From Maribacter caenipelagi (lineage in GTDB: Bacteria; Bacteroidota; Bacteroidia; Flavobacteriales; Flavobacteriaceae), in NCBI RefSeq assembly GCF_004364175.1, contig NZ_SNZW01000017.1, positions 124,001 through 188,000 on the forward strand: 64,000 nt of DNA. Reading direction: 5' to 3'. The position numbers were made by a program, and so were the translations under genes. Positions within the stretch are counted from its first letter, which is position 1. Each line of letters starts with the position of its first letter. Of the stretch, positions 1-64,000 are shown piece by piece. The notes under the pieces are model-generated. The model did no database searches. It was not told the origin of the DNA and was given only the letters and a program-made list of their open reading frames with translations.

Positions 1-1
1 C

Positions 2-2038
2 CCAACAGATGCATTAGGTTTTGATAATGGCCAAAGAGATTTGGCAATACCTCAAAATATAGAAACTCCTTTACCTGTTGTAGACGGCAATAGATCCGCT
101 GCCTTAACAAGATTATTGGAACCAAATCTAAAAGCACTGGAAAATCAAAGTGGTGCAGATTTTAATATTGGTTTTACAGCTGGTAACCAATATGACCTTA
201 ATGAAGATGGAACTAAAAAAATAGGTTACTTAGCCTCTCTTACATATAAAAACAGTACTGATTTCTACGAAGATGCTGTTAGCGGACAAGTATTTAGAAA
301 ACAAGACCAAGATAAATCTGTTCTTGAGCTAACCGATGATAGAACACAATCTGGTAATATCGGTGTCAACAACGTACTTATTAGTGGGCTTGCAGGTATT
401 TCATTAAAAAGCCTTCAGTCTAAATACAAGTTGAATGTATTACACATACAAAATGGAGAATCTGGTGCTTCATACATTAGACAAGATAACTTTAATGTAA
501 ATTCTAACACTATTTTCAAAGATGTATTAACGTATACACAACGTTCTATTACCAACATTTTATTAAATGGTGAACACACGAACGAAGATGCTTCTTGGAA
601 AGTTTCTTGGAAAGTTTCGCCAACATTCTCTAAAATCTATGATAAGGATTTGAGAACGACTCCTTTTAGATTTGAGCCTGAAACTGGAAACTTTACTATT
701 TCCCCTAGTGAATCTGGAGACCCTAGTAGAATTTGGAGAGACTTAGAAGAATACAACGTAGCTAGTAAATTAGATCTTACAAGAAAGCATCAATTATTTG
801 GTAGAGATGCAAAACTTAAATTTGGTGGTGCGTTTACTATTAAAGAAAGAGACTTTGTTGTTAATCAATTCTCTACACCTATCCAATCACAAGCAGGAAA
901 CTATAGTTTAAATTTTGAAGGTAATGCAGATTTAGTTTTAGCTCCTGAAAATATTTATGATCCAGAAACAAGAGAAGGTACTTATGTAAGACGTGATTCT
1001 AATATATCTGATTCTTTCAACTCTCAAATTACCGTTGGCGCAGGTTATGTTGGCGATGAATTTAAACTATCTGATAGGTTCAACGCTATTGTTGGTGTAA
1101 GATTTGAAAAGTTTGACCTACGTTACTCAGGTGAAAACCAAGATGGTGAAGTATTTGACAATCAAACAATTTTAGACAAAGCAGATTTCTTCCCTTCTGC
1201 CAACTTTATCTACGAACTAAACGAAGAAGCAAATAAGAAAATAAGAGCTTCGTTTTCTAGTACTACAGCTAGACCTTCTTTTAAAGAGGCATCTAACGCA
1301 CAGATTTTTGACCCTGTATCAAGTACGTTCTTTATTGGTAATATCGATATTCAACCAACTTATATTAATAACTATGATATAAGATTTGAAGCTTATGGTG
1401 AAGGAACGAATTTCTTTGCGATCAGTGGTTTTGCCAAAACTTTTGATGATCCTATTGAACTTACATTCATTAGAGAAGCTAGAGGGCAATTTATCCCCTT
1501 AAATTTAGGTGATGCCAAGGTATTTGGTGCTGAATTGGAATATAGAAGAAATATGGGCTTTATTCCAGGATGGGAAAATTTCAATTTCAATGCTAATATT
1601 TCTGTTATTGAATCTCAGCAAACATATAGTGAAGATGAAGAAGCTGCAAGAATAGATAACTTAAGAACAGGTGAAACATTAGATGACACTAGACAATTAC
1701 AAGGGCAGTCTCCTTTACTTTTAAACGTTGGATTTGACTACTCAAATAATGATAATGGCTGGCAAGGTGGTATCGTTTACAATGTTCAAGGTAAAACCTT
1801 GGAAATTGTAGGTAATGGCGATATCCCAGATGTTTACACGCTACCTTTCCACAACTTAAAAATGAACTTAAGTAAAGAATTCGGTAAAGAAAACTCTAGC
1901 AAAATAACCTTAAAGTTTGAAAACATTATCAATGATGATATTGAGAGTGTTTACCAATCTTTTGGTGCTCAAGACCAAATATATTCTTCTAGATATCCAG
2001 GACAAGCTATTTCTTTAGGATATAGCTACCAGTTCTAA
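2..2038 (+). CDS. TonB-dependent receptor, C-terminal part (5' end outside window)
   Basis: The reading frame is open to the left edge and ends at TAA 2036-2038, so the true start lies outside the window. The visible part, about 679 residues, is rich in alternating aromatic and polar beta-strands. It has the 'TARPSFKE' motif near residue 420, common in Bacteroidota TonB-dependent receptors, and ends in aromatic Phe ('GYSYQF'), the usual outer-membrane beta-barrel insertion signal. The signal peptide, any carboxypeptidase-like N-domain and most of the plug are missing. The barrel would import a ligand across the outer membrane using TonB energy. The substrate cannot be told, because no SusD-like partner or riboswitch is visible nearby. 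A strong terminator follows, so it ends its transcription unit. Confidence 0.9.
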   Translation, partial: PTDALGFDNGQRDLAIPQNIETPLPVVDGNRSAALTRLLEPNLKALENQSGADFNIGFTAGNQYDLNEDGTKKIGYLASLTYKNSTDFYEDAVSGQVFRKQDQDKSVLELTDDRTQSGNIGVNNVLISGLAGISLKSLQSKYKLNVLHIQNGESGASYIRQDNFNVNSNTIFKDVLTYTQRSITNILLNGEHTNEDASWKVSWKVSPTFSKIYDKDLRTTPFRFEPETGNFTISPSESGDPSRIWRDLEEYNVASKLDLTRKHQLFGRDAKLKFGGAFTIKERDFVVNQFSTPIQSQAGNYSLNFEGNADLVLAPENIYDPETREGTYVRRDSNISDSFNSQITVGAGYVGDEFKLSDRFNAIVGVRFEKFDLRYSGENQDGEVFDNQTILDKADFFPSANFIYELNEEANKKIRASFSSTTARPSFKEASNAQIFDPVSSTFFIGNIDIQPTYINNYDIRFEAYGEGTNFFAISGFAKTFDDPIELTFIREARGQFIPLNLGDAKVFGAELEYRRNMGFIPGWENFNFNANISVIESQQTYSEDEEAARIDNLRTGETLDDTRQLQGQSPLLLNVGFDYSNNDNGWQGGIVYNVQGKTLEIVGNGDIPDVYTLPFHNLKMNLSKEFGKENSSKITLKFENIINDDIESVYQSFGAQDQIYSSRYPGQAISLGYSYQF

Positions 2039-2060
2039 AATCTTTAAAATTCAATAGCCA

Positions 2061-2088
2061 AAAGCCCGCAATTAGCGGGCTTTTTTTT
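2061..2088 (+). terminator. Rho-independent terminator after receptor
   Basis: Arms AAAGCCCGC and GCGGGCTTT enclose a 5-nt loop and are followed by a run of T. It lies 22 bp after the receptor stop codon. Confidence 0.9.
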
Positions 2089-2180
2089 ATTCTTAAAACC
2101 GATAACTATTTGATAACATTTAACTCAAAATAGATGTGGGATAATATCTTAATTTTAGTAAGAATCTTAATATGTATATA

Positions 2181-2698
2181 ATGAAAAAATGCATCTTCTT
2201 TTTAGCTAGCATTATTATGGTCTTTTTAGCATCTTGCTCAAAAGAAGAATATATAGACGAGTCAACATCTGATGAAATATTAACACCGTATCTAATGATG
2301 ATGCCTTTCTAATTCCTTTTGGAAATCAGACTATAAAAGATTCCTTACAATTTACATTGAGCCTAAAAGACCTTGATCTTGAAATCGATTTTGACGAAAT
2401 TCACTCCATATCTTTGTTTTTTAAAGATCCCAATTTAAATGAAATGAAATCTTTGGCTTATATAAATCTAGAAAGGGACTATCGCATATTCTACGAAGGA
2501 GGAAGCGACCTTGAAGAATTAGACTATACCATTTATATTGAAAATGCTGACGGAACCAATGATTTTGGTTCAAGTTTCGAACTTAAAAACCTAACGATTA
2601 TTGGCTTAAATATTTCCAAAATTAGAGATATCCCTACTGGTACTTTAGATTATAGAGATTTTGATGAGCTGGTCGATTATTTTAATCTTCAAGATTAA
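2181..2698 (+). pseudogene. Small lipoprotein gene with apparent frameshift
   Basis: ATG 2181 opens a clear lipoprotein signal (MKKCIFFLASIIMVFLASC, lipobox LASC), but this frame stops at 2310-2312 after 43 codons. A second frame is open from just after the stop at 2273-2275. It carries protein-like sequence (NTVSNDDAFLIPFGN...) on through 2357 to the stop at 2698. Adding one A to the AA at about 2282-2283 joins the two frames smoothly as ...DEILNTVSNDD.... The whole would be an acidic lipoprotein of about 170 residues with no family I recognise. Either this is a recent one-base deletion or an indel error in a short A run. The downstream part alone has only a TTG at 2357 and no export signal, so it is unlikely to be a gene by itself. 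Confidence 0.65.
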
Positions 2699-2720
2699 TT
2701 TTAAACTTATTTTTCTAATA

Positions 2721-2747
2721 AAAAGCTCGCAAATTGCGGGCTTTTTT
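2721..2747 (+). terminator. Rho-independent terminator after lipoprotein
   Basis: Stem AGCTCGC/GCGGGCT (one G-U pair), loop AAATT, then a T run. Its presence suggests the frameshifted unit upstream was or is transcribed. Confidence 0.8.
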
Positions 2748-2825
2748 GTTTAAAATATTTCTTACGATCAAAGACTACACGCAACTTAAAACCCCAATAA
2801 AATTGGTAGTTGACGTCATAAACTG

Positions 2826-2863
2826 TGCATTTCATCGATCTTTTTGCATTTCATCGATCTTTT
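2826..2863 (+). repeat. Two exact 19-bp tandem direct repeats
   Basis: TGCATTTCATCGATCTTTT occurs twice back to back (2826-2844 and 2845-2863). It lies 45-82 bp upstream of the -7 box of the first T9SS mini-protein gene. Such spacing suits a regulator site or a simple duplication; function unknown. Confidence 0.7.
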
Positions 2864-2907
2864 CACAATATCTCCTCTTACAAAAATATAAGAGACTGTT
2901 AAATTCC

Positions 2908-2915
2908 TATATTTG
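2908..2915 (+). promoter_or_regulatory. -7 promoter box TATATTTG
   Basis: Matches the Bacteroidota TAnnTTTG element 28 bp before ATG 2943. It rules out the upstream in-frame TTG at 2913, which falls inside the box. Confidence 0.6.
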
Positions 2916-2942
2916 TGGCATAGCATTTGTAACCAGCTTTAT

Positions 2943-3251
2943 ATGAAGCAACTTTACCTAATCATCTTCTTTTTCTTTATTTCTTTTAGCTATGGACAAA
3001 GTACCCAAAGCAATGGAGATATTGATGGTTTTAGTATGTATCCAAATCCGGTTACTACAGGTAAAGTTTATATTTCTACCAACCTTAACGCTCCTAAAGA
3101 AATCTTTATTTACGATGTTTTTGGAACATTGCTATTGAAGACTACTATTTTGGGCAAAGAATTAAATCTTTCAGATTTAGATTCTGGTGTTTATGTTTTA
3201 CGTGTTCTTGAAAAGAACAAGATGTGCACACGTAAGTTAATTGTTAAGTAA
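2943..3251 (+). CDS. T9SS type A sorting-domain mini-protein (copy 1)
   Basis: The protein has 102 residues: a signal peptide (MKQLYLIIFFFFISFSYGQ), a linker of about 12 residues, then a complete type A Por secretion sorting domain. The marks are 'MYPNPV', 'IFIYDVFG', 'LNLSDLDSGVYVLRV' and a final basic 'CTRKLIVK'. This domain normally sits at the C-terminus of large cargo, directs it through the type IX secretion system and is then cleaved. Here there is almost no cargo. The next gene is a diverged paralogue. ATG 2943 is chosen because it is preceded by a -7 box and starts the signal peptide. Family assignment is firm; the role of a signal-only protein is unknown. Confidence 0.85.
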   Translation: MKQLYLIIFFFFISFSYGQSTQSNGDIDGFSMYPNPVTTGKVYISTNLNAPKEIFIYDVFGTLLLKTTILGKELNLSDLDSGVYVLRVLEKNKMCTRKLIVK

Positions 3252-3427
3252 TAATTTCCCTATTTTTCTCGATATTCTCAAAATACATTATCGGTTAACT
3301 ACACGTTTTTACGACGAAATACTTCGCGTATTTCATTGACCTACATAAATTTAGCTTTCACAACATTTTCAGTGTACCAGCTACACTTCTATCTACCTTT
3401 ACAGTGTTGATCCCAAATCAATAAAAA

Positions 3428-3751
3428 ATGAAGAAAATCTACTTTATGCTATTTATGGTAGTCTCCGTTGGGGTATATGCCCAAGACACTATAAATATCA
3501 ACAACCTACGTAACGATGAAATTGTCGGATTCAAATTATACCCTAACCCGGCAATTGCCGATGTTGTCTATGTAACAACACAGAAAAACAACTTAAAAGA
3601 AGTTAGAGTTTATGATGTATTCGGTGAACTAGTACTAACCGAAAAATTGTCTGCTAAAGCATTGAACATTTCTAGACTATCGCCCGGTGTTTACGTTGTT
3701 CAGGTAACTGAAAACGAAAAGTCGATTACCCGTAAGTTAGTGGTGAAATAA
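3428..3751 (+). CDS. T9SS type A sorting-domain mini-protein (copy 2)
   Basis: The protein has 107 residues and is built like its upstream neighbour: signal peptide ending in VYAQ, short linker, then a sorting domain with 'LYPNPA', 'VRVYDVFGELV', 'LNISRLSPGVYVVQV' and 'ITRKLVVK'. It has no other domain. A near-consensus -7 box (TACCTTTA, 3394-3401) lies 27 bp upstream, so it probably has its own promoter rather than being co-transcribed with copy 1 across the 176-bp gap. The pair looks like a tandem duplication kept as two expressed genes. Confidence 0.85.
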   Translation: MKKIYFMLFMVVSVGVYAQDTININNLRNDEIVGFKLYPNPAIADVVYVTTQKNNLKEVRVYDVFGELVLTEKLSAKALNISRLSPGVYVVQVTENEKSITRKLVVK

Positions 3752-3799
3752 ATACGCTACATATTCTCATCTCAAAACAATTAAAATAATTTGGTTCAG

Positions 3800-3807
3800 T
3801 ACCTTTG
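3800..3807 (+). promoter_or_regulatory. -7 promoter box TACCTTTG
   Basis: Exact TAnnTTTG element 18 bp before ATG 3826. An alternative TTG start at 3805 falls inside it and is therefore rejected. Confidence 0.65.
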
Positions 3808-3825
3808 CCAGAATTGGTAAGGAAC

Positions 3826-4803
3826 ATGGAGCATAACGCTATTTTTGATATACAAACAGAAGGGGATTTTCTAATCCAAGCACTGCGTATATTTAAATTT
3901 CAATACGACAACAACGTAGTCTACCACGATTTTTGCACTTATTTAAATGTGCAACCAGATGCTGTTCACACCTTAGAACAGATTCCTTTTTTACCTATAG
4001 AATTCTTTAAATCTAAAGATGTTCTTAGTACTACAGATACCCCAGAAATAACCTTTACCAGTAGCGGCACTACGGGCAGCGAAACCAGTAAGCACTATGT
4101 TACCGACCTCAGCCTTTACGAGCAGAGCTATTTGAAGGCTTTTAAACACTTTTACGGCGATATCGAGGACTATTGTGTAGTAGCGCTTTTACCTTCTTAT
4201 TTAGAACGTACAGGTTCTTCATTAATATATATGGCAAATAATTTAATTAAGAAATCAAATCAACCAGAAAGCGGTTTCTTCTTAAATGAATACGAACAAC
4301 TTCACCAATTGCTGCTACGGCTTCAAAAAACCGATACCAAAATTTTAATTATAGGTGTGTCTTTTGCATTGCTAGAGTTTACCGAGCAATATCAGATGTC
4401 TTTACAAAACACCATTATTATGGAAACTGGTGGTATGAAAGGGAGAAGAAAAGAAATTGTACGCCAAGAGTTACATGAGTTACTATCAAACGGATTTGGT
4501 GTACCTAAAATACATTCTGAATACGGAATGACAGAGCTACTTTCACAAGCCTATTCAAAAGGAAATGGTGTTTTCGATTGCCCTAACTGGATGAAGATTT
4601 TAGTGCGCGATACCGAAGACCCTCTTACTTATTTAAACACTGGTAAATCTGGCGGAATCAACGTAATCGATTTGGCAAATATAAATTCTTGTTCTTTTAT
4701 CGCTACTCAAGATTTAGGTAAAATAAATCAAGATGGCACTTTTGAAATTATAGGAAGATTCGATAACTCTGATATTAGAGGATGTAATTTAATGGTGCTT
4801 TAG
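3826..4803 (+). CDS. LuxE/PaaK-like acyl-protein synthetase
   Basis: A 325-residue member of the ANL-like LuxE family, which activates a carboxylic or fatty acid as acyl-AMP and transfers it to a thiol or protein. The nucleotide-binding loop 'TFTSSGTTGSETSKH' lies near residue 78 and 'HSEYGMTELLSQ' near 230, both typical. It is shorter than full acyl-CoA synthetases, as LuxE proteins are. No luxA-D genes or reductase lie nearby, so bioluminescence is not implied. Orthologues in flavobacteria are usually called acyl transferases. ATG 3826 is used because the -7 box ends at 3807. The stop overlaps the convergent lipoprotein stop in TTAG. Confidence 0.85.
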   Translation: MEHNAIFDIQTEGDFLIQALRIFKFQYDNNVVYHDFCTYLNVQPDAVHTLEQIPFLPIEFFKSKDVLSTTDTPEITFTSSGTTGSETSKHYVTDLSLYEQSYLKAFKHFYGDIEDYCVVALLPSYLERTGSSLIYMANNLIKKSNQPESGFFLNEYEQLHQLLLRLQKTDTKILIIGVSFALLEFTEQYQMSLQNTIIMETGGMKGRRKEIVRQELHELLSNGFGVPKIHSEYGMTELLSQAYSKGNGVFDCPNWMKILVRDTEDPLTYLNTGKSGGINVIDLANINSCSFIATQDLGKINQDGTFEIIGRFDNSDIRGCNLMVL

Positions 4804-5249
4804 TTCTTGATAAGCAAATAATCTAAACCAGGACCATCGCATGCCATCCATAGGCTTGAAATCATAGTAGAACTTCTGTACATTAAAAGTTCTTTGTCAT
4901 CGCCCGTACAATTACCTGCTAGTTCGTTTCCGGTTTCAAAAGTAAGTTCTAAGTAGTGATTTAGATTATTCTCGTATTCTACAACCTCAAAACTACCCGT
5001 AGCCTCAATAATCTCATCATCTATAGTTCTTGATTTTACAAAAGTACCTTCAGGTGAGAAAATGTAATATTCTTGCCATTCCATTTCTTCTCCTGTAGTT
5101 TCTGAATTTTGAAAACTACCAGACATTTGAGTTAGCTGCCATTTTTGTTCTGAGAAAACAAACTGCGTAGATTCCAACCCAAAGTCATCGTCATTAGCAC
5201 AAGAGGCAAGAAAAACTAGAAACAGAAACAAAAGGGTATATCTTTTCAT
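4800..5249 (-). CDS. Lipocalin-like lipoprotein
   Basis: The 149-residue protein begins with a lipoprotein signal (MKRYTLLFLFLVFLASC) and the acidic 'ANDDD' after the lipid Cys, the usual export mark for surface lipoproteins in this phylum. The rest is a small beta-rich domain with 'KWQLTQMSGSF' and 'EWQEYYIFSPEGTFVKSR', like flavobacterial lipocalin-like (DUF4488/DUF5004-type) proteins. Two further Cys near the end (CTGDD, ACDGPG) could form a disulfide. It is the last of three small lipoprotein genes downstream of tyrS. Specific ligand unknown. Confidence 0.75.
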   Translation of the reverse strand: MKRYTLLFLFLVFLASCANDDDFGLESTQFVFSEQKWQLTQMSGSFQNSETTGEEMEWQEYYIFSPEGTFVKSRTIDDEIIEATGSFEVVEYENNLNHYLELTFETGNELAGNCTGDDKELLMYRSSTMISSLWMACDGPGLDYLLIKN

Positions 5250-5318
5250 AGCACGAAGACTTTTAACTAGTTACAAGATACCCAACTTAGAAAATAGTTG
5301 CGTTAAGGCAATATTAAA

Positions 5319-5852
5319 TTAAAGTCCTAATATTTTAGCATCTACAAAAAAGGTGGAATTTACTTCTAATTCGTGGTCGCTACTCATTAATTCATCGGTA
5401 ACGGTATTTAATCGTAAACTGAATTCATCACTCTTTATATACTCTTTCAAATCTAAATCTGAGGTTTCTAAAGTAATAACAGTACCTGCATCTTCAGGAA
5501 CTTCTTCTAAATAGGCAATTTTGATTTCTTCTAAACCATCGGCAGAGATGTATACTTCTATAGAATTTAAAAAGCTAAAATCAGCACCATCGGGCGATAT
5601 AATGACCATCTCTAATTCGGTCAACTTAATCTCTTCAATTAAATCTTTTCTGGTATCGTTTACTTCAAAAGTAGATTCTGAGTTGGTTTCCATTTCTGGC
5701 GTAAAAACATCGAAAGGTAAATCAATACCTGCTGTAGAAGGTATGGTAGCACGTTGGCTATACTCCATATCAAACTTTGTCAACTCGTCTAGCTTATCAC
5801 ACGAAATAATTAATGCAAACAAACAAATGATAGTAATACTCTTCTTAAACAT
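5319..5852 (-). CDS. Hypothetical lipoprotein
   Basis: The protein has 177 residues with signal and lipobox (LFALIISC) and then an acidic, all-beta-looking chain. The repeating pattern 'LTELEMVIISPDGADFSFLNSIEVYISADGLEEIKIA' is seen in flavobacterial surface lipoproteins with a jelly-roll-like fold. No named family is recognised. It sits 78 bp downstream of another lipoprotein gene and 69 bp before the next, all on the same strand, so the three may share transcription. Confidence 0.7.
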   Translation of the reverse strand: MFKKSITIICLFALIISCDKLDELTKFDMEYSQRATIPSTAGIDLPFDVFTPEMETNSESTFEVNDTRKDLIEEIKLTELEMVIISPDGADFSFLNSIEVYISADGLEEIKIAYLEEVPEDAGTVITLETSDLDLKEYIKSDEFSLRLNTVTDELMSSDHELEVNSTFFVDAKILGL

Positions 5853-5930
5853 AACTTGGGGGTTTATGCTAACAAACGCTATTCACATAAAAATATTTAA
5901 AAATCGCTACTATATTTCACGCAATCTTTC

Positions 5931-6314
5931 CTATCGTTTAAAAATATAGGTTATCTCATCATCTGCAATATCAGGATTGTCTTCAAAGGTTAGTGTAAGT
6001 AACTCACCTTTAGTTTCGAAATAGTACACAGATCCATCAGAAAAATTGATTCGGTTGGCTTGACCACCATAAGTATGTTCCCCATTATTTCTAAAAAATG
6101 AGTATTCGCTTTCACTAGTAACGGTTACGCTATTTTTATTTGGATTAAAACTTACTTTAGTCAACGAAAAATCAATATCAGATGCGAATGCGCAATAACA
6201 TATAACATCAGAAAGCGTCCATTCACCTTCTAATTCGGCATCTGCAATTAATGGATCATCATCATGACAAGAAATAAATAACAAGAACAATACCGCTACA
6301 AGTTTAAACTTCAT
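5931..6314 (-). CDS. Small lipocalin-like lipoprotein
   Basis: The 127-residue protein has the signal MKFKLVAVLFLLFISC followed by HDDDP, then one beta-rich domain containing 'LEGEWTLSDV' and ending 'DDEITYIFKR', the layout of lipocalin-like_2 proteins. The gene begins only 24 bp after the tyrS stop on the same strand, so it is probably co-transcribed with tyrS. Ligand and role unknown. Confidence 0.7.
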   Translation of the reverse strand: MKFKLVAVLFLLFISCHDDDPLIADAELEGEWTLSDVICYCAFASDIDFSLTKVSFNPNKNSVTVTSESEYSFFRNNGEHTYGGQANRINFSDGSVYYFETKGELLTLTFEDNPDIADDEITYIFKR

Positions 6315-6338
6315 AAAATACAGTCAAAAAAGATTTAT

Positions 6339-7631
6339 CTAATTAAAAACCAATACAAAGTAGTTCTTCTTACCCCTCTGTAGTAATACAAACTTGTCAT
6401 TGATCAAATCATCTGCAGTAATTAAAAAGTCTTCTTTTACTTTCTCTTTATTTACCGAAATTGAATTTTGTTTCAATTCTCTTCTTGCCTCACCATTAGA
6501 GCCCAAAAAGTCAGTTTTAGCTGCTAATGCCCCGATCATATCCAGACCGTCTGTTAATTCAGATTTTGAAAGTTCTGCTTGCGGTACACCATCAAAGATT
6601 TCTAAGAATGTTTTTTCATTCAATCCTTTTAAATCAGAAGCTGTAGACTTGCCAAAGAGTATTTGACTAGCTTTTACCGCATTATCCAAATCATCTTGCG
6701 AGTGTACCATTACCGTAATCTCGTCTGCCAATCTTTTTTGAAGTAATCTTAAGTGCGGCGCTTCCGTATGTTCTTTTATTAAATCTTCAATTTCTTGTTG
6801 CCCTAAGAACGTAAAAATTTTAATGTATTTATTGGCATCATCATCTGACGTGTTCAACCAATATTGGTAGAATTTATATGGCGATGTTCTTTCTGCATCT
6901 AACCAAACGTTACCACCTTCTGTTTTACCGAATTTAGTACCATCTGCCTTTGTTATTAACGGGCACGTAAGTGCATACCCTTTACCACCCGCTATTCTTC
7001 TAATTAATTCTGTACCCGTCGTAATATTACCCCACTGATCACTACCACCCATTTGAAGGCTACAATTATGTTCTCTGTACAAGTGCAGAAAATCGTATCC
7101 CTGAACCAATTGGTAGGTAAATTCAGTAAATGACATACCTTCTTTTGCTTCTGATGAAAGACGCTTTTTTACAGAGTCTTTAGACATCATATAATTTACC
7201 GTAATATGCTTACCTACGTCTCTAATAAATTCTAAGAAAGAGAAGTCTTTCATCCAGTCATAATTATTGACCAATACGGCAGCATTATCCTCATTTCCAG
7301 AAAAATCTAAAAAACGAGATAATTGCTCTTTTAAGGCATTCTGATTGTGACGAAGCGTTTTCTCGTCAAGTAGATTACGCTCTGCAGATTTACCAGAAGG
7401 ATCACCGATCATACCAGTAGCACCGCCTATTAAAGCATAAGGTTTGTGCCCTGCCAATTGAAAATGGCGAAGCATCATTACCCCTACCAAGTGACCTATA
7501 TGTAAAGAATCTGCTGTTGGATCTATACCTACATACGCAGACTGCATGCCTTCTAATAAATGCTCTTCTGTTCCTGGCATTGCATCGTGCAACATTCCGC
7601 GCCATTGTAACTCCTTGACAAAATTTGTCAT
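6339..7631 (-). CDS. tyrS: Tyrosyl-tRNA synthetase
   Basis: A class I aminoacyl-tRNA synthetase of 430 residues that charges tRNA-Tyr in the cytoplasm. The HIGH motif is at residues 44-47 ('[10 protein letters not shown]') and the KMSKS loop is 'KFGKT' near residue 235, the eubacterial TyrRS form. The tyrosine pocket '[11 protein letters not shown]'-type sequence appears as '[12 protein letters not shown]', and a C-terminal S4-like RNA-binding domain covers about residues 370-430. Length is normal. The gene is divergent from the epimerase gene and is followed closely by three lipoprotein genes. Confidence 0.97.
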
Positions 7632-7723
7632 CTCTTCCTGAATTTTAATTGAATTGCAAATATAAATGGAATTCTTGCCAGTACACAGTAGATTAAAGCA
7701 TGAATTTATCCACCTGTATTCCC

Positions 7724-7731
7724 TAAATTTG
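7724..7731 (+). promoter_or_regulatory. -7 promoter box TAAATTTG right before a start codon
   Basis: Exact TAnnTTTG match ending only 4 bp before ATG 7736. If it is used, transcription would begin at about the start codon itself, giving a leaderless or nearly leaderless mRNA. Confidence 0.5.
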
Positions 7732-7735
7732 AATT

Positions 7736-8743
7736 ATGGTATTAGTTACAGGAGGCACAGGGTTGGTGGGGTCGCATTTGCTACTGAAATTAACAATGAA
7801 CAATACAGAAGTTCGGGCTTTGTACAGAACTGAAGACAAGCTAGCTCAGGTAAAAAAAATCTTCTCTTACTATGCTGATGATGCTGCTTCTTTATTTGCT
7901 AAAATCGATTGGGTACAGGGAGATATTTTAGATATACCTTCTTTAGAAAATGCTTTTGAAAGTATTAATAATGTTTACCACTGTGCGGCATATATTTCTT
8001 TTAATCCATCAGATTTTAAAAAGCTTGAACGTATAAATAGAGAAGGTACTGCCAATATCGTAAATATCTGCATAGCAAAGGGTATTAAAAAATTGTGTCA
8101 TGTAAGTACCATTGGTACTATCGGCAGAACGATTAGTAATAATCAAGCGGACGAAGAAACCGAATGGACTCGCCAAAATGCCAACCCATATGCCATTACA
8201 AAACACCTTGCCGAAATGGAAGTTTGGCGTGGCGCACAAGAAGAATTAGAAGTTGTAATCGTAAACCCGGGCGTTATACTTGGACCAGGGTTTTGGAATG
8301 CTGGTAGCGGTTCTTTTTTTAAAACAGCTGCTAAAGGATATCAATATTACCCACCTGGTGGATCAGGATTTATAACCATAAACGATGTTACCAATATTAT
8401 GATCGCACTAATGAATTCTGGTATTTATAACGAGCGATTTATTCTGGTAGCCGAAAACTTGACATATCAAGAAATTTTGAAAAAAATTGCAATATCGATG
8501 GATAAAAAGCCTCCCTTTAAATCCTTAAAATTCTGGCAGTTAAATATCGGAAAGTTTGCAGATAAGCTTAGAAACCTAATGACCGGAAGCCCTAGAACGA
8601 TAACAAAAAACACTATTTACGGACTAAAACACCCTACAACATTCAATAACGAGAAAATAAAGAACGCTCTAAATATGGAATTTGAGGGCTTAGACGAACA
8701 AGTAAAATTTTCTTCGAAGCTATTTATTTCTGAACACTCTTAG
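7736..8743 (+). CDS. NAD-dependent epimerase/dehydratase (extended SDR)
   Basis: The 335-residue extended short-chain dehydrogenase begins with the Rossmann motif 'LVTGGTGLVGSHL'. It has the catalytic YxxxK ('NPYAITKHLAE') and an upstream Thr/Ser site ('HVSTIGTIG'). The sequence is closest in style to dihydroflavonol-4-reductase-like proteins of flavobacteria, whose substrate is unknown. ATG 7736 must be the start because strand beta-1 begins at residue 2. The end overlaps the convergent DUF4296 gene by 20 bp. Confidence 0.85.
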   Translation: MVLVTGGTGLVGSHLLLKLTMNNTEVRALYRTEDKLAQVKKIFSYYADDAASLFAKIDWVQGDILDIPSLENAFESINNVYHCAAYISFNPSDFKKLERINREGTANIVNICIAKGIKKLCHVSTIGTIGRTISNNQADEETEWTRQNANPYAITKHLAEMEVWRGAQEELEVVIVNPGVILGPGFWNAGSGSFFKTAAKGYQYYPPGGSGFITINDVTNIMIALMNSGIYNERFILVAENLTYQEILKKIAISMDKKPPFKSLKFWQLNIGKFADKLRNLMTGSPRTITKNTIYGLKHPTTFNNEKIKNALNMEFEGLDEQVKFSSKLFISEHS

Positions 8744-9158
8744 ACGATACCGAGTCTTTCCCTTTAATATCAATGTTCTTTTTAGATTTCTCTACAAGAC
8801 TTAAACTATCCCTAATTTTTTTCTCATCCTCTAATTTTAGACGTTGATCTTCAAGATCAGACTCCACCTTCTTGTACATATTCTCATATTGTAAAGGTTT
8901 TGACGCATAATACCTGTCACTATCTACAAATTGGGCACTATCAATTTCGTATTTCTTAAATATGAAAGATGTTGGCTCTACACCATTTTCGCGTAGCTTA
9001 GAAAGATTAGTTGCTTTTGCAGCATTGACGATAGCCATTTCTTTAATAACCGCCACCATCTTATCTTCTGGTATTAAATTATCTGGCTTTTCTACTAATT
9101 CTTCGGCACACGATGAAAGCATTAACAGTGCTACCACTAAAAATAATAAGTGCTTCAT
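8724..9158 (-). CDS. DUF4296 lipoprotein
   Basis: The 144-residue lipoprotein (signal MKHLLFLVVALLMLSSC) contains the DUF4296 core: 'LIPEDKMVAVIKEMAIVNAAK', then a helix ending 'SAQFVDSDRYYASKPLQYENMYKKV'. A charged, coiled-coil-like tail follows (LEDQRLKLEDEKKIRDSL). The function of the family is unknown; it is found in Bacteroidota, usually beside dihydroorotase as here. The start overlaps the pyrC stop by 4 bp (ATGA), so the two are translationally coupled. Its 3' end overlaps the convergent epimerase by 20 bp. Confidence 0.85.
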   Translation of the reverse strand: MKHLLFLVVALLMLSSCAEELVEKPDNLIPEDKMVAVIKEMAIVNAAKATNLSKLRENGVEPTSFIFKKYEIDSAQFVDSDRYYASKPLQYENMYKKVESDLEDQRLKLEDEKKIRDSLSLVEKSKKNIDIKGKDSVSSKSVQK

Positions 9159-10492
9159 GGTCTATTGAATGTTAGCCTTTTTGCATTTCGCTTCTCAGAA
9201 AACTGTCCGTTACTATACCCTAAATGTCCGTTAATAAAGGTATGTACGATCTTAGATGAAAATGTGGTATCCTCAAAAGGAGACCATTTACATTTATAAG
9301 CAATATTCTCTTTAGTAACCGTCCAAGAACTATTTAAATCTGCAACTACTAAATCTGCATAATAGCCCTCACGTATATACCCACGCTTTTCTATCTGAAA
9401 TAATATTGCCGGGTTATGGCACATTTTCTGCACCATTTTCTCTATTGTAATTTTCCCTTCTTTTACCTTCTCTAACATGGCATTTAAGGCATGTTGCACT
9501 AACGGTCCGCCAGAAGGTGATTTTGTATACACATTTTCTTTTTCCTCCAATAAATGTGGTGCATGATCTGTTGCGATAACATCTATTCGGTCATCTAACA
9601 ATGCATCCCAAAGCATATCTCTATCGGTTGCTGTTTTTACCGCAGGATTCCATTTTATCAACGTCCCTTTTTCTGCATAATCTGCATCAGAAAACCAAAG
9701 GTGATGTATACAAACCTCAGCAGTAATTTTCTTTTGTTCTAACGGAATATCATTACGGAACAGATCGGTTTCTTTACCGGTCGATAAATGGAACACATGT
9801 AACCTTGCACCTGTTTTCTTTGCCAACGCAATTGCCCTTGATGAAGAAAGGTAACAAGCTTCTTCGCTTCTTATGATAGGATGCATTTCGACAGGAATAT
9901 CATCACCATACTCTGCCTTATACTTCGCCATGTTTTTACGTATGGTCGTTTCATCTTCGCAATGTGCAGAGATGACCATTTCGGTATTACTGAAAATACT
10001 TTCAATTACCTTTTCATCATCAACCAACATATTGCCCGTAGAAGAACCTAAAAACAGTTTTATACCTGAGCAGGCATTTTTATCTAACTTCTTTAATTCT
10101 TCAAGATTATCATTGGTACCGCCGAACAAAAAAGAATAATTGGCAAAGGCAGAATTCGCTGCAGTTGCAAATTTTTCTTCTAACTTCTCAATTGTGGTCG
10201 TTTGCGGCGTTGTATTAGGTTGCTCCATAAAAGTGGTAATACCACCAGCAAGTGCCGCCCTACTTTCGGTTGCTATAGTACCTTTATGGGTAAGACCTGG
10301 CTCTCTAAAATGAACTTGATCATCAATAACCCCGGGTACTATATATTTCCCAGAAACATCAATAACCTCAGCATCTGCATCAGATATGTCTTTTCCTATT
10401 TTTGTAATAAGTTCATCAACAATTAGAATATCATTTTCTTCTGCTACTCCCTCATTAACTATTATTCCGTTTTTCAATAAAATTTTACCCAT
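9155..10492 (-). CDS. pyrC: Dihydroorotase (class I)
   Basis: The 445-residue amidohydrolase closes carbamoyl-aspartate to dihydroorotate in pyrimidine synthesis. Family motifs are 'VHFREPGLTHKG' near residue 61, 'GIKLFLGSSTGNMLVDD' near 143, a metal-ligand His in 'ISAHCEDE', another in 'RLHVFHLST', and 'ATDHAPH' with the catalytic Asp. Oddly, the usual HxH metal pair reads QVH (Gln59, His61). The gene lies 2 bp downstream of the mannose synthase gene and overlaps DUF4296, forming a three-gene operon. Other amidohydrolases (allantoinase, hydantoinase) are less likely from the motif set. Confidence 0.9.
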   Translation of the reverse strand: MGKILLKNGIIVNEGVAEENDILIVDELITKIGKDISDADAEVIDVSGKYIVPGVIDDQVHFREPGLTHKGTIATESRAALAGGITTFMEQPNTTPQTTTIEKLEEKFATAANSAFANYSFLFGGTNDNLEELKKLDKNACSGIKLFLGSSTGNMLVDDEKVIESIFSNTEMVISAHCEDETTIRKNMAKYKAEYGDDIPVEMHPIIRSEEACYLSSSRAIALAKKTGARLHVFHLSTGKETDLFRNDIPLEQKKITAEVCIHHLWFSDADYAEKGTLIKWNPAVKTATDRDMLWDALLDDRIDVIATDHAPHLLEEKENVYTKSPSGGPLVQHALNAMLEKVKEGKITIEKMVQKMCHNPAILFQIEKRGYIREGYYADLVVADLNSSWTVTKENIAYKCKWSPFEDTTFSSKIVHTFINGHLGYSNGQFSEKRNAKRLTFNRP

Positions 10493-10494
10493 AA

Positions 10495-11223
10495 CTAAAA
10501 CTTATTTTTCAAAAATAGACTTCTCATTTTCATTACAAACACACCCCAAATAGCTTCGCTTATAATTGAGGAACTCATTTTTGATTTCCCTAATACCCGA
10601 TCTCTAAAAATAATAGAAACCTCTTCTATTTTAAAGTGCTTTAAGTGCGCCCGAAACTTCATTTCTATTTGAAATGCATAGCCTACAAAACGAACCGAAT
10701 CTAAATCTATAGCTTCTAATACTTTTCTTTTATAACAAACAAAACCAGCGGTAGGGTCATCTACCCGCATACCGGTAATCAGCTTCACATATATCGAAGC
10801 CCCGTATGACAACAACACTCTGTGCAGTGGCCAATTTACTACGTTTACTCCTTTTTTATATCGAGAGCCTACTGCCAAATCAGCTCCGTTCTCACAAGCT
10901 TTCAAGAGTCTCAATAAATCTGAAGGGGTATGCGAAAAATCGGCATCCATTTCAAATATATAGTCGTAACGCTTGGCAATTGCCCATTTAAAACCGTGAA
11001 TGTATGCGGTACCTAAACCTGATTTCTCTAATCTAGTCTCTAAAAATAATCTTCCTTTAAACTCTTCTTGAAGGCCGCGCACGCAATCTCCTGTTTTGTC
11101 TGGTGAATTGTCATCTACTATGAGTACATGAAATTCTTTCTGCAAATTGAATACCGCCCGAATTATAGCCTCTACATTCTCAATTTCGTTATACGTAGGT
11201 ATGATTACGATACTACTGGACAT
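10495..11223 (-). CDS. Polyprenol-phosphate mannose synthase (GT2)
   Basis: The 242-residue GT2 enzyme has 'VIIPTYNEIENVEAII' at the N-terminus, 'LIVDDNSPDKTG', the metal-binding 'FEMDADFSHTPSDL' and 'DPTAGFVCYKR' — the dolichyl/polyprenyl-phosphate mannosyltransferase pattern. It would move mannose from GDP-mannose to a polyprenyl phosphate at the inner membrane. The short C-terminus has no four-helix GtrA extension. It is divergent from a GT39 glycosyltransferase that uses this kind of lipid-linked sugar, and it heads the operon with pyrC and DUF4296. Confidence 0.88.
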   Translation of the reverse strand: MSSSIVIIPTYNEIENVEAIIRAVFNLQKEFHVLIVDDNSPDKTGDCVRGLQEEFKGRLFLETRLEKSGLGTAYIHGFKWAIAKRYDYIFEMDADFSHTPSDLLRLLKACENGADLAVGSRYKKGVNVVNWPLHRVLLSYGASIYVKLITGMRVDDPTAGFVCYKRKVLEAIDLDSVRFVGYAFQIEMKFRAHLKHFKIEEVSIIFRDRVLGKSKMSSSIISEAIWGVFVMKMRSLFLKNKF

Positions 11224-11322
11224 ATATTATTTATAGGTGTTTCGACAAAAGTAAGGTTTTAAAAGTCTTCTTAAAATGGCTAACAATACCTTTATGAAAT
11301 TTTTAAACTAGGTAGCTAACCT

Positions 11323-11338
11323 TAAATTTGTAATTTTG
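11323..11338 (+). promoter_or_regulatory. Two abutting -7 boxes before GT39 gene
   Basis: TAAATTTG (11323-11330) and TAATTTTG (11331-11338) stand back to back, 15-30 bp before ATG 11353. Either could be the -7 element. Confidence 0.5.
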
Positions 11339-11352
11339 CCATTTAGTAATCG

Positions 11353-13032
11353 ATGCAAATGTTGACTAAAATTCCAAAGCAGTTTTACTTTTTTTTAGCT
11401 GCAATATTCATTCTAAACCTTGTACAATCTAGTTTTACGCAACTCATTTTTGATGAAGCTTATTACTGGTATTATAGTCAGAACATGGCTTGGGGTTACT
11501 TTGACCACCCGCCGATGGTGGCGCTGTTGGTGAAAATCAGCAGCTTCTTTTTTAATGGTGAACTTGGTGTACGTTTCATGAGCTGCGTGCTATCTGCCAT
11601 CAATATCATTCTTCTTTGGATGATGATAGACAACCCAAAAAAGAACGATTACATTAAACATTTCTTTGTTCTGGTTTTTTCGATGACGCTGTTAAATGCC
11701 TATGGCTTTTTTACATTACCAGATACACCGCTATTATTTTTTACGAGCTGCTTTTTATTGACATACAAGTACTTTATTAAAAAACCAACTGCAGGTTTAG
11801 CTATAGTAATAGGTATATTTATGGCCGCTTTAATGTACAGTAAGTACCATGCCGTACTGGTCATATTCTTTGTACTACTCTCAAACCTTAAGCTTACCAC
11901 TAACAAATTTGCCTGGCTTGCCGTAGCAATTGCTTTGTTTTGCTATGCCCCGCATTTTTATTGGCTATACGAAAACGACTTTGTATCTATAAAATATCAT
12001 TTATATGAACGGCCTAACGGTGCATATAGTTTTGAAAAATACACACTAGGCTTTATTGTAAATTTGGTTGCCATATTCGGTTTAACCTTTCCGTTTATTT
12101 ATAAGGCGCTGTTTAAAACTAAAGGAAACGACTTGTTCAACAAGGCTCTAATATACCTTACCTACGGCGTGCTTATTTTCTTTTTTGTTTCTAGTTTTAA
12201 TAGAAGGGTACAAACACAATGGATTATCATTGTTTGTATTCCTCTGGTGATTATCGCCTTCAACTATATGCTACAAAACAAACAGGCCTTAAACTGGATT
12301 TTTAGATTAGGACTCATCAATACTATTTTAATTATTTATTTAAGAATGGGGCTTGCCTACCAACCGCTACTTTTTAATTTCTATTACGAAACTCATGGCA
12401 ATAAAGAGTGGGCAAAGGCAATTGAAAAGGAAGTTGGCGATATACCAGTGGTATTTGAAAACTCGTATAGAAATGCACCTATGTATTCTTTCTACACCGA
12501 TGCAACACCAACCTTTTCATTGAACAACTTCATGTATCGAAAAAATCAGTATTCTATAAACGACTCTGAAGAACAAGTACGTGGTAAAGATGTCGCATAC
12601 GTTTCTAAATATTTAAACAACCCTACGTTCACTTATACAAGAGAAGACGATGGTTTGTACAAAGGCAAGTACATAGCGAACTTTCAATCGTTTCGAAAAC
12701 TAGATTGTATTGTTGCAGACATTCCGGTTGCTCTGAACTCCGAAGAAGACGTTGACCTTAAAATCTACAATCCGTATCAAGAGGATATAGACCTTAAAAA
12801 GTTGAAATTTGCAATAACGTATATGGATCACTACAAAAGTCCCGTAGAAACGCTGCAAATGACACCAGAGTCTACACAAACCGGAAACACCTTATTAAAG
12901 GAACAAGACACAACTCATTTTATATTTCAACTGCCTAAAACAAAAAAGGAAAACATTGGTTACTTTAGAGTAGTTATTTCTGAGAACGATTTATTATACG
13001 GTCTAAACGGCAAAGCAATTCCTATTAAATAA
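11353..13032 (+). CDS. GT39/ArnT-like membrane glycosyltransferase
   Basis: The protein has 559 residues. An N-terminal membrane region of about ten helices carries the GT-C fold motif 'LIFDEAYYWYYSQNMAWGYFDHPPMVALLV' (residues about 31-61) with the catalytic Asp-Glu. A soluble C-terminal region follows from about residue 345. Family members move a sugar from a polyprenyl phosphate to an acceptor outside the inner membrane. The neighbour on the other strand makes polyprenyl-phosphate mannose, a likely donor. A second Met at codon 3 could also be the start. The stop overlaps the next gene by one base (TAATG). Confidence 0.88.
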   Translation: MQMLTKIPKQFYFFLAAIFILNLVQSSFTQLIFDEAYYWYYSQNMAWGYFDHPPMVALLVKISSFFFNGELGVRFMSCVLSAINIILLWMMIDNPKKNDYIKHFFVLVFSMTLLNAYGFFTLPDTPLLFFTSCFLLTYKYFIKKPTAGLAIVIGIFMAALMYSKYHAVLVIFFVLLSNLKLTTNKFAWLAVAIALFCYAPHFYWLYENDFVSIKYHLYERPNGAYSFEKYTLGFIVNLVAIFGLTFPFIYKALFKTKGNDLFNKALIYLTYGVLIFFFVSSFNRRVQTQWIIIVCIPLVIIAFNYMLQNKQALNWIFRLGLINTILIIYLRMGLAYQPLLFNFYYETHGNKEWAKAIEKEVGDIPVVFENSYRNAPMYSFYTDATPTFSLNNFMYRKNQYSINDSEEQVRGKDVAYVSKYLNNPTFTYTREDDGLYKGKYIANFQSFRKLDCIVADIPVALNSEEDVDLKIYNPYQEDIDLKKLKFAITYMDHYKSPVETLQMTPESTQTGNTLLKEQDTTHFIFQLPKTKKENIGYFRVVISENDLLYGLNGKAIPIK

Positions 13033-13685
13033 TGGAACCTATTGCAAGAACTTTTGAGCAAACTGATTGGATCACCATAACACTTATGGTTAGTCTGTTG
13101 TTTCCGTTAATTGCAAAAAGTATCTATTACACCCGTTTTATAAACTTCATTATTCTTCCTTTCAATAACAAGTACATTACGATGTATACAAAGAAAGAAA
13201 AACTGTTTAATTGGTTTCATTTTCAAATGAGCGTGTTTCAAATCATAAATACGACCTTATTTATTTTTTTTATTTGGCGCTCCTATTTCAACCCTACCGA
13301 AGCAAAAAACCCTTATATTTTTCCTTTACTTCTTGCAGGTGTTTTCTTATTTATAACTGCGAAAACAATGGTGCAGCTATTTAATGGCTTCATATTTAAT
13401 TCGTACAACACCTTTAATGAGTTGATTTTTAAGAAACTAACGTATTTAAATTATGCTGGCATTGTTCTTTTCATTGCTAATATATTTTTAGCCTATGTTT
13501 TTATTGACTCACAAATCGTAATTATTATCGCCCTTATTCTGTTTTTTATTATTAATATAATTGGTTGGGTAACAGTCCTCAGGAATTATCAAAAATTCAT
13601 AAGCTCCTATTTTTTCTATTTTATTTTGTACCTTTGCGCACTCGAAATTGCACCCTTAGTTATTATGGGAAGCTTTCTAAAATAG
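13032..13685 (+). CDS. DUF4271 membrane protein
   Basis: A 217-residue integral membrane protein with about five hydrophobic helices. It has the DUF4271 pattern 'FNNKYITMYTKKEKLFNWFHFQMSVFQ' in the cytoplasmic loop (about residues 45-70). The family is restricted to Bacteroidota and lies typically upstream of uroporphyrinogen-III synthase, as here. Function unknown. It starts within the GT39 stop codon, which suggests coupled translation. Confidence 0.88.
   Translation: MEPIARTFEQTDWITITLMVSLLFPLIAKSIYYTRFINFIILPFNNKYITMYTKKEKLFNWFHFQMSVFQIINTTLFIFFIWRSYFNPTEAKNPYIFPLLLAGVFLFITAKTMVQLFNGFIFNSYNTFNELIFKKLTYLNYAGIVLFIANIFLAYVFIDSQIVIIIALILFFIINIIGWVTVLRNYQKFISSYFFYFILYLCALEIAPLVIMGSFLK
13629..13636 (+). 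promoter_or_regulatory. Possible internal promoter for hemD (TACCTTTG)
   Basis: Exact -7 box inside the end of the DUF4271 gene, 57 bp before the hemD start. It could let hemD be expressed apart from the upstream genes. Confidence 0.4.
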
Positions 13686-13693
13686 TGCAGCAT

Positions 13694-14437
13694 ATGAAAG
13701 TAAAAACGATTTTGGTCTCTCAACCTGAGCCGAAAATGGAAAACTCCCCCTATTCCAAGCTTATTGACAAAGAGAAAGTAAAGGTTGATTTTAGACCATT
13801 CATTCATGTAGAAGGAGTTGACGCAAAAACAGTGCGACAACAAAAGATAGATTTGAATGATTTTACCGCGATTGTATTAACAAGCAGAAACGCAGTAGAC
13901 CACTTCTTTAGAATCGCAGACGAAATGCGGTTCAAAGTGCCAGATTCTATGAAATATTTCTGCCAATCTGAAGCGGTAGCCTATTACCTGCAAAAATACG
14001 TCGTCTACAGAAAACGTAAAATTTACGTTGGAAAAAGATTATTTACAGATTTAGTACCATTGATCAAGAAATATAAGGATGAAAAATTCTTGCTTCCTTC
14101 TTCAGATGTACTTAAACAAGATGTACCTGACACCTTAGATTCATTAAGTATTAATTGGAAAAGAGCTATTTTTTACAAAACTGTAATTAGCGACCTTTCT
14201 GATTTACGAAATGTTTATTATGACATTTTGGTATTTTTTAGTCCGTCTGGTATAGAATCCTTATTACAGAATTTTCCAGATTTCGATCAAAAGGAAACTA
14301 GAATAGCTGTTTTCGGTAACTCTACAGTAGATGCGGCAACCGATGCCGGCTTACGAATAGATATCAAAGCACCAACACCTGAAACACCGTCTATGACGAT
14401 GGCATTACAGAAATACATAATGAGCGTAAATAAATAA
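13694..14437 (+). CDS. hemD: Uroporphyrinogen-III synthase
   Basis: The protein has 247 residues in a two-lobed pattern ending with 'RIAVFGNSTVDAATDAGLRIDIKAPTPETPSMTMALQKYI', the conserved C-terminus of HemD. 'FTAIVLTSRNAVDHFF' and 'YDILVFFSPSGIESLL' mark the two lobes. It cyclises hydroxymethylbilane to uroporphyrinogen III in haem synthesis. The start is ATG 13694; the frame is open further upstream, but that part overlaps DUF4271. The gap to DUF4271 is 8 bp. As usual for this family the sequence is poorly conserved, but context supports the call. Confidence 0.88.
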   Translation: MKVKTILVSQPEPKMENSPYSKLIDKEKVKVDFRPFIHVEGVDAKTVRQQKIDLNDFTAIVLTSRNAVDHFFRIADEMRFKVPDSMKYFCQSEAVAYYLQKYVVYRKRKIYVGKRLFTDLVPLIKKYKDEKFLLPSSDVLKQDVPDTLDSLSINWKRAIFYKTVISDLSDLRNVYYDILVFFSPSGIESLLQNFPDFDQKETRIAVFGNSTVDAATDAGLRIDIKAPTPETPSMTMALQKYIMSVNK

Positions 14438-14457
14438 TACACTCAAATAATTTTATA

Positions 14458-14487
14458 AAAAAAGCCTTGCAATGCAAGGCTTTTTTA
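14458..14487. terminator. Bidirectional terminator between hemD and pckA
   Basis: Arms GCCTTGC/GCAAGGC with a 3-nt loop, flanked by A and T runs on both sides. It serves the convergent hemD (+) and pckA (-) genes. Confidence 0.88.
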
Positions 14488-14492
14488 TTGTC

Positions 14493-16109
14493 TTAAAATG
14501 CGTACCGTTGTGGTCCGCCTCTTCTTATTTCTTCACTGGCATACCCTTCAAACTTTTTAAAGTTTTCTCTAAAGGCATTTGTCAATTTAAATGCTGTGGT
14601 GTAATATTTCTCATCATCGTTCCAAGTTGCTCTCGGACTCAATACCGACGTTGGCACACCAGGGCACTCTCTAGGTTGCGCTACACCAAATACAGAATGA
14701 ATATGGTACTTATCATAAGAATACAAGCCAAGATCACCGTTTAATGCGGCAGATATCATTGCTCTTGTATATTTTAATTTCATTCTAGTTCCGATTCCGT
14801 AAGGTCCGCCTGTCCAGCCCGTATTCACCAACCATACATCTACACCAGATTCTTTCATTTTTTTACTTAACATTTCAGCATACTTTGTTGGGTGCAATGG
14901 CATAAATGGCGCACCGAAACATGCCGAAAATGATGGTACCGGCTCTACAACACCTGCTTCTGTACCAGCAACTTTTGCAGTATAACCAGATATAAAGTGA
15001 TAAGCAGCCTGACTAGGCGTAAGCTTTGATATTGGAGGCAGTACACCAAATGCATCTGCAGTTAAAAAGAATATATTCTTTACATTCTTACCAATAGATG
15101 GTTGTTGAATGTTATCTATATGATGAATGGGGTAACTAACTCTTGTATTTTGTGTAATTGAAGTATCGGCAAAATCTACATTGCCATTACCATCTAATAC
15201 TACATTTTCTAATATAGCACCTGGCTTAATAGCACCATAAATTTCTGGCTCTTGCTCTTCTGATAGATTGATCACCTTAGCATAGCAACCGCCTTCAAAG
15301 TTAAATACGGTATTTCTACTCGTCCAACCGTGTTCATCGTCACCTATTAGCTTTCTATTAGGATCTGTTGACAATGTTGTTTTTCCTGTTCCTGATAATC
15401 CGAAAAAGATAGCCGTATCACCATCTTCACCAACATTAGAAGAACAGTGCATTGGTAATGTTTCTTTATAAACCGGTAGTATAAAGTTTAAGGCCGAGAA
15501 AATACCTTTTTTGATTTCACCCGTATATCCAGTTCCACCAATAAGTGCAATTTTGTCTGTAAAATTTAAGATTGCAAAATTATGTTGTCTTGTTCCGTCA
15601 ACTTCCGCATCGGCCATAAAGCCCGGTGCGTTGATTACCGTCCACTCAGGAGTAAAATCTTCCAATTCTGCATCCGTAGGGCGCAAAAACATATTATAAG
15701 CGAACATATTCGACCAAGGATATTCATTTATTACCCTAATGTTCAGTTTATAATCTTCATCTGCACATGCATAACTATCTCTAACAAAAAGTTCTTTTTC
15801 GTTTAAATAGGAAATTACCTTAGTATATAATGCATCAAATTTTTCCTTTTCAAATGGAATATTAATGTCGCCCCACCAGACTTTGTCTTTTGTGATATCA
15901 TCTTTTACAATAAATCTATCTTTTGGGGATCTACCTGTAAATTCACCAGTATTGACCGCAAGTGTTCCATTGCTAGTCTCAACTCCCATATCCATTTCTA
16001 GAGTGGCTTTTTGAAGTTGTTCTGGTGTTTCCTGATAATGAAAATTGGCGTGTGTAATCCCGTAGTTTTTCAGGGATATGGTATTCGCATTTGTCATTGA
16101 GCTTTTCAT
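14493..16109 (-). CDS. pckA: Phosphoenolpyruvate carboxykinase (ATP)
   Basis: The 538-residue enzyme converts oxaloacetate and ATP to PEP, CO2 and ADP, the entry step of gluconeogenesis. The signature sequences are complete: 'FTGRSPKDRF' near residue 58, the kinase-1a loop 'GLSGTGKTTLS' near 245 and the metal site 'LIGDDEHGW' next to it. 'NTGWTGGPYGIGTRM' lies near 430. Length is normal. The start at 16109 gives MKSSMTNANT; ATG at codon 5 is a possible alternative. A 256-bp leader region upstream has no ORF and only a weak A+T-rich inverted repeat near 16210-16230. Confidence 0.97.
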   Translation of the reverse strand: MKSSMTNANTISLKNYGITHANFHYQETPEQLQKATLEMDMGVETSNGTLAVNTGEFTGRSPKDRFIVKDDITKDKVWWGDINIPFEKEKFDALYTKVISYLNEKELFVRDSYACADEDYKLNIRVINEYPWSNMFAYNMFLRPTDAELEDFTPEWTVINAPGFMADAEVDGTRQHNFAILNFTDKIALIGGTGYTGEIKKGIFSALNFILPVYKETLPMHCSSNVGEDGDTAIFFGLSGTGKTTLSTDPNRKLIGDDEHGWTSRNTVFNFEGGCYAKVINLSEEQEPEIYGAIKPGAILENVVLDGNGNVDFADTSITQNTRVSYPIHHIDNIQQPSIGKNVKNIFFLTADAFGVLPPISKLTPSQAAYHFISGYTAKVAGTEAGVVEPVPSFSACFGAPFMPLHPTKYAEMLSKKMKESGVDVWLVNTGWTGGPYGIGTRMKLKYTRAMISAALNGDLGLYSYDKYHIHSVFGVAQPRECPGVPTSVLSPRATWNDDEKYYTTAFKLTNAFRENFKKFEGYASEEIRRGGPQRYAF

Positions 16110-16365
16110 GCTTTAGAAAATTTGTTCATGTAAAACTAAAAAAATAAAAGCTGAACCACAGATTTTCAGAGCTCAATTACAGCTATTTACGGTCGAAATA
16201 CGAATTCTATTATATATGAACGATATATAAAAATATTCTCAGTCAAACCAATCATTTTTTTAAACTATTATAAGTAAATAACTATTTTGAATACGTCATT
16301 ATTGATTTTGAATGTAAATATTAAGAAATAAATAAAAAAAGAGGTCTTTTTTTGACACGTAATTT

Positions 16366-17493
16366 TTACTTTTTAGCAAAATATTCAGCCGTTTTTGTAG
16401 TTAAAAGCACAGCTGCATGCTTCATATTGTACTCAAAATCCTTACGCTCATCTTGAATTTCAAAAACGTCAAAAACACCTATTTCTTTTAGCTTTTCTTT
16501 TGAGATTTCAAGAACTCCGCATATGGCAATTACAGGAATACCATATTCCTTACCCAAGCCTATAACCCCTTGTAATAATTTACTATTCAAATTTTGCTCG
16601 TCAATTTTACCTTCACCTGTAATAATATAATCGAATTTCTCTTTATGTAATATCTCACTTAAACCGGATAGCTCTAAAATAAAGTCCATGGCACCTAAGA
16701 ACTCTGCGTTTAAAAAAGTTTTCAATCCGAAAGCAGCACCTCCTGCCGCCCCAGCACCGGGCACCCTATTATAACGTACATTATACTTTTCTGAAACAAC
16801 CTTGTTCAATCGTATTAAACCCTTATTCAACTCTGTAACAACATCATCGGAAGCTCCTTTGTATTTTGCATATACATAAGCTGCTCCATTTTTACCGAAT
16901 AACGGATTGACTACATCATTAACCGTATAAAACTTCACCTGCTTTAATTTTTCAATTACACGTGAATCATCAATTGACCTAATTAATTGCAAGCTTGAGC
17001 CAACTGGAGGCAGCATTACTCCGTTTTCATTTAAAAAATCATACCCTAAAGCATTCGCTATACCAATACCACCATCATTGGTTGCACTTGCGCCAAGGCC
17101 AATGTAAATATGCTTCACTCCTTTTTCAACAGCATCCTTTATTTCAATTCCCGTGCCATAAGTAGTGGTCAACATAGGGTTACGATTATCATAAGGCAAC
17201 AATTCAAGACCCGAAGCATTGGCGAGCTCTATATAAGCCGAATTATCTTCTTTGTTGTATAAATAATATGACCTTATGGGTTCCCTTAACGGATTTTCAC
17301 TAATTACTTCAACCGAAATACAAGGTTTATAATTAGCAATAACTCTTAAAAAACCTTCTCCACCATCTGTTGCTTTAATATAACGGGATGTAAAAGGCGC
17401 CCCAGTTTTCTTCATACCGTCAATAAAGGCATTAGCAAATGATTCACTTGTTAAAGAACCATCAAATTTATCTGGTATAAGTAATAGCTTCAT
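16366..17493 (-). CDS. Glycerate kinase (GlxK/GarK family)
   Basis: The 375-residue enzyme phosphorylates glycerate, feeding it into glycolysis. Family marks are 'LIPDKFDGSLTSESFANAF' at the N-terminus, 'ATDGGEGF', 'GLGASATNDGGIGIANALGY' near 132 and 'VPGAGAAGGAAFGL' near 245. 'DYIITGEGKIDEQNLNSK' lies near 289. The gene follows the SLC13 transporter with no gap (start 17493, transporter stop 17494), so the two form a transport-and-phosphorylation unit. Whether it makes 2- or 3-phosphoglycerate cannot be read from the sequence. Confidence 0.92.
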   Translation of the reverse strand: MKLLLIPDKFDGSLTSESFANAFIDGMKKTGAPFTSRYIKATDGGEGFLRVIANYKPCISVEVISENPLREPIRSYYLYNKEDNSAYIELANASGLELLPYDNRNPMLTTTYGTGIEIKDAVEKGVKHIYIGLGASATNDGGIGIANALGYDFLNENGVMLPPVGSSLQLIRSIDDSRVIEKLKQVKFYTVNDVVNPLFGKNGAAYVYAKYKGASDDVVTELNKGLIRLNKVVSEKYNVRYNRVPGAGAAGGAAFGLKTFLNAEFLGAMDFILELSGLSEILHKEKFDYIITGEGKIDEQNLNSKLLQGVIGLGKEYGIPVIAICGVLEISKEKLKEIGVFDVFEIQDERKDFEYNMKHAAVLLTTKTAEYFAKK

Positions 17494-18960
17494 TTATTTG
17501 AATTTAGCGGGGAAACTATTTATTGAAATATCCCATAACTCTGGGAGTATAAAATATACGAAAAACGTTAATATAATTATAGAGATTATATTCATAAAGA
17601 ACCCTTTGCTCACCATATCGGGTATTCTCAAGTAACCAGACCCAAAAACTACGGCATTAGGTGGTGTGGCTACCGGTAACATAAAAGCACACGATGCCGC
17701 GACCGCTGCGCCCACCATTAGCACAAATGGGTGTACATCTATTGTCAACGCCATAGGGGCTAAAACGGGCAGCAACATCGCGGTGGTCGCTAAGTTAGAT
17801 GTTATTTCAGTCAGAAAGTTTACCGCAGCTATCAACACTAAAATCAGAATTATTATTGGCAACCCCGATAGCGATGTCATTTGACTACCGATCCATACTG
17901 CCAATCTGCTAACTTCAAATCCTTTTGCCAATGCCATACCACCACCGAACAAAAGAATTATACCCCACGGCATTTTTACGGCTTCTTCCCAATTAATGAG
18001 TTGCTCTCCTTTTTTCTTTGAAGGAATCAAGAATAATACAATTGCAAAAAATATAGCAATGATAGTATCATCTAAACCGGGTAAAATCTTTTGTAACAGA
18101 AATGAACGCGTGATCCAACAGAATGCAGTCAATGCAAATACAAATGCCACTACTTTCTCTTCGTATGATATTTTACCAAGATTAGATAGTAGGCGTTGAA
18201 TTTCTTGCTTTCCCCCCGGAAAAGACTTTTGCTTAAAACTAAAGGCATATTTAGTCAAATATTTCCAACATATAAAAATTAGAATAATAGAAATAGGCAG
18301 GCCAAAAGCAAACCATTGCATAAAAGTGATTTCATAACCATAGGTATCTAATACTACACCCGCCAATACTAAATTTGGAGGTGTACCGATCAAAGTGGCC
18401 AAACCACCAATAGAAGCACTATAGGCTATTGCCAACATAAGTGCCTTACCAAAAGTCTTATTTTCGTCTTCTATAGTATCAGGATTATCTTGTAATTGCT
18501 TTATTATCGCCAAACCTATAGGCAGCATCATTACCGAGGTTGCGGTATTTGATATCCACATCGATAGAAAAGCGGTTGCCATCATAAAACCCAGAATAAT
18601 CTTTCTAACATCCGACCCTATGAGGTTGATAATATTCAAGGCTATTCTTCTATGTAAGTTCCATTTTTCTATAGCAATGGCTATTATAAAACCGCCCATG
18701 TAGAGAAATACATACTTGTGACCGAAAGAACCTGAAGTCGATGATAAATCTAGCCCGCCAGAGAGCGGAAATAATACTAATGGCAACAAAGCTGTTACCG
18801 CAATTGGTATCGCCTCGGTAATCCACCAAATAGCAATCCAAATTGTAGATGCCAATACTGCATTTGCTTGCTCTGAAAGTCCGTCGGGACGAAAAAACAA
18901 TAGAATGAGTACAAATGAAAGAGGACCCAAGACCAGTCCTAATAATTTTGTTTTAGTCAT
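17494..18960 (-). CDS. SLC13/DASS sodium:carboxylate symporter
   Basis: The 488-residue integral membrane protein has about 11-12 helices. The DASS family signs are 'ASTIWIAIWWITEAIPIAVTALLPLVLFP', 'FLSMWISNTATSVMMLPIG' (the SNT sodium/substrate motif), 'GTPPNLVLAG' and a second repeat, 'NFLTEITSNLATTAMLLPVLA', with 'ATPPNAVVFGSG'. Both SNT-type hairpins are intact. These proteins import di- or tricarboxylates with Na+. Its tight pairing with glycerate kinase suggests glycerate or a related hydroxy-acid as substrate, which is inference from context. Confidence 0.9.
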   Translation of the reverse strand: MTKTKLLGLVLGPLSFVLILLFFRPDGLSEQANAVLASTIWIAIWWITEAIPIAVTALLPLVLFPLSGGLDLSSTSGSFGHKYVFLYMGGFIIAIAIEKWNLHRRIALNIINLIGSDVRKIILGFMMATAFLSMWISNTATSVMMLPIGLAIIKQLQDNPDTIEDENKTFGKALMLAIAYSASIGGLATLIGTPPNLVLAGVVLDTYGYEITFMQWFAFGLPISIILIFICWKYLTKYAFSFKQKSFPGGKQEIQRLLSNLGKISYEEKVVAFVFALTAFCWITRSFLLQKILPGLDDTIIAIFFAIVLFLIPSKKKGEQLINWEEAVKMPWGIILLFGGGMALAKGFEVSRLAVWIGSQMTSLSGLPIIILILVLIAAVNFLTEITSNLATTAMLLPVLAPMALTIDVHPFVLMVGAAVAASCAFMLPVATPPNAVVFGSGYLRIPDMVSKGFFMNIISIIILTFFVYFILPELWDISINSFPAKFK

Positions 18961-19021
18961 GAAAATGCCATTGATACGTTGAAAATACGCTATTTATAGA
19001 CTCAAACGACGTATTTCACCG

Positions 19022-19414
19022 CTATTTTATAAGTTTTGATTTCATTATTCCATAGCCAGTCATTGCCCAAGCCACTATTAAAAACAAACCACCGATAGGG
19101 GTTACAATACCTATTAATTTAAAATCGAATGCAACCAAAGAATTTAACGCCAACAGATAAATAGAAAATGAAAATAGCACCACACCAATGATAGTACATA
19201 CGTAAATACTTTTCTTAGACTTCAAATATTCACTTGGCAATAACCCAACTGCAAACAGAAAAAAAGCATGGCACATTTGGTATCTAACTCCCGTTTCAAA
19301 GGTTGCTACAGCTTGTATATCTACTAATTCTTTTAATCCATGTGCACCAAATGCACCTAGTACAACCGCTAGCATTCCAAATAAGCACGCTGTACTTAAA
19401 ATTGTTTTTTTCAT
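19022..19414 (-). CDS. DUF423 membrane protein
   Basis: The 130-residue protein has four hydrophobic helices. The DUF423 (YgdD) opening 'GMLAVVLGAFGAHGLK' is followed by 'FETGVRYQMCHAFFLFAVGLL' and 'TPIGGLFLIVAWAMTGYGIM'. The family is widespread with no proven function. The gene is divergent from the saccharopine dehydrogenase gene across 81 bp. Confidence 0.88.
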   Translation of the reverse strand: MKKTILSTACLFGMLAVVLGAFGAHGLKELVDIQAVATFETGVRYQMCHAFFLFAVGLLPSEYLKSKKSIYVCTIIGVVLFSFSIYLLALNSLVAFDFKLIGIVTPIGGLFLIVAWAMTGYGIMKSKLIK

Positions 19415-19495
19415 AACTTTTTATATAACTTTCTTTATAAATGTAACAATTTGATACCTTAGTAAATCGTTACCAATCAAAAATACTGAAATCGT

Positions 19496-20869
19496 ATGAT
19501 GCGAAAAATTCTTGTTATAGGCGCAGGCAAATCAACCTCTTATTTGTTAGATTATCTTTTAGGTAAATCGGAAACCGAAAATTTAGAAATCACCATTGGT
19601 GATATCAACCCAGCCGCAATTTCCTCCTCGATTGCAAATCATAAAAATTGTAGCGTTATAGAACTCGATATTTTTGAGGAAAATGCGAGGCATAAGGCTA
19701 TTGAAAACTCAGACATCGTTATCTCTATGCTTCCTGCTCGTTTTCACATTAAAGTTGCAGAAGACTGTGTTCGCCATAAAAAGCATTTAGTAACAGCATC
19801 GTACGTTAGTCCAGAATTACTTGCTCTTGATAAAGAAGTGAAGGAAGCGGGACTGGTATTTATGAATGAAATAGGACTAGATCCTGGTGTTGACCACATG
19901 AGCGCCATGCAAGTGATCGATCGAATTCGCGATAAAGGTGGTAAAATAATATTATTTGAATCTTTCTGTGGAGGACTCGTTGCACCTGAACACGATAACA
20001 ATCTTTGGAACTATAAATTTACTTGGAACCCAAGAAATGTGGTGCTCGCTGGGCAAGGTGGTACCGCTAAATTTATACAAGAAGGCACCTATAAATATAT
20101 ACCTTACCACCGTTTATTTAGACGTACCGAATTTTTTGAAATTGAAGGTTATGGTCGTTTTGAAGGATACGCCAATCGTGATTCTTTAAACTACCGAGAA
20201 GCCTATAAATTACAAGATGCCTTAACCATATACAGAGGCACCATGCGTCGTGTAGGATTTTCGAAAGCCTGGAATATGTTTATTCAATTAGGGGCTACCG
20301 ACGATACATTTACTATTGAAAACTCTGAAAAAATGAGTTATCGTGAATTCATCAATCTATTTCTTCCTTACTCCCCAACAGATTCTGTAGAATTGAAACT
20401 TAGACATTACCTGAAATTAGATCAAGATGATATCCGTTGGGATAAATTATTAGAATTGAACATTTTTGACAATACTAAGAAAATAGGCATACCAAATGCC
20501 ACACCCGCTCAAGCACTTCAAAAAATTCTTGAAGACAGCTGGACACTTAAAGCCGAAGAGAAAGATATGATTGTTATGTACCATAAATTCGGTTACGAAT
20601 TAAATGGCGAAAAGAAACAAATAGACTCTAAACTAGTGGTTACGGGCGAAAATCAAACGTTTACGGCAATGGCAAAAACAGTAGGATTACCCGTTGCTAT
20701 GGCTGCACTTAAAATCTTGAACGGAAAAATAACTATTCCCGGAGTGCAAATTCCTATTACCAAAGAAGTGTATGAACCTATACTAAAGGAACTTGAAGAT
20801 TACGGAGTCAATTTCAAGGAATACGATATACCTTATTTAGGTTATAACCCAAATTCTGTAGTCAACTAA
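19496..20869 (+). CDS. Saccharopine dehydrogenase family protein
   Basis: The 457-residue protein has an N-terminal Rossmann fold ('ILVIGAGKSTSYLLDYL') and the saccharopine dehydrogenase C-terminal domain. Conserved segments are 'MLPARFHIKVAEDCVRHKKHLVTASYV', 'NEIGLDPGVDHMSAMQVIDRI' and 'SFCGGLVAPE'. The enzyme splits or forms saccharopine in lysine metabolism. In flavobacteria lysine degradation is the usual assignment, since lysine is made by the DAP route; that point is inference. The Lrp-type regulator just downstream on the same strand is consistent with amino-acid control. Two adjacent ATG codons open the gene; 19496 is the first. Confidence 0.88.
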   Translation: MMRKILVIGAGKSTSYLLDYLLGKSETENLEITIGDINPAAISSSIANHKNCSVIELDIFEENARHKAIENSDIVISMLPARFHIKVAEDCVRHKKHLVTASYVSPELLALDKEVKEAGLVFMNEIGLDPGVDHMSAMQVIDRIRDKGGKIILFESFCGGLVAPEHDNNLWNYKFTWNPRNVVLAGQGGTAKFIQEGTYKYIPYHRLFRRTEFFEIEGYGRFEGYANRDSLNYREAYKLQDALTIYRGTMRRVGFSKAWNMFIQLGATDDTFTIENSEKMSYREFINLFLPYSPTDSVELKLRHYLKLDQDDIRWDKLLELNIFDNTKKIGIPNATPAQALQKILEDSWTLKAEEKDMIVMYHKFGYELNGEKKQIDSKLVVTGENQTFTAMAKTVGLPVAMAALKILNGKITIPGVQIPITKEVYEPILKELEDYGVNFKEYDIPYLGYNPNSVVN

Positions 20870-20940
20870 GCATTTTAACTAACAAATTGAAACCAAATAA
20901 GTACATTTATGTTTTAATTCCTTATTGAGGATTTGATTAC

Positions 20941-20956
20941 CCAAGGCTTGCCTTGG
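20941..20956 (+). other. GC-rich hairpin between lysine gene and lrp
   Basis: Arms CCAAGG/CCTTGG with loop CTTG. No T run follows on either strand, so it is not a clear intrinsic terminator. It lies in the 151-bp gap before the Lrp gene and could be a processing or attenuating structure. Confidence 0.4.
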
Positions 20957-21020
20957 AATAATAGATATATTCATAAGCACACCTCCAACCCTTAGAATGA
21001 GGTTATTGATTTAACAAAAC

Positions 21021-21491
21021 ATGAAAAACGCAACTTCATTGGCAAAAATTGACGGAATAGATAAAAAGATATTACGTTTTTTAATGGAAGACGCCCGTAA
21101 ACCGGTACTTGAAATTGCAAGAAGTATTGGAATATCTGGTGCAGCTATTCACCAACGACTTCGTAAACTAGAAGCATCGGGACTTTTATCTGGTTCTAAG
21201 TTCATTGTTAATCCGAAATCATTAGGCTATACCACTATGGCTTATATTGGTATTTACTTAGATAAAGCTATGAGCAACCCAATGGCGGTAAAACAATTGG
21301 AAAAAATACCTGAAGTATTAGAATGTCACTACACCACAGGAAACTGGTCTATTCTAATAAAAGTACTTTGTAGAGACAACGAACATTTAATGCAGGTGCT
21401 TAACAAAGAAATACAAGCTATAGAAGGTGTTTCAAGAACAGAAACCTTCATTTCTTTGGCGCAACAAATCGACCGACAAATATCTATTTAG
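21021..21491 (+). CDS. Lrp/AsnC-family transcriptional regulator
   Basis: The 156-residue regulator has an N-terminal AsnC-type HTH ('IDGIDKKILRFLMEDARKPVLEIARSIGISGAAIHQRLRKLEASG', residues about 9-55) and a C-terminal RAM ligand-binding domain ('MAYIGIYLD...', 'VLECHYTTGNWSILIKVLCRDNEHLMQVL'). Such proteins respond to amino acids. It probably senses the lysine-related state of the upstream saccharopine dehydrogenase, which is inference from position. The stop overlaps the convergent GNAT stop in TTAG. Confidence 0.9.
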   Translation: MKNATSLAKIDGIDKKILRFLMEDARKPVLEIARSIGISGAAIHQRLRKLEASGLLSGSKFIVNPKSLGYTTMAYIGIYLDKAMSNPMAVKQLEKIPEVLECHYTTGNWSILIKVLCRDNEHLMQVLNKEIQAIEGVSRTETFISLAQQIDRQISI

Positions 21492-21988
21492 GTAGAAAGT
21501 AAGAGTAATTCCTCTGCATCTTCACTTAGTTTAATAGTATCTATTTTTCTGAACCCCAATTTCCCCAATAGTGCAAGTGACTTTTCATTTGTCTTCATAC
21601 ATATAGCCAAAATGCGGTTTTGCTTTAACTCTATTCTACCAAATTGCATAGTAGCACTTGCAGCTTCAAATGCATAACCATAACCTTCATATTTTGGTAA
21701 TAGAGCAAAACCTAAATCAATAGCATCCAAATAATCTCTTTTTAAAAGACCACAAAGCCCTATAGGAGTGCCATCTTTTAAAGCAACCACCATAAGTCCA
21801 AATCCGTTTTTAGTAAACCCATCAATTAATGAATTTCGAATATACTTTTTTGCATGATCAAGATCAGCAATATTCTTATCCCCGATAAATTTTAACCAGC
21901 TATCAGTATTCAGCAATTCATAAATAAATTGTGCATCTTTCAGGTTTGCAGATTTTAAATACAATCTTTCGGTTTGTAATTGTTTCAT
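21488..21988 (-). CDS. GNAT N-acetyltransferase (RimJ/RimL type)
   Basis: The 166-residue enzyme opens 'LQTERLYLKSANLKDAQFIYELLNTDSWLKFIGD', typical of the RimJ/RimL-like Acetyltransf_3 group. 'YEGYGYAFEAASATMQFG' is the acetyl-CoA-binding region and 'NEKSLALLGKLGFRKI' the C-terminal motif. Substrate unknown; protein N-termini, amino acids or antibiotics are all possible in this group. It follows the zinc peptidase gene but is separated from it by a terminator, so it likely has its own promoter. Confidence 0.85.
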   Translation of the reverse strand: MKQLQTERLYLKSANLKDAQFIYELLNTDSWLKFIGDKNIADLDHAKKYIRNSLIDGFTKNGFGLMVVALKDGTPIGLCGLLKRDYLDAIDLGFALLPKYEGYGYAFEAASATMQFGRIELKQNRILAICMKTNEKSLALLGKLGFRKIDTIKLSEDAEELLLLST

Positions 21989-22002
21989 TTGCTTTTAATT
22001 GA

Positions 22003-22035
22003 AAACAAAAAAACCTGCCTTTTTGAGGCAGGTTT
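22003..22035 (-). terminator. Terminator after zinc peptidase gene
   Basis: On the minus strand AAACCTGCCT/AGGCAGGTTT forms a 10-bp stem with a 5-nt loop and is followed by T-rich sequence, 27 bp after the peptidase stop. Confidence 0.85.
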
Positions 22036-22061
22036 AAAATTATTAATGATTGAATTCAAAA

Positions 22062-22757
22062 TTAATCTCTACCTCCAAAAACTTGAAGTCCCCAGTATAC
22101 TAAAGTTGCCAATGAACCAATTGCAGCAACCAAATAGGTACGCGCAGCCCATTTTAATGCATCTTCAGAACCTTTATATTCTTCTGGTGTAACTATATTT
22201 TTATTTTTTAACCATGCCAATGCTCTATTACTAGCATCATATTCAACCGGTAAGGTTACAAAACTGAACAAAGTTGCCATACCCATCATTACCAGACCGG
22301 CAACGGCTACCCAATACCCGAAACCTACACCGGCTGCAGCACCTAAAGCCAAACCACCAAATACTACCCACATCGACATGCTAGATGTTACACTGACTAT
22401 GGGTACCAATTTAGATCGCATACCTAACCACTCATAGGCCTGTGCATGTTGTACGGCGTGTCCACATTCGTGAGCCGCTACCGCAGCTGCTGACGCATTT
22501 CTTTGATTATAAACACCTTCACTCAAGTTTACTGTTTTATTAGCAGGATTGTAATGATCTGTAAGCATACCAGGTGTAGAAACAACCTTTACATCTCTAA
22601 TACCATGATCTGCCAACATTTTTTCTGCAATCTCTGCACCACTCATTCCATTTTGTAAATGAACTTTGGAATAGAACTTGAACTTACTCTTTAACTTACT
22701 ACTCACTAACCAGCTGACCAAAGCAATTGCTCCAATCAGTATATAATATCCCATCAT
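22062..22757 (-). CDS. Membrane zinc metallopeptidase (YugP family)
   Basis: The 231-residue protein has an N-terminal helix, the zinc site 'AAAVAAHECGHAVQHAQAY' (HExxH as HECGH) near residue 93 and two to three C-terminal membrane helices. 'LPVEYDASNRALAWL' matches the Zn_peptidase_2/YugP family. The family is a membrane protease with the active site near the membrane; its substrates are unknown. It is followed by a strong terminator and stands as a single gene. Confidence 0.88.
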   Translation of the reverse strand: MMGYYILIGAIALVSWLVSSKLKSKFKFYSKVHLQNGMSGAEIAEKMLADHGIRDVKVVSTPGMLTDHYNPANKTVNLSEGVYNQRNASAAAVAAHECGHAVQHAQAYEWLGMRSKLVPIVSVTSSMSMWVVFGGLALGAAAGVGFGYWVAVAGLVMMGMATLFSFVTLPVEYDASNRALAWLKNKNIVTPEEYKGSEDALKWAARTYLVAAIGSLATLVYWGLQVFGGRD

Positions 22758-22828
22758 AACGTTTCAAATTTTAAATCGATTAAATATACTAAAGATTCCT
22801 ACTTTTTTAAGAATCTATTTATTTAAAA

Positions 22829-22866
22829 GCAAAAACCCCGCCAAATTCCTTTCGGAAATGGCGAGG
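22829..22866 (-). terminator. Terminator after alanine dehydrogenase gene
   Basis: On the minus strand a long GC-rich stem (CCTCGCCATTTCC with GGAATTTGGCGGGG, small mismatches, GAAA loop) is followed by five T. It lies 27 bp after the ald stop. Confidence 0.85.
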
Positions 22867-22892
22867 CCTATTTTACTGACAAAATGTACTAA

Positions 22893-23993
22893 CTAAGCAA
22901 CTATTTCTTCCCAACCAAAGGCTTCAATAATTTCTTGATATACTACATTCCCTTCTACGATATTTAATCCTTTCTTTAAAGACGCATCTTTTTCACAAGC
23001 AGCTTCCCAACCTAAATTGGCTAATTTTAATGCATATGGCAAGGTTACATTGGTCAATGCCATTGTTGATGTATAAGGCACTGCACCTGGCATATTTGCA
23101 ACGGAGTAATGGACTACATCATCTATAATATAAATTGGATCTTCATGCGTGGTAGGCCTGGTTGTTTCTACACATCCACCTTGATCTACAGCTACATCTA
23201 CGATTACCGTACCAGGTCTCATTTCTTTCAACATATCTCTAGTTATCAAATTCGGTGCTTTTGCTCCTTTTAGCAGAACTCCACCAATGATTAGATCGTG
23301 CGTTTTTATAAGTCTTCTGATATTAAATTCGTTTGAAAATTCGGTAACTACATGTGGTGGCATTACATCGTTTGCATAACGTAGACGTTTCATGTTCACA
23401 TCTAATATCGTTACGTGAGCACCTAAACCTGCTGCCATTTTAGCAGCTTGAATACCCACTACACCGGCACCTAATACCAAAACTTTACCTGGCGCAACAC
23501 CTGGCACCCCGCCTAATAATACACCACGACCTTTTACCGGCTTCTCTAAATATTTAGCACCTTGTTGTATCGCCATTCTACCAGCTACTTCAGACATTGG
23601 CGTTAAAAGTGGCAATGTACCTTCTTCATCTTCTACGGTTTCATAAGCGATACAGATTGCTTTCTGTTTAATCATTGCCTTCGTTAAGGCTTCGCTTGAT
23701 GCAAAGTGAAAATAGGTGAATAATATTTGACCTTCTTGAATTAGATTATATTCTTCTTCAATAGGCTCTTTTACTTTTACGATCATTTCGCACATGGCGT
23801 ATACCTGACCAATAGTATCTAGTATTACAGCACCTGCCTGTTGATAATCTTGATTGAAAAAACCACTGCCTTCTCCAGCATCTGACTGGACATACACTTT
23901 GTGGTTGTTCTTTACCAATTCGAAAACTCCGGCTGGCGTCATACCTACCCTGCTTTCATTGTTCTTAATTTCTTTTGGAATACCAACAATCAT
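22893..23993 (-). CDS. ald: Alanine dehydrogenase
   Basis: The 366-residue enzyme interconverts L-alanine and pyruvate plus ammonia with NAD. It shows 'MIVGIPKEIKNNESRVGMTPAGV' at the start, catalytic Lys/His in 'MIVKVKEPIEEE' and 'LFTYFHFAS', the NAD fold 'VLVLGAGVVGIQAAKMAAGLGAHV' near 168 and 'VANMPGAVPYTST' near 295. Length is normal. It has a single-gene layout with its own terminator; the upstream region has only a near-consensus -7 box. Confidence 0.96.
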   Translation of the reverse strand: MIVGIPKEIKNNESRVGMTPAGVFELVKNNHKVYVQSDAGEGSGFFNQDYQQAGAVILDTIGQVYAMCEMIVKVKEPIEEEYNLIQEGQILFTYFHFASSEALTKAMIKQKAICIAYETVEDEEGTLPLLTPMSEVAGRMAIQQGAKYLEKPVKGRGVLLGGVPGVAPGKVLVLGAGVVGIQAAKMAAGLGAHVTILDVNMKRLRYANDVMPPHVVTEFSNEFNIRRLIKTHDLIIGGVLLKGAKAPNLITRDMLKEMRPGTVIVDVAVDQGGCVETTRPTTHEDPIYIIDDVVHYSVANMPGAVPYTSTMALTNVTLPYALKLANLGWEAACEKDASLKKGLNIVEGNVVYQEIIEAFGWEEIVA

Positions 23994-24134
23994 GATTTAT
24001 CATTTTATGTTACACTGCAAAATTGAAGCTAATTATGCAGATAACAAACAATAATTCGATAAAACGTAGGGGTTGATTGGTAAAAATATGATTTTATAAG
24101 TATTTACCCCTATAAATTTTAGGGGTCTAATTGA

Positions 24135-24389
24135 TTATTTATGTTTAATTTTTAAAATCACCATTATTAATAATAATATTGCCGTTGTTAAATTTGCTAT
24201 GATAATAGGTAGACTACCTAGTGAAGAACCATATACCAGCCACATTAAAACCCCTAACAGCAAAACACTGTACATGGTCAAAGAAATATCTTTGGTCGAT
24301 TTATCTTTCCAAGTCTTATACACTTGTGGCACAAATGAACCTGTAGTGAAGGTTGCTGCGACTAAACCTAAGATTTCAATACCATCCAT
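24135..24389 (-). CDS. SemiSWEET sugar transporter
   Basis: The 84-residue protein has three membrane helices, the half-size form of the MtN3/SWEET fold that dimerises to form a sugar pore. Diagnostic features are the PQ-loop 'SFVPQVYKTWKDKSTKDIS' (residues about 19-37) and the 'MYSVLLLGVLMWLVYG' helix. It lies downstream of leuS but beyond that gene's terminator. Substrate probably a mono- or disaccharide, inferred from the family. Confidence 0.9.
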   Translation of the reverse strand: MDGIEILGLVAATFTTGSFVPQVYKTWKDKSTKDISLTMYSVLLLGVLMWLVYGSSLGSLPIIIANLTTAILLLIMVILKIKHK

Positions 24390-24426
24390 ATTTTTTATTT
24401 TATAACCACAAAAGTAAATCTATGAA

Positions 24427-24456
24427 ACAAAAAGAGGCGATGGAAATCGCCTCTTA
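24427..24456 (-). terminator. Terminator after leuS
   Basis: On the minus strand AGAGGCGAT/ATCGCCTCT with a 4-nt loop is followed by T-rich sequence, 21 bp after the leuS stop. Confidence 0.88.
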
Positions 24457-24476
24457 CTTTAAACATATTTTCTTAT

Positions 24477-27400
24477 TTATCCTACGATATTGACAATCTT
24501 ACCAGGCACAACAATTACCTTTTTAGGTGTTCTACCTGCTAGTTGCTGTTGGGTTTTTTCATTTGCCATTACCGCTGCTTCTATTTCATCTTTAGATAAA
24601 TCTAAAGAAAGCTCTAAGGTGAACTTCATTTTACCATTGAAAGATATCGGGTATTCTTTACTACTTTCTACCAAATACTTTTCTTCAAACTTCGGGAAAG
24701 TCGCAGTTGCTATAGATTCAGCATGACCCAACTTACTCCAAAGTTCTTCTGCAATATGTGGGGCATAAGGTGACACCAAAATTGCCAACGGCTCTAATAC
24801 TTGTCTGCTCACACATTTCTGCGATGAAAGCTCATTTATACAAATCATGAAAGTAGATACCGAAGTATTGAAACTGAAATTCTCAATATCCTCCTCTACC
24901 TTTTTAATGGTTTTATGCAAGGTCTTCCAAGAGTCTTTAGAAGGCTCATCTTCAGTTACCAAAAATGATACGTTCTCCCCTGTATGAAACTGTCTCCATA
25001 ATTTCTTTAAGAAAGAATGTGTTCCTGTTATACCCGCCGTGTTCCATGGTTTTGATTGCTCTAACGGACCTAAGAACATTTCATACAAACGCAAACTATC
25101 TGCACCGTATTCCTCACAAATAGCATCAGGGTTTACGACATTGTATTTAGATTTGGACATTTTCTCGACTTCGCGACCTACTTTGAAAGAACCATCCTCT
25201 TCCGTTATGAACTCTGCATCGGAAAATTCATCTCTCCACTTTTTGAAACCTTCAATATCAAGTTCATCGGAAGCATTTATTAATGAAACGTCTGCATGTA
25301 ATGGCGAAAAGTTTTTCCAACTAGCTTCAACAATATTTCTACCGCCAGGTTTAGAGGATAAAGATTCAATCAATTGTTTTAAGTTTTTAGAATAATCGTC
25401 TAAGAAACCCTTTTCATTAATAGCTTTCTGAATAATATCTTGAGAAATAAAAATTGGTTTTTTAATATAATTCTGATTCCACCTATAAACAAACGCACTA
25501 GTCCCCGTAATCATTCCTTGATTGATCAACTTCTTCGCAAACTCATCTTTAGGCACCAAACCTTTATCGAACATGAACTTTTGCCAGAATCGTGAATACA
25601 ACAAGTGACCTGTTGCGTGCTCACTACCACCTATATATAAATCTACATCTTGCCAGTAATTAATCGCTTTTTGTGAGAATATTTCTTCGCTATTATGCGG
25701 ATCCATGTATCTATTAAAATACTGAGAACTACCAGCCCAACCTGGCATGGTATTCAACTCAAGAGGCCACACGGTGGCATTATTTATCTCATTGTTATCT
25801 ACAACTTTATTTGCAACGGTATCCCATGCCCAAACCTCAGCATTACCCAAAGGTGGTTCACCGGTTTCAGTAGGTAAATATTTTTCAACCTCTGGCAACT
25901 CAATTGGTAAATGTTCTGGAGAAATCATCTGCGGCATTCCGTCTACATAATACACCGGGAATGGTTCTCCCCAATATCTTTGACGACTGAAAACAGCATC
26001 ACGCAATCTATAGTTTATTTTTCCTTCACCATGTCCTATTTTCTCCAACTCATAGATTGCTAATTTCATAGCTTTCTTATACGGAAGACCATTTAAGAAA
26101 TCAGAATTTGCAATGACAGTCTTATCCTTGTCAGCAAAAGCTTCTTCAGAAATATCAACGCCTTCAAATATGTTAGGAATATCGATATTGAAGTGTTTCG
26201 CAAAATCATAATCGCGCTGATCTCCGCATGGAACGGACATTACAGCACCTGTACCGTAACCTGCCAATACATAATCACCAATCCAGATAGGAATAGGTTC
26301 TTTTGTAAATGGATGTTCTGCATATGCACCCGTAAAAGCACCTGAAATAGTCTTCACATCTGCCATACGATCACGCTCAGAACGTTTTGCAGTTGCTTCT
26401 ATATACGCTTCTACTTCAGCTTTTTGTTCGGCAGTGGTTATTTTAGAAACCAACTCATGCTCTGGCGCCAAAGTCATAAATGACACTCCGAAAATGGTGT
26501 CAGGGCGAGTTGTGAAAACCTCAATCCCCCTAGCCCCCGAAGGGGGAATATTTTGTTGTTCCAAATGAGCCTTTATCTCTTCTAAAACACCATCAATATT
26601 TCCAATTACTTTTTCATTTTTAAATCTTACGACTTTATAACCTAAACCATTTAAAACTTTAGTTCTTTTTAAATCAGCTTCCTTTTGAGTTTCATGAATT
26701 TCCCCATCTACCTCAATTACCAATTTTTTAGATAAACAAACGAAGTCTACTATGAAATCATCTATTAAATGTTGTTGCCTAAACTTATAATCTAGTTTCT
26801 TAGATTTTATAGACTCCCAAAGAACTGATTCAGCAGCAGTAGGATTAGCCCTCATTTCTTTTGCTCTATCAAGCAACAAATGAGAATTATTACCTCCTGT
26901 CATATATCCAGGTGCAGTCCCTTCCCCTTTGGGGAAGGTTAGGATGGGGAACGTGACTGAAGCTCCTTGACTTCTCCCTATCCAATTGGTCTGCGAATCT
27001 TTTAAAGGTTGTGGCCAATCTATCTTATCCAATCCATCTAACAAACGCTGTGCGTATGCAGAAATACGCATACTCCACTGGGTCATTTTTTTACGAACAA
27101 CCGGGTGACCACCACGTTCTGACACTCCGTTTACGATTTCGTCATTCGCCAATACCGTACCTAGTGCCGGGCACCAGTTTACCTCGGTATCCGCCAAATA
27201 TGTTAATCGATATTGTAATAGTATTTCTTGTTTTTTAACATCAGAAAAAGAATTCCATTCATCCGCAGAAAATGATACTATATCATCATCACATACGGCA
27301 TTTACATTGGCGTTTCCATCCGAAGAAAATTTAGAAATCAAGGTTTCTATATCTTCCGCCTTATCGGTTTCTTTATTGTACCAAGAATTGAAAATTTGAA

Positions 27401-27818
27401 TGAATATCCACTGTGTCCACTTGTAATAATCGGGACTAGATGTTCTAACCTCTCTACTCCAATCGAAAGAAAAGCCTAATTGATCTAGTTGTCTTCTATA
27501 GGTTTTAATATTTGCCGCTGTAGTAACAGCCGGGTGCTGACCTGTTTGAATAGCATATTGTTCTGCAGGTAAACCAAAAGAATCGTACCCTTGCGGATGC
27601 AATACATTAAACCCTTTATGCCTTTTATAACGCGCATAAATATCACTTGCAATATAGCCCAACGGATGCCCAACATGTAGCCCCGCACCAGACGGATAAG
27701 GAAACATATCTAACACATAGAATTTTTCTTTATCAGAATCGTTCTCTGCTTTAAATGTTTGGTTTTCTGCCCAGTATTTTTGCCATTTGGCTTCAATTTC
27801 GTTGAAATTGTATTGCAT
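24477..27818 (-). CDS. leuS: Leucyl-tRNA synthetase with inserted DUF559 nuclease-like domain
   Basis: The 1113-residue class I synthetase charges tRNA-Leu. The HIGH-equivalent is 'HVGHPLGY' near residue 48, the KMSKS loop is 'EKMSKSKYN', and editing-domain motifs are 'FTTRPDTIFGVSF' and 'GTGAVMSVPCGDQRDYDFA'. Between 'GRSQGASVTF' and 'IEVFTTRPDT' sits an extra block of 141 residues (291-431) whose core matches DUF559. Without it the enzyme would be of ordinary Bacteroidota length. The frame is intact throughout. The start is ATG 27818 because a -7 box lies at 27845-27852, downstream of the other candidate start at 27863. All synthetase motifs are present, so the enzyme is probably active despite the insert. 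Confidence 0.95.
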   Translation of the reverse strand: MQYNFNEIEAKWQKYWAENQTFKAENDSDKEKFYVLDMFPYPSGAGLHVGHPLGYIASDIYARYKRHKGFNVLHPQGYDSFGLPAEQYAIQTGQHPAVTTAANIKTYRRQLDQLGFSFDWSREVRTSSPDYYKWTQWIFIQIFNSWYNKETDKAEDIETLISKFSSDGNANVNAVCDDDIVSFSADEWNSFSDVKKQEILLQYRLTYLADTEVNWCPALGTVLANDEIVNGVSERGGHPVVRKKMTQWSMRISAYAQRLLDGLDKIDWPQPLKDSQTNWIGRSQGASVTFPILTFPKGEGTAPGYMTGGNNSHLLLDRAKEMRANPTAAESVLWESIKSKKLDYKFRQQHLIDDFIVDFVCLSKKLVIEVDGEIHETQKEADLKRTKVLNGLGYKVVRFKNEKVIGNIDGVLEEIKAHLEQQNIPPSGARGIEVFTTRPDTIFGVSFMTLAPEHELVSKITTAEQKAEVEAYIEATAKRSERDRMADVKTISGAFTGAYAEHPFTKEPIPIWIGDYVLAGYGTGAVMSVPCGDQRDYDFAKHFNIDIPNIFEGVDISEEAFADKDKTVIANSDFLNGLPYKKAMKLAIYELEKIGHGEGKINYRLRDAVFSRQRYWGEPFPVYYVDGMPQMISPEHLPIELPEVEKYLPTETGEPPLGNAEVWAWDTVANKVVDNNEINNATVWPLELNTMPGWAGSSQYFNRYMDPHNSEEIFSQKAINYWQDVDLYIGGSEHATGHLLYSRFWQKFMFDKGLVPKDEFAKKLINQGMITGTSAFVYRWNQNYIKKPIFISQDIIQKAINEKGFLDDYSKNLKQLIESLSSKPGGRNIVEASWKNFSPLHADVSLINASDELDIEGFKKWRDEFSDAEFITEEDGSFKVGREVEKMSKSKYNVVNPDAICEEYGADSLRLYEMFLGPLEQSKPWNTAGITGTHSFLKKLWRQFHTGENVSFLVTEDEPSKDSWKTLHKTIKKVEEDIENFSFNTSVSTFMICINELSSQKCVSRQVLEPLAILVSPYAPHIAEELWSKLGHAESIATATFPKFEEKYLVESSKEYPISFNGKMKFTLELSLDLSKDEIEAAVMANEKTQQQLAGRTPKKVIVVPGKIVNIVG
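26526..26549 (-). repeat. Palindromic end of the DUF559 element (C-terminal side)
   Basis: On the plus strand it reads CCCCCTAG then CCCCCGAAGGGGG, a hairpin with 5-bp arms. It encodes the residues IPPSGARG at the exit of the insert. Its outer part resembles the other end in inverted orientation. Confidence 0.7.
26526..26948 (-). mobile_element. In-frame DUF559 element with palindromic ends inside leuS
   Basis: This block of 423 bp (141 codons) replaces a short hairpin at the entry to the LeuRS editing domain. It encodes a DUF559 domain (LeuRS residues about 318-415). 'NPTAAESVLWESI' is followed by 'FRQQHLIDDFIVDFVC' and 'LVIEVDGEIHE', a PD-(D/E)XK-like core with Asp358, Glu369 and Asp371 present, then 'GYKVVRFKNEKVIGN'. 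DUF559 belongs to the Vsr-like endonuclease group. GC-rich inverted palindromic sequences bound both ends and are translated. No intein splicing motifs (Cys/Ser at the start, HN at the end) are present. Mobility is inferred from the structure, not shown. Confidence 0.75.
26918..26950 (-). repeat. Palindromic end of the DUF559 element (N-terminal side)
   Basis: On the minus strand it reads CCCCATCCTAACC, then CCTTCCCCAAAGGGGAAGG, a hairpin with 8-bp arms. It is translated as PILTFPKGEG. The order (C-run, CCTAACC-like box, C/G hairpin) mirrors the opposite end. Confidence 0.7.
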
Positions 27819-27844
27819 GATCTTTACTTCTTTTCTGTAAGTCG

Positions 27845-27852
27845 CAAAAATA
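27845..27852 (-). promoter_or_regulatory. -7 promoter box TATTTTTG for leuS
   Basis: TAnnTTTG match on the minus strand, 26 bp before ATG 27818. It decides the leuS start. Confidence 0.6.
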
Positions 27853-27952
27853 GGTTGAATCAATGAGAGTTAAAAAGATATTGGTAATTAACAGTTTTAC
27901 TTCACCAAACTAAAAGAATATTGCCTATTTCTAAATTTGGTATCTTAGAATC

Positions 27953-29833
27953 GTGAAATTATCGTGTCCCAAAAAAATAATCTGTTTTTTAACCATTTTT
28001 TGCTTTGTTTCTATAGAAATGCATGCACAACTTGGTTTTTGTGGCGGTAATTCAGGCGACCCTATTTTTACCGAAGATTTTGGTTCTGGAACCACCGACG
28101 GACCAGAATTACCTGCCGGTACTACCACTTATAATTTTACCACTGGTACGCCCAATGATGGTGAATATACAATCTCTAGCACTACCAACTATTTTGACTG
28201 GTTATCTCTTCAAGACCATACACCGGGTGACAGTAACGGAAAAGCTTTTATTGTCAATGCAAGTTTTACGGCCGGCGAGTTTTACCAACGTCAAGTAACT
28301 GGCTTGTGCGAGAATACCACCTATGAATTTTCATCTTGGCTGATCAACCTACAATCTGCCAACAGTTGTGAAGGCAATAGCATACCTGTTAATGTACGTT
28401 TTCAAATATGGGATGAAACGGACACCAATATGCTTGCTCAAGGAGATACAGGGAGCATACCAGCAACAGGAACCACAGAATGGGAGCAATATGCTCTAGT
28501 TTTTAAAACCGAACCGGGTCAAACATCAGTTATTTTAAAAATGAGAAATAATAGTAATGGCGGTTGTGGGAATGATGTTGCCATCGATGATATATTATTC
28601 AGATCTTGTGGCGATAATGTTACCGTTGCTACTGCAGCCGATGAAGCTAGCTTAGTAGTTTGTGAAGACCAAGGTGGCATATCGAGAACGTTAACCGCAA
28701 CACCGGACTCTTCTGTTTTTAGTACCCATGCCTACCAATGGCAGCAAAGCACTGACCAACAAACGTGGACAGATATCCCTGAAGAGAACAGTGCTGTATT
28801 TGACACCCCGGCAGTTACTGCCACCACTTATTTTAGAACAAAAATTGCAGAAGATATTATCAATGTAAATAACGATTTGTGCAACGTGGTATCCGATGTT
28901 TTTGACATTACCGTTCTACCTATTCCCGCTGCTCCTACGAGTAACGGAGATGTAACCATCTGTGAAGGAGAACTAGGCACGCTAACCGTCAATACACAAA
29001 ATTCATATTCCATTAATTGGTACGATGCCGCCATTGGCGGAAATTTGATTTTATCTGACAACCAGAATTTAGAAATTGGCATTGCCGGCACCTATTATGC
29101 AGAAGCTAATTCTACAGAAATTGAATGCGCATCTACTACTAGAACGGCAGTCACTTTAACCGTTAATCCGTCACCCGTTGTACCTGATGATTCTAGTACA
29201 TTTTTATGTGAAGATTCTTCTACCTCCTTAGATGCAGAAATTGAAAATGTTACGTATCAATGGTCTACTGGTGCGACCACCCAACAAATCGATGTTGCCG
29301 AACCCGGCGAATACGATGTCATCATCACCAATACAAATGGATGCTCAGCCACACGTAAATTTACAGTTGAACAAATAGATTTACCTCGAATTGATAAAAT
29401 AGTATCTGACGGTCCCACAATAGTAGTCTCTACTGCCAACGGTGGAAATTTCGAATATTCTTTAGATGGTAGGTCATTTCAACCTAGTCCTTTTTTTGAT
29501 GCCGTAGCAGGCGGTTTTTATACTATTTACGTGCAAGACAATACAAATTGTGGCGTAGTAACAGAAGATTTTTATCACTTGGTCATTCCAAAATTCTTTA
29601 CTCCCAACGGAGATACATTCAATGATATTTTTGCTCCTGACGGACTTGAGGTTTTTAATTCTGTTACGATCTCAATTTTTGACCGCTACGGAAAGCTCTT
29701 AAAATTTGGAAATACAAATTCCACCTCTTGGGACGGTACTTTTCAAGGTGAACGATTGCCAGAAGATGATTATTGGTATCTCATTACCGCAGATTCTATT
29801 CAATTAAAGGGTAACTTTAGTTTAAAACGTTAA
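27953..29833 (+). CDS. Secreted Ig-like protein with T9SS type B sorting domain
   Basis: A 626-residue secreted protein with a signal peptide ending 'IEMHAQ'. A Cys-containing N-terminal domain follows (about 25-222; 'WEQYALVFKTEPGQTSVILKMRNNSNGGCGNDVAIDDILFRSCG', like a carbohydrate-binding jelly roll). Next come Ig-like or PKD-like repeats, including 'YQWQQSTDQQTWTDI' and 'TYQWSTGATTQQIDV'. It ends in a gliding-motility-type CHU_C/type B sorting domain: 'IPKFFTPNGDTFNDIF', 'ISIFDRYGKLL', 'WDGTFQGERLPEDDYWY', 'LKGNFSLKR'. It would be exported through T9SS and attached to the surface, perhaps as an adhesin. The start is GTG 27953, the only codon that includes the whole signal peptide. A TATCTTAG box ends 4 bp before it. 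Confidence 0.85.
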   Translation: MKLSCPKKIICFLTIFCFVSIEMHAQLGFCGGNSGDPIFTEDFGSGTTDGPELPAGTTTYNFTTGTPNDGEYTISSTTNYFDWLSLQDHTPGDSNGKAFIVNASFTAGEFYQRQVTGLCENTTYEFSSWLINLQSANSCEGNSIPVNVRFQIWDETDTNMLAQGDTGSIPATGTTEWEQYALVFKTEPGQTSVILKMRNNSNGGCGNDVAIDDILFRSCGDNVTVATAADEASLVVCEDQGGISRTLTATPDSSVFSTHAYQWQQSTDQQTWTDIPEENSAVFDTPAVTATTYFRTKIAEDIINVNNDLCNVVSDVFDITVLPIPAAPTSNGDVTICEGELGTLTVNTQNSYSINWYDAAIGGNLILSDNQNLEIGIAGTYYAEANSTEIECASTTRTAVTLTVNPSPVVPDDSSTFLCEDSSTSLDAEIENVTYQWSTGATTQQIDVAEPGEYDVIITNTNGCSATRKFTVEQIDLPRIDKIVSDGPTIVVSTANGGNFEYSLDGRSFQPSPFFDAVAGGFYTIYVQDNTNCGVVTEDFYHLVIPKFFTPNGDTFNDIFAPDGLEVFNSVTISIFDRYGKLLKFGNTNSTSWDGTFQGERLPEDDYWYLITADSIQLKGNFSLKR

Positions 29834-29896
29834 GGCTTTATTTTTTTAAGTTCCATTTAACAATACTTTGCTATTTTTACTGCACTTTTAAGTACT

Positions 29897-30775
29897 ATGG
29901 CGAACTCCTTCGAAAATTATCAAAGACGCAAACTTATCTCCTCCTATTTTTCTGTGGTGCTGAGTATTGCATTAGTCTTGTTCCTACTGGGCATTTTAGG
30001 ATTATTGGTTTTGAACACCAAAAAAATGGCTGATCGTTCTAAAGAGCAAATCACCATTTCTGTCTTTTTAAAAGAAAATACAAAAGAAATTGAAGTAGAA
30101 CAACTTCAAAAGACCTTGGCAATGTCTGAATACACGAAATCTTCTACTTACGTATCTAAAGAGGAAGCTGCCGAGCAACATAGCGAAGAAATCGGCGAAG
30201 ACTTTGTTGACTATTTAGGCTACAATCCGCTAAAGAACTCTATCGATGTAAAGTTGAATGCAGATTTCGTTACTGCAGAGAAAGTACAAGAAATTGCCGA
30301 TACCCTTTCAGAAAAGAGTTTTGTCGATGAAGTTAGTTATGACAAGGTATTAGTAAGCATGGTAGCCAAGAGCGTTGAACAAATTGGTTTCTGGATTTTA
30401 GTTGCCAGCGCTATTTTCACTTTTATAGCTGTATTATTGATTAACAGTTCTATCAGACTATCTATCTATTCTAAAAGATTTATCATCAAAACCATGCAAA
30501 TGGTGGGGGCTACAAAGACCTTTATTAGAAGACCTTTTATATGGCAAAACATTAAACTTGGTATGATCGGTGCCGCAATTGCTTTATTGGCTATTGGTGG
30601 TGTCGTGTACTACGTAAATACTAATTTTCAAGATTTAGGGCTGTTCGATGAGCCTTATATTTTGGTCATTTTATTTGTTAGCGTTTTTCTATTGGGAATA
30701 CTTATTTCGTTCATTAGCACCTATTTCGCGACCCAACGCTTCTTAAATCTTAGAACGGACGAATTATATTATTAA
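29897..30775 (+). CDS. ftsX: Cell division permease FtsX
   Basis: The 292-residue membrane protein has a helix at residues 15-37, a periplasmic domain ('ISVFLKENTKEIEVEQLQKTL') and three helices in the C-terminal half. The FtsX core 'LINSSIRLSIYSKRFIIKTMQMVGATKTFIRRPFIWQ' lies near 185. It pairs with the ATPase FtsE (not in this window) to control peptidoglycan hydrolases at the septum. The order ftsX-DUF3098-uppP-truB with small gaps is conserved in flavobacteria and forms an envelope operon. Confidence 0.93.
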   Translation: MANSFENYQRRKLISSYFSVVLSIALVLFLLGILGLLVLNTKKMADRSKEQITISVFLKENTKEIEVEQLQKTLAMSEYTKSSTYVSKEEAAEQHSEEIGEDFVDYLGYNPLKNSIDVKLNADFVTAEKVQEIADTLSEKSFVDEVSYDKVLVSMVAKSVEQIGFWILVASAIFTFIAVLLINSSIRLSIYSKRFIIKTMQMVGATKTFIRRPFIWQNIKLGMIGAAIALLAIGGVVYYVNTNFQDLGLFDEPYILVILFVSVFLLGILISFISTYFATQRFLNLRTDELYY

Positions 30776-30784
30776 ATTTGCGGC

Positions 30785-31048
30785 ATGAGTAAAAATAACA
30801 AAGTAGAACAGCATACTAAACAAGAATTTATTTTTCAAAAGAAAAATTATATGTTCATGTTCATTGGTCTTGCCTGTATTGCGATAGGTTTTATTTTAAT
30901 GAGCGGTGGCGGCAGCGATGACCCCAACGTATTTAACCCTGAAATCTATAATTTTAGAAGAATTAGACTTGCACCGACTTTAGTGCTAATTGGCTTAGGT
31001 ATAGAAATTTATGCCATTTTATTGAACCCACACAAAAAGAAAGATTAA
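30785..31048 (+). CDS. DUF3098 membrane protein
   Basis: The 87-residue protein has two membrane helices. 'FIFQKKNYMFMFIGLACIAIGFILMSGGGSDDPNVFN' is the diagnostic DUF3098 opening. The family is restricted to Bacteroidota and lies between ftsX and uppP. It starts 9 bp after ftsX, and uppP begins immediately after its stop. Function unknown. Confidence 0.9.
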   Translation: MSKNNKVEQHTKQEFIFQKKNYMFMFIGLACIAIGFILMSGGGSDDPNVFNPEIYNFRRIRLAPTLVLIGLGIEIYAILLNPHKKKD

Positions 31049-31846
31049 TTGGATACATTAGATGCTATTATACTCGGTATTATTCAAGGATTGACCGAGT
31101 TTCTACCCGTTTCTTCGAGTGGTCATTTAGAATTGGGCAAAGCCATTTTAGGAGACAATTCTGTACAAGAAGAAAGCTTATTATTTACCGTAGTACTTCA
31201 CTTTGCTACTGCATTGAGTACCATCGTTGTTTTTAGAAAAGATATTTGGGAAATTTTAAGCGGTTTGTTTCAATTTAAATGGAACGAAGAAAATCAGTTT
31301 TCTACCAAGATCATCATCTCTATGCTTCCTGCCGTATTTGTGGGTTTGTTCTTTGAAGAACAATTAGAAGCATTTTTTGGTGGTAATATTAGATTTGTTG
31401 GCTTTATGCTGATTATAACCGCGATCTTATTATACTTCGCCGACAAAGCAAAAGATACAGACAAGAAAGTGAGTTTTACAAACGCATTTATCGTAGGTCT
31501 ATCTCAAGCAATTGCCATGTTACCTGGTATTTCACGTAGTGGAGCTACAATTTCTACCTCTGTTCTTTTAGGTGTAGACAAATCGAAAGCTGCAAGATTT
31601 TCTTTCTTGATGGTCGTACCATTGATTTTTGGCAAAATTGCCAAAGATCTTATGAGCGGAGATTTAACTTTTGACGGAGAAAATAATGTAGCGATGGGCG
31701 CAGGTTTCATCGCCGCCTTTGTTGCCGGACTTGCCGCTTGTACATGGATGATCCAATTAGTTCGTAAAAGTAAGCTCTCCTATTTTGCCATCTACTGCCT
31801 TGTTGTAGGATTGATTGCGGTTATATACGGATTCACTAATCCGTAA
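31049..31846 (+). CDS. uppP: Undecaprenyl-diphosphatase
   Basis: The 265-residue BacA/UppP membrane enzyme removes a phosphate from undecaprenyl pyrophosphate so the carrier can be reused in wall synthesis. It carries both signature loops: 'GLTEFLPVSSSGH' near residue 15 with catalytic Glu and His, and 'LPGISRSGATIS' near 158 with catalytic Arg. There are seven or eight helices. The start is TTG 31049, directly after the DUF3098 stop; no ATG would keep the first conserved helix. The unusual start may tie translation to the upstream gene. Confidence 0.95.
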   Translation: MDTLDAIILGIIQGLTEFLPVSSSGHLELGKAILGDNSVQEESLLFTVVLHFATALSTIVVFRKDIWEILSGLFQFKWNEENQFSTKIIISMLPAVFVGLFFEEQLEAFFGGNIRFVGFMLIITAILLYFADKAKDTDKKVSFTNAFIVGLSQAIAMLPGISRSGATISTSVLLGVDKSKAARFSFLMVVPLIFGKIAKDLMSGDLTFDGENNVAMGAGFIAAFVAGLAACTWMIQLVRKSKLSYFAIYCLVVGLIAVIYGFTNP

Positions 31847-31871
31847 TACTTAAATAAAACACCCCATATTC

Positions 31872-32585
31872 ATGAAAGATTTGACCAAAGAAGATTATTT
31901 AAACGGTCAGGTATTATTGATCGATAAACCACTAGAATGGTCTTCTTTTCAAGCGGTCAATAAATTAAAGTGGGCTATCAGAAAAAAGTTCAGTTTAAAG
32001 AAATTTAAAATCGGGCATGCTGGCACTTTAGATCCTTTAGCAACGGGACTACTTATTATTTGTACCGGAAAATTCACCAAAAAAATAACCGAATACCAAG
32101 GTCAAGAAAAAGAGTATACAGGTATATTTACTTTAGGTGCCACCACAGCTTCTTACGACCTTGAAACAGAAATAAACGAAACTTTCGCTACGGATCACAT
32201 TTCGCCTGATCTTATTAAATCTACCACCAAAGAATTCATAGGTGATATCGAACAGGCACCACCTGTTTTCTCTGCATTAAAAAAAGACGGTAAACGGCTT
32301 TATGAACTGGCTCGTGAAGGAAAAACAGTTGATATCCCAAAACGAAAAGTAAATGTCAGTGCTTTTGAAATTACCGCTATCGATGGCTTGAATATTCACT
32401 TTAGAATTGCATGCAGCAAAGGAACTTACATACGATCTATTGCCCATGACTTTGGGAAAGCACTAAATTCTGGAGCACATTTATCTGAATTAAGAAGAAC
32501 CAAAATAGGTGATTTTAACGTAGATAATGCTCAAGACCCTTTGGTTTTTGCCGATATATTATTAGGACCAGAAGAAAATAGGTAA
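31872..32585 (+). CDS. truB: tRNA pseudouridine-55 synthase
   Basis: The 237-residue enzyme makes pseudouridine at position 55 of the tRNA T-loop. It contains 'KIGHAGTLDPLATGLLIICTG' with the catalytic Asp, 'KEYTGIFTLGATTASYDLE' and 'CSKGTYIRSIAHDFG'. It is short because it lacks the C-terminal PUA domain, as is common in Bacteroidota. It lies 25 bp after uppP. Confidence 0.95.
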   Translation: MKDLTKEDYLNGQVLLIDKPLEWSSFQAVNKLKWAIRKKFSLKKFKIGHAGTLDPLATGLLIICTGKFTKKITEYQGQEKEYTGIFTLGATTASYDLETEINETFATDHISPDLIKSTTKEFIGDIEQAPPVFSALKKDGKRLYELAREGKTVDIPKRKVNVSAFEITAIDGLNIHFRIACSKGTYIRSIAHDFGKALNSGAHLSELRRTKIGDFNVDNAQDPLVFADILLGPEENR

Positions 32586-32649
32586 CAAACATTTGATTGC
32601 CATTTATCGATTTTCTAAAATATTTTGGTATTATTAAGGTTATATATCT

Positions 32650-33378
32650 ATGAATCTGAACAGAAAACAATTATCATTACTTGCCACTACCTTTAGCTTG
32701 TCTATTGTAGTGTTGGTATTGTATAATATTCAGTTTGGTGGTCAAGAAGAATCTAAAGAAGATTATGTTGTTGAAATGGTCATGGATCCTGAAGTTTTAG
32801 AAGAAATTTTAAAAGATGAAGAGCCACAAGAAGATTTAGCAAAAGCAGATCCTATAAAAAGTCATTTAGCTTTTAACGAAACAGCAAAACCTAGTTATGG
32901 CAATCCTGAGCCTTTGCAAACTTTAGAAGAGTTAATGGAAGAGCGCAATGAGATGAGCGATGGCGATCCTACCGAAAATTTAATTTCTGACTCAGGTTAT
33001 TCTGAGAGAGTAAAAGCTCTAGCTAAAAAACGAGAAGAGAAAAAACAGCTTTTAGGCGAAAAGGAAGCGCAAAAGAAAGAGTTTACAAACAACCTTGCAG
33101 CAAGAAGAACCTCAGTTTCATATTCTTTAGTGGATCGAAACAATTATAAATTACCCCCTCCGATTTATACTTGTATCGAAGGAGGAAAAGTGGTTATCAA
33201 TATTGAAGTAAATGCTTTAGGCTATGTAACCGATGCAGATTATAATGAAAAAAGTTCTGGTACTTCTAACGGATGTCTTGTTGACAACGCCATTAATTAT
33301 GCTTTAAAAGCAAGATTCGATTCTTCTGATAAAGACTCTCAAAAAGGTACTATTACCTACTTATTTCAAGGGAAATAA
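32650..33378 (+). CDS. TonB-like energy transducer protein
   Basis: The 242-residue protein has an N-terminal membrane anchor (residues about 8-28). A long acidic, proline-poor linker holds a coiled-coil-like stretch ('RVKALAKKREEKKQLLGEKEAQKKEF'), and the C-terminal domain resembles TonB/TolA C-termini ('GKVVINIEVNALGYVTDADYNEKSSG... INYALKARFDSS'). In TonB systems this end contacts outer-membrane receptors. ExbB/ExbD are not in the window. The 3' end overlaps the convergent thioredoxin-like gene by 18 bp. Confidence 0.75.
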   Translation: MNLNRKQLSLLATTFSLSIVVLVLYNIQFGGQEESKEDYVVEMVMDPEVLEEILKDEEPQEDLAKADPIKSHLAFNETAKPSYGNPEPLQTLEELMEERNEMSDGDPTENLISDSGYSERVKALAKKREEKKQLLGEKEAQKKEFTNNLAARRTSVSYSLVDRNNYKLPPPIYTCIEGGKVVINIEVNALGYVTDADYNEKSSGTSNGCLVDNAINYALKARFDSSDKDSQKGTITYLFQGK

Positions 33379-33972
33379 CTTCAGCAAATCTTCTAAAATA
33401 CTTTGCCCTTTATCCTTATTATAAAATAACTGTAAATCTTGTTTAAACTCAGGTGTTAAAGTTCCATGCGCTGTTTTATAATCTTCAACCAGCTTTGTTG
33501 CTATCATTGACCTTGGTCCCCAAGTTGCCAGTACAGAAGCTTCTGCTATATCTGTTGCTATCAACTTCGGAATGGACATGCCACCGTTGGTTAAAAACTG
33601 ATTCATAATATCTAAATTCTCATCACGAAGAATGATAGACAAGGTTATATTCGGATTAATCTCAGCAATCTTGTTCATTACCGGTAATGCAGGCGAGGCA
33701 TCACCACACCAGCTTTCTGATAATACCAACCACGAAATTTTCTGATCGACAGATTTAATCTTAGCCACGGCAGCATCGCTAAACTTCAAGGTTTTGTCCC
33801 ATCTACGCATACGGCTATTATTCAACTGTGTGTACTGAGATAATGCTTCTGATTGCTCAGAACCAGTAGACTCACCCTTTTCAGCCAAATCTGAAACTAG
33901 TGTTCTGTATTCTGAATAGCTATAACTTGACGCTAGTCCTTTTTTAATTAAATTTTCTATTACTAATTCCAT
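33361..33972 (-). CDS. Thioredoxin-like protein with a single active-site Cys
   Basis: The 203-residue protein opens with an N-terminal helical region ('MELVIENLIKKGLASSYSYSEYRTLV'). The thioredoxin-like domain contains 'SWLVLSESWCGDASPALPVMNKIAE', so the usual CxxC is CGDAS with only the first Cys. 'MSIPKLIAT' has the cis-Pro. This matches a Bacteroidota thioredoxin family annotated only by fold. ATG 33972 is chosen because the longer form has no family support at its N-terminus. It lies 59 bp after the TolC gene on the same strand and may be the last gene of the efflux operon. Confidence 0.8.
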   Translation of the reverse strand: MELVIENLIKKGLASSYSYSEYRTLVSDLAEKGESTGSEQSEALSQYTQLNNSRMRRWDKTLKFSDAAVAKIKSVDQKISWLVLSESWCGDASPALPVMNKIAEINPNITLSIILRDENLDIMNQFLTNGGMSIPKLIATDIAEASVLATWGPRSMIATKLVEDYKTAHGTLTPEFKQDLQLFYNKDKGQSILEDLLKLFPLK

Positions 33973-34031
33973 GCGAAGGCTAAATTTATAATCTCTAATC
34001 GAACGCTTTAGTAGCAATTAAAGTACAATAC

Positions 34032-35435
34032 TTACAAATTCTCAGGATTGACCGCTAGACTATTGAATAGCTTAGCCTTTGCCGTAAAATATTTATTCTC
34101 TACCTGGTTTTGTTTTAAAACAGCATCTATCAGTTTGGTTTCTCTAGAATTAATCAAGAAAAGTGAACTTTCTCCAAAACTGAATTTTCGTTCTTCGGCA
34201 GCTAGTAACACTTCATAACTCGCCACAATATCATCTATCAATATATTCTGGTTCTCAAAAGAATCTAACTCATTATAAATGGCCGTTATTTTATTCTGAA
34301 TCTGAACCTCAGCATTATCAAGCTCGAATTGTGCATCTTTTAATTTCAATTTCGCCAATTTTAAATCTCCCCGCTCTTTTCTAAGAAATAAGGGAAGCTC
34401 AAAATTCAATCCCGCTTTATAATTTTGTGTTTCAAATGAATTCAAGTACTCTGGCTCATCAGTTATAAACTTATATTCTACATCTATTCTAGGCAACAGC
34501 TTATTTGTTTTTAGTCGTTTATCTACAACCAGTCCATCAATTTTATATCCTAATGATTTTAACTTCGGATGATTCTCTAACACAAAACTATCCAACGGTT
34601 TTCCTAAAATTTCTAGAGCTTGATCTATCTCGGTATCTAAAGACGTATCTGGCACAACTTCTTGCTGCAATTCCATCGGTATGTTTTCACCCATCCACAG
34701 GTAATTAGAAAGTTCTAGTCTGGCATTACGTAAAGCTACATTTGCTTGTTCAAGCTCTAATGCTCTATTTTGTACCGAAATCTTTGCCTCTACAGTGTCT
34801 ATAGCAGCTATTTCACCTGCTTGCGCACTTCGGTTAACTCCCTTCAATCGAACTTTAGCATTCAACAAAAAATCATTGAACAACAAACTATTTCTATACG
34901 CTTGCAACCAATTGAAATACGCCAAAGATGCATCGAACAAAATCTGATTAACCAATAAATCTCTATCTGCTTTTGACTGCTCTCTAAAAAACTTTGCTTT
35001 TTTTACGGTAGCCATACGCTCGTTCATCCAAGAGCCGCGACCTAAAGAAAGGGCAACCCCTGCACTATATAATCCATCATCGGGCACATTTCTTTCTGCA
35101 TTCAAATATTCGCCAGAATATTGCTCGAACTCACCCTTCAATTCAATACCGTACCACGTAGGCACTTTAAAGGTTGAATTCAATAAATCGTAATATTCGG
35201 TACCTTTAAATTCTTTGGTTGAATAATCAACAGAAATCTTAGGATCAAAGCCGCCTCGTGCCTTCATTAGGTTTGCTTGACCAACACTCATCACCATCTC
35301 TGCTTGTTTTGCAATAGGATGATATTTTTTTACATAACCCAAGTACTCTCTAAAATTTAGTTGTACAGAATCTGTAGTCTGAGCATTCGCAAACAACCCA
35401 GTCATTAGACATAAAAAAATAACAATTCTCTTCAT
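34032..35435 (-). CDS. TolC-family outer-membrane efflux protein
   Basis: The 467-residue protein has the signal peptide MKRIVIFLCLMTGLFANAQ. Two TolC-like repeats follow, with long helices ('RSQAKADRDLLVN'-type coiled coils; 'DNAEVQIQNKITAIYNELDSFENQNILIDD'). Three such chains form the outer-membrane channel and periplasmic tunnel. The gene starts 2 bp after the HlyD-like gene, so ABC-HlyD-TolC form a complete tripartite type I-like exporter in one operon. Confidence 0.88.
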   Translation of the reverse strand: MKRIVIFLCLMTGLFANAQTTDSVQLNFREYLGYVKKYHPIAKQAEMVMSVGQANLMKARGGFDPKISVDYSTKEFKGTEYYDLLNSTFKVPTWYGIELKGEFEQYSGEYLNAERNVPDDGLYSAGVALSLGRGSWMNERMATVKKAKFFREQSKADRDLLVNQILFDASLAYFNWLQAYRNSLLFNDFLLNAKVRLKGVNRSAQAGEIAAIDTVEAKISVQNRALELEQANVALRNARLELSNYLWMGENIPMELQQEVVPDTSLDTEIDQALEILGKPLDSFVLENHPKLKSLGYKIDGLVVDKRLKTNKLLPRIDVEYKFITDEPEYLNSFETQNYKAGLNFELPLFLRKERGDLKLAKLKLKDAQFELDNAEVQIQNKITAIYNELDSFENQNILIDDIVASYEVLLAAEERKFSFGESSLFLINSRETKLIDAVLKQNQVENKYFTAKAKLFNSLAVNPENL

Positions 35436-35437
35436 CG

Positions 35438-36790
35438 TTATTTTTTTATAGGTTTATCTTGAGCACCTTCAGGCTGATAATAATTAGCAGGAAAACCGTT
35501 CAGCTGACGCCATAATTCATACCAAATAGGCACATCTTCTAACAATGCAATCGTATTTGCCCCAGAACCTACACGTAAGGCTTCTGGCCATGCTTGATCT
35601 TCTGTATCGGGCGACAACAATACTCGATACTTTCCATTCGGATTTATAAAGGTCTCTATAGCAACCACCTTACCGGCATATGTACCGTAAGATGCATTTG
35701 GCCAACCACTAAATACAATTGCAGGCCAACCATCGAACTGAATCCTAACCGATTCGCCTAAATGAATCAACGGTAAATCTATAGGATTCACAAAAGTTTC
35801 TACTGCCATATCATACTGTGCCGGCATAATACCTACTAACGGAGTACCTTCTTTAAAAGTCTCGCCGATACCTGCAGTAAGCACTTTATTGATATAACCG
35901 TTTTGTGGTGCTCGAATGTAACGTAGCTCGCTTCGCATTTGGTAATTCGTATAATCGTTTTCTAGTTTACTTACCTGTGCCTCTGAATCGAATTGATTTG
36001 ACATTGCCGTAAACTTATCGCTCTGCGCCTTTGAAATTTTATCGGTGTATGAAGCCTGAACCCTATTAATCTCTACCTCTGCGTTGATAATCTCATTTTT
36101 AGCGGCCAACAGTTTATTCTCTTGAGAAAGCAACTTTGCCTGTGTCTCTTGTAATTTTAAACGCTTTTCTTCAACATCGGTTACCGCCTTTAAGCCTTCG
36201 CTTTGTAACTGAGCTGTACGCTCATATTGGCGCTCGGCAATTTTAATATTGGTTTTTGCAGCTTCAAAATCTATGCTATCGCTTTGTGCTTTTAATTTTG
36301 ATTGTAGCAACTTGTTTTTAGCTTGCTCTAGCTTTAATCGTCTTTCATTAATAAGTGCCGCCACCTGATTATCTAATGATTTTACTTTATCACCATATGA
36401 GCTTACCGATGAACTTTTCGACTTTAATTGCTGCCCTGTTCTTTCTACTAAATCTGGATCGAAATATTCTGATTTAACTTCAGATATAAAAAGGATGGTA
36501 TCGCCCTTTTTTACATAATCACCTTCTTGTACATACCACTCTTCAATTCTACCCGGTATTTGAGATTGAATAGTTTGTGGTCTTTGACCAGGTGTTAGTG
36601 TAGTTAAAAATCCTCTTGCATTAATCGTCTGTGTCCATGGTAGAAACAATACGATTACACCTACCACGGCAAAAGCGAACAGAAATCTATTAAAATGCTT
36701 GTAATGCCTTTGGTGATTTACTTTTTGAACGGATTTAAATCGTTCAATAGATACCTTTTCGTTTAATTTTTTATGAGATATATTAAGCAT
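35438..36790 (-). CDS. HlyD-family membrane fusion protein
   Basis: The 450-residue adaptor has one membrane helix at about 37-55, a first half-lipoyl segment ('IPGRIEEWYVQEGDYVKKGDTILFIS', near 88) and long coiled coils ('LKAQSDSIDFEAAKTNIKIAERQYERTAQLQSEGLKAV'). The second half-lipoyl and barrel region is 'IRAPQNGYINKVLTAGIGETFKEGTPLVGIMP'. It links the inner-membrane ABC protein to TolC. Its start overlaps the ABC gene by 8 bp. Confidence 0.9.
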   Translation of the reverse strand: MLNISHKKLNEKVSIERFKSVQKVNHQRHYKHFNRFLFAFAVVGVIVLFLPWTQTINARGFLTTLTPGQRPQTIQSQIPGRIEEWYVQEGDYVKKGDTILFISEVKSEYFDPDLVERTGQQLKSKSSSVSSYGDKVKSLDNQVAALINERRLKLEQAKNKLLQSKLKAQSDSIDFEAAKTNIKIAERQYERTAQLQSEGLKAVTDVEEKRLKLQETQAKLLSQENKLLAAKNEIINAEVEINRVQASYTDKISKAQSDKFTAMSNQFDSEAQVSKLENDYTNYQMRSELRYIRAPQNGYINKVLTAGIGETFKEGTPLVGIMPAQYDMAVETFVNPIDLPLIHLGESVRIQFDGWPAIVFSGWPNASYGTYAGKVVAIETFINPNGKYRVLLSPDTEDQAWPEALRVGSGANTIALLEDVPIWYELWRQLNGFPANYYQPEGAQDKPIKK

Positions 36791-38465
36791 CTTTTCCTGA
36801 GATTTCGTTAATAATCTGTCCTTTGTCCATGGTGATTATTCGTGAACACTTTTTGATCCACTTATCATTTTCACTTACTACAAGTAAAGCCCAACCGTTA
36901 GATGAATCACTTAAAAAGTTAAGAATGCGATCTGCCTCTTCACCATTAAACTGATCCAAAGGATCTTTTAGAATTAGAAGCTTAGGTTTTCGAACAATGC
37001 TTCTTGCCAGCACAATTTTTTTAGATACCGTATACGGAATCTGCTTGCCTTCTGGATATAGCACCGTATTTAAACCATCTGGTTGTTTCTTTACAAAATC
37101 TGTAAGTCCAACCTTATCCAACGCCCAATACACTTGTTCATTTGTAGTTTCTTTATCTCCAAAAGTGATGTTATGTAAAATGGTTCCTTCAAAGGGAGAT
37201 TCTTCTGGTAATGATTGACCAAGATGTGAGCGATAGTAATTTAAATTCATCCCTTTTAAAGAAACTCCGTCTACATATACTCCACCGCTATCTGGCTCTA
37301 AAATTCCGGCAATAATTCGCAACAAGGTATTTTTACCAGACCCACTACTACCTCTTAAAAGAATTGTACATGTTGGTGAAATAGTCAAACTTAAATTAGA
37401 AATTATCTGTCTTTTTTGTTGGGGTACACTATAAGAGATATCACTTAACTCAACAGTGAAAGCTTGGTTCTCCAAGAAAGGCTTTTCACCTTCTTGTATT
37501 TCCAACTCTTTATCTACCACCTGACCCATTTTCTCTAAAGATGTCAACAAATCATAAAAGGTCTCTAAACCAAGAATCAATTTCTCAACAGAACTTATCA
37601 CCAAAAGAATTATAATTTCTGCAGCAACGAATTGACCAATATTCATCTCTTGATTCAGTACCAACAAACCTCCAATCAGTAAAAGTCCGGCAGTAACCAG
37701 AACCTTAAAACCGATCATTTGTATAAATTGAAGTACAATGACCCTAAAGTGACTTTCCCTTGCATTCAAATATTCAACCACCAAGGTGTCGTTCTTATCT
37801 AATGCATGAGAAGTTTTACCCGATAATTTAAAACTAACGATAGAACGAGCAATCTCTTGAAGCCAGTGTGCTACTTTATATTTACTCTTTGATTCATCTA
37901 AACTAGTGTCTAAACCTCGTTGTGCCGTAAACTTAAAAACCACATAAATCAATAAAAGCAACAACATACCATACACTATAAAAAATGGATGATAAAAAGA
38001 TAATAGCAACAACCCGAAAACAATTTGCAATAGTGCAGCAGGAAAATCTATCAACACTTTTGACAAAGATTTCTGAATGGTCAAGGTATCAAAAAACCTA
38101 TTCGCCAATTCTGGCGGATAGTAATTATGAAGTTCACTCATTTTTATTTTAGGAAAACGATATGCAAACTCGAACGATGCCCGAGTAAATATTTTTTGCT
38201 GAACATTTTCTATAATTCTTATTTGCATTAATTGCAGAATACCAACAAATGCCACACCTACGGTCACACCTATTACCAAAACCACCCATGATGAACTTAT
38301 TTGAGCACCTTGCATTAAATTGATAATCGCCTGTATACCTAAAGGCAAAGAAAGGTTAACGATACCAGCAAATATGGCGTAGTAGAATACCTGAAATATA
38401 TCTTTCTTATCTAGTTTCAACAAGCCAAGAAATCGTTGCCAGGCGGTTAGTATATTTTTATTCAT
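36783..38465 (-). CDS. ABC exporter with degenerate ATPase motifs
   Basis: The 560-residue protein fuses a six-helix type I exporter domain (about 1-310) to a nucleotide-binding domain (about 335-560). The ATPase motifs are abnormal. Walker A is GSSGSGKNT, with Asn379 where Ser/Thr binds Mg. The LSGGQ signature is replaced by 'IPYTVSKKIVLARSI'. Walker B reads 'LLILKDP', with Lys500-Asp501 for Asp-Glu. The switch His is replaced in 'VVSEND'. The D-loop region 'PLDQF' and the helical subdomain remain recognisable. The gene overlaps tetR by 8 bp and hlyD by 8 bp. Either a family-wide variant uses ATP differently, or this half is non-catalytic. Confidence 0.88.
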   Translation of the reverse strand: MNKNILTAWQRFLGLLKLDKKDIFQVFYYAIFAGIVNLSLPLGIQAIINLMQGAQISSSWVVLVIGVTVGVAFVGILQLMQIRIIENVQQKIFTRASFEFAYRFPKIKMSELHNYYPPELANRFFDTLTIQKSLSKVLIDFPAALLQIVFGLLLLSFYHPFFIVYGMLLLLLIYVVFKFTAQRGLDTSLDESKSKYKVAHWLQEIARSIVSFKLSGKTSHALDKNDTLVVEYLNARESHFRVIVLQFIQMIGFKVLVTAGLLLIGGLLVLNQEMNIGQFVAAEIIILLVISSVEKLILGLETFYDLLTSLEKMGQVVDKELEIQEGEKPFLENQAFTVELSDISYSVPQQKRQIISNLSLTISPTCTILLRGSSGSGKNTLLRIIAGILEPDSGGVYVDGVSLKGMNLNYYRSHLGQSLPEESPFEGTILHNITFGDKETTNEQVYWALDKVGLTDFVKKQPDGLNTVLYPEGKQIPYTVSKKIVLARSIVRKPKLLILKDPLDQFNGEEADRILNFLSDSSNGWALLVVSENDKWIKKCSRIITMDKGQIINEISGKDA

Positions 38466-39144
38466 CTACGTCTTTGTTTAGTGTATTAAATACTAGGTGA
38501 GTTAAATATTGTGTCGGAGTTACTATCTCATTACAGTCTGTTAGAGAAGGAAAATGTTCTTTCAAAAAATGCTGATGTAATCCGTTTTCAAGTATTGTAC
38601 TGGATAAACTCATAGCATACGGATAATCTGAATTCACCTCTGATATCATTTCACCCAGCCTACCTACAAGTCTTTTATAAATACTATAAAAACCTTCTTT
38701 ATTTTCTGCATCTACTTCTTTGGTCAAATAAGATTTTGAATATTCATTGATTACAATCTTATTCAGCAACACTTCATTGATATGTGAAAACGCTGAATCT
38801 TCTTTTACTTCTCTTGTAATAATTAAAATAGATTTCAGCAATTTCTCTTTCGGATTTTTTATACTATTAGTAGCAAATACGAGTTGATACTCCATCCATC
38901 CCCAATACCATGATGTTAGATATAATAGTAATTTATGCTTGTTTTCAAAATAACGGTAAATAGAACTTTCGTTAGATCCTATTTGAAGTCCCAATTTTTT
39001 AAACGTAAAGTTTTCAAAGCCTTTTTCATTAATCATTTGAATACTGATCTCAATGATTTTTCTACCCAAATCTGAAGACTCAGGGTCTTTTAAAAATAAC
39101 TTCTCATTGATTCTAATTTGTACACTTTGCAGCAATCTATCCAT
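38458..39144 (-). CDS. TetR/AcrR-family repressor of the efflux operon
   Basis: The 228-residue regulator has an N-terminal TetR HTH: 'GRKIIEISIQMINEKGFENFTFKKLGLQIGSNESSIYRYFENKHKLLLYL', residues about 27-75. The C-terminal ligand domain is 'WYWGWMEYQLVF...'. ATG 39144 is chosen because a -7 box lies at 39169-39176, inside any longer version. The gene heads the operon tetR-ABC-HlyD-TolC, with each gene overlapping or nearly touching the next. A 21-bp palindrome over the promoter suggests autoregulation. The inducer is unknown. Confidence 0.9.
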   Translation of the reverse strand: MDRLLQSVQIRINEKLFLKDPESSDLGRKIIEISIQMINEKGFENFTFKKLGLQIGSNESSIYRYFENKHKLLLYLTSWYWGWMEYQLVFATNSIKNPKEKLLKSILIITREVKEDSAFSHINEVLLNKIVINEYSKSYLTKEVDAENKEGFYSIYKRLVGRLGEMISEVNSDYPYAMSLSSTILENGLHQHFLKEHFPSLTDCNEIVTPTQYLTHLVFNTLNKDVDE

Positions 39145-39168
39145 AATCGACTGTAATTTATTCGATTG

Positions 39169-39176
39169 CAAATATA
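39169..39176 (-). promoter_or_regulatory. -7 promoter box TATATTTG of the efflux operon
   Basis: TAnnTTTG on the minus strand, 24 bp before the tetR start. It overlaps one edge of the palindromic operator. Confidence 0.6.
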
Positions 39177-39193
39177 ATAGTATTACTATTATA
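39173..39193 (-). promoter_or_regulatory. Perfect 21-bp palindrome, probable TetR operator
   Basis: Ten-base arms TATAATAGTA and TACTATTATA around one central base form a perfect inverted repeat. Four bases overlap the -7 box, and the rest covers the spacer toward the -33 region. This is the expected place for a repressor that blocks its own operon. Confidence 0.7.
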
Positions 39194-39338
39194 ATATAAC
39201 AGTTTAACATTTAATAAAGAATGCAAAACAATTAATTTGTAACTCATATACCTATTTTAATAGAACTTTGGTTCTATTAAAATTATAAACATCATACCTC
39301 AATACACCAGAACACATCTTATTTCTCATCATTTTCAA

Positions 39339-39346
39339 TACTTTTG
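39339..39346 (+). promoter_or_regulatory. -7 promoter box TACTTTTG for tag
   Basis: TAnnTTTG match 18 bp before ATG 39365. An in-frame TTG at 39344 lies within it and is rejected as start. Confidence 0.55.
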
Positions 39347-39364
39347 TTACTTAATTATTTTACT

Positions 39365-39928
39365 ATGGAACCTAATAGATGTGGCTGGTGCAAAGGTGAT
39401 ACACTTTACGAAGCTTATCATGATCAAGAATGGGGAGTTCCTGTTAAAGATGATGAGCTTTTGTTCGAATTTTTAGTACTTGAAACCTTTCAAGCAGGCT
39501 TAAGCTGGATAACCATTTTAAAAAGAAGAGAGAACTTTAGAGTAGCATTTGATCATTTTGATTATAAGAAAATTGCCAAATACCCTGAAACTAAAATATT
39601 ATCTTTATTACAGGATGAAGGTATTATTAGAAACAAACTAAAAGTTCGGGCTACTGTGACCAATGCCATAGCATATCAAGAAATTCAAAAAGAGTTTGGC
39701 AGTTTTAGCAGCTATATTTGGAATTTTGTAAACAACAAACCTATTATAAATGAGGTCGTAAATTATAAAGATGCCCCTGCCAATACTCCAATTTCAGATG
39801 CTATTAGTAAAGACCTAAAAAAACGAGGATTTAAATTCGTCGGTAGTACCATCGTTTATGCATTTATGCAGGCTACAGGTATGGTAAACGATCATCAAGC
39901 AGATTGCTTTAGGTATAATCAAGTATAG
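39365..39928 (+). CDS. tag: DNA-3-methyladenine glycosylase I
   Basis: The 187-residue base-excision enzyme removes 3-methyladenine from alkylated DNA. It starts 'MEPNRCGWCKGDTLYEAYHDQEWGVP', holding the catalytic Glu and the first zinc ligands, and ends 'GMVNDHQADCF' with the second His/Cys zinc pair. 'FQAGLSWITILKRRENFRVAF' is the family core. Length is normal for Tag. Confidence 0.96.
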   Translation: MEPNRCGWCKGDTLYEAYHDQEWGVPVKDDELLFEFLVLETFQAGLSWITILKRRENFRVAFDHFDYKKIAKYPETKILSLLQDEGIIRNKLKVRATVTNAIAYQEIQKEFGSFSSYIWNFVNNKPIINEVVNYKDAPANTPISDAISKDLKKRGFKFVGSTIVYAFMQATGMVNDHQADCFRYNQV

Positions 39929-39949
39929 CAAAAACCAATTTCAACTAAC

Positions 39950-40537
39950 ATGAAAAATCATCTTTTAAAAATAACTATTGCTGTATTTCTATTCTGTTTT
40001 CAATTAAGTTATTCTCAATACAAATATGAAAGAGAACATCGTATTCTTAAATCTCAATTCCCAGCTTTGGCAATTGCGAACATTAAGGAAAATATTACAG
40101 ATTTTAAGCGTATTAAATTCTACAAAGAAACCGATAGCACTAAAATTAGTTATGAGGCCAAACTTAAGAAAGACAAGCTTTGGTACAGTATAGAATTTAA
40201 TGAAGAAGGTATATTAGAAGATATAGAAATACTCATTAAATCTACTGATGTACCTAATGATACCTATGCCAAAATAGTAGGTTATTTAAACAATAATTTC
40301 TCTAAATATAAAATAAAGAGACTTCAACAACAATATCCTTCAAATAATGATACTGTGGAGGATATCTTTAAAAACGCATTCCAGAACCTAATCCTACCTT
40401 CTAACAACTATGAAATTGTTGTGGTAGGCAAAAAAGACAAAGGGTATTTAGACTATGAAATTCTGTTCGATGCAGAAGGTAATTTCAAAAAAATAAGAAC
40501 TTCTCTTCCTCCAAATTATGATTACGTACTGTACTAG
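39950..40537 (+). CDS. Secreted hypothetical protein
   Basis: The 195-residue protein has a signal peptide (MKNHLLKITIAVFLFCFQLSYSQ) and two similar segments of alternating helix and strands. The first runs from 'LKSQFPALAIANIKENI' to 'YSIEFNEEGILEDIEI', the second ends 'LDYEILFDAEGNFKKIRTSLP'. The helix-then-'EILFDAEGNFK' layout recalls a PepSY-like double repeat, though no family is certain. It lies 21 bp after tag and one base before the DUF2490 gene, and is probably co-transcribed with both. Confidence 0.7.
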   Translation: MKNHLLKITIAVFLFCFQLSYSQYKYEREHRILKSQFPALAIANIKENITDFKRIKFYKETDSTKISYEAKLKKDKLWYSIEFNEEGILEDIEILIKSTDVPNDTYAKIVGYLNNNFSKYKIKRLQQQYPSNNDTVEDIFKNAFQNLILPSNNYEIVVVGKKDKGYLDYEILFDAEGNFKKIRTSLPPNYDYVLY

Positions 40538-40538
40538 A

Positions 40539-41213
40539 ATGCGGTTCTGTATAGTCCTTTTTTTATTTTTAGGCACTTACCTCGCTCGATCGCAAAATAA
40601 TACAACCGCCTATTGGGAGCCTGAAGTTGCTTTAAACTATAAGGTTACCCCGGTACTTAAACAGAACTTTTCTTTATCGAATAGAAACTATACGTACCAA
40701 GACAACAAGTCTCAACTGACCATACGACAAATAGAAATTGCCCATTTTTCATCTTTAACAATCGATCCTTATAAGAGCATAGGTTTAGGTGTTCAATATC
40801 GATTTAGAGAGGCATTTGAAAGTGATAAGGAAAACGAACTTAGGCTTACCCAGCAATTCAATATTACTAAAAAAACAAATAGTGCTCGCTTTGGTAACCG
40901 ATTTAGATTAGAGCAACGTATTCAACCCTCTAATTTAGTTCATCGTTTTAGATATCGTTTCGCAGTAGATATGCCATTAAATGGTTTAAAGTTGGATATT
41001 GGGGAGCCTTATCTAGTAGCCACCACAGAATCTTTGTTAAGTGTAGGTAAAAATATAAAACCTATGTATGATCAACGACTAACCTCACAAATAGGTTGGT
41101 CTATCACACAACATCTAAAAGCACAATTAGGAGTGCAGTTTAGAATGGAGAATTACACCAAGCAAACAGAATACGTTTTCTTATTTTTAAACAGTCTAGT
41201 CATCTCAATTTAG
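40539..41213 (+). CDS. DUF2490 outer-membrane protein
   Basis: The 224-residue protein has a signal peptide ending 'YLARSQ' and then an all-beta chain typical of DUF2490: 'AYWEPEVALNYKVTPVLKQNFSLSNRNY', 'IGLGVQYRFREAF', 'RLEQRIQPSNLVHRFRYRF'. These are predicted small outer-membrane barrels of unknown role. ATG 40539 starts one base after the previous stop. The end overlaps the convergent aat gene by 9 bp. Confidence 0.8.
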   Translation: MRFCIVLFLFLGTYLARSQNNTTAYWEPEVALNYKVTPVLKQNFSLSNRNYTYQDNKSQLTIRQIEIAHFSSLTIDPYKSIGLGVQYRFREAFESDKENELRLTQQFNITKKTNSARFGNRFRLEQRIQPSNLVHRFRYRFAVDMPLNGLKLDIGEPYLVATTESLLSVGKNIKPMYDQRLTSQIGWSITQHLKAQLGVQFRMENYTKQTEYVFLFLNSLVISI

Positions 41214-41837
41214 AAACTTCATAAATTCTTCTCTTGATATTTCTTGTGCGCCCATACTTTCTAAATGATCAGTATGTAGTTGGCAATCTATAACCTTATA
41301 CTCTTTAGCTTTTAAATCTTCGGCTAGTTTAATAAAAGCAAATTTTGATGCGTTAGAAGTTAAACTGAACATACTTTCACCACAAAACACATTACCTAAA
41401 TCAACACCATAAAGTCCCCCAACCAAAGTATCGCCTTCCCATACTTCATAAGATTTTGCGATACCTTTTTCATGTAATTCTAAATATGCATTTTTCATAT
41501 CATCGGTGATCCAAGTACCATCTTGACCTTCTCGAGGTACAGATGAGCAATACTCCAACACTTCTTGAAAACAAGTATTTCTAGTTAATCGAAATTGTTC
41601 GTTGCGAATAACTTTTCGCATACTTTTTGAGATTTTTATTTGATCGGGATATAGGATCATTCTGGGATCAGGACTCCACCATAAAATAATAGAATCATTA
41701 TCGAACCATGGGAAAATTCCGCTTTGGTATGCCAAAAGCAATCGTTCTGGAGAGAGGTCGCCGCCCACTGCCAATAAGCCTTCTACATTGGCACTATCTA
41801 CTGGTGGAAAAATAAGTTCATCGGTCAAAAAATACAT
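41205..41837 (-). CDS. aat: Leucyl/phenylalanyl-tRNA-protein transferase
   Basis: The 210-residue enzyme adds Leu or Phe from tRNA to proteins with N-terminal Arg or Lys, marking them for the ClpS/ClpAP N-degron pathway. It shows 'GLLAVGGDLSPERLLLAYQSGIFPWF', 'WWSPDPRMIL', 'GTWITDDMKNAYLELHEKGIAKSYEVW' and 'ESMFSLTSNASKFAF'. All family blocks are present and length is normal. Confidence 0.96.
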   Translation of the reverse strand: MYFLTDELIFPPVDSANVEGLLAVGGDLSPERLLLAYQSGIFPWFDNDSIILWWSPDPRMILYPDQIKISKSMRKVIRNEQFRLTRNTCFQEVLEYCSSVPREGQDGTWITDDMKNAYLELHEKGIAKSYEVWEGDTLVGGLYGVDLGNVFCGESMFSLTSNASKFAFIKLAEDLKAKEYKVIDCQLHTDHLESMGAQEISREEFMKFLN

Positions 41838-41889
41838 GACTAGCTGCGGCTTTTTAATTTTCGTTCAAAATAATTAAAGGTCGTAAAAC

Positions 41890-41925
41890 AAAAAAACTTG
41901 TTTAACTATTTAAAGCTAAACAAGT
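41890..41925 (-). terminator. Terminator after DUF3127 gene
   Basis: On the minus strand ACTTGTTTA/TAAACAAGT with a 12-nt loop is followed by seven T. Confidence 0.75.
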
Positions 41926-41971
41926 CTACTATTATAAAGACAAAACGTCTTATAAAATTTCTTTACAATTC

Positions 41972-42346
41972 TTAGAAAGGAAGATCATCATGATCCTCTT
42001 CATTTAAATTATCGGCCGGCTCAAAAGCCTCCATTGGTGCAACTGGTGGCATACCCGATGCCGCTCCTTGAGATGCACCTTCTATACGCCATCCTTGAAT
42101 AGAGTTAAAGTACTTTACTTGACCTTGAGGATTTGTCCATTCTCTTCCTCTAAGGTTAATACTCACCTTAACATCTTGCCCAACAGCATAACTGTTCAAT
42201 AAATCACATTTATCTTGAACAAACTCGACCATTATATGTTGTGGATATTGCTCGTCTGTAGTAACAACTAATTCTCTTTTTCTAAAGCCATTAGACCCAA
42301 AAGTTTGGGTTTCTCCAATCAATTTTACTTTACCTTCTATTTCCAT
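41972..42346 (-). CDS. DUF3127 protein (OB-fold-like)
   Basis: The 124-residue protein has a beta-rich core 'MEIEGKVKLIGETQTFGSNGFRKRELVVTT' and 'VGQDVKVSINLRGREWTNPQGQVKYFNSIQGWRIE', the DUF3127 pattern. A flexible acidic tail ends 'EEDHDDLPF'. That Asp/Phe-rich end resembles the acidic tip of SSB proteins, so a single-stranded DNA or protein-hub role is possible; this is inference. It is a single gene with a -7 box and a terminator. Confidence 0.88.
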   Translation of the reverse strand: MEIEGKVKLIGETQTFGSNGFRKRELVVTTDEQYPQHIMVEFVQDKCDLLNSYAVGQDVKVSINLRGREWTNPQGQVKYFNSIQGWRIEGASQGAASGMPPVAPMEAFEPADNLNEEDHDDLPF

Positions 42347-42371
42347 CTTGAACTCTTTTTACAATAGAGTC

Positions 42372-42379
42372 CAAAAATA
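42372..42379 (-). promoter_or_regulatory. -7 promoter box TATTTTTG for DUF3127 gene
   Basis: TAnnTTTG on the minus strand, 25 bp before the start codon. Confidence 0.55.
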
Positions 42380-42472
42380 CATAAAATGATGCTGTAATAA
42401 AACATGCTACTAGGATAACAACACAACAATTATTCACAATTAGGGTTATCTTTAGTATTAGACAGCTATTGG

Positions 42473-43621
42473 ATGAACTTTATTCCTAAAAACAAAATTT
42501 CCAACATTTTTCTATTGATAGGCTCTTTCGTGGTGGTGAGTCTAATCTTATGGAATACCAATAGCTTTTTCAAACAATTTAAAGAAGAAGAACGCCTTAA
42601 AATGGAAATTTGGGCTACCGCACAGTCAGAATTTTTACAATCTTCTGAAACCGTTGATTTAGGAAGTCTTCACTTGAAAGTTTTCCAAAACAATACCTCT
42701 ACCCCAATGATCCTTATCAATAAAGATAAGTCTATAAGGGTAAATAATTTTCCGCCGAACAAGTCTAAAGACTCCGCTTATATTCAAAGTCAACTCAGAA
42801 AATTCAAGAACGAAAACACACCCATATCCATAGATCAACAAGGAGAACATTTAGCCACTTTGTATTATGGCAATTCTGATGTATTAACTAAATTAAAATT
42901 TTACCCGATTGCCCTACTTCTTATTATTTTTCTATTCGCAGCGGTAATCTATTTTCTTTTTAAAACAAATAAAGCTTCAGAACAGAATAAACTATGGGCA
43001 GGTATGGCAAAAGAAACCGCACACCAAATCGGCACACCACTTTCTTCTCTCTTAGGCTGGAACGAATTATTGAAATCTGAAGCAATCAATCCCAGCATTA
43101 CCAAGGAAATTGAAAAAGATATTGATCGATTACAGACCATAACCGAGCGTTTTTCTAAAATTGGCTCGTTACCTAAACTTGTAGAAAGTGACATTGTAAA
43201 AGAAACACAAGATGCTTTCGAATATCTAAAGCGCAGAAGCTCAAAACTTATACATTTTTCATTTAATACCAAGGTGGATCACTTACCTGTTATGCTGAAC
43301 AGTTCTTTATACAATTGGACAATAGAAAATTTAGTAAAAAACGGAATTGATGCCATGAGAGGCAAGGGTAGTATTGCCATAGAAATAGTTCAAGACAATA
43401 AATTTGTGAATATTTTAATAGCCGATACGGGTCATGGTATTTCTAAAAGCAACTATAATAGTATCTTTACACCCGGCTTTACCTCAAAAAAGAGAGGTTG
43501 GGGCCTAGGACTTTCTTTGGTCAAGCGTATTGTGGAAGAATATCACGATGGAAAAATAAAGGTGTTATCATCTGGAAAAGAAGGAACTATAATGCAAATT
43601 TCTTTAAAAGTATCTCACTAA
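42473..43621 (+). CDS. Membrane sensor histidine kinase
   Basis: The 382-residue kinase has a helix at about 11-29, a periplasmic sensor of about 115 residues, a second helix at about 144-162, a variant HisKA ('AKETAHQIGTPLSSLLGWNELL', phospho-His near 185) and an HATPase_c domain ('LVKNGIDAM', 'ADTGHGISKSNYNSIFTPGFTSKKRGWGLGLSLV'). HQIGTPLS is the Bacteroidota form of the H-box. No response regulator lies beside it, so it is an orphan kinase here. The next gene starts 2 bp after its stop. Confidence 0.92.
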   Translation: MNFIPKNKISNIFLLIGSFVVVSLILWNTNSFFKQFKEEERLKMEIWATAQSEFLQSSETVDLGSLHLKVFQNNTSTPMILINKDKSIRVNNFPPNKSKDSAYIQSQLRKFKNENTPISIDQQGEHLATLYYGNSDVLTKLKFYPIALLLIIFLFAAVIYFLFKTNKASEQNKLWAGMAKETAHQIGTPLSSLLGWNELLKSEAINPSITKEIEKDIDRLQTITERFSKIGSLPKLVESDIVKETQDAFEYLKRRSSKLIHFSFNTKVDHLPVMLNSSLYNWTIENLVKNGIDAMRGKGSIAIEIVQDNKFVNILIADTGHGISKSNYNSIFTPGFTSKKRGWGLGLSLVKRIVEEYHDGKIKVLSSGKEGTIMQISLKVSH

Positions 43622-43623
43622 TT

Positions 43624-43980
43624 ATGGCGAAGGAAAAATTAGAAGTTATTAAGGAAGCTAAACTAAGCAATAACTGTCCTGAGTGTTTTAATCAAGATTT
43701 AAATCTTACTTTTTATCAAAAACATACCTACGGTAGCTTCTTTCATAAAATTACGAGCGAACTAAGCAACAAATTAATTTGCAATACTTGCCATTCAACA
43801 ATTTACCCTGTTAGCTGGACAGATGATATTGAACGCATGTTCAACTACTACCAAAAAACGGCTATACCCGCTAAAAAATCATCTAAACCTACATTGCTTT
43901 TTTATAGCCTTATCTTAGTCTTAATAGCATTGTTCGCCGGCTTAGTTTACTTATTTATTTCTGGAGCTATTCAACTTTAG
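43624..43980 (+). CDS. Small zinc-ribbon membrane protein
   Basis: The 118-residue protein has paired cysteines 'NCPECFN' and 'LICNTCHS' (residues about 19-60) that could bind one zinc, and a C-terminal membrane helix ('LLFYSLILVLIALFAGLVYLFIS'). No characterised family is recognised. It begins 2 bp after the histidine kinase stop, so the two are almost certainly co-expressed; a link to the kinase is possible. ATG 43624 is used because longer forms read inside the kinase gene. The end overlaps the convergent HIT gene by 14 bp. Confidence 0.75.
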   Translation: MAKEKLEVIKEAKLSNNCPECFNQDLNLTFYQKHTYGSFFHKITSELSNKLICNTCHSTIYPVSWTDDIERMFNYYQKTAIPAKKSSKPTLLFYSLILVLIALFAGLVYLFISGAIQL

Positions 43981-44359
43981 AACCAATTTCACTGGCAAGA
44001 TCAGCAAGTTCTTCGTTACTTAATTTTACCTTGTGTTGAAAAGTAGCATCTTTCATTTCATTTAATGGAATCAAATGAACATGCACATGTGGCACCTCTA
44101 AACCAATAACAGACATACCCACACGCTTACAATCAACTGTTCTCTCCAATGCCTTACCTACTTTTCTTGAAAAAGACATTAAACCTAAATAGGTTTCTTC
44201 ATCTAAGTCCAATATTTTGTTCACCTCTTTTTTAGGTATACACAATGTATGCCCTTTTGCATTCGGATTGATATCTAAAAAAGCTAAGAAGTTTTCATCT
44301 TCGAAAACTTTAAAACATGGAATTTCACCATTTATAATCTTAGTAAATATTGTTGGCAT
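43967..44359 (-). CDS. HIT-family nucleotide hydrolase
   Basis: The 130-residue protein has the histidine triad 'HVHVHLIPL' near residue 97 and the N-terminal 'TIFTKIINGEIPCFKVFEDE' of the HINT/PKCI branch. Such enzymes split nucleoside phosphoramidates or related conjugates; the cellular substrate is uncertain. It lies downstream of greA, beyond a terminator-like hairpin. Confidence 0.93.
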   Translation of the reverse strand: MPTIFTKIINGEIPCFKVFEDENFLAFLDINPNAKGHTLCIPKKEVNKILDLDEETYLGLMSFSRKVGKALERTVDCKRVGMSVIGLEVPHVHVHLIPLNEMKDATFQHKVKLSNEELADLASEIGSKVE

Positions 44360-44383
44360 AGTAATTCTTATTTTGTGGTAATA

Positions 44384-44415
44384 AAAAAATCCTACCCTTT
44401 AAAAAGGATAGGATT
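44384..44415 (-). terminator. Terminator-like hairpin after greA
   Basis: On the minus strand AATCCTATCCTT pairs with AAGGGTAGGATT (one mismatch) and is followed by seven T. It separates greA from the HIT gene, but some read-through into HIT is possible. Confidence 0.75.
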
Positions 44416-44436
44416 AAATATAGTTATTTAAAAAAT

Positions 44437-44913
44437 TTAAGATCTTGTAATTTCAAGAATTTCAAATTTAATAGCTCCGCTTGGCACTGCAATCTCTGCC
44501 GTGTCACCTACTTTTTTACCTAATAGCCCTTTACCAATTGGTGAATTCACAGAAATTTTTCCTGTTTTGGTATCAGCTTCACTTTCAGCCACTAACTTAT
44601 ACGACATTTCCATGCCATTATTTTGATTTTTCAATTTCACCGTAGATAGTACCAAAACCTTTGAAGTATCTAATTGAGATTCGTCAATTAAACGTGCATT
44701 AGCCACTGTGTTCTCCATTTTCGAAATTTTCATTTCTAAAAGACCTTGCGCTTCTTTTGCAGCATCGTACTCAGCATTTTCAGACAAATCGCCTTTATCT
44801 CTTGCCTCGGCAATTGCTTGAGACGCCTTTGGGCGTTCTACATCTCGTAAATGATTTAGTTCTGCCTTGAGTTTTTTTAACCCCTCGACTGTATAGTATG
44901 ATATGTTACTCAT
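44437..44913 (-). CDS. greA: Transcription elongation factor GreA
   Basis: The 158-residue factor has an N-terminal coiled coil ('GLKKLKAELNHLRDVERPKASQAIAEARDKGDLSENAEYDAAKEAQ') carrying the acidic tip Asp-Leu-Ser-Glu-Asn that stimulates RNA cleavage. The C-terminal FKBP-like domain ends 'SPIGKGLLGKKVGDTAEIAVPSG'. It rescues backtracked RNA polymerase. Length is standard. Confidence 0.97.
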   Translation of the reverse strand: MSNISYYTVEGLKKLKAELNHLRDVERPKASQAIAEARDKGDLSENAEYDAAKEAQGLLEMKISKMENTVANARLIDESQLDTSKVLVLSTVKLKNQNNGMEMSYKLVAESEADTKTGKISVNSPIGKGLLGKKVGDTAEIAVPSGAIKFEILEITRS

Positions 44914-44988
44914 AACTTCCTCGTTTTATAAATAGACAAATCCTCTGCAATTGCCTGTTAATTCGGCTTTTTAAGCGAGGATTTAACA

Positions 44989-44996
44989 CAAATATA
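44989..44996 (-). promoter_or_regulatory. -7 promoter box TATATTTG for greA
   Basis: TAnnTTTG on the minus strand, 75 bp before the greA start, which implies a leader of about 70 nt. Confidence 0.5.
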
Positions 44997-45045
44997 CATA
45001 ATTTTTACGCACATTTGCTGAAGTTTTTTAAAACTAAATTTAAGC

Positions 45046-45483
45046 ATGATGAAGAGATTAAGCATCGTAATTCTATTGATTATCACTGCTTGTAGCAATG
45101 ACGGTACAAACAGAAATCCGTATTTACAAGAAATAGGTTTTCGTTTTGAAGCTAATTTAAATCTTCCTTCTTACAGTCCTCTTACAAATACGGGTAGCGC
45201 AATCTATATTCCAAGTGATCTTGCAGGTACAAGAGGTGTTTTTGTAATTAACTCAGGTTTTGATCAATTTAGAGCTTTTGAAGGCAGTTGTCCAAATCAC
45301 GCCCCTAATGATTGTTCAACAATGGAGCTTGACGGTCAGATTGCTACTTGCTCATGCGACGATTATCGCTATAGCCTATTTACCGGTCAACTATTGAATA
45401 CGCCTGAAGATGAAAATCGATATTATGACATGCTCGAATACCGCACCAGTTTTAGTGGAGGCAGCGTAATTATCTCTAACTAA
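45046..45483 (+). CDS. Rieske-like lipoprotein with altered ligands
   Basis: The 145-residue lipoprotein (signal MMKRLSIVILLIITAC) has a Rieske-type beta-domain. The usual ligand motifs CxH and CxxH appear as 'SCPNHAPNDC' and 'ATCSCDDYRYSLFTGQ', so the second His is replaced by acidic or Tyr residues. It may no longer hold a 2Fe-2S cluster. Similar proteins are annotated as Rieske-domain lipoproteins in flavobacteria. It stands alone, 3 bp from a convergent gene. Confidence 0.75.
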   Translation: MMKRLSIVILLIITACSNDGTNRNPYLQEIGFRFEANLNLPSYSPLTNTGSAIYIPSDLAGTRGVFVINSGFDQFRAFEGSCPNHAPNDCSTMELDGQIATCSCDDYRYSLFTGQLLNTPEDENRYYDMLEYRTSFSGGSVIISN

Positions 45484-45486
45484 ATA

Positions 45487-46152
45487 TTATTCTTCGGCAC
45501 GGTATTTATCCATTATTTCCTTAAATAATTCGCCCGTACTTGGCGGAGTATACGATATCGCATTTGCCCCTGCATCAATTGCCTGTACTATAGTTTCTTC
45601 AGTCTTACCGCCAGTTGCAATGATACCCACATTGGCATCTAAATCTCTTATTCGTTTAATGATATCCGCGGTTTTACCTGCTCCCGATACATTAAAAATA
45701 TCAACCCCTGCAGCTAACCTTCCCTTAAAATCATCTTTTTCAGAAACCACGGTAATAGTTACCGGTATATCAATTTTTTCTTTGAGCATTGTTATAAGGC
45801 TATTAGGGGTTGGTTTGTTTAAAACCACCCCTAATGCACCTTGAAATTCTGCATGTATTGCCAATTCTAATGATCGCACACCAGTTGTTAGTCCGCCTCC
45901 GACACCACAAAAAATGGGTTTGTCTGCAGCTAAGATCAACGCATTAGACATCACCGGTTGCGGTGTAAACGGATACACCGCTATAATTGCATTGGCATTC
46001 GTATTTCTAATAATTGCCACATCTGTACTGAACAAAAACGACTTTATAGATTGCCCAAATACACGAATACCAGAGCATTGAGATATGACCTCTGGCACCG
46101 TTACTATATTGTTTCTAAGCCTACTGCCAAATACCGGAATGTTGCGCTCCAT
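45487..46152 (-). CDS. TIM-barrel protein of unknown substrate
   Basis: The 221-residue protein shows an alternating beta/alpha pattern ending in phosphate-binding-like loops: 'GVDIFNVSGAGKTADIIKRIRDLDANVGIIATGGKTEETIVQAIDAGANAISYTPPSTGELFKEIMDKYR'. The 'IIATGGK...AGANA' end is like the final strands of ThiG, TrpF or nucleotide-salvage barrels. Homologues in flavobacteria carry vague names such as 'hydrolase'. No catalytic residue can be assigned safely. It is downstream of the TPP-riboswitch receptor gene (96-bp gap, same strand), so a thiamine-related role is conceivable but unproven. Confidence 0.65.
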   Translation of the reverse strand: MERNIPVFGSRLRNNIVTVPEVISQCSGIRVFGQSIKSFLFSTDVAIIRNTNANAIIAVYPFTPQPVMSNALILAADKPIFCGVGGGLTTGVRSLELAIHAEFQGALGVVLNKPTPNSLITMLKEKIDIPVTITVVSEKDDFKGRLAAGVDIFNVSGAGKTADIIKRIRDLDANVGIIATGGKTEETIVQAIDAGANAISYTPPSTGELFKEIMDKYRAEE

Positions 46153-46248
46153 AAACCTGAAAATTAGTATTCTAATTTAGATTATTCTTCTATACGCCTT
46201 ACATTATCAGCAAATATTTAAGACAACTTTGTATCCTTTATTCCACAA

Positions 46249-48411
46249 TTAAAAATTCACCGTTGCGCCTAACAAAAAGTTAGTACCTGCTTGTGGATAA
46301 TACCCTTGTACTTCAAAAGTATTACCTGGTGTAGACCAACTATCTAGATAGGTATATCCGTTAGAAACATATTTCTCGTTAAGAATGTTATTTACCAATC
46401 CAGAGAATATGATGGATTTCACCACACTGTTCATTTTAATTTCATAGGTAATATTGAAATCGTTTGTAAAATAAGAATCCAATTTTGAAGCTTCTGTATC
46501 TGTATTACTTAAATACTGTTCTCCAACAAACTTTGAATACAGCGAAAGACTCAATGCCTCACATGGCATATAAGTGAGAACATTACCCGCAACTAAACCT
46601 GGTGAAAATGCAATATTGGTATCTCCCAAACCTTGTAATAGTCCATCTCTATCAATAAAGAAATCTTTGTTCTTATTATCGCTGATAGCAATATTAGGTC
46701 TTACACTAAACTTATCGTCCAATCTAATATTCGCATCGACCTCTAAACCAAATCTGTAGCTATCACCAACATTCTCTCTTAATGGTGCACCAACATCATT
46801 TAACTCTCCGGTTACAACCAATTGATCTTTATAGTTCATGTAATATAGATTGGTATTGACCTGCACATTGGTAGATACGTATCTCCACCCTAATTCAAAA
46901 TCATTTAATTTTTCTGGCTTAGGGTTCCCGCTTTCGTAATCATTTCTATTTGGTTCTCTATTAGCTACCGCATAAGACAAGTAGAAATTGTTATTGGCAT
47001 TTAAATCGAACGTTACCCCTGCCTTTGGGTTGAAAAAATTAAATGTATCATCTACCAAACCTGTTTCATCTCCATTAGCTTTATATCCAACGGTTCTATA
47101 TTGCAAATCTCCATATAACGACCACTGATCTGTTAATTGATAATTTGCTTTTGCATACAAATTAAAATCAGTTTTAGTTGAACTATCATCATAATAGCGG
47201 TCTTTATAACTACTATTGCTAGCATATCTAGCCCAAATTACTTCTCCGAAATGGTCGCCTTCATACTTGTTAAAGCCACCACCCATTATTAAGTCTAGCT
47301 TGTCTTTTTTATAATTAGCAGAAAAAACAGTACCATAGAAATCGTTATCTAACCAACGCCTTCTTATTAGATCCGTGGAGTTTACTTCTACCCCATCAAC
47401 TAATAATGGATCAAAACCATAAGTTTTAAAATCATCATCTTCTTTATATTGCTCAAAATAGCCTCTACCTCGTGTATAATGTAAGGCAATATTTGTACTC
47501 CAGAAATCTGAAATTTGTTCGTTCCATAAGAGCTGTGCATGGTCCTGCTTATAATTATCTACCTCATTATCATAAAATTGGGTGTTTCCATCTAAATCTG
47601 TATAAATACCTGAAGGATTAAACGTTCTATCATCCTTTAAAGTTTGCGCATCTATACCATACCATGCTTGATAGGTAATTTCATGACCACCAAAAATCAA
47701 TGCTTTAATCAACGTATTGTCGTCTTTGTATGCGCCTTGCACGAAGTAAGATTCCAAATCTGAGCGAGCTCTATCTATATATCCGTCAGAATTTATTTGT
47801 GATAACCTACCGGAAATTTCAACATGGTCATTTAAGAGTCCGGTACTGAATTTCAAGTTACTTCGTAAAGTACTATAACTACCAATAGAAGTAGATATTT
47901 GCCCGTATGCATCTTGCAAGAATCCGTCGGTCAACACATTTAAGCTAGCACCAAAAGCTCCTGCACCGTTAGTTGATGTACCCACACCACGCTGCAATTG
48001 CAAACTCTCTGTAGAAGATGCAAAATCTGGCATGTTTACCCAAAATGTACCTTGAGATTCCGCATCGTTATAAGGTATACCGTTAATGGTAACGTTTACA
48101 CGTGTAGCATCGCTACCCCTAACTCGAATACCTGTATAACCTACACTTGCACCTGCATCTGTGGTGGTTACTACAGATGGTAAAAAATTCATTAAAACAG
48201 GAATATCCTGACCCAAATTTCTAGGCTTAATATCCTCTTTTGTAAGATTTGAAAATGTAACCGGAGATTCTTTGGTTACCCTAATCGCTGAGACGAAAAC
48301 TTCGTCCAACACTACTTTTTTACCCTCTAAAGAGTCGGTTTCCTGTTCTTGGGCACAGACACCCATACTCAGCGTAAAAAACGCCGCAATTGTGAAAATA
48401 GATAGTTTCAT
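46249..48411 (-). CDS. TonB-dependent receptor, probable thiamine uptake
   Basis: The 720-residue receptor has the signal peptide MKLSIFTIAAFFTLSMGVCAQ and a TonB-box region ('VVLDEVFVSAIRV'). The plug domain ('YTGIRVRGSDATRVNVTINGIPYNDAESQGTFWVNMPDF') is followed by a 22-strand-type barrel that ends 'NFLLGATVNF'. It lacks the carboxypeptidase-like N-domain seen in Sus receptors. A TPP riboswitch lies in its 5' leader, so expression is turned down when thiamine pyrophosphate is plentiful. This points to uptake of thiamine or a precursor; in Bacteroidota, TPP-regulated receptors have been predicted as thiamine transporters. Confidence 0.9.
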   Translation of the reverse strand: MKLSIFTIAAFFTLSMGVCAQEQETDSLEGKKVVLDEVFVSAIRVTKESPVTFSNLTKEDIKPRNLGQDIPVLMNFLPSVVTTTDAGASVGYTGIRVRGSDATRVNVTINGIPYNDAESQGTFWVNMPDFASSTESLQLQRGVGTSTNGAGAFGASLNVLTDGFLQDAYGQISTSIGSYSTLRSNLKFSTGLLNDHVEISGRLSQINSDGYIDRARSDLESYFVQGAYKDDNTLIKALIFGGHEITYQAWYGIDAQTLKDDRTFNPSGIYTDLDGNTQFYDNEVDNYKQDHAQLLWNEQISDFWSTNIALHYTRGRGYFEQYKEDDDFKTYGFDPLLVDGVEVNSTDLIRRRWLDNDFYGTVFSANYKKDKLDLIMGGGFNKYEGDHFGEVIWARYASNSSYKDRYYDDSSTKTDFNLYAKANYQLTDQWSLYGDLQYRTVGYKANGDETGLVDDTFNFFNPKAGVTFDLNANNNFYLSYAVANREPNRNDYESGNPKPEKLNDFELGWRYVSTNVQVNTNLYYMNYKDQLVVTGELNDVGAPLRENVGDSYRFGLEVDANIRLDDKFSVRPNIAISDNKNKDFFIDRDGLLQGLGDTNIAFSPGLVAGNVLTYMPCEALSLSLYSKFVGEQYLSNTDTEASKLDSYFTNDFNITYEIKMNSVVKSIIFSGLVNNILNEKYVSNGYTYLDSWSTPGNTFEVQGYYPQAGTNFLLGATVNF

Positions 48412-48530
48412 TCGTAAAATAATTACGAATAAAAGGGGCTATTATTCTAATGTTAAAATTGATTTTTGAGCAACTAAGCTCGATTTCCAAAAGACTTCAC
48501 ATGAATAAAAAACTCATACTACATCTTACT

Positions 48531-48553
48531 CCAAAAAATAAAATATTTTTTGG
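48531..48553 (-). promoter_or_regulatory. Perfect AT-rich hairpin next to the riboswitch
   Basis: Arms CCAAAAAATA and TATTTTTTGG, loop AAA. It follows directly after the aptamer in the direction of transcription and may serve as, or interact with, the expression platform. It is weak as a terminator because the stem is nearly all A-T. Confidence 0.5.
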
Positions 48554-48645
48554 ACTATCCCTTGGCAGCATTACCTGCCCAGGTTCTTTGGGTATAATCT
48601 CAGCTTTGTTCTAAAATTAGAACTCGGCACCCCTTTGAGATGCGG
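48552..48645 (-). ncRNA. TPP riboswitch (thi element)
   Basis: Read on the minus strand, the conserved thi-box segments occur in order: GGGGTGCC (48633-48626), GCTGAGATTATACCC (48604-48590), GAACCTGG (48586-48579), CAGGTAATGCTG (48577-48566) and CAAGGGA before 48557. These are the pyrimidine- and pyrophosphate-sensing helices of the TPP aptamer. It lies about 140 nt upstream of the TonB-dependent receptor start. The mechanism (transcription or translation) is not settled by the sequence. Confidence 0.95.
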
Positions 48646-48774
48646 CAAATGTAATGCAGTTATTTAAACTGTCATAAATAAATTTAAAAAAATAACAACT
48701 TGTTTAATTAACATCATTTTAGAGCTTCTTGCCACAGTTTTATCGTACATATACTACGAGTATTGAAACGGCAT

Positions 48775-51234
48775 ATGGATTCAAAAAAAAATAAATTCAC
48801 TCTTAAGATTACTATTAGTTATCTACTTCTAATTATTCTAGGGGTCATTGCCTCTTATTATATCTACAATGAAGTACAAGACTATGTATCTACTGAACAA
48901 ACAACGGAAAAAGATAATAAACTGCTTAAAACTAACTCTTTTCTTGCGCAATTATATGAAGCTGAAAGTCTCTCTAAACTTGCCTTGCAAACCAAAAGCA
49001 AAATCAATTTTACCGCTTATGAGCATAAGATAGACTCCCTCTACACTTGTATCGAAGAATTAAAATCACTTACGGAGAGTGAACATCAACGCGGTCTTTT
49101 AGATAGCCTAAGTTCTTTACTTAATAAAAAAGTTACCAATATAAATGCCTTACGTTCCATTAGGCTTAAAGATCAAACAGGTACGGCCATAAACTCTGCT
49201 CTTAAGGAATTTGATAAGCTAGAAGAATCTTTAGGCATAATTAAACCTGAAGGTTTAGCACCTAACCTTAATGAGCTTTCACCTAAAGCACAGAGTGCCA
49301 TAAAAAAGGTGGCAGATTATTTAAATGCAAACGTACCTGCCGATGGTGACCCAAAACAGAATACACAAACTATGGATAGTGTAGTTCAGGTGTCTAAAAA
49401 TCTTTTAAAAGACATACAGGAAGAAAACACTATAAATGAAAATTCTTTAGCTATTAGAGAAACAACTATCAACAGAACAGATGTAGAATTATCGCAGCAA
49501 TTACGCACCATACTTTCATCTTTTGAGCAAGAGATCATCATGAACAGCTTAGCAAATTCCATTAAAAAAGAAACGTTGCTAAAAAGAAGTATTCGCCTAG
49601 CTGTTATTGCCGCAATTCTTGGTTTTCTAGTAGTTGGAATTTTTACTTTTATTCTTAATAGAGATTTTTGGAAAGCGAACGTTTACCGAGAAAAATTAGA
49701 AAAAGAAAAGGCATATTCAGAATCTTTATTAAAAAGCAGGGAACAATTAATAGCTACTGTTAGTCATGATTTGCGTACTCCTTTAAACACCATAAGTGGT
49801 TATGCCGATATTATTGAAGAAAGTGACAACAGAAAGGACAATAAAGAACATATTACCCATATTAAATCTGCTACTGCCTATGTCAACAATCTAGTAAATG
49901 ATTTGTTGGATTTCTCTCAATTAGAAGCAGGAAAAATGGTTGCTAAAAATTCTACTTTTAGGGTAGATAAATTAATACGGGAAAGCTCCAAGAACATAGC
50001 ATCTCAATACCAAAACAAGAAAATTGAGATGGTTTTAAATTTAGATGATTCTATAAAACTACCTATTATTTCAGATGCTTTTCGTCTGCGACAAATTATA
50101 TCAAACCTTTTAGGAAATGCCTACAAGTTCACAGAAAAAGGGACTATTACCTTGAACGGAATCATATTGGACAATAAAAATTCTAAAACCTTAAAACTAA
50201 AAATAACCGATACCGGAATTGGAATTTCTAAAGAGAAACAAGAGCTGATCTTTAAAGAATTTACGCAAGCCGAGAACGATACCGAAAAAAAATATGGTGG
50301 ATACGGGTTAGGCCTTACCATCACCAAAAAACTTACCGAGTTACTTGAAGGATCCATTTTGTTAGAAAGTGACATTAATAAAGGGAGTACGTTCACGCTT
50401 GAAATACCTATTGAATTCGGAGAAGATTCGGAAGATGAAAATCAATCAATTATAGCATTAGAAGATATAAAAATGATTGTATTTGATGATGATACATCTC
50501 TCTTAAACCTCATCGGCGAAATGCTAAAATCTGAGGGAATTGAAGCGCAGTTGTTTACAGACTTTAACGAATTAAACCCCAAGGAGAATTTTAACTTTGA
50601 TGTGGTTTTGACCGATATAGAAATGCCTACCGTTACAGGCTATGAGGTTGTAACCCAATTAAAATCTGGCGTATTAAAAAATTACCAAAATCAACCCATC
50701 TTGGCAATGACAGGAAGGCGAGATTTATCACTAGAACATTTTACAGAAAAGGGATTTACCGACCTTATCCGTAAGCCATTTTCTAAAACAGATTTATTAC
50801 AAAAACTCCATCGATTATTCAATAACTACACCGAAGCTCAAAGTAGTACCATTGTTTTGACTGATGAAGAAAATAACAAGCCATTTAGCTTAAATAATAT
50901 AAAGATGTTTTTGGGTGATGATCAGAATGCCATTAACGAAGTATTACTAATTTTCAAAAAAGATACTGCAGAAAACCTACAGCAACTTCGTACTGCAGCA
51001 ACTAATATTGACATTGGGCAACTAAACAAAACTGCCCATAAAATGCTCCCCATGTTTCGTCAATTAGAAGTATATACCGCTATACCTATTTTAGAGATTT
51101 TTGAAGTATTGAAAACCGATGAATTCAGTAATCAGCAATTAGAAGAAAAATATCAAGAATTACAGAAAGAGATCAATATTTTAACAGAAGTACTTTCTGA
51201 AGAAATACTTAAAGATCCAAATCATAATAATTGA
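48775..51234 (+). CDS. Hybrid histidine kinase (HisKA-HATPase-REC-HPt)
   Basis: The 819-residue kinase has membrane helices at about 10-30 and 274-295 around a helical periplasmic sensor (CHASE3-like). HisKA is 'LIATVSHDLRTPLNTISGYADII', HATPase includes 'ISNLLGNAYKFTEKG' and 'GYGLGLTITKKL', and the receiver domain is 'IKMIVFDDDTSLLNLIG...FDVVLTDIEMPTVTGYEVV'. A C-terminal HPt domain carries 'LNKTAHKMLPMFRQL'. This is a complete internal phosphorelay. The convergent sigma-54 response regulator, which overlaps by 26 bp, is the likely output. ATG 48775 is preferred to the in-frame TTG at 48763. Confidence 0.93.
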   Translation: MDSKKNKFTLKITISYLLLIILGVIASYYIYNEVQDYVSTEQTTEKDNKLLKTNSFLAQLYEAESLSKLALQTKSKINFTAYEHKIDSLYTCIEELKSLTESEHQRGLLDSLSSLLNKKVTNINALRSIRLKDQTGTAINSALKEFDKLEESLGIIKPEGLAPNLNELSPKAQSAIKKVADYLNANVPADGDPKQNTQTMDSVVQVSKNLLKDIQEENTINENSLAIRETTINRTDVELSQQLRTILSSFEQEIIMNSLANSIKKETLLKRSIRLAVIAAILGFLVVGIFTFILNRDFWKANVYREKLEKEKAYSESLLKSREQLIATVSHDLRTPLNTISGYADIIEESDNRKDNKEHITHIKSATAYVNNLVNDLLDFSQLEAGKMVAKNSTFRVDKLIRESSKNIASQYQNKKIEMVLNLDDSIKLPIISDAFRLRQIISNLLGNAYKFTEKGTITLNGIILDNKNSKTLKLKITDTGIGISKEKQELIFKEFTQAENDTEKKYGGYGLGLTITKKLTELLEGSILLESDINKGSTFTLEIPIEFGEDSEDENQSIIALEDIKMIVFDDDTSLLNLIGEMLKSEGIEAQLFTDFNELNPKENFNFDVVLTDIEMPTVTGYEVVTQLKSGVLKNYQNQPILAMTGRRDLSLEHFTEKGFTDLIRKPFSKTDLLQKLHRLFNNYTEAQSSTIVLTDEENNKPFSLNNIKMFLGDDQNAINEVLLIFKKDTAENLQQLRTAATNIDIGQLNKTAHKMLPMFRQLEVYTAIPILEIFEVLKTDEFSNQQLEEKYQELQKEINILTEVLSEEILKDPNHNN

Positions 51235-52573
51235 TTCTATTATACAGTGTTTTTCTGGTTACCTGTAACAATTTTGCCGCTTTAGATTTATTGTAATTGG
51301 TACGCTTTAATGCATTTACAATTTGTTCTTTTTCAAAATCTGCCTTAGAGAGATTACCCAATGCTACTGTTTCCAAAACCGGACTCATTAGTTCTGACGG
51401 TAATGTATTTGCCTGCACTTTATCTGTTGTGGTCAATAGCACGGCACGTTGTATGACATTTTGTAATTCTCGTATATTTCCTGGCCAATGATATGCCTCA
51501 AAAATATCCCACACCTCATCTGAAAAATCAATAATTTCCTTATTTAGCTTTTCGTTGAATTTTCCTAAAAAGTAAGTGGCTAATACCGGCAGATCTCCAT
51601 ACCTGTTTTTCAAAGCGGGAATTTGTAATGAAAACTCATTCAACCTATGGTACAGATCTTCACGAAATGTTCCTTTTTCTACCGCAGCTTTTAAATCTTC
51701 ATTCGTTGCCGACAAAATTCTAACATCAACCAGAATTTCCGTATTACTACCTATTCTCTTAATCTTTCGCTCTTGCAAGGCTCGCAATAATTGTATTTGG
51801 TTCTCATAAGAGAGATTACCTACTTCATCCAAAAACAAAGTTCCCCCATTGGCAGCTTCAAAACTTCCCATTTTATCGGCTACAGCCCCTGTAAAACTTC
51901 CTTTTATATGTCCAAAAAACTCACTTGCCGCAAGTTCTTTTGGTATTGCCCCACAATCTAATGCCACAAAAGACTTTTTACTTCTAGTACTTTTTTGGTG
52001 AATTGATTTTGCCGTAACTTCTTTACCTGTTCCACTTTCTCCAATAATTAAAACTGACATATCTGTTGGTGCTACCAAAGCAATGTATTCTTCTAATTTT
52101 TGGGTGGCATCACTCGTTAGAATCAATTCATTTGAATTAGATTTACTCAGCACATCTACTAGTTTATCCTTAGAATTTTCAGGTTTTTCTTGAGTACTTT
52201 CTTTTGAATACACAGGTTTTGAATTTAAAGCACCGTCAATAACCGACAACATTTGATCTGGTGTAAATGGTTTAGAAATATAATCGTAAGCACCCATTTT
52301 CATTGCTTTTACCGCTGTAGTGACTTCTGCATAACCCGTCATTACAATTACTGGAATCTTTCCTTTTAACTCACACACCAATTTAATTCCGTCATAATCC
52401 GGTAGACGTAAGTCTGTAATTACTAATTGAAAATCGTGTTCTTTTAATTGTTTTTCACCCTCTAACCCAGTGTGACTTATTACTACATCAAAACTATTTC
52501 TTACCAGAAACTTTTGAAGCATTTGAGCAAATGAAGTATCATCTTCAATGATTAGAATTTTAGTCATAGTCAA
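51209..52573 (-). CDS. Sigma-54-dependent response regulator (NtrC family)
   Basis: The 454-residue regulator has an N-terminal receiver ('ILIIEDDTSFAQML', 'LVITDLRLPDYDGIKLV' with phospho-Asp, 'YDYISKPFTPDQML'). The central AAA+ domain has Walker A 'GESGTGKEVTAKS' and the sigma-54 contact loop 'GSFTGA' in place of the standard GAFTGA. A Fis-type HTH follows ('NYNKSKAAKLLQVTRKTLYNRINYY'). It activates RpoN promoters after phosphorylation, probably by the overlapping hybrid kinase. The gene upstream on its strand encodes a PepSY-like protein and ends in a terminator. Confidence 0.95.
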   Translation of the reverse strand: MTMTKILIIEDDTSFAQMLQKFLVRNSFDVVISHTGLEGEKQLKEHDFQLVITDLRLPDYDGIKLVCELKGKIPVIVMTGYAEVTTAVKAMKMGAYDYISKPFTPDQMLSVIDGALNSKPVYSKESTQEKPENSKDKLVDVLSKSNSNELILTSDATQKLEEYIALVAPTDMSVLIIGESGTGKEVTAKSIHQKSTRSKKSFVALDCGAIPKELAASEFFGHIKGSFTGAVADKMGSFEAANGGTLFLDEVGNLSYENQIQLLRALQERKIKRIGSNTEILVDVRILSATNEDLKAAVEKGTFREDLYHRLNEFSLQIPALKNRYGDLPVLATYFLGKFNEKLNKEIIDFSDEVWDIFEAYHWPGNIRELQNVIQRAVLLTTTDKVQANTLPSELMSPVLETVALGNLSKADFEKEQIVNALKRTNYNKSKAAKLLQVTRKTLYNRINYYDLDL

Positions 52574-52671
52574 TTAGGTGTTCTCAGTATCTACGTAAAA
52601 ATACCATAAGCCGACTATTTGTATTTTAAAATTATCATAAAGCTTTTAAACGTTCATTTAAAAAATGACAT

Positions 52672-52707
52672 AAAAAAAGGAAAGAATAGCCTTTAGCTAT
52701 CCTTTCC
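52672..52707 (-). terminator. Terminator after first PepSY-like gene
   Basis: On the minus strand GGAAAGGATAGC pairs with GCTATTCTTTCC (one G-U pair) and is followed by seven T. Confidence 0.88.
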
Positions 52708-52744
52708 TGACCAAACCAACTTGAACAAACAAGTTTCTCTATAA

Positions 52745-53062
52745 TTACATATCTATCCAATTACCTTCTTCATCTGCATACACTGTACCTTGCGTGCCGT
52801 CTTCAAGAGATAATATTAATTTATATTGTTTCTTTTCATTTGTATAAGCCTTATCTAAATTTGCCGTTGGAAAATTTTTAGATATTGCATCTGTTACTGC
52901 TTGTGGTACTTCTGCTACTGAAATCTCTTCAAAATCTTCCGCTAGAATTAAAATTTCATTTACTTGATTATGCTGTATTCCATTTTCTGAAACCAATGCC
53001 TCTTGTGCATTCATTGCAAAACCTCCTATTGTCATTGCTCCTAATAAAAATAAAGTTTTCAT
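52745..53062 (-). CDS. Secreted PepSY-like protein (copy 1)
   Basis: The 105-residue protein has a signal peptide ending 'AMNAQ' and one PepSY-like/DUF2874 unit: 'EEISVAEVPQAVTDAISKNFPTANLDKAYTNEKKQYKLILSLEDG', then the closing 'VYADEEGNWIDM'. In this family a helix 'VxxAI...FP.A.' packs on a small sheet; periplasmic modulators of proteases or sensors are the usual suggestion. Two paralogues lie upstream on the same strand, each with its own terminator. It is next to a two-component pair, which may control it. Confidence 0.85.
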   Translation of the reverse strand: MKTLFLLGAMTIGGFAMNAQEALVSENGIQHNQVNEILILAEDFEEISVAEVPQAVTDAISKNFPTANLDKAYTNEKKQYKLILSLEDGTQGTVYADEEGNWIDM

Positions 53063-53276
53063 ATTTTCTATATTTAAGTTAATAATACATTTCTATACTA
53101 TTAACTAAGAAAAAAGAGTGCCATAAAAAGAACACATGAAAATATATCTGATTATCAGTAATTTACATTTATCCATCTATTAAATACCTGGGTAAAATTG
53201 TATCTAATACATAGTACTGTGTAATTTTTACTCAATATTTACACCCAAAAAATAGCCTGAGAACTTTATTGAAGAC

Positions 53277-53307
53277 AAAAAAAAAGGAGCTGCAAATTGC
53301 AGCCCCC
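53277..53307 (-). terminator. Orphan terminator in a gene-poor gap
   Basis: On the minus strand GGGGCTGC/GCAGCTCC (one G-U pair), loop AATTT, then nine T. No annotated gene ends here. It implies a transcription unit between about 53310 and 53620. Confidence 0.8.
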
Positions 53308-53427
53308 CTCAAACCACCTATCAAACTCTTGTCTTAAAATTTTAAATCAACACCTCAATCAATTCAACAACAACTAAAATTGGCAATGCTAATCCGGGGG
53401 ATTATTTCAAATACAATTATTTGGTGG

Positions 53428-53465
53428 CACTTTCATAGTTAACGGTTAGTGTTTACGCGAAAGTG
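53428..53465. other. Hairpin with CACTTTC/GAAAGTG arms
   Basis: Seven-base arms are separated by a 24-nt loop that itself contains GTTAAC and GGTTAG. There is no T run. On the minus strand it would lie in the 3' part of the putative small transcript ending at 53277. Confidence 0.4.
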
Positions 53466-53478
53466 ATGTTTTAATTAT

Positions 53479-53565
53479 TTATTTCTCTAAACATAATTTT
53501 GATATGACACCTAATGAAAAAATCAAAACTGTGCTTAATACTAAAATAAATACTAATGTGACCAT
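53479..53565 (-). CDS. Possible 28-residue single-span membrane protein
   Basis: ATG 53565 to TAA 53479 encodes MVTLVFILVLSTVLIFSLGV followed by ISKLCLEK: one hydrophobic helix of about 20 residues with a short basic tail. Chance ORFs of this length are common, but this one lies between a strong upstream terminator (53626-53657) and an otherwise unexplained downstream one (53277-53307). No clear ribosome-binding site or -7 box is seen. No family recognised; low confidence. Confidence 0.3.
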   Translation of the reverse strand: MVTLVFILVLSTVLIFSLGVISKLCLEK

Positions 53566-53625
53566 TGTTTCATAACTTGCTTCACTTATTTAGACACAAC
53601 ATTTTCTGATAGGTCACATTTTAAA

Positions 53626-53657
53626 TAAAAAAAAACTGCGAAATGCAGTTTTTTTTT
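53626..53657. terminator. Terminator after second PepSY-like gene
   Basis: AAAAACTGC/GCAGTTTTT with a 5-nt loop and long A and T runs on both sides. It ends the gene at 53678 on the minus strand. Confidence 0.88.
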
Positions 53658-53677
53658 ATTTCTGTCCGTATAGCAGA

Positions 53678-53983
53678 CTATCTTTTATTGATCCAATTAC
53701 CGTACTGGTCTATGTAAACGGTCTTTCTTGTTCCGCTTTTAAGTACCATTATTAATTTGAACTCTCCCTTATCATTTTTGAAAGCACCACCAAGTTTAGA
53801 TGTTGGGTACTGCTTTAATATTTCTTCGATAACCGGCGGTGTTAGTTCGCTCGATTTTATTTTTACGTACTCGTCGACCGTATTAATTACAACTTCTGTT
53901 TTAATTATATCTGAACTAGTTTTTGCTGTTGCGTTCAACATTATTCCAAAAGTTAAGAATACAAGTAATGCGTAATTTTTCAT
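53678..53983 (-). CDS. Secreted PepSY-like protein (copy 2)
   Basis: The 101-residue protein has a signal peptide (MKNYALLVFLTFGIMLNATA) and the same unit as its neighbours: 'VKIKSSELTPPVIEEILKQYPTSKLGGAFKNDKGEFKLIMVLKSG', ending 'VYIDQYGNWINKR'. It is more basic than copies 1 and 3, which are acidic. ATG 53983 starts the signal peptide; a longer version to 54007 would place it internally. It is followed by its own strong terminator. Confidence 0.83.
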   Translation of the reverse strand: MKNYALLVFLTFGIMLNATAKTSSDIIKTEVVINTVDEYVKIKSSELTPPVIEEILKQYPTSKLGGAFKNDKGEFKLIMVLKSGTRKTVYIDQYGNWINKR

Positions 53984-54083
53984 GCTTAATATTTTAATCG
54001 TTAACAACTCTCAATCTTAGAATACTTACGGAGTAATCTTACATATGGATTATCACATAACTAAATTTTAAAACTTTAAAAGT

Positions 54084-54108
54084 AAAAAAGCTGCCTAGGC
54101 AGCTTTTC
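54084..54108. terminator. Palindromic terminator after third PepSY-like gene
   Basis: The perfect palindrome AAAAGCTGCC then TAGGCAGCTTTT has T-rich flanks on the minus strand, 29 bp after the gene stop. Confidence 0.8.
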
Positions 54109-54136
54109 ATAAACAACTAACTCAAACTTCTAATTC

Positions 54137-54439
54137 TTACATTTCTAACCAGTTACCCTCTGCATCTGCATAAAGTACTGTTGCCGTTCCGTCTTGCGAA
54201 GTAATTTCTAATTTGTAATTATTTTCGTCGTCAACATAAGCTTTATTTAACATGGCACCTTCATAATCTGTTTCTAAAGCGTTTACAATTGGTGTGGGTA
54301 AATCAGAAGCAGCTACTTCTGTATAATCTTGTAAAAAGATATCTTCCATAATACCATCATGAAATATAATTGGGGTAGCGGCAGTACCTATTGTTAAACT
54401 ACCTATGGCTAAAGCTGTGGCAAAAACTAAATTTTTCAT
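54137..54439 (-). CDS. Secreted PepSY-like protein (copy 3)
   Basis: The 100-residue protein has the signal MKNLVFATALAIGSLTIGTA, then 'EVAASDLPTPIVNALETDYEGAMLNKAYVDDENNYKLEITSQDG' and the closing 'LYADAEGNWLEM', nearly the same as copy 1 ('VYADEEGNWIDM'). ATG 54439 opens the signal peptide; the longer frame to 54520 is rejected. A TGGCAC box (minus strand, 54494-54489) sits 55 bp upstream, and a similar box lies 61 bp upstream of copy 1. Confidence 0.83.
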   Translation of the reverse strand: MKNLVFATALAIGSLTIGTAATPIIFHDGIMEDIFLQDYTEVAASDLPTPIVNALETDYEGAMLNKAYVDDENNYKLEITSQDGTATVLYADAEGNWLEM

Positions 54440-54592
54440 ATTTATATAACTTAAATTAAACATTCTTGAAAAGTATAATAGGAAAACTGTGCCACTAAAT
54501 AATTTATCCATAGGCAACACATAAAATACTCTATATCATATAATTATAATTATTCAGCTGATTTGCATTCTGGGTAAAAATGTGTGTAAACA

Positions 54593-54622
54593 AAAAAAGT
54601 GTGTAGAAACTACACACTTTTT
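54593..54622 (-). terminator. Terminator after DUF4301 gene
   Basis: AAGTGTGTAG/CTACACACTT with a 3-nt loop and T-rich tail on the minus strand, ending the thiamine/PnuC operon. Confidence 0.88.
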
Positions 54623-54645
54623 TATACAATACTATATGTTATGTT

Positions 54646-56184
54646 CTAAGCCTGATGAGAATCTTTCAAAAGATCTACAACACTTTTAACAGGATTAAAG
54701 GTCACTAAAGGAACTTCTACGAAGATAGTATTCCAAAATGCCATGGCACCGTTCCATAAGCCAGGAAGCTCCAGAGCTTTTAATTCTTTACCATCTTTAG
54801 TTTTACCTGTAATAAAACCTTGCTTCTCGTCAACAAACTTTAATAAGTCATATTTCTCTCCTTTATAGTTCCGAACGGCACAAACCAAATCTACCGGATT
54901 AAAATGCGTAGAATTCTTCAGAAGATTTGCCTGTTGTTGATCGTCCATATCTATCTGGGCAGATTCTATAATCTGTAAAGACACTTCACCTTTACCATTA
55001 GTTACCCAAAACGGACCACCACCAGGCTCACCTTCATTCTTCACCATACCGCAAATACGAATAGGTCTGTTAATCTTATCTTTTAATATGGCTATTTTAT
55101 CGCTGTCTGATTTTGAATCAAAGTCATCTGAGAAACGTACATTTAAATTTGTAACTAAAAAGTTTCTAATTTCTTCAATTTGCGCATCATCAACAGTACC
55201 CTTGTCCAATAAAGACGCATATTCAAATGCTTTTTCCTGCTCTTTTAGAAGTACACCTGCCAATACTTTTTTACTATCGGCAACCGCCTTAGCATCTTTC
55301 ATTACGGCAACGTTATCAATATTTTTTATAAATATTACATCGGCATCCTGCTCGTTTAAATTCTGTATCAATGCACCATGACCACCTGGTCTAAACAACA
55401 CAGTACCATCTTCATTTCTAAATGGGTTATTATCCATATCTACCGCTAATGTATCGGTCGATGGTTTTTGGAAAGAATAATCTACATTATAGGTAATACC
55501 TGTATCTACTGAAACTTTTGGTCCAGAGGCTTTAAATTCTTCCCCAAACATTTCTTCATGCTGCTCAGAGATTGTAAAATGTAAATTTGCCTTTCCGTTA
55601 GAACCTGCATATAAAGCTCCTTCTTTTAAATGTTCTTCAAAAGGAGTTGCAGCAGAAGATTCGTATTTATGAAATGGTAATAACCCTTTTGGATAAAAAC
55701 CATAGTTCAGTGCATTCTCGCCTAACAGCTCAGAGATAAAACTAAAAACTTTTTCTCCTTGAGAATCAGATTTCAACGTTATTCTATCCATCACCTTTTG
55801 GTAAAACGGAAAACGCTCTAAACCTTCAGAGAACTTTTTAATATCTTTATCATTAGTTCTCGCTAAATAAGCATCTAAGGTTTCTTCTGCAGGATTATAA
55901 GCTCCTAAAAAGCTAAATAAAGCCTTGAACATTCTTGAAGCAGCACCAGAAGCTGGAACAAATTTTAAAATATCAAGTCCTTTTAGTTTTGAATCATAAA
56001 ATGCAATGAGTGCTTTCTCTTCTGCATCAGAAAATTTAAGAATACCATTTCCTATTACGGCCGCATTCTCCAATTTCACAAAAGGTATACCTTCTTTAAA
56101 AGTGTTGATATGACTCAACATTTGCTCTTTAGAAATTCCCTTTTTCTCTAATTGTTTTATATCTTTATCTGTAAGTTCAATCAT
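54646..56184 (-). CDS. DUF4301 protein
   Basis: The 512-residue soluble protein has the DUF4301 opening 'LTDKDIKQLEKKGISKEQMLSHINTFKEGIPFVKLENAAVIGNGI'. A sugar-nucleotidyltransferase-like loop follows ('FVPASGAASRMFKALFSFL'), then 'LFRPGGHGALIQNLNEQDADVIFIKNIDNV', which resembles a nucleotide-sugar pyrophosphorylase core. Function not established; the fold suggests a nucleotidyltransferase, which is inference. It overlaps the kinase gene by 4 bp and is the last gene of its operon. Confidence 0.88.
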   Translation of the reverse strand: MIELTDKDIKQLEKKGISKEQMLSHINTFKEGIPFVKLENAAVIGNGILKFSDAEEKALIAFYDSKLKGLDILKFVPASGAASRMFKALFSFLGAYNPAEETLDAYLARTNDKDIKKFSEGLERFPFYQKVMDRITLKSDSQGEKVFSFISELLGENALNYGFYPKGLLPFHKYESSAATPFEEHLKEGALYAGSNGKANLHFTISEQHEEMFGEEFKASGPKVSVDTGITYNVDYSFQKPSTDTLAVDMDNNPFRNEDGTVLFRPGGHGALIQNLNEQDADVIFIKNIDNVAVMKDAKAVADSKKVLAGVLLKEQEKAFEYASLLDKGTVDDAQIEEIRNFLVTNLNVRFSDDFDSKSDSDKIAILKDKINRPIRICGMVKNEGEPGGGPFWVTNGKGEVSLQIIESAQIDMDDQQQANLLKNSTHFNPVDLVCAVRNYKGEKYDLLKFVDEKQGFITGKTKDGKELKALELPGLWNGAMAFWNTIFVEVPLVTFNPVKSVVDLLKDSHQA

Positions 56185-56744
56185 TTATGTAATAAGGTAT
56201 CTATATGGTTAATGGCTTTTTGTAAACGTTCTTTTTTGTTCCCCTTCAAGGTAATAAAATTTTTACCGTATTTTTCTAAAGTATCTTTAAAATAATTGAA
56301 CATTTGTTCCCTTTCATTTGGCTTATCCCTTAAATCATCCGCTTCCCAAGGAATATCTATATAGGTCAGCAAATAAAGATCATATGAATTCTCCAATGCA
56401 TATTTTTCTAAAATAGGATCGCAATCACCAACATAATATGCCTCTGAATATACTTTGGTTTCTAACAAATCGGTATCGCAAATAAGAATATCCGTAGCTT
56501 TTTTGGTCAACTTATTCTCTAAGCGCATTTGTCCTTCGGCAATGGGCAACAAATCGTGAGGCTCACAAGTTTTACGTTCGTTGTTCCATTTATCTTGCAA
56601 ATAATCTCTGGCATATTCTGGTACCCAAACGGTATGGTAATGCCTTGCCAATTGTTCTGACAATGTTGTCTTACCTGTAGATTCTGGTCCAAAAAGAACC
56701 ACTTTTAAGACATTTGAAGGTTCTTGTCTGTATTTTTCTTCCAT
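56181..56744 (-). CDS. NadR-like P-loop kinase (AAA_28)
   Basis: The 187-residue P-loop kinase has Walker A 'LFGPESTGKTTLSEQLA' near residue 18, 'WVPEYARDYL', 'ILICDTDLLETKVYSEAYYG'-like Walker B and 'DIPWEADDLRDKPNEREQMFNYF'. This is the ribosylnicotinamide kinase domain of NadR. It would trap nicotinamide riboside as NMN after import. The start overlaps the PnuC-like gene by 40 bp, so translation is coupled. Because a thiamine-binding protein gene heads this set, a thiamine-type substrate for transporter and kinase is an alternative. Confidence 0.82.
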   Translation of the reverse strand: MEEKYRQEPSNVLKVVLFGPESTGKTTLSEQLARHYHTVWVPEYARDYLQDKWNNERKTCEPHDLLPIAEGQMRLENKLTKKATDILICDTDLLETKVYSEAYYVGDCDPILEKYALENSYDLYLLTYIDIPWEADDLRDKPNEREQMFNYFKDTLEKYGKNFITLKGNKKERLQKAINHIDTLLHK

Positions 56745-57337
56745 GCATTATACCCGTAAAAGGCCAATATTGTAAAAATGAGATATTGAAAACTAGTAAA
56801 TGTAAATCCTTTATAAAAATATAATGGAATAGATACTAAATCTCCAACGATCCAATATATCCAATTTTCTACTTTCCTTTTGGCCATCAGCCACATACCC
56901 ACAAAAAATATAGCTGTTGTTATGGTATCAACATAAGCCGTCCAACTATTCCACTTATCAAAAATTTGGTAAACGGTAAACACAAAAATAATCGTACCTA
57001 TAAAAATTAAAACCGAGGTGATATTTTCTTTTTTGGTTACCCTGGTAATAGGTGTGTAGTGGTCTGCATCTACCTTTCTAGTCCAAATATACCAACCATA
57101 CAAACTCATTATAAAATAGTAGGCATTAATCATCATATCACCTAACAAACCCCATTTTAATAAGAGATAGACAAATATAGAAGTACTGATTAACCCTGTA
57201 GGGTACACCAAAATTTTATTCTGTTTGGAAAACCACACCGATAACAGTCCAAAAATGACCGCTACAATCTCTAGGATAATATCTAAAGTATCATAATCGG
57301 AATATTGACCAAAGAGATAATCAAAAATGGGGCTCAT
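56705..57337 (-). CDS. PnuC/PnuT-like vitamin transporter
   Basis: The 210-residue protein has seven hydrophobic helices. The PnuC family features are 'LEIVAVIFGLLSVWFSKQNKILVYPTGLISTSIFVYLLL' and 'DMMINAYYFIMSLYGWYIWTRK'. PnuC carries nicotinamide riboside by facilitated diffusion; close relatives (PnuT) carry thiamine. The gene overlaps a thiamine-binding protein gene by 17 bp upstream and a NadR-like kinase gene by 40 bp downstream, giving mixed signals on substrate. No TPP riboswitch is visible before this operon. Confidence 0.88.
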   Translation of the reverse strand: MSPIFDYLFGQYSDYDTLDIILEIVAVIFGLLSVWFSKQNKILVYPTGLISTSIFVYLLLKWGLLGDMMINAYYFIMSLYGWYIWTRKVDADHYTPITRVTKKENITSVLIFIGTIIFVFTVYQIFDKWNSWTAYVDTITTAIFFVGMWLMAKRKVENWIYWIVGDLVSIPLYFYKGFTFTSFQYLIFTILAFYGYNAWKKNTDKNLQMS

Positions 57338-57581
57338 AGTCGCTTCTATCAGATTTAACTATTTTCATGAATAGGAGTCCGCGGTCCATGAGTTCAAATG
57401 CTGTTTTGATTTCGGCGTTCAATACGTTCATTACCTCATCATAAGATCCAAATACCTGTGTACTTAACGGATTTTCTAAAACGGTTAAGCCACAATCACG
57501 CAGTTTTTTTATGAAATCTATAATGTGTTGTTCAAAATCGTCCTGCAATGGCGAAAAGGTCAATTCTACTGATATATCCAT
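57321..57581 (-). CDS. Thiamine-binding (YkoF/MTH1187-like) protein
   Basis: The 86-residue ferredoxin-like protein runs 'MDISVELTFSPLQDDFEQHIIDFIKKLRDCGLTVLENPLSTQVFGSYDEVMNVLNAEI' and matches the thiamine-binding YkoF/DUF77 fold. ATG 57581 is the first start that keeps the domain; a longer frame to 57647 overlaps the upstream gene. It overlaps the PnuC-like gene by 17 bp. It probably buffers or senses a hydroxymethylpyrimidine or thiamine moiety, inferred from family. Confidence 0.82.
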   Translation of the reverse strand: MDISVELTFSPLQDDFEQHIIDFIKKLRDCGLTVLENPLSTQVFGSYDEVMNVLNAEIKTAFELMDRGLLFMKIVKSDRSDYEPHF

Positions 57582-57603
57582 ATATAGTATGCTTTTATTT
57601 ATT

Positions 57604-58242
57604 CTATTCTTTATCCCTTGTGGCATAAACACAGGTGAACTCTTCAAATTCTAGAAATCTAATCTTATAATTCGATAAATTACTTTCGAAAATAATCTGC
57701 GCAGTAGTGGCGTAAGCATCGAATTTAAAATCTTGTACATTGATGTGGTGTAAAAAACTTACTCCCCTATGGCCATAAATTTTATAGAGCGATTCTTTTG
57801 CTCCCCATACAATAGTCAACTTTCTAACCACCGCAGCAGTATTCGCGAGTGTTTTGTATTCTTCAAACGGAGTGAATTTATGTGCAATTCGTAAAATTTT
57901 ATCGCGCTGCATTTCAATATCAATACCTACATGCTCGGAAGAACTTATTATAATTCCCGTAAAATTATGAGAGTGTGTTATGGAAATAAAATTACCATCT
58001 TTTAAATGCGGCTTGCCATTTTCATCATAGATTAAATCGGCATCTGTATAACCATATTTAGCAAGTAAGTGTCTAATACTCAAGAAAGCCTTACGATGAA
58101 GTTCAGATTTCATACCGTTGAACCTATTTTGACAATAGGGTGTGAGCTCTATACCCGTCCAAAGGTTTTCTTCGGTCTCGTCAACCATCCAAATAGCTAA
58201 GGAGGTTTCTTCATTTACTGTTATAGTTTTGTAAAGCGGCAT
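57604..58242 (-). CDS. 4'-phosphopantetheinyl transferase (Sfp type)
   Basis: The 212-residue enzyme attaches the phosphopantetheine arm of CoA to carrier proteins. The motifs are 'ISITHSHNFTGIIIS', 'EHVGIDIEMQRDKILRIAHKF' with the Mg-binding Asp-Glu, and 'IVWGAKESLYKIYGHRG', the WxxKESxxK block. ATG 58242 is chosen; the longer frame to 58332 would run over the divergent ahcY promoter. It is first in the minus-strand operon and divergent from ahcY. Confidence 0.9.
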   Translation of the reverse strand: MPLYKTITVNEETSLAIWMVDETEENLWTGIELTPYCQNRFNGMKSELHRKAFLSIRHLLAKYGYTDADLIYDENGKPHLKDGNFISITHSHNFTGIIISSSEHVGIDIEMQRDKILRIAHKFTPFEEYKTLANTAAVVRKLTIVWGAKESLYKIYGHRGVSFLHHINVQDFKFDAYATTAQIIFESNLSNYKIRFLEFEEFTCVYATRDKE

Positions 58243-58262
58243 GGGATTCTTAGTGTTATTCG

Positions 58263-58270
58263 TACCTTTG
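58263..58270 (+). promoter_or_regulatory. -7 promoter box TACCTTTG for ahcY
   Basis: Exact TAnnTTTG match 54 bp before ATG 58325, in the divergent intergenic region. Confidence 0.55.
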
Positions 58271-58324
58271 CACGAATTAAAAATTGCTGTACACAGATAA
58301 ACGAAAGTATAAAATAATAAAGAT

Positions 58325-59641
58325 ATGAGCACGAAAACTATTCCGTATGTGCCTTATAAGGTTAAGGATATTTCCCTTGCTGATTGGGGAAGAAAAGAAA
58401 TCGAATTAGCAGAAGCTGAAATGCCAGGTTTAATGGCACTAAGAGAAGAGTATAAAGATGAGCAACCTTTAAAGGGAGCTCGTATTGCAGGTTGTCTTCA
58501 TATGACGATTCAAACTGCTGTACTTATCGAAACATTGACCGCTCTTGGTGCAGATGTAACTTGGAGCTCATGCAACATATTTTCTACTCAAGATCAAGCT
58601 GCTGCAGCTATCGCAGCAACAGGCGTGCCCGTTTATGCTTGGAAAGGTATGAACGAAGAGGAGTTTGATTGGTGTATCGAACAAACGTTGTTCTTTGGTG
58701 AAGACAGAAAACCATTAAACATGATCTTAGACGATGGTGGTGACCTTACCAATATGGTATTGGATAAGTACCCAGAAATGGCAGGAGAAATCAAAGGTCT
58801 TTCTGAAGAAACTACCACAGGTGTTCACCGTTTATACGAACGTGTAAAGAATGGAACTTTACCTATGCCAGCTATAAACGTTAATGATTCCGTTACAAAA
58901 TCGAAATTCGATAACAAGTACGGATGTCGCGAAAGTGCTGTTGATGCTATACGTAGAGCTACTGATACTATGCTTGCAGGCAAACGTGTTGTTGTTGCAG
59001 GTTATGGCGATGTAGGTAAAGGTACCGCAGCTTCTTTTAAAGGCGCTGGTTCTATTGTAACCGTTACAGAAATCGATCCAATTTGTGCATTACAAGCTTG
59101 TATGGACGGATTTGAAGTTAAAAAACTAGAAACGGTTATTGGCAACGCCGATATCGTAATTACTACAACCGGAAATAAAGATATTATTAGAGCTGAGCAT
59201 TTTGAAGCTCTAAAGGATAAAGCTATTGTTTGTAACATTGGTCATTTTGACAATGAGATCGATATGGCATGGTTGAACAAAAACCATGGTAGTACTAAAG
59301 ATGAAATTAAACCACAAGTAGATAAATACACTATTAATGGTAAAGATTTAATCATCTTAGCTGAAGGCAGATTGGTAAACTTAGGTTGTGCAACAGGGCA
59401 CCCTAGTTTTGTAATGAGTAACTCATTCACCAACCAAACGCTTGCTCAAATCGAGCTTTGGAAAAATAGTACCAACTACGAGAACGATGTTTATATGCTA
59501 CCTAAGCATTTAGATGAGAAGGTTGCAAAACTTCACTTATCTCGTTTAGGAGCTGAGCTTACAGAATTGAAAGATTACCAAGCCGATTATATTGGTGTTA
59601 CAGTTGAAGGTCCTTTCAAACCTGAATACTACAGATACTAG
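58325..59641 (+). CDS. ahcY: Adenosylhomocysteinase
   Basis: The 438-residue enzyme splits S-adenosylhomocysteine to adenosine and homocysteine, clearing the product of methylation reactions. It has '[20 protein letters not shown]', '[20 protein letters not shown]', '[10 protein letters not shown]', the NAD-binding '[25 protein letters not shown]' and the C-terminal '[44 protein letters not shown]' with the conserved Lys-Tyr end. It is a single gene ended by a strong terminator. Confidence 0.98.
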
Positions 59642-59660
59642 AACATTGGTTTTAGAAACT

Positions 59661-59693
59661 AAAAAAGTCCTGATTGTCATCAGGACTTTTTTT
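59661..59693 (+). terminator. Terminator after ahcY
   Basis: AAGTCCTGA/TCAGGACTT stem, 4-nt loop, then T run. The A run on the other side also suits the convergent DUF3332 gene. Confidence 0.9.
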
Positions 59694-59713
59694 ATACTTC
59701 TATTTTCTTCGGA

Positions 59714-60298
59714 CTAGTTGTTTTCTGCCAACATCCCCTCTAAAAAATAACAATCTGTTTGCTCTTTAATTTGAGCCAAACCTTCTTCTTTAGAGCTTAA
59801 CGGATTAATTTTAACCTCTTTTCCATTTGGCATGTAAACAATATAAAAACCTTCTTCGAAAGATGATAATTTTATTATCTCCCCATTAGGTCTTACGGCA
59901 TTCCAAGATTTATCAGCTGGCTTATAAACCAAATCAATTTTTTTCCCTTTTTTAGGACCTTCAACTACGGTTACTTGCATTCTGTTCTTAGTAGCAGTCA
60001 TTTCGAAGGTATTACCATCTCTTTCTACCATTTGAGTCTCTGACTCCCCATCTTCCATCGCTATTGGGTTAGAGCCACTCCAAAATTCAATTACGTTAAA
60101 GATTATGGTGTCACCTAAAAAGAATAAGCCATAAACCGGTATAATGTTCAAGCCCCAAAACACCAAGTTGTTTACAAACTTACTATCAGATACACCTTGG
60201 TTCCAGTCTTTTAAATTATTGAAGGCGCTAAAAGACCCCAAGCAACTAGAAAATAATAACGTACTCGCCATTGCCATGCAGATAATTGATTTTTTCAT
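59714..60298 (-). CDS. DUF3332 lipoprotein
   Basis: The 195-residue protein has a lipoprotein signal (MKKSIICMAMASTLLFSSC), then 'LGSFSAFNNLKDWNQGVSDSKFVNNLVFWGLNIIPVYGLFFLGDTIIFNVIEFWSGSNPI', the DUF3332 core with one or two hydrophobic stretches. A beta-rich C-terminal part follows. ATG 60298 starts the signal peptide; the longer frame is rejected. Function of the family unknown. Confidence 0.87.
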   Translation of the reverse strand: MKKSIICMAMASTLLFSSCLGSFSAFNNLKDWNQGVSDSKFVNNLVFWGLNIIPVYGLFFLGDTIIFNVIEFWSGSNPIAMEDGESETQMVERDGNTFEMTATKNRMQVTVVEGPKKGKKIDLVYKPADKSWNAVRPNGEIIKLSSFEEGFYIVYMPNGKEVKINPLSSKEEGLAQIKEQTDCYFLEGMLAENN

Positions 60299-60521
60299 GA
60301 TATGATTATTTAGAATTAGATCTGCAAAATACACGAAGACAAACCGTAAATCTTCTCTTATAAATTTTATTATTAACCCAATTGGTGCTTTGTTCTATAA
60401 ATGGCATTAAATGATTGTTAAGCAGTCCACCAGTTTATTTCAAAATTCATAGCTTTAATTCTTAAATGGAAAATTGATTTTCAACGACCGCATTTCTTTT
60501 ATTAAATCAAGAAAAATATAT

Positions 60522-61043
60522 ATGATACTATTTGTTGATATGGACGAGGTTATTGCAGATACCTATGGTGCCCATATAGAAATCTACAATGCAGAATTTA
60601 AGGGTGAGCTGACCACAGAAATATGCAAAGGATCAGAGGTATGGCATATGGTGCCAGAGGCACACCAAGATAGTGTGCGCAAACACGCTACTAGAAGAGG
60701 TTTTTTCAGAAACTTAAAACCTATTGCCGGTAGCCAAGAAATACTATCTAAACTAGCCAACAAACATGAGATCTATATAGCATCTGCCGCCATGCAGTTT
60801 CCGAATTCATTAGAAGAAAAAAGCGAATGGTTAGATGAACACTTTCCTTTTCTACCTTGGCAAAATCGAATTCTTTGTGGTCATAAGCACATTCTAAAGG
60901 GAGATCTTTTGATAGATGACCGCAGTTTTAATCTAGAGAATTTTGATGGTAGAAGTTTACAGTTTACCTCACCCCACAATGTAAACACCGAAGGTTTTGA
61001 ACGTGTTAATACATGGTTTGAGATTGGGGAGAAATTATTGTAA
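60522..61043 (+). CDS. 5'(3')-deoxyribonucleotidase-like HAD phosphatase
   Basis: The 173-residue HAD-fold enzyme has motif I 'LFVDMDEVIADTYGAH', motif II Ser/Ala ('IYIASAAM'), and 'LLIDDRSFNLENF' as motif IV with two Asp. It resembles the NT5C family, which dephosphorylates deoxyribonucleoside monophosphates. ATG 60522 fits; a longer frame from 60474 has no family support. The end overlaps the convergent phytase by 9 bp. Confidence 0.87.
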   Translation: MILFVDMDEVIADTYGAHIEIYNAEFKGELTTEICKGSEVWHMVPEAHQDSVRKHATRRGFFRNLKPIAGSQEILSKLANKHEIYIASAAMQFPNSLEEKSEWLDEHFPFLPWQNRILCGHKHILKGDLLIDDRSFNLENFDGRSLQFTSPHNVNTEGFERVNTWFEIGEKLL

Positions 61044-62048
61044 ACCTAATTTCCCCAAATCATAAAAGTAAAAGTTCTTTTCGTCGTTCATCGCGACGAA
61101 AAGTCCGTTTTTGAACATATCGTTCAACGGTACCGTTACCGCCTCACAACCATCTGTTTCAGTAGTTGATAGGTTTACAGCTGTAATAAACGCATTGGTC
61201 TCTCTATCAAAAATATTAAACTCACCCTTCTGTTGATTAGATACTATTAAATACCCATGTCCATCAGCATAACTTGCAATTGCTATACCTTCAATATCTT
61301 CACTAAAGTATTCACCTCCAAAACAAGATATTTCTTCACTTCCCATACTTGGTTCGGCATAGTATTTTTTTATGCAGACACCTTCATCAGAGAAATAAAC
61401 AAACCCATTTTCATCATCAATAGCAATAGCCTCAATTTCCTTTACGCCGCTAAACTTGCCGAATTTTCTAACATAATTAGAGGTTATACCTAAACTATCA
61501 GCATTTAGAGCATACTGGTACAGATAACCATCTGCCGGACCGGTTTTTCTACCCACAATAGCATATACCTTTGCATCTTTAGGAGACTTATACAAGCTAA
61601 CTCCCATTGGCAATCTATTCCCTTCAAACGTTTCATCTTCAAAAACCTTAAAACCGCCACCATCTAAAGGCTTCATATCTGGTACAGAAAACATTCTAAT
61701 TTGCTGTTTTTCACGCTCAGTAAACACCAAAATGTCTGTTTTAGTAGAGTCGTTGAGCTGAAAACCATATTCAATATCTACATTGTTCGGTCGTTTAATA
61801 TTCCTTATAGTTTTCTCTTCTATTATTTTGCCGTCTAAATCAAAAGCATAAATAGCTCCGTTGGTTTTCTTATCAGTACCAAAAACAATACTCATTTCTG
61901 CGTTTTCAGGATTAACCCAAATTGCAGGATCATCTGTATCGTTCAAGGTAAATTCAGTAATAACATCTGGTGCTATTTTAGGTAACATACTTTGATTACA
62001 AGAATTAAAAACAGCAACCAAGGTTAATAAATATGATATCTTTTTCAT
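61035..62048 (-). CDS. Beta-propeller phytase (lipoprotein)
   Basis: The 337-residue lipoprotein (signal MKKISYLLTLVAVFNSC) has a beta-propeller phytase domain: 'FTLNDTDDPAIWVNPENAEMSIVFGTDKKTNGAIYAFDLDGK', 'RPNNVDIEYGF', 'IEAIAIDDENGFVYFSDEGVCIKKYY' and 'EDIEGIAIASYADGHGYLIVSNQ', with the acidic calcium- and phosphate-binding residues in place. It releases phosphate from phytate at the cell surface. The start is ATG 62048, at the lipoprotein signal. It lies 26 bp after the TonB-dependent receptor gene, forming a likely phytate-use operon. Confidence 0.92.
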   Translation of the reverse strand: MKKISYLLTLVAVFNSCNQSMLPKIAPDVITEFTLNDTDDPAIWVNPENAEMSIVFGTDKKTNGAIYAFDLDGKIIEEKTIRNIKRPNNVDIEYGFQLNDSTKTDILVFTEREKQQIRMFSVPDMKPLDGGGFKVFEDETFEGNRLPMGVSLYKSPKDAKVYAIVGRKTGPADGYLYQYALNADSLGITSNYVRKFGKFSGVKEIEAIAIDDENGFVYFSDEGVCIKKYYAEPSMGSEEISCFGGEYFSEDIEGIAIASYADGHGYLIVSNQQKGEFNIFDRETNAFITAVNLSTTETDGCEAVTVPLNDMFKNGLFVAMNDEKNFYFYDLGKLGLQ

Positions 62049-62074
62049 TTTAAGTAATTGATACATGTGCTATA

Positions 62075-64000
62075 TTATTTTCTAAAAACATCATACTTTA
62101 AGCCTACAGTAAAACGCTGCCCATAGAATTCTATTTGTTGCGTACGCTCTTTAACACCTTGAAAGTAGCGTAACGGTTGATCGGTTATGTTCTTCAAATC
62201 TGCATACACACTAAGGTTCTTATTGATTTGAAATGTTGCGTTAAAATCTAAAAATAGTTGCGTATCATAATATCTATCCTCAAAATCATTGCCCCCAATT
62301 TCATCAATGTAACTATCAGAAAAATTAGCGGATAACCTAGCACTGAACTTTTTATCTGCATAGCCCAATGATCCATTGAACATATTCGGTGCCGTATTGG
62401 GCAAGTCCAAATCCTCTCTTTCATCACCATCTTCATTACGTATACCATCTGCTGAAGAGGACAAATAGGTATAGTTTAAATAAAGACTAAAGTTTTTGGC
62501 AAAACCAGGTAGAAAATCTAATTGACGCTGAAATGCGAACTCTAAACCAAAAAGTGTGGCACTGTCTCCATTTAAAGGCTGAAAAACATCATAACCTTCT
62601 GTACCTGCACCCAAACTATCATCTGGCGCCTCATATATAAAAGTGTAAATAAACTCATCTATATTTTTGTAAAACATACCTCCTGAAATTAAACCTACAC
62701 TTTGAAAATAATGTTCTGCCATAAGGTCAAAATTCATTGAAGTAGTCGGATTTAGATCTGCATTCCCCAAGACCAACTCTTTATCTTCATTAATGACTTC
62801 TGCCCTTGGAATTAGATCTTGATAATTGGGTCTTGCCAAGGTGTTGGTCCATGCAAAACGGAGTATTGTATTCTTAGATACGTCATATTTTAAATGTACA
62901 CCAGGCAAAACATTTGTATATGAATTTTCACCATTGACCTCTTCGACCAAAATTGCCTCTTCTATACCCGCATCTTCATCTTCTTCTATATAAACGACCC
63001 TATTACCCTTAGATTCCAATTTGGTGTTTTCTATTCTTACCCCTACCAAAGCACTAAGTTTTTCAGAGAGTTTCTGATTTAGCATAACATAACCAGCCAA
63101 AACATCTTCGTTTACCTTAAAGTTACCTGGGGCAAATTCATCTACGACCAACTCCCCTTCTGCAATATTTAGATCTAAAGCACCTAACCATTCCTCACTT
63201 GCAAAAGAACCAATTTGATACTGACTTCCCGCTAGATAATCTGGATCGCTGTAATCTTTAACCGGTACGGTTGCCAAAGTTGAAAAAGTATCTTCTAAAT
63301 CAAATTCATAAAAATTATTATCCCTTAATTTTGATTTAAAACGACCTCTAGCTCCAAATTTTATAGATCCATCTCCTTGTCCAAATATATCTGCAGGAAC
63401 TTCAAAATTGACGAATACATTTACATCTTCTTCCTCGGTATACTGATTTTCTTCTGTAATCTCTCCATACTCAAAATTATCTAAATCTTCATCTGCCATG
63501 TTGGCCGCCGAAAATCTTGGATATCTAGAATTCAACACATCATTATTAATAATATATTCTGATTCAAATTCAGCATATCGTTCATTTAATCGCTCTTCTG
63601 ATGCTTTTGCAAAAGAGGTCATCCAATCTACTTTTAGATTACCCCAAAGATGATTACCACCTAAACTGTAATTCTGCATACGTTGATCTTCTAAACGGCG
63701 ATTTTTATTTCTATTACTGTCAATACCACCTTTAGATTGTCTTTTAACCTCGACAGGAAACCTAGTAGGCACGCCGTTGGTAATTGTAAAGTCTCCTTCT
63801 ACAATATCTTCACCATCTAAAATCTCATGCTCTAAACGAAATCTGTTTTCACGATCATCTCTCCAATTATACATTGTTTTTAAAAACACTGTATTGTTAA
63901 CATTGAACTTATAATCTAAATTGGCCGAAAAGCTACGTCTAATACGTTGAACCAAGTATTCTCGTTGCTCATATACATTAACATAAGGATCAACATCTAC
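62075..64000 (-). CDS. TonB-dependent receptor, C-terminal part (5' end outside window)
   Basis: The frame is open to the right edge, so the start is outside the window. The visible 641 residues are barrel: 'YVMLNQKLSEKLSALVGVRIENTKLESKG', 'FAWTNTLARPNYQDLIPR' (the ARPxYxD motif of this receptor group), 'LGNADLNPTTSMNFDLMAEHYF', and an aromatic end 'FTVGLKYDVFRK'. It resembles the FecA/CirA-like Bacteroidota receptors rather than SusC. The phytase gene 26 bp downstream suggests uptake of phytate-derived inositol phosphates or metal-phytate; this is inference from context. Confidence 0.9.
   Translation of the reverse strand, partial: VDVDPYVNVYEQREYLVQRIRRSFSANLDYKFNVNNTVFLKTMYNWRDDRENRFRLEHEILDGEDIVEGDFTITNGVPTRFPVEVKRQSKGGIDSNRNKNRRLEDQRMQNYSLGGNHLWGNLKVDWMTSFAKASEERLNERYAEFESEYIINNDVLNSRYPRFSAANMADEDLDNFEYGEITEENQYTEEEDVNVFVNFEVPADIFGQGDGSIKFGARGRFKSKLRDNNFYEFDLEDTFSTLATVPVKDYSDPDYLAGSQYQIGSFASEEWLGALDLNIAEGELVVDEFAPGNFKVNEDVLAGYVMLNQKLSEKLSALVGVRIENTKLESKGNRVVYIEEDEDAGIEEAILVEEVNGENSYTNVLPGVHLKYDVSKNTILRFAWTNTLARPNYQDLIPRAEVINEDKELVLGNADLNPTTSMNFDLMAEHYFQSVGLISGGMFYKNIDEFIYTFIYEAPDDSLGAGTEGYDVFQPLNGDSATLFGLEFAFQRQLDFLPGFAKNFSLYLNYTYLSSSADGIRNEDGDEREDLDLPNTAPNMFNGSLGYADKKFSARLSANFSDSYIDEIGGNDFEDRYYDTQLFLDFNATFQINKNLSVYADLKNITDQPLRYFQGVKERTQQIEFYGQRFTVGLKYDVFRK

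Follow-up and report, generated by a model that had tools for sequence, protein, structure and literature searches.

Selfish nucleases that reside in genes have been thought to need splicing, as introns or inteins, to spare the host. We describe a DUF559 nuclease block in the leucyl-tRNA synthetase (LeuRS) gene of Maribacter caenipelagi that seems to do without it, the element being short, in frame and found in surface loops only. Several described systems resemble it in part. I-Bth0305I is described in a review as an EDxHD homing endonuclease with an extended multi-domain DNA-binding structure (PMC3943268). Its catalytic domain (PDB 3r3p) is homologous to that of the block in sequence and fold, and it is likewise carried inside host genes; however, it is a named mobile intron protein, whereas the block nuclease stays in the host protein and has only 141 codons. 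Inteins also lie in frame in conserved enzymes and can contain a nuclease able to drive homing, but the block has neither a splicing domain nor splice residues. The ShiLan domain of phage DNA methylases, an unspliced insert described in 2025 (PMC11855218), is reported to read through in frame, to be thought retained in the protein, to contain a nuclease gene and to have an intein-like distribution. Its HNH nuclease is encoded out of frame in phage methylase hosts, whereas in the LeuRS-type element the nuclease itself is the in-frame domain, the hosts are essential bacterial enzymes and the ends are hairpins.

Intragenic REP and Rickettsia palindromic elements resemble the block in another way, since they are palindromes placed in frame in housekeeping and repair genes with the frame kept, and such REPs, tRNA synthetase genes included, were described in 2013 (PMC3733652). 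They differ in spanning about 20–82 residues and in the GTAG or CGTC tag of the REPs, and the available text mentions no nuclease. The WHO elements of yeast home into the aldolase gene without protein splicing, but are reported to replace the 3′ end of the host gene at each integration (PMC7282813). Among the titles and abstract openings returned by searches of an open-licence PMC library, which lacks most subscription journals, none described in-frame DUF559 elements in host enzymes, and domain databases may already list such architectures.

The DUF559 block of LeuRS and its hairpin ends

The window, that is, the whole 64,000-nucleotide stretch of DNA analysed, contains the features collected in Table 1. 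The full LeuRS open frame (24477..27863, minus strand) encodes 1128 amino acids from the first start codon, and alignment with relatives points to Met16 as the likely start. In a profile search, the protein scored 887.6 bits against TIGR00396 leuS_bact (cut-off 548.4). The block consists of 423 nucleotides, with the translation PILTFPKGEG...NIPPSGARG, and stands where the Thermus thermophilus LeuRS (1h3n) has approximately six residues in the alignment (about 237–242). A first-pass annotation, made from the sequence alone, had delimited these 141 in-frame codons at the entry of the editing domain correctly to the base. It had also identified the domain as DUF559, which the PF04480 match bears out (120 bits against a cut-off of 20.6; E = 5.3e-35; amino acids 332–434), and its Asp358, Glu369 and Asp371 are the right residues in the 1113-aa numbering (373, 384 and 386 in the 1128-aa numbering used below). 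The occurrence of an in-frame DUF559 block in LeuRS is far beyond chance.

Table 1. Features of the leuS locus in the window
Feature	Coordinates	Strand	Evidence
leuS, leucyl-tRNA synthetase with embedded block, 1113 aa from the likely start	24477..27818	minus	TIGR00396 and relatives
In-frame 141-codon block in place of a beta-turn loop at the CP1 editing-domain entry	26526..26948	minus	Empty loops of relatives and 1h3n alignment
DUF559 (PF04480) Vsr-like nuclease domain; conserved D373, E384, D386 and H390 (1128-aa numbering)	26562..26870	minus	Profile
Left terminal repeat: C-rich tail TTCCCCATCCTAACC, then hairpin TTCCCC-AAA-GGGGAA (stem 26922-26936)	26919..26951	minus	Sequence; fold -8.4 kcal/mol
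Right terminal repeat: hairpin CCCCC-TTC-GGGGG (26534-26546), then tail CTAGGGGG	26526..26548	minus	Sequence; pattern match

The third-position GC content is 0.18 in the block core versus 0.32 in the host gene, a difference absent from the first-pass annotation. The genome is 99.99% complete and has a single full-length LeuRS match, so that the filled copy must function unless the insert is removed. Inteins begin with Cys, Ser or Thr and end with His-Asn, followed by Cys, Ser or Thr. At the block junctions there are no such splice residues, as had already been observed; the first residue is Pro, the last is Gly and Ile follows. Neither a group I nor a group II intron was detected, with no Rfam intron family at E values up to 1; the top match was a frameshift site (20.2 bits, E = 0.66; gathering score 70). 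Modelling of full-length LeuRS gave a poor structure (pLDDT 66.9, pTM 0.39), and no result rests on it. A search of the same genome identified three DUF559 loci: the LeuRS block, a free-standing gene (L002) and a Vsr-like gene (L003).

The two terminal repeats of the block are C/G-rich and inverted in orientation, a feature that had escaped the first-pass annotation. The first codon of the left repeat (TTC, 26949–26951) falls outside the block as delimited there. The end-to-end match of this copy is short; its score of 11 falls short of 14, the shuffled 99th percentile, which 86 of 129 in-gene elements reached. In these 129 elements, the folding energies were −7.1 versus −4.2 kcal/mol at the left end and −6.7 versus −4.1 kcal/mol at the right end, relative to mononucleotide-shuffled sequence. 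Among 168 elements, free-standing ones included, the mean end-to-end score was 17.5 within the same element, 13.8 against other elements in the same host gene and 9.1 after shuffling, in scoring windows that contain host sequence as well. When in-gene elements were tested in pairs, 70 of 117 matched better with their own end (Wilcoxon p = 5.6e-4). This excess stems from LeuRS (37/58), IleRS (9/10) and MetH site b (4/4), and no excess was present in the RecG (11/27) or RecB-like-helicase (3/7) elements, a result that is expected if the elements of these groups have one recent origin, and that gives no support either.

The tail-plus-hairpin pattern occurs at 10 distinct places in the window's genome (overlaps merged, the right end of the block included), versus 0 in the reversed control. 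Some of these places are closely spaced inverted pairs beside genes or at gene starts, and the free-standing gene L002 lies inside an array of six C/G hairpins of alternating orientation. The REP/RAYT tag GTAG or CGTC is absent at the block ends, which read CCTAACC-hairpin and hairpin-CTAGGGGG.

Occurrence in Bacteroidota and conservation of the nuclease

In 36 genomes of the genus, LeuRS was filled in five (G000, G002, G016, G025 and G027), without the block in 30 (28 loops read by script, together with G012 and with G030, the last alone judged from match coordinates) and unreadable in one (G028, in which the loop was not covered). The domain is not universal, being found in five of the 35 readable genomes, and its tree is discordant with that of LeuRS, so that the finding named in the first-pass annotation as refuting its view, a domain common to all relatives and passed on vertically, did not arise. 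RecG was filled in G001, G006, G017, G023 and, on a cut contig, G027; a further 30 genomes had an unfilled RecG, and none was found in G025. DUF559 also occurred in frame in the MetH of G027 and in the type ISP restriction enzyme of G016. When a profile built from eight in-gene inserts was searched against 397 genomes of the family, all 54 matches of at least 156 bits, from 45 genomes, lay in open frames of 573–1287 amino acids: 25 in LeuRS, 14 in RecG, 11 in MetH, two in IleRS and two in HisD. The next match (136.6 bits) was to a 121-aa frame with stops. In one of the 25 LeuRS genes (G400), the N-terminal part lies outside the open frame.

We pooled the genus and family inserts with the best 80 of 576 loci from a scan of one genome per species. 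The pooled set contains at least 173 DUF559 places differing in insert sequence, and its host counts are counts of a collected sample, not frequencies: at least 58 in LeuRS, 28 in RecG, 16 in MetH (at three sites), 10 in IleRS, eight at the N-terminus of HemD, seven in a RecB-like helicase, four in ValRS, two in RecJ and two at the C-terminus of HisD, with at least one each at a second LeuRS site, in type ISP, HsdR and a CoA-transferase, and at the N-termini of Gmk and RnpA. At least 31 were free-standing, and one had no host assignment. The host names were assigned by motif and agreed with profiles for the 14 representatives rechecked; the helicase is best read as RecB-like, scoring under curated cut-offs. 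Among the best 80 loci, 76 belong to Bacteroidota and four (L125, L132, L151 and L152) are labelled as lying outside it, of which L125 may be mis-binned.

The search for the block in other proteins, proposed in the first-pass annotation, thus succeeded for RecG, MetH, IleRS, ValRS, RecJ and others. The central idea of that annotation, that a selfish nuclease gene has settled in an essential protein as an additional domain in frame, gains both support and breadth. That view had the nuclease gene right, but not its solitude, since the gene has inverted hairpin ends and recurs at a few fixed sites across Bacteroidota.

The predicted active site is conserved almost without exception. D373, E384 and D386 were present in 130 of 130 in-gene inserts and H390 in 129. 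Because part of the sample had been found by motif patterns, a fairer count uses the loci from other searches, in which the three acidic residues were present in 59 of 59 inserts and H390 in 58. Omega (dN/dS) was 0.051–0.208 in all 15 pairs with a usable dS (18 pairs, picked for closeness, were asked for; one was missing and two were saturated). The invariant catalytic residues and these low ratios indicate that the nuclease is kept by selection and fit poorly with the earlier description of the block as a tolerated extra domain. The target of that selection may be the spread of the element or a benefit to the host.

By profile, the nearest solved structures were 3hrl (E = 4.5e-31) and I-Bth0305I (3r3p; E = 5.1e-7). 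A model of the block (129 residues, pLDDT 82.8) predicts the catalytic fold and an N-terminal helix, with TM scores, on the target, of 0.87 for 3hrl, 0.79 for 3r3p (Foldseek E = 6.3e-5) and 0.49 for Vsr (1cw0). The long DNA-binding region of EDxHD homing enzymes is absent from the 141-codon block, the model of which contains nothing beyond this fold and helix. Mitoribosomal proteins also match the fold of the block, at E values of about 0.01.

Transfer, descent and loss of the inserts

The insert tree was built from 169 inserts and 132 columns by a quick method with SH-aLRT support only, and 79 of its 166 inner branches are open. Host-site labels change 26 times on this tree, against a shuffled mean of 101.8. 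The RecG inserts formed one clade (98, starred), the RecB-like-helicase inserts were nested within the LeuRS inserts (95 and 96, both starred) and the inserts at two sites of one MetH paired together (90). The LeuRS inserts showed nine changes, at least three of which are forced by starred branches. This clustering by host site, together with the label changes, suggests an element that is faithful to its sites and occasionally jumps. In the LeuRS host tree (87 rows, 58 with and 29 without the block; insert excluded; quick method), the LeuRS hosts of G002 and G016 were sisters (100, starred), and their inserts fell into two different starred clades. These comparisons demonstrate, at the level of sequence, that inserts of this LeuRS loop arose more than once and that the element has jumped to other host genes.

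The LeuRS genes of the window and G025 sit in a 20-row clade (100, starred) with 18 unfilled alleles, 16 of which have the canonical 15-residue loop and no scar. The G025 gene is joined to three empty alleles (99, starred), and its insert is sister to that of the window (99, starred) and 95% identical to it. The flanks of the two filled alleles agree at 28 of 36 and 33 of 45 nucleotides; the best matches among the 18 other alleles compared, to empty alleles of the genus, reach 35/36 and 40/45 for the window and 33/36 and 44/45 for G025. The nine nucleotides beside the left end are identical in the two. Between these alleles, the insert has a pS of 0.20, whereas the flanks next to it reach 0.49 and 0.82; more than 60 codons upstream of the insert, pS is again low (0.22–0.38). 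G025 is a 68%-complete assembly in which leuS has stops downstream of the insert, and the stretch compared is unaffected. The comparison reveals that LeuRS alleles which, by their flanks, come from separate lineages within the genus have inserts in common.

The flank and synonymous differences between the window and G025 are best accounted for if only the element moved, taking a few adjacent bases along at one end; no long co-conversion tract was seen in these flanks. Such edges are sharper than gene conversion typically leaves, and they suit transposition no less than homing. Aligning leuS from relatives, as the first-pass annotation had suggested, identified the 30 alleles without the block, but it could not define the exact empty site, because the original loop residues have been lost from the filled alleles. 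No target-site duplication was definable in filled versus empty alleles.

Since the pairs in the first dN/dS comparison had been picked for closeness, the age test was repeated on all same-site pairs with a host pS below 0.60. In 20 such pairs, the insert was significantly younger than its host in four (two LeuRS and two RecG), older in one and no different in 15. Of 132 control windows in host genes, eight were low and four high, and the comparison of 4/20 with 8/132 is borderline (p = 0.054); as the excess of young inserts is only borderline, much of the inheritance looks vertical. None of six RecB-like-helicase pairs differed from host age. Insert and host distances are correlated (Mantel r = 0.53 for LeuRS and 0.45 for RecG), and nearest neighbours in insert and host agree in just 15 of 56 cases for LeuRS and nine of 27 for RecG. 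Taken together, the age test, the distance correlation and the poor nearest-neighbour agreement are best explained by vertical descent with episodes of transfer.

The element has also been lost. The LeuRS gene of G017 retains a lone hairpin, and the RecG genes of G002 and G008 retain a remnant of the right end, where the other 23 of the unfilled RecG sequences inspected have HKN(E/Q)(F/Y/I)PPHIL. Allele comparison identifies the lone hairpin and the RecG remnants as scars left by losses of the element. The same LeuRS loop hosts a TERSRSD-coding palindrome in G006, G008 and G023, and this palindrome is dispersed in five of six genomes searched. The presence of other repeats suggests that the loop is generally tolerant, and survivorship alone accounts for part of the site fidelity.

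Mode of spread and competing explanations

The best reading, which we consider probable though well short of certain, is that the block is an unspliced, palindrome-bounded, homing-like mobile element, maintained in frame as a domain of essential proteins. Sequence comparison establishes the inverted hairpin ends of the family and the presence or absence of the element at fixed sites, and it supports mobility; the nuclease would be the driver. The block would be part of the translated LeuRS, as a surface domain attached to the hairpin of the editing domain. The predicted nuclease, either within the host protein or internally initiated, would cut or nick DNA where the element is missing or at its hairpin ends, and the element would be installed when the break is repaired from a filled copy, as in homing. 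A constitutive essential host gene would provide expression without a promoter of its own, and in-frame insertion limited to loops would let the host survive. Several observations count against this reading: the block has no long DNA-binding region, no target-site duplication could be defined, the two ends of the copy in the window match poorly, RecG and RecB-like-helicase elements have no own-end excess, the window and G025 alleles differ little farther upstream as well, and much of the descent looks vertical. We give slightly less than even chances to the further proposition that the block represents a homing element of a new class: a selfish, unspliced nuclease that is obliged to live inside genes, passes from species to species into fixed loops of essential enzymes and stays there as a permanent protein domain. 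It may be active while still joined to LeuRS, RecG or MetH. If true, essential housekeeping enzymes would double as homing endonucleases, with no need for intron or intein splicing. The reach of the element extends across a bacterial phylum and to enzymes as central as LeuRS, IleRS, ValRS, RecG and MetH.

Because of the sharp edges at the leuS site of the window and the hairpins, direct transposition has to be weighed as a rival, unlikely on balance yet a real contender, in which another enzyme, either a Y1/HUH transposase or the recombination machinery of the host, moves REP-like palindromes with DUF559 as a passenger. The tail-plus-hairpin places elsewhere in the genome, some of them inverted pairs, speak for it, as do the palindromic REPs reported in frame in tRNA synthetase and other genes (PMC3733652). 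Y1_Tnp matches were present in six of 11 carrier genomes searched, and one C/G hairpin adjoins two of four Y1 loci examined, but the other two had no such hairpin and Y1_Tnp was not found in five carriers (G001, G006, G017, G023 and G025, of which G023 is 82% and G025 68% complete), for which a helper enzyme could still serve. Moreover, one would not expect the active site of a passenger to stay invariant, with omega values of 0.05–0.21, across many lineages. Such constraint would suit a domesticated domain, recruited as a help to LeuRS and the other hosts, for instance as a nuclease-based defence or regulator. Several hosts act in DNA repair or restriction (RecG, RecJ, the RecB-like helicase, HsdR and type ISP), and a Vsr-like DUF559 protein of Caulobacter is reported to be responsible for an SOS response in a methylase mutant (PMC12907096). 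Domestication nevertheless appears improbable: it accounts for the constraint, but not for the patchy presence in close relatives, whose empty loops are clean. Unrelated enzymes carry inserts of this kind as well, and PADLOC returned only a weak match to a homing-endonuclease model (E = 4.5e-5) and a marginal one to DpdF (E = 0.023).

Two other explanations fare worse. Hairpin-bounded inserts that undergo programmed bypassing are known from other systems, and the hairpins at the block ends could be taken as a sign that the block is removed, by bypass or as a hidden intron or intein. The junction residues, the Rfam result, the open frame and the protein-level selection on the codons make removal very improbable. 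Scarcely credible is an old, vertically inherited single insertion with many losses, even though insert and host distances correlate and the RecB-like-helicase inserts look vertical. It conflicts with the clade of the window, in which 18 of 20 LeuRS rows are unfilled, 16 of them with a canonical, scarless loop, and with the sister hosts carrying inserts of different clades and the forced changes among LeuRS inserts; for the copy in the window, the host tree and flanks rule it out.

The homing-like reading is relevant to how old proteins acquire new domains and to where LeuRS tolerates insertions close to its editing site. As filled, empty and scarred alleles coexist in one genus, direct tests of how a parasitic protein domain is gained, what it costs and how it is lost become possible. 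A phage vector was considered and rejected, one scan having returned 28 weak viral-contig relatives with at most 53% identity in the best segment. Matches in a viral structure library were phage DUF559, Vsr-like and homing-endonuclease proteins, a sign of kinship only.

Repeat families in the LeuRS insertion loop

A palindrome coding VTERSRSD, distinct from the DUF559 block, occupies the same LeuRS loop in three genus members (L039 in G006, L041 in G008, and L048 in G023), and dispersed copies of it were found in five of the six genus genomes searched. The loop therefore accepts several repeat families. In the LeuRS of G011 (L027), a further repeat-like stretch, SSELKVETGNSSLITPNSSLF, lies inside the same loop. 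A DUF559 block was also located at this loop in a metagenome-assembled genome assigned by its label to a different phylum, Candidatus Paceibacterota (L151); the LeuRS of this genome is very divergent, and the label is possibly due to mis-binning. Upstream of KMSKS, the alignment with several genus members was interrupted at a second stretch of LeuRS; the LeuRS frames of these members are of differing length.

Features located in this part of the analysis
Feature	Position	Strand	Protein position	Basis
AGGAGGT with in-frame TTG	window 26877-26898	minus		block sequence
Free-standing DUF559 gene in hairpin array	L002 1319-2571 (G000:C7)
Alignment-breaking LeuRS stretch	window 25320-25475		aa 797-848 (1128-aa numbering)	comparison with genus members

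DUF559 units in other host proteins

Two DUF559 inserts were encoded at different sites of a single MetH (L230, G249), and they paired with each other in the insert tree (support 90). Another insert was found within a type ISP restriction enzyme (L061, G016), which additionally contains two short peptides that appear to be hairpin-encoded. N- or C-terminal DUF559 fusions occurred on the housekeeping genes encoding HemD (L222-L229), RnpA (L062), guanylate kinase (L137), and HisD (L219-L220), although some of the N-terminal fusions could be artefacts if the translation starts are separate.

Free-standing and potentially independent nuclease genes

Within the LeuRS block, an in-frame TTG is preceded by AGGAGGT 12 nt upstream; judging from this motif, an internal start that would free the nuclease from LeuRS is conceivable. 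The free-standing DUF559 gene in the same genome (L002) lies within a hairpin array whose six C/G members alternate in orientation, an arrangement reminiscent of the REP arrays around RAYT genes.
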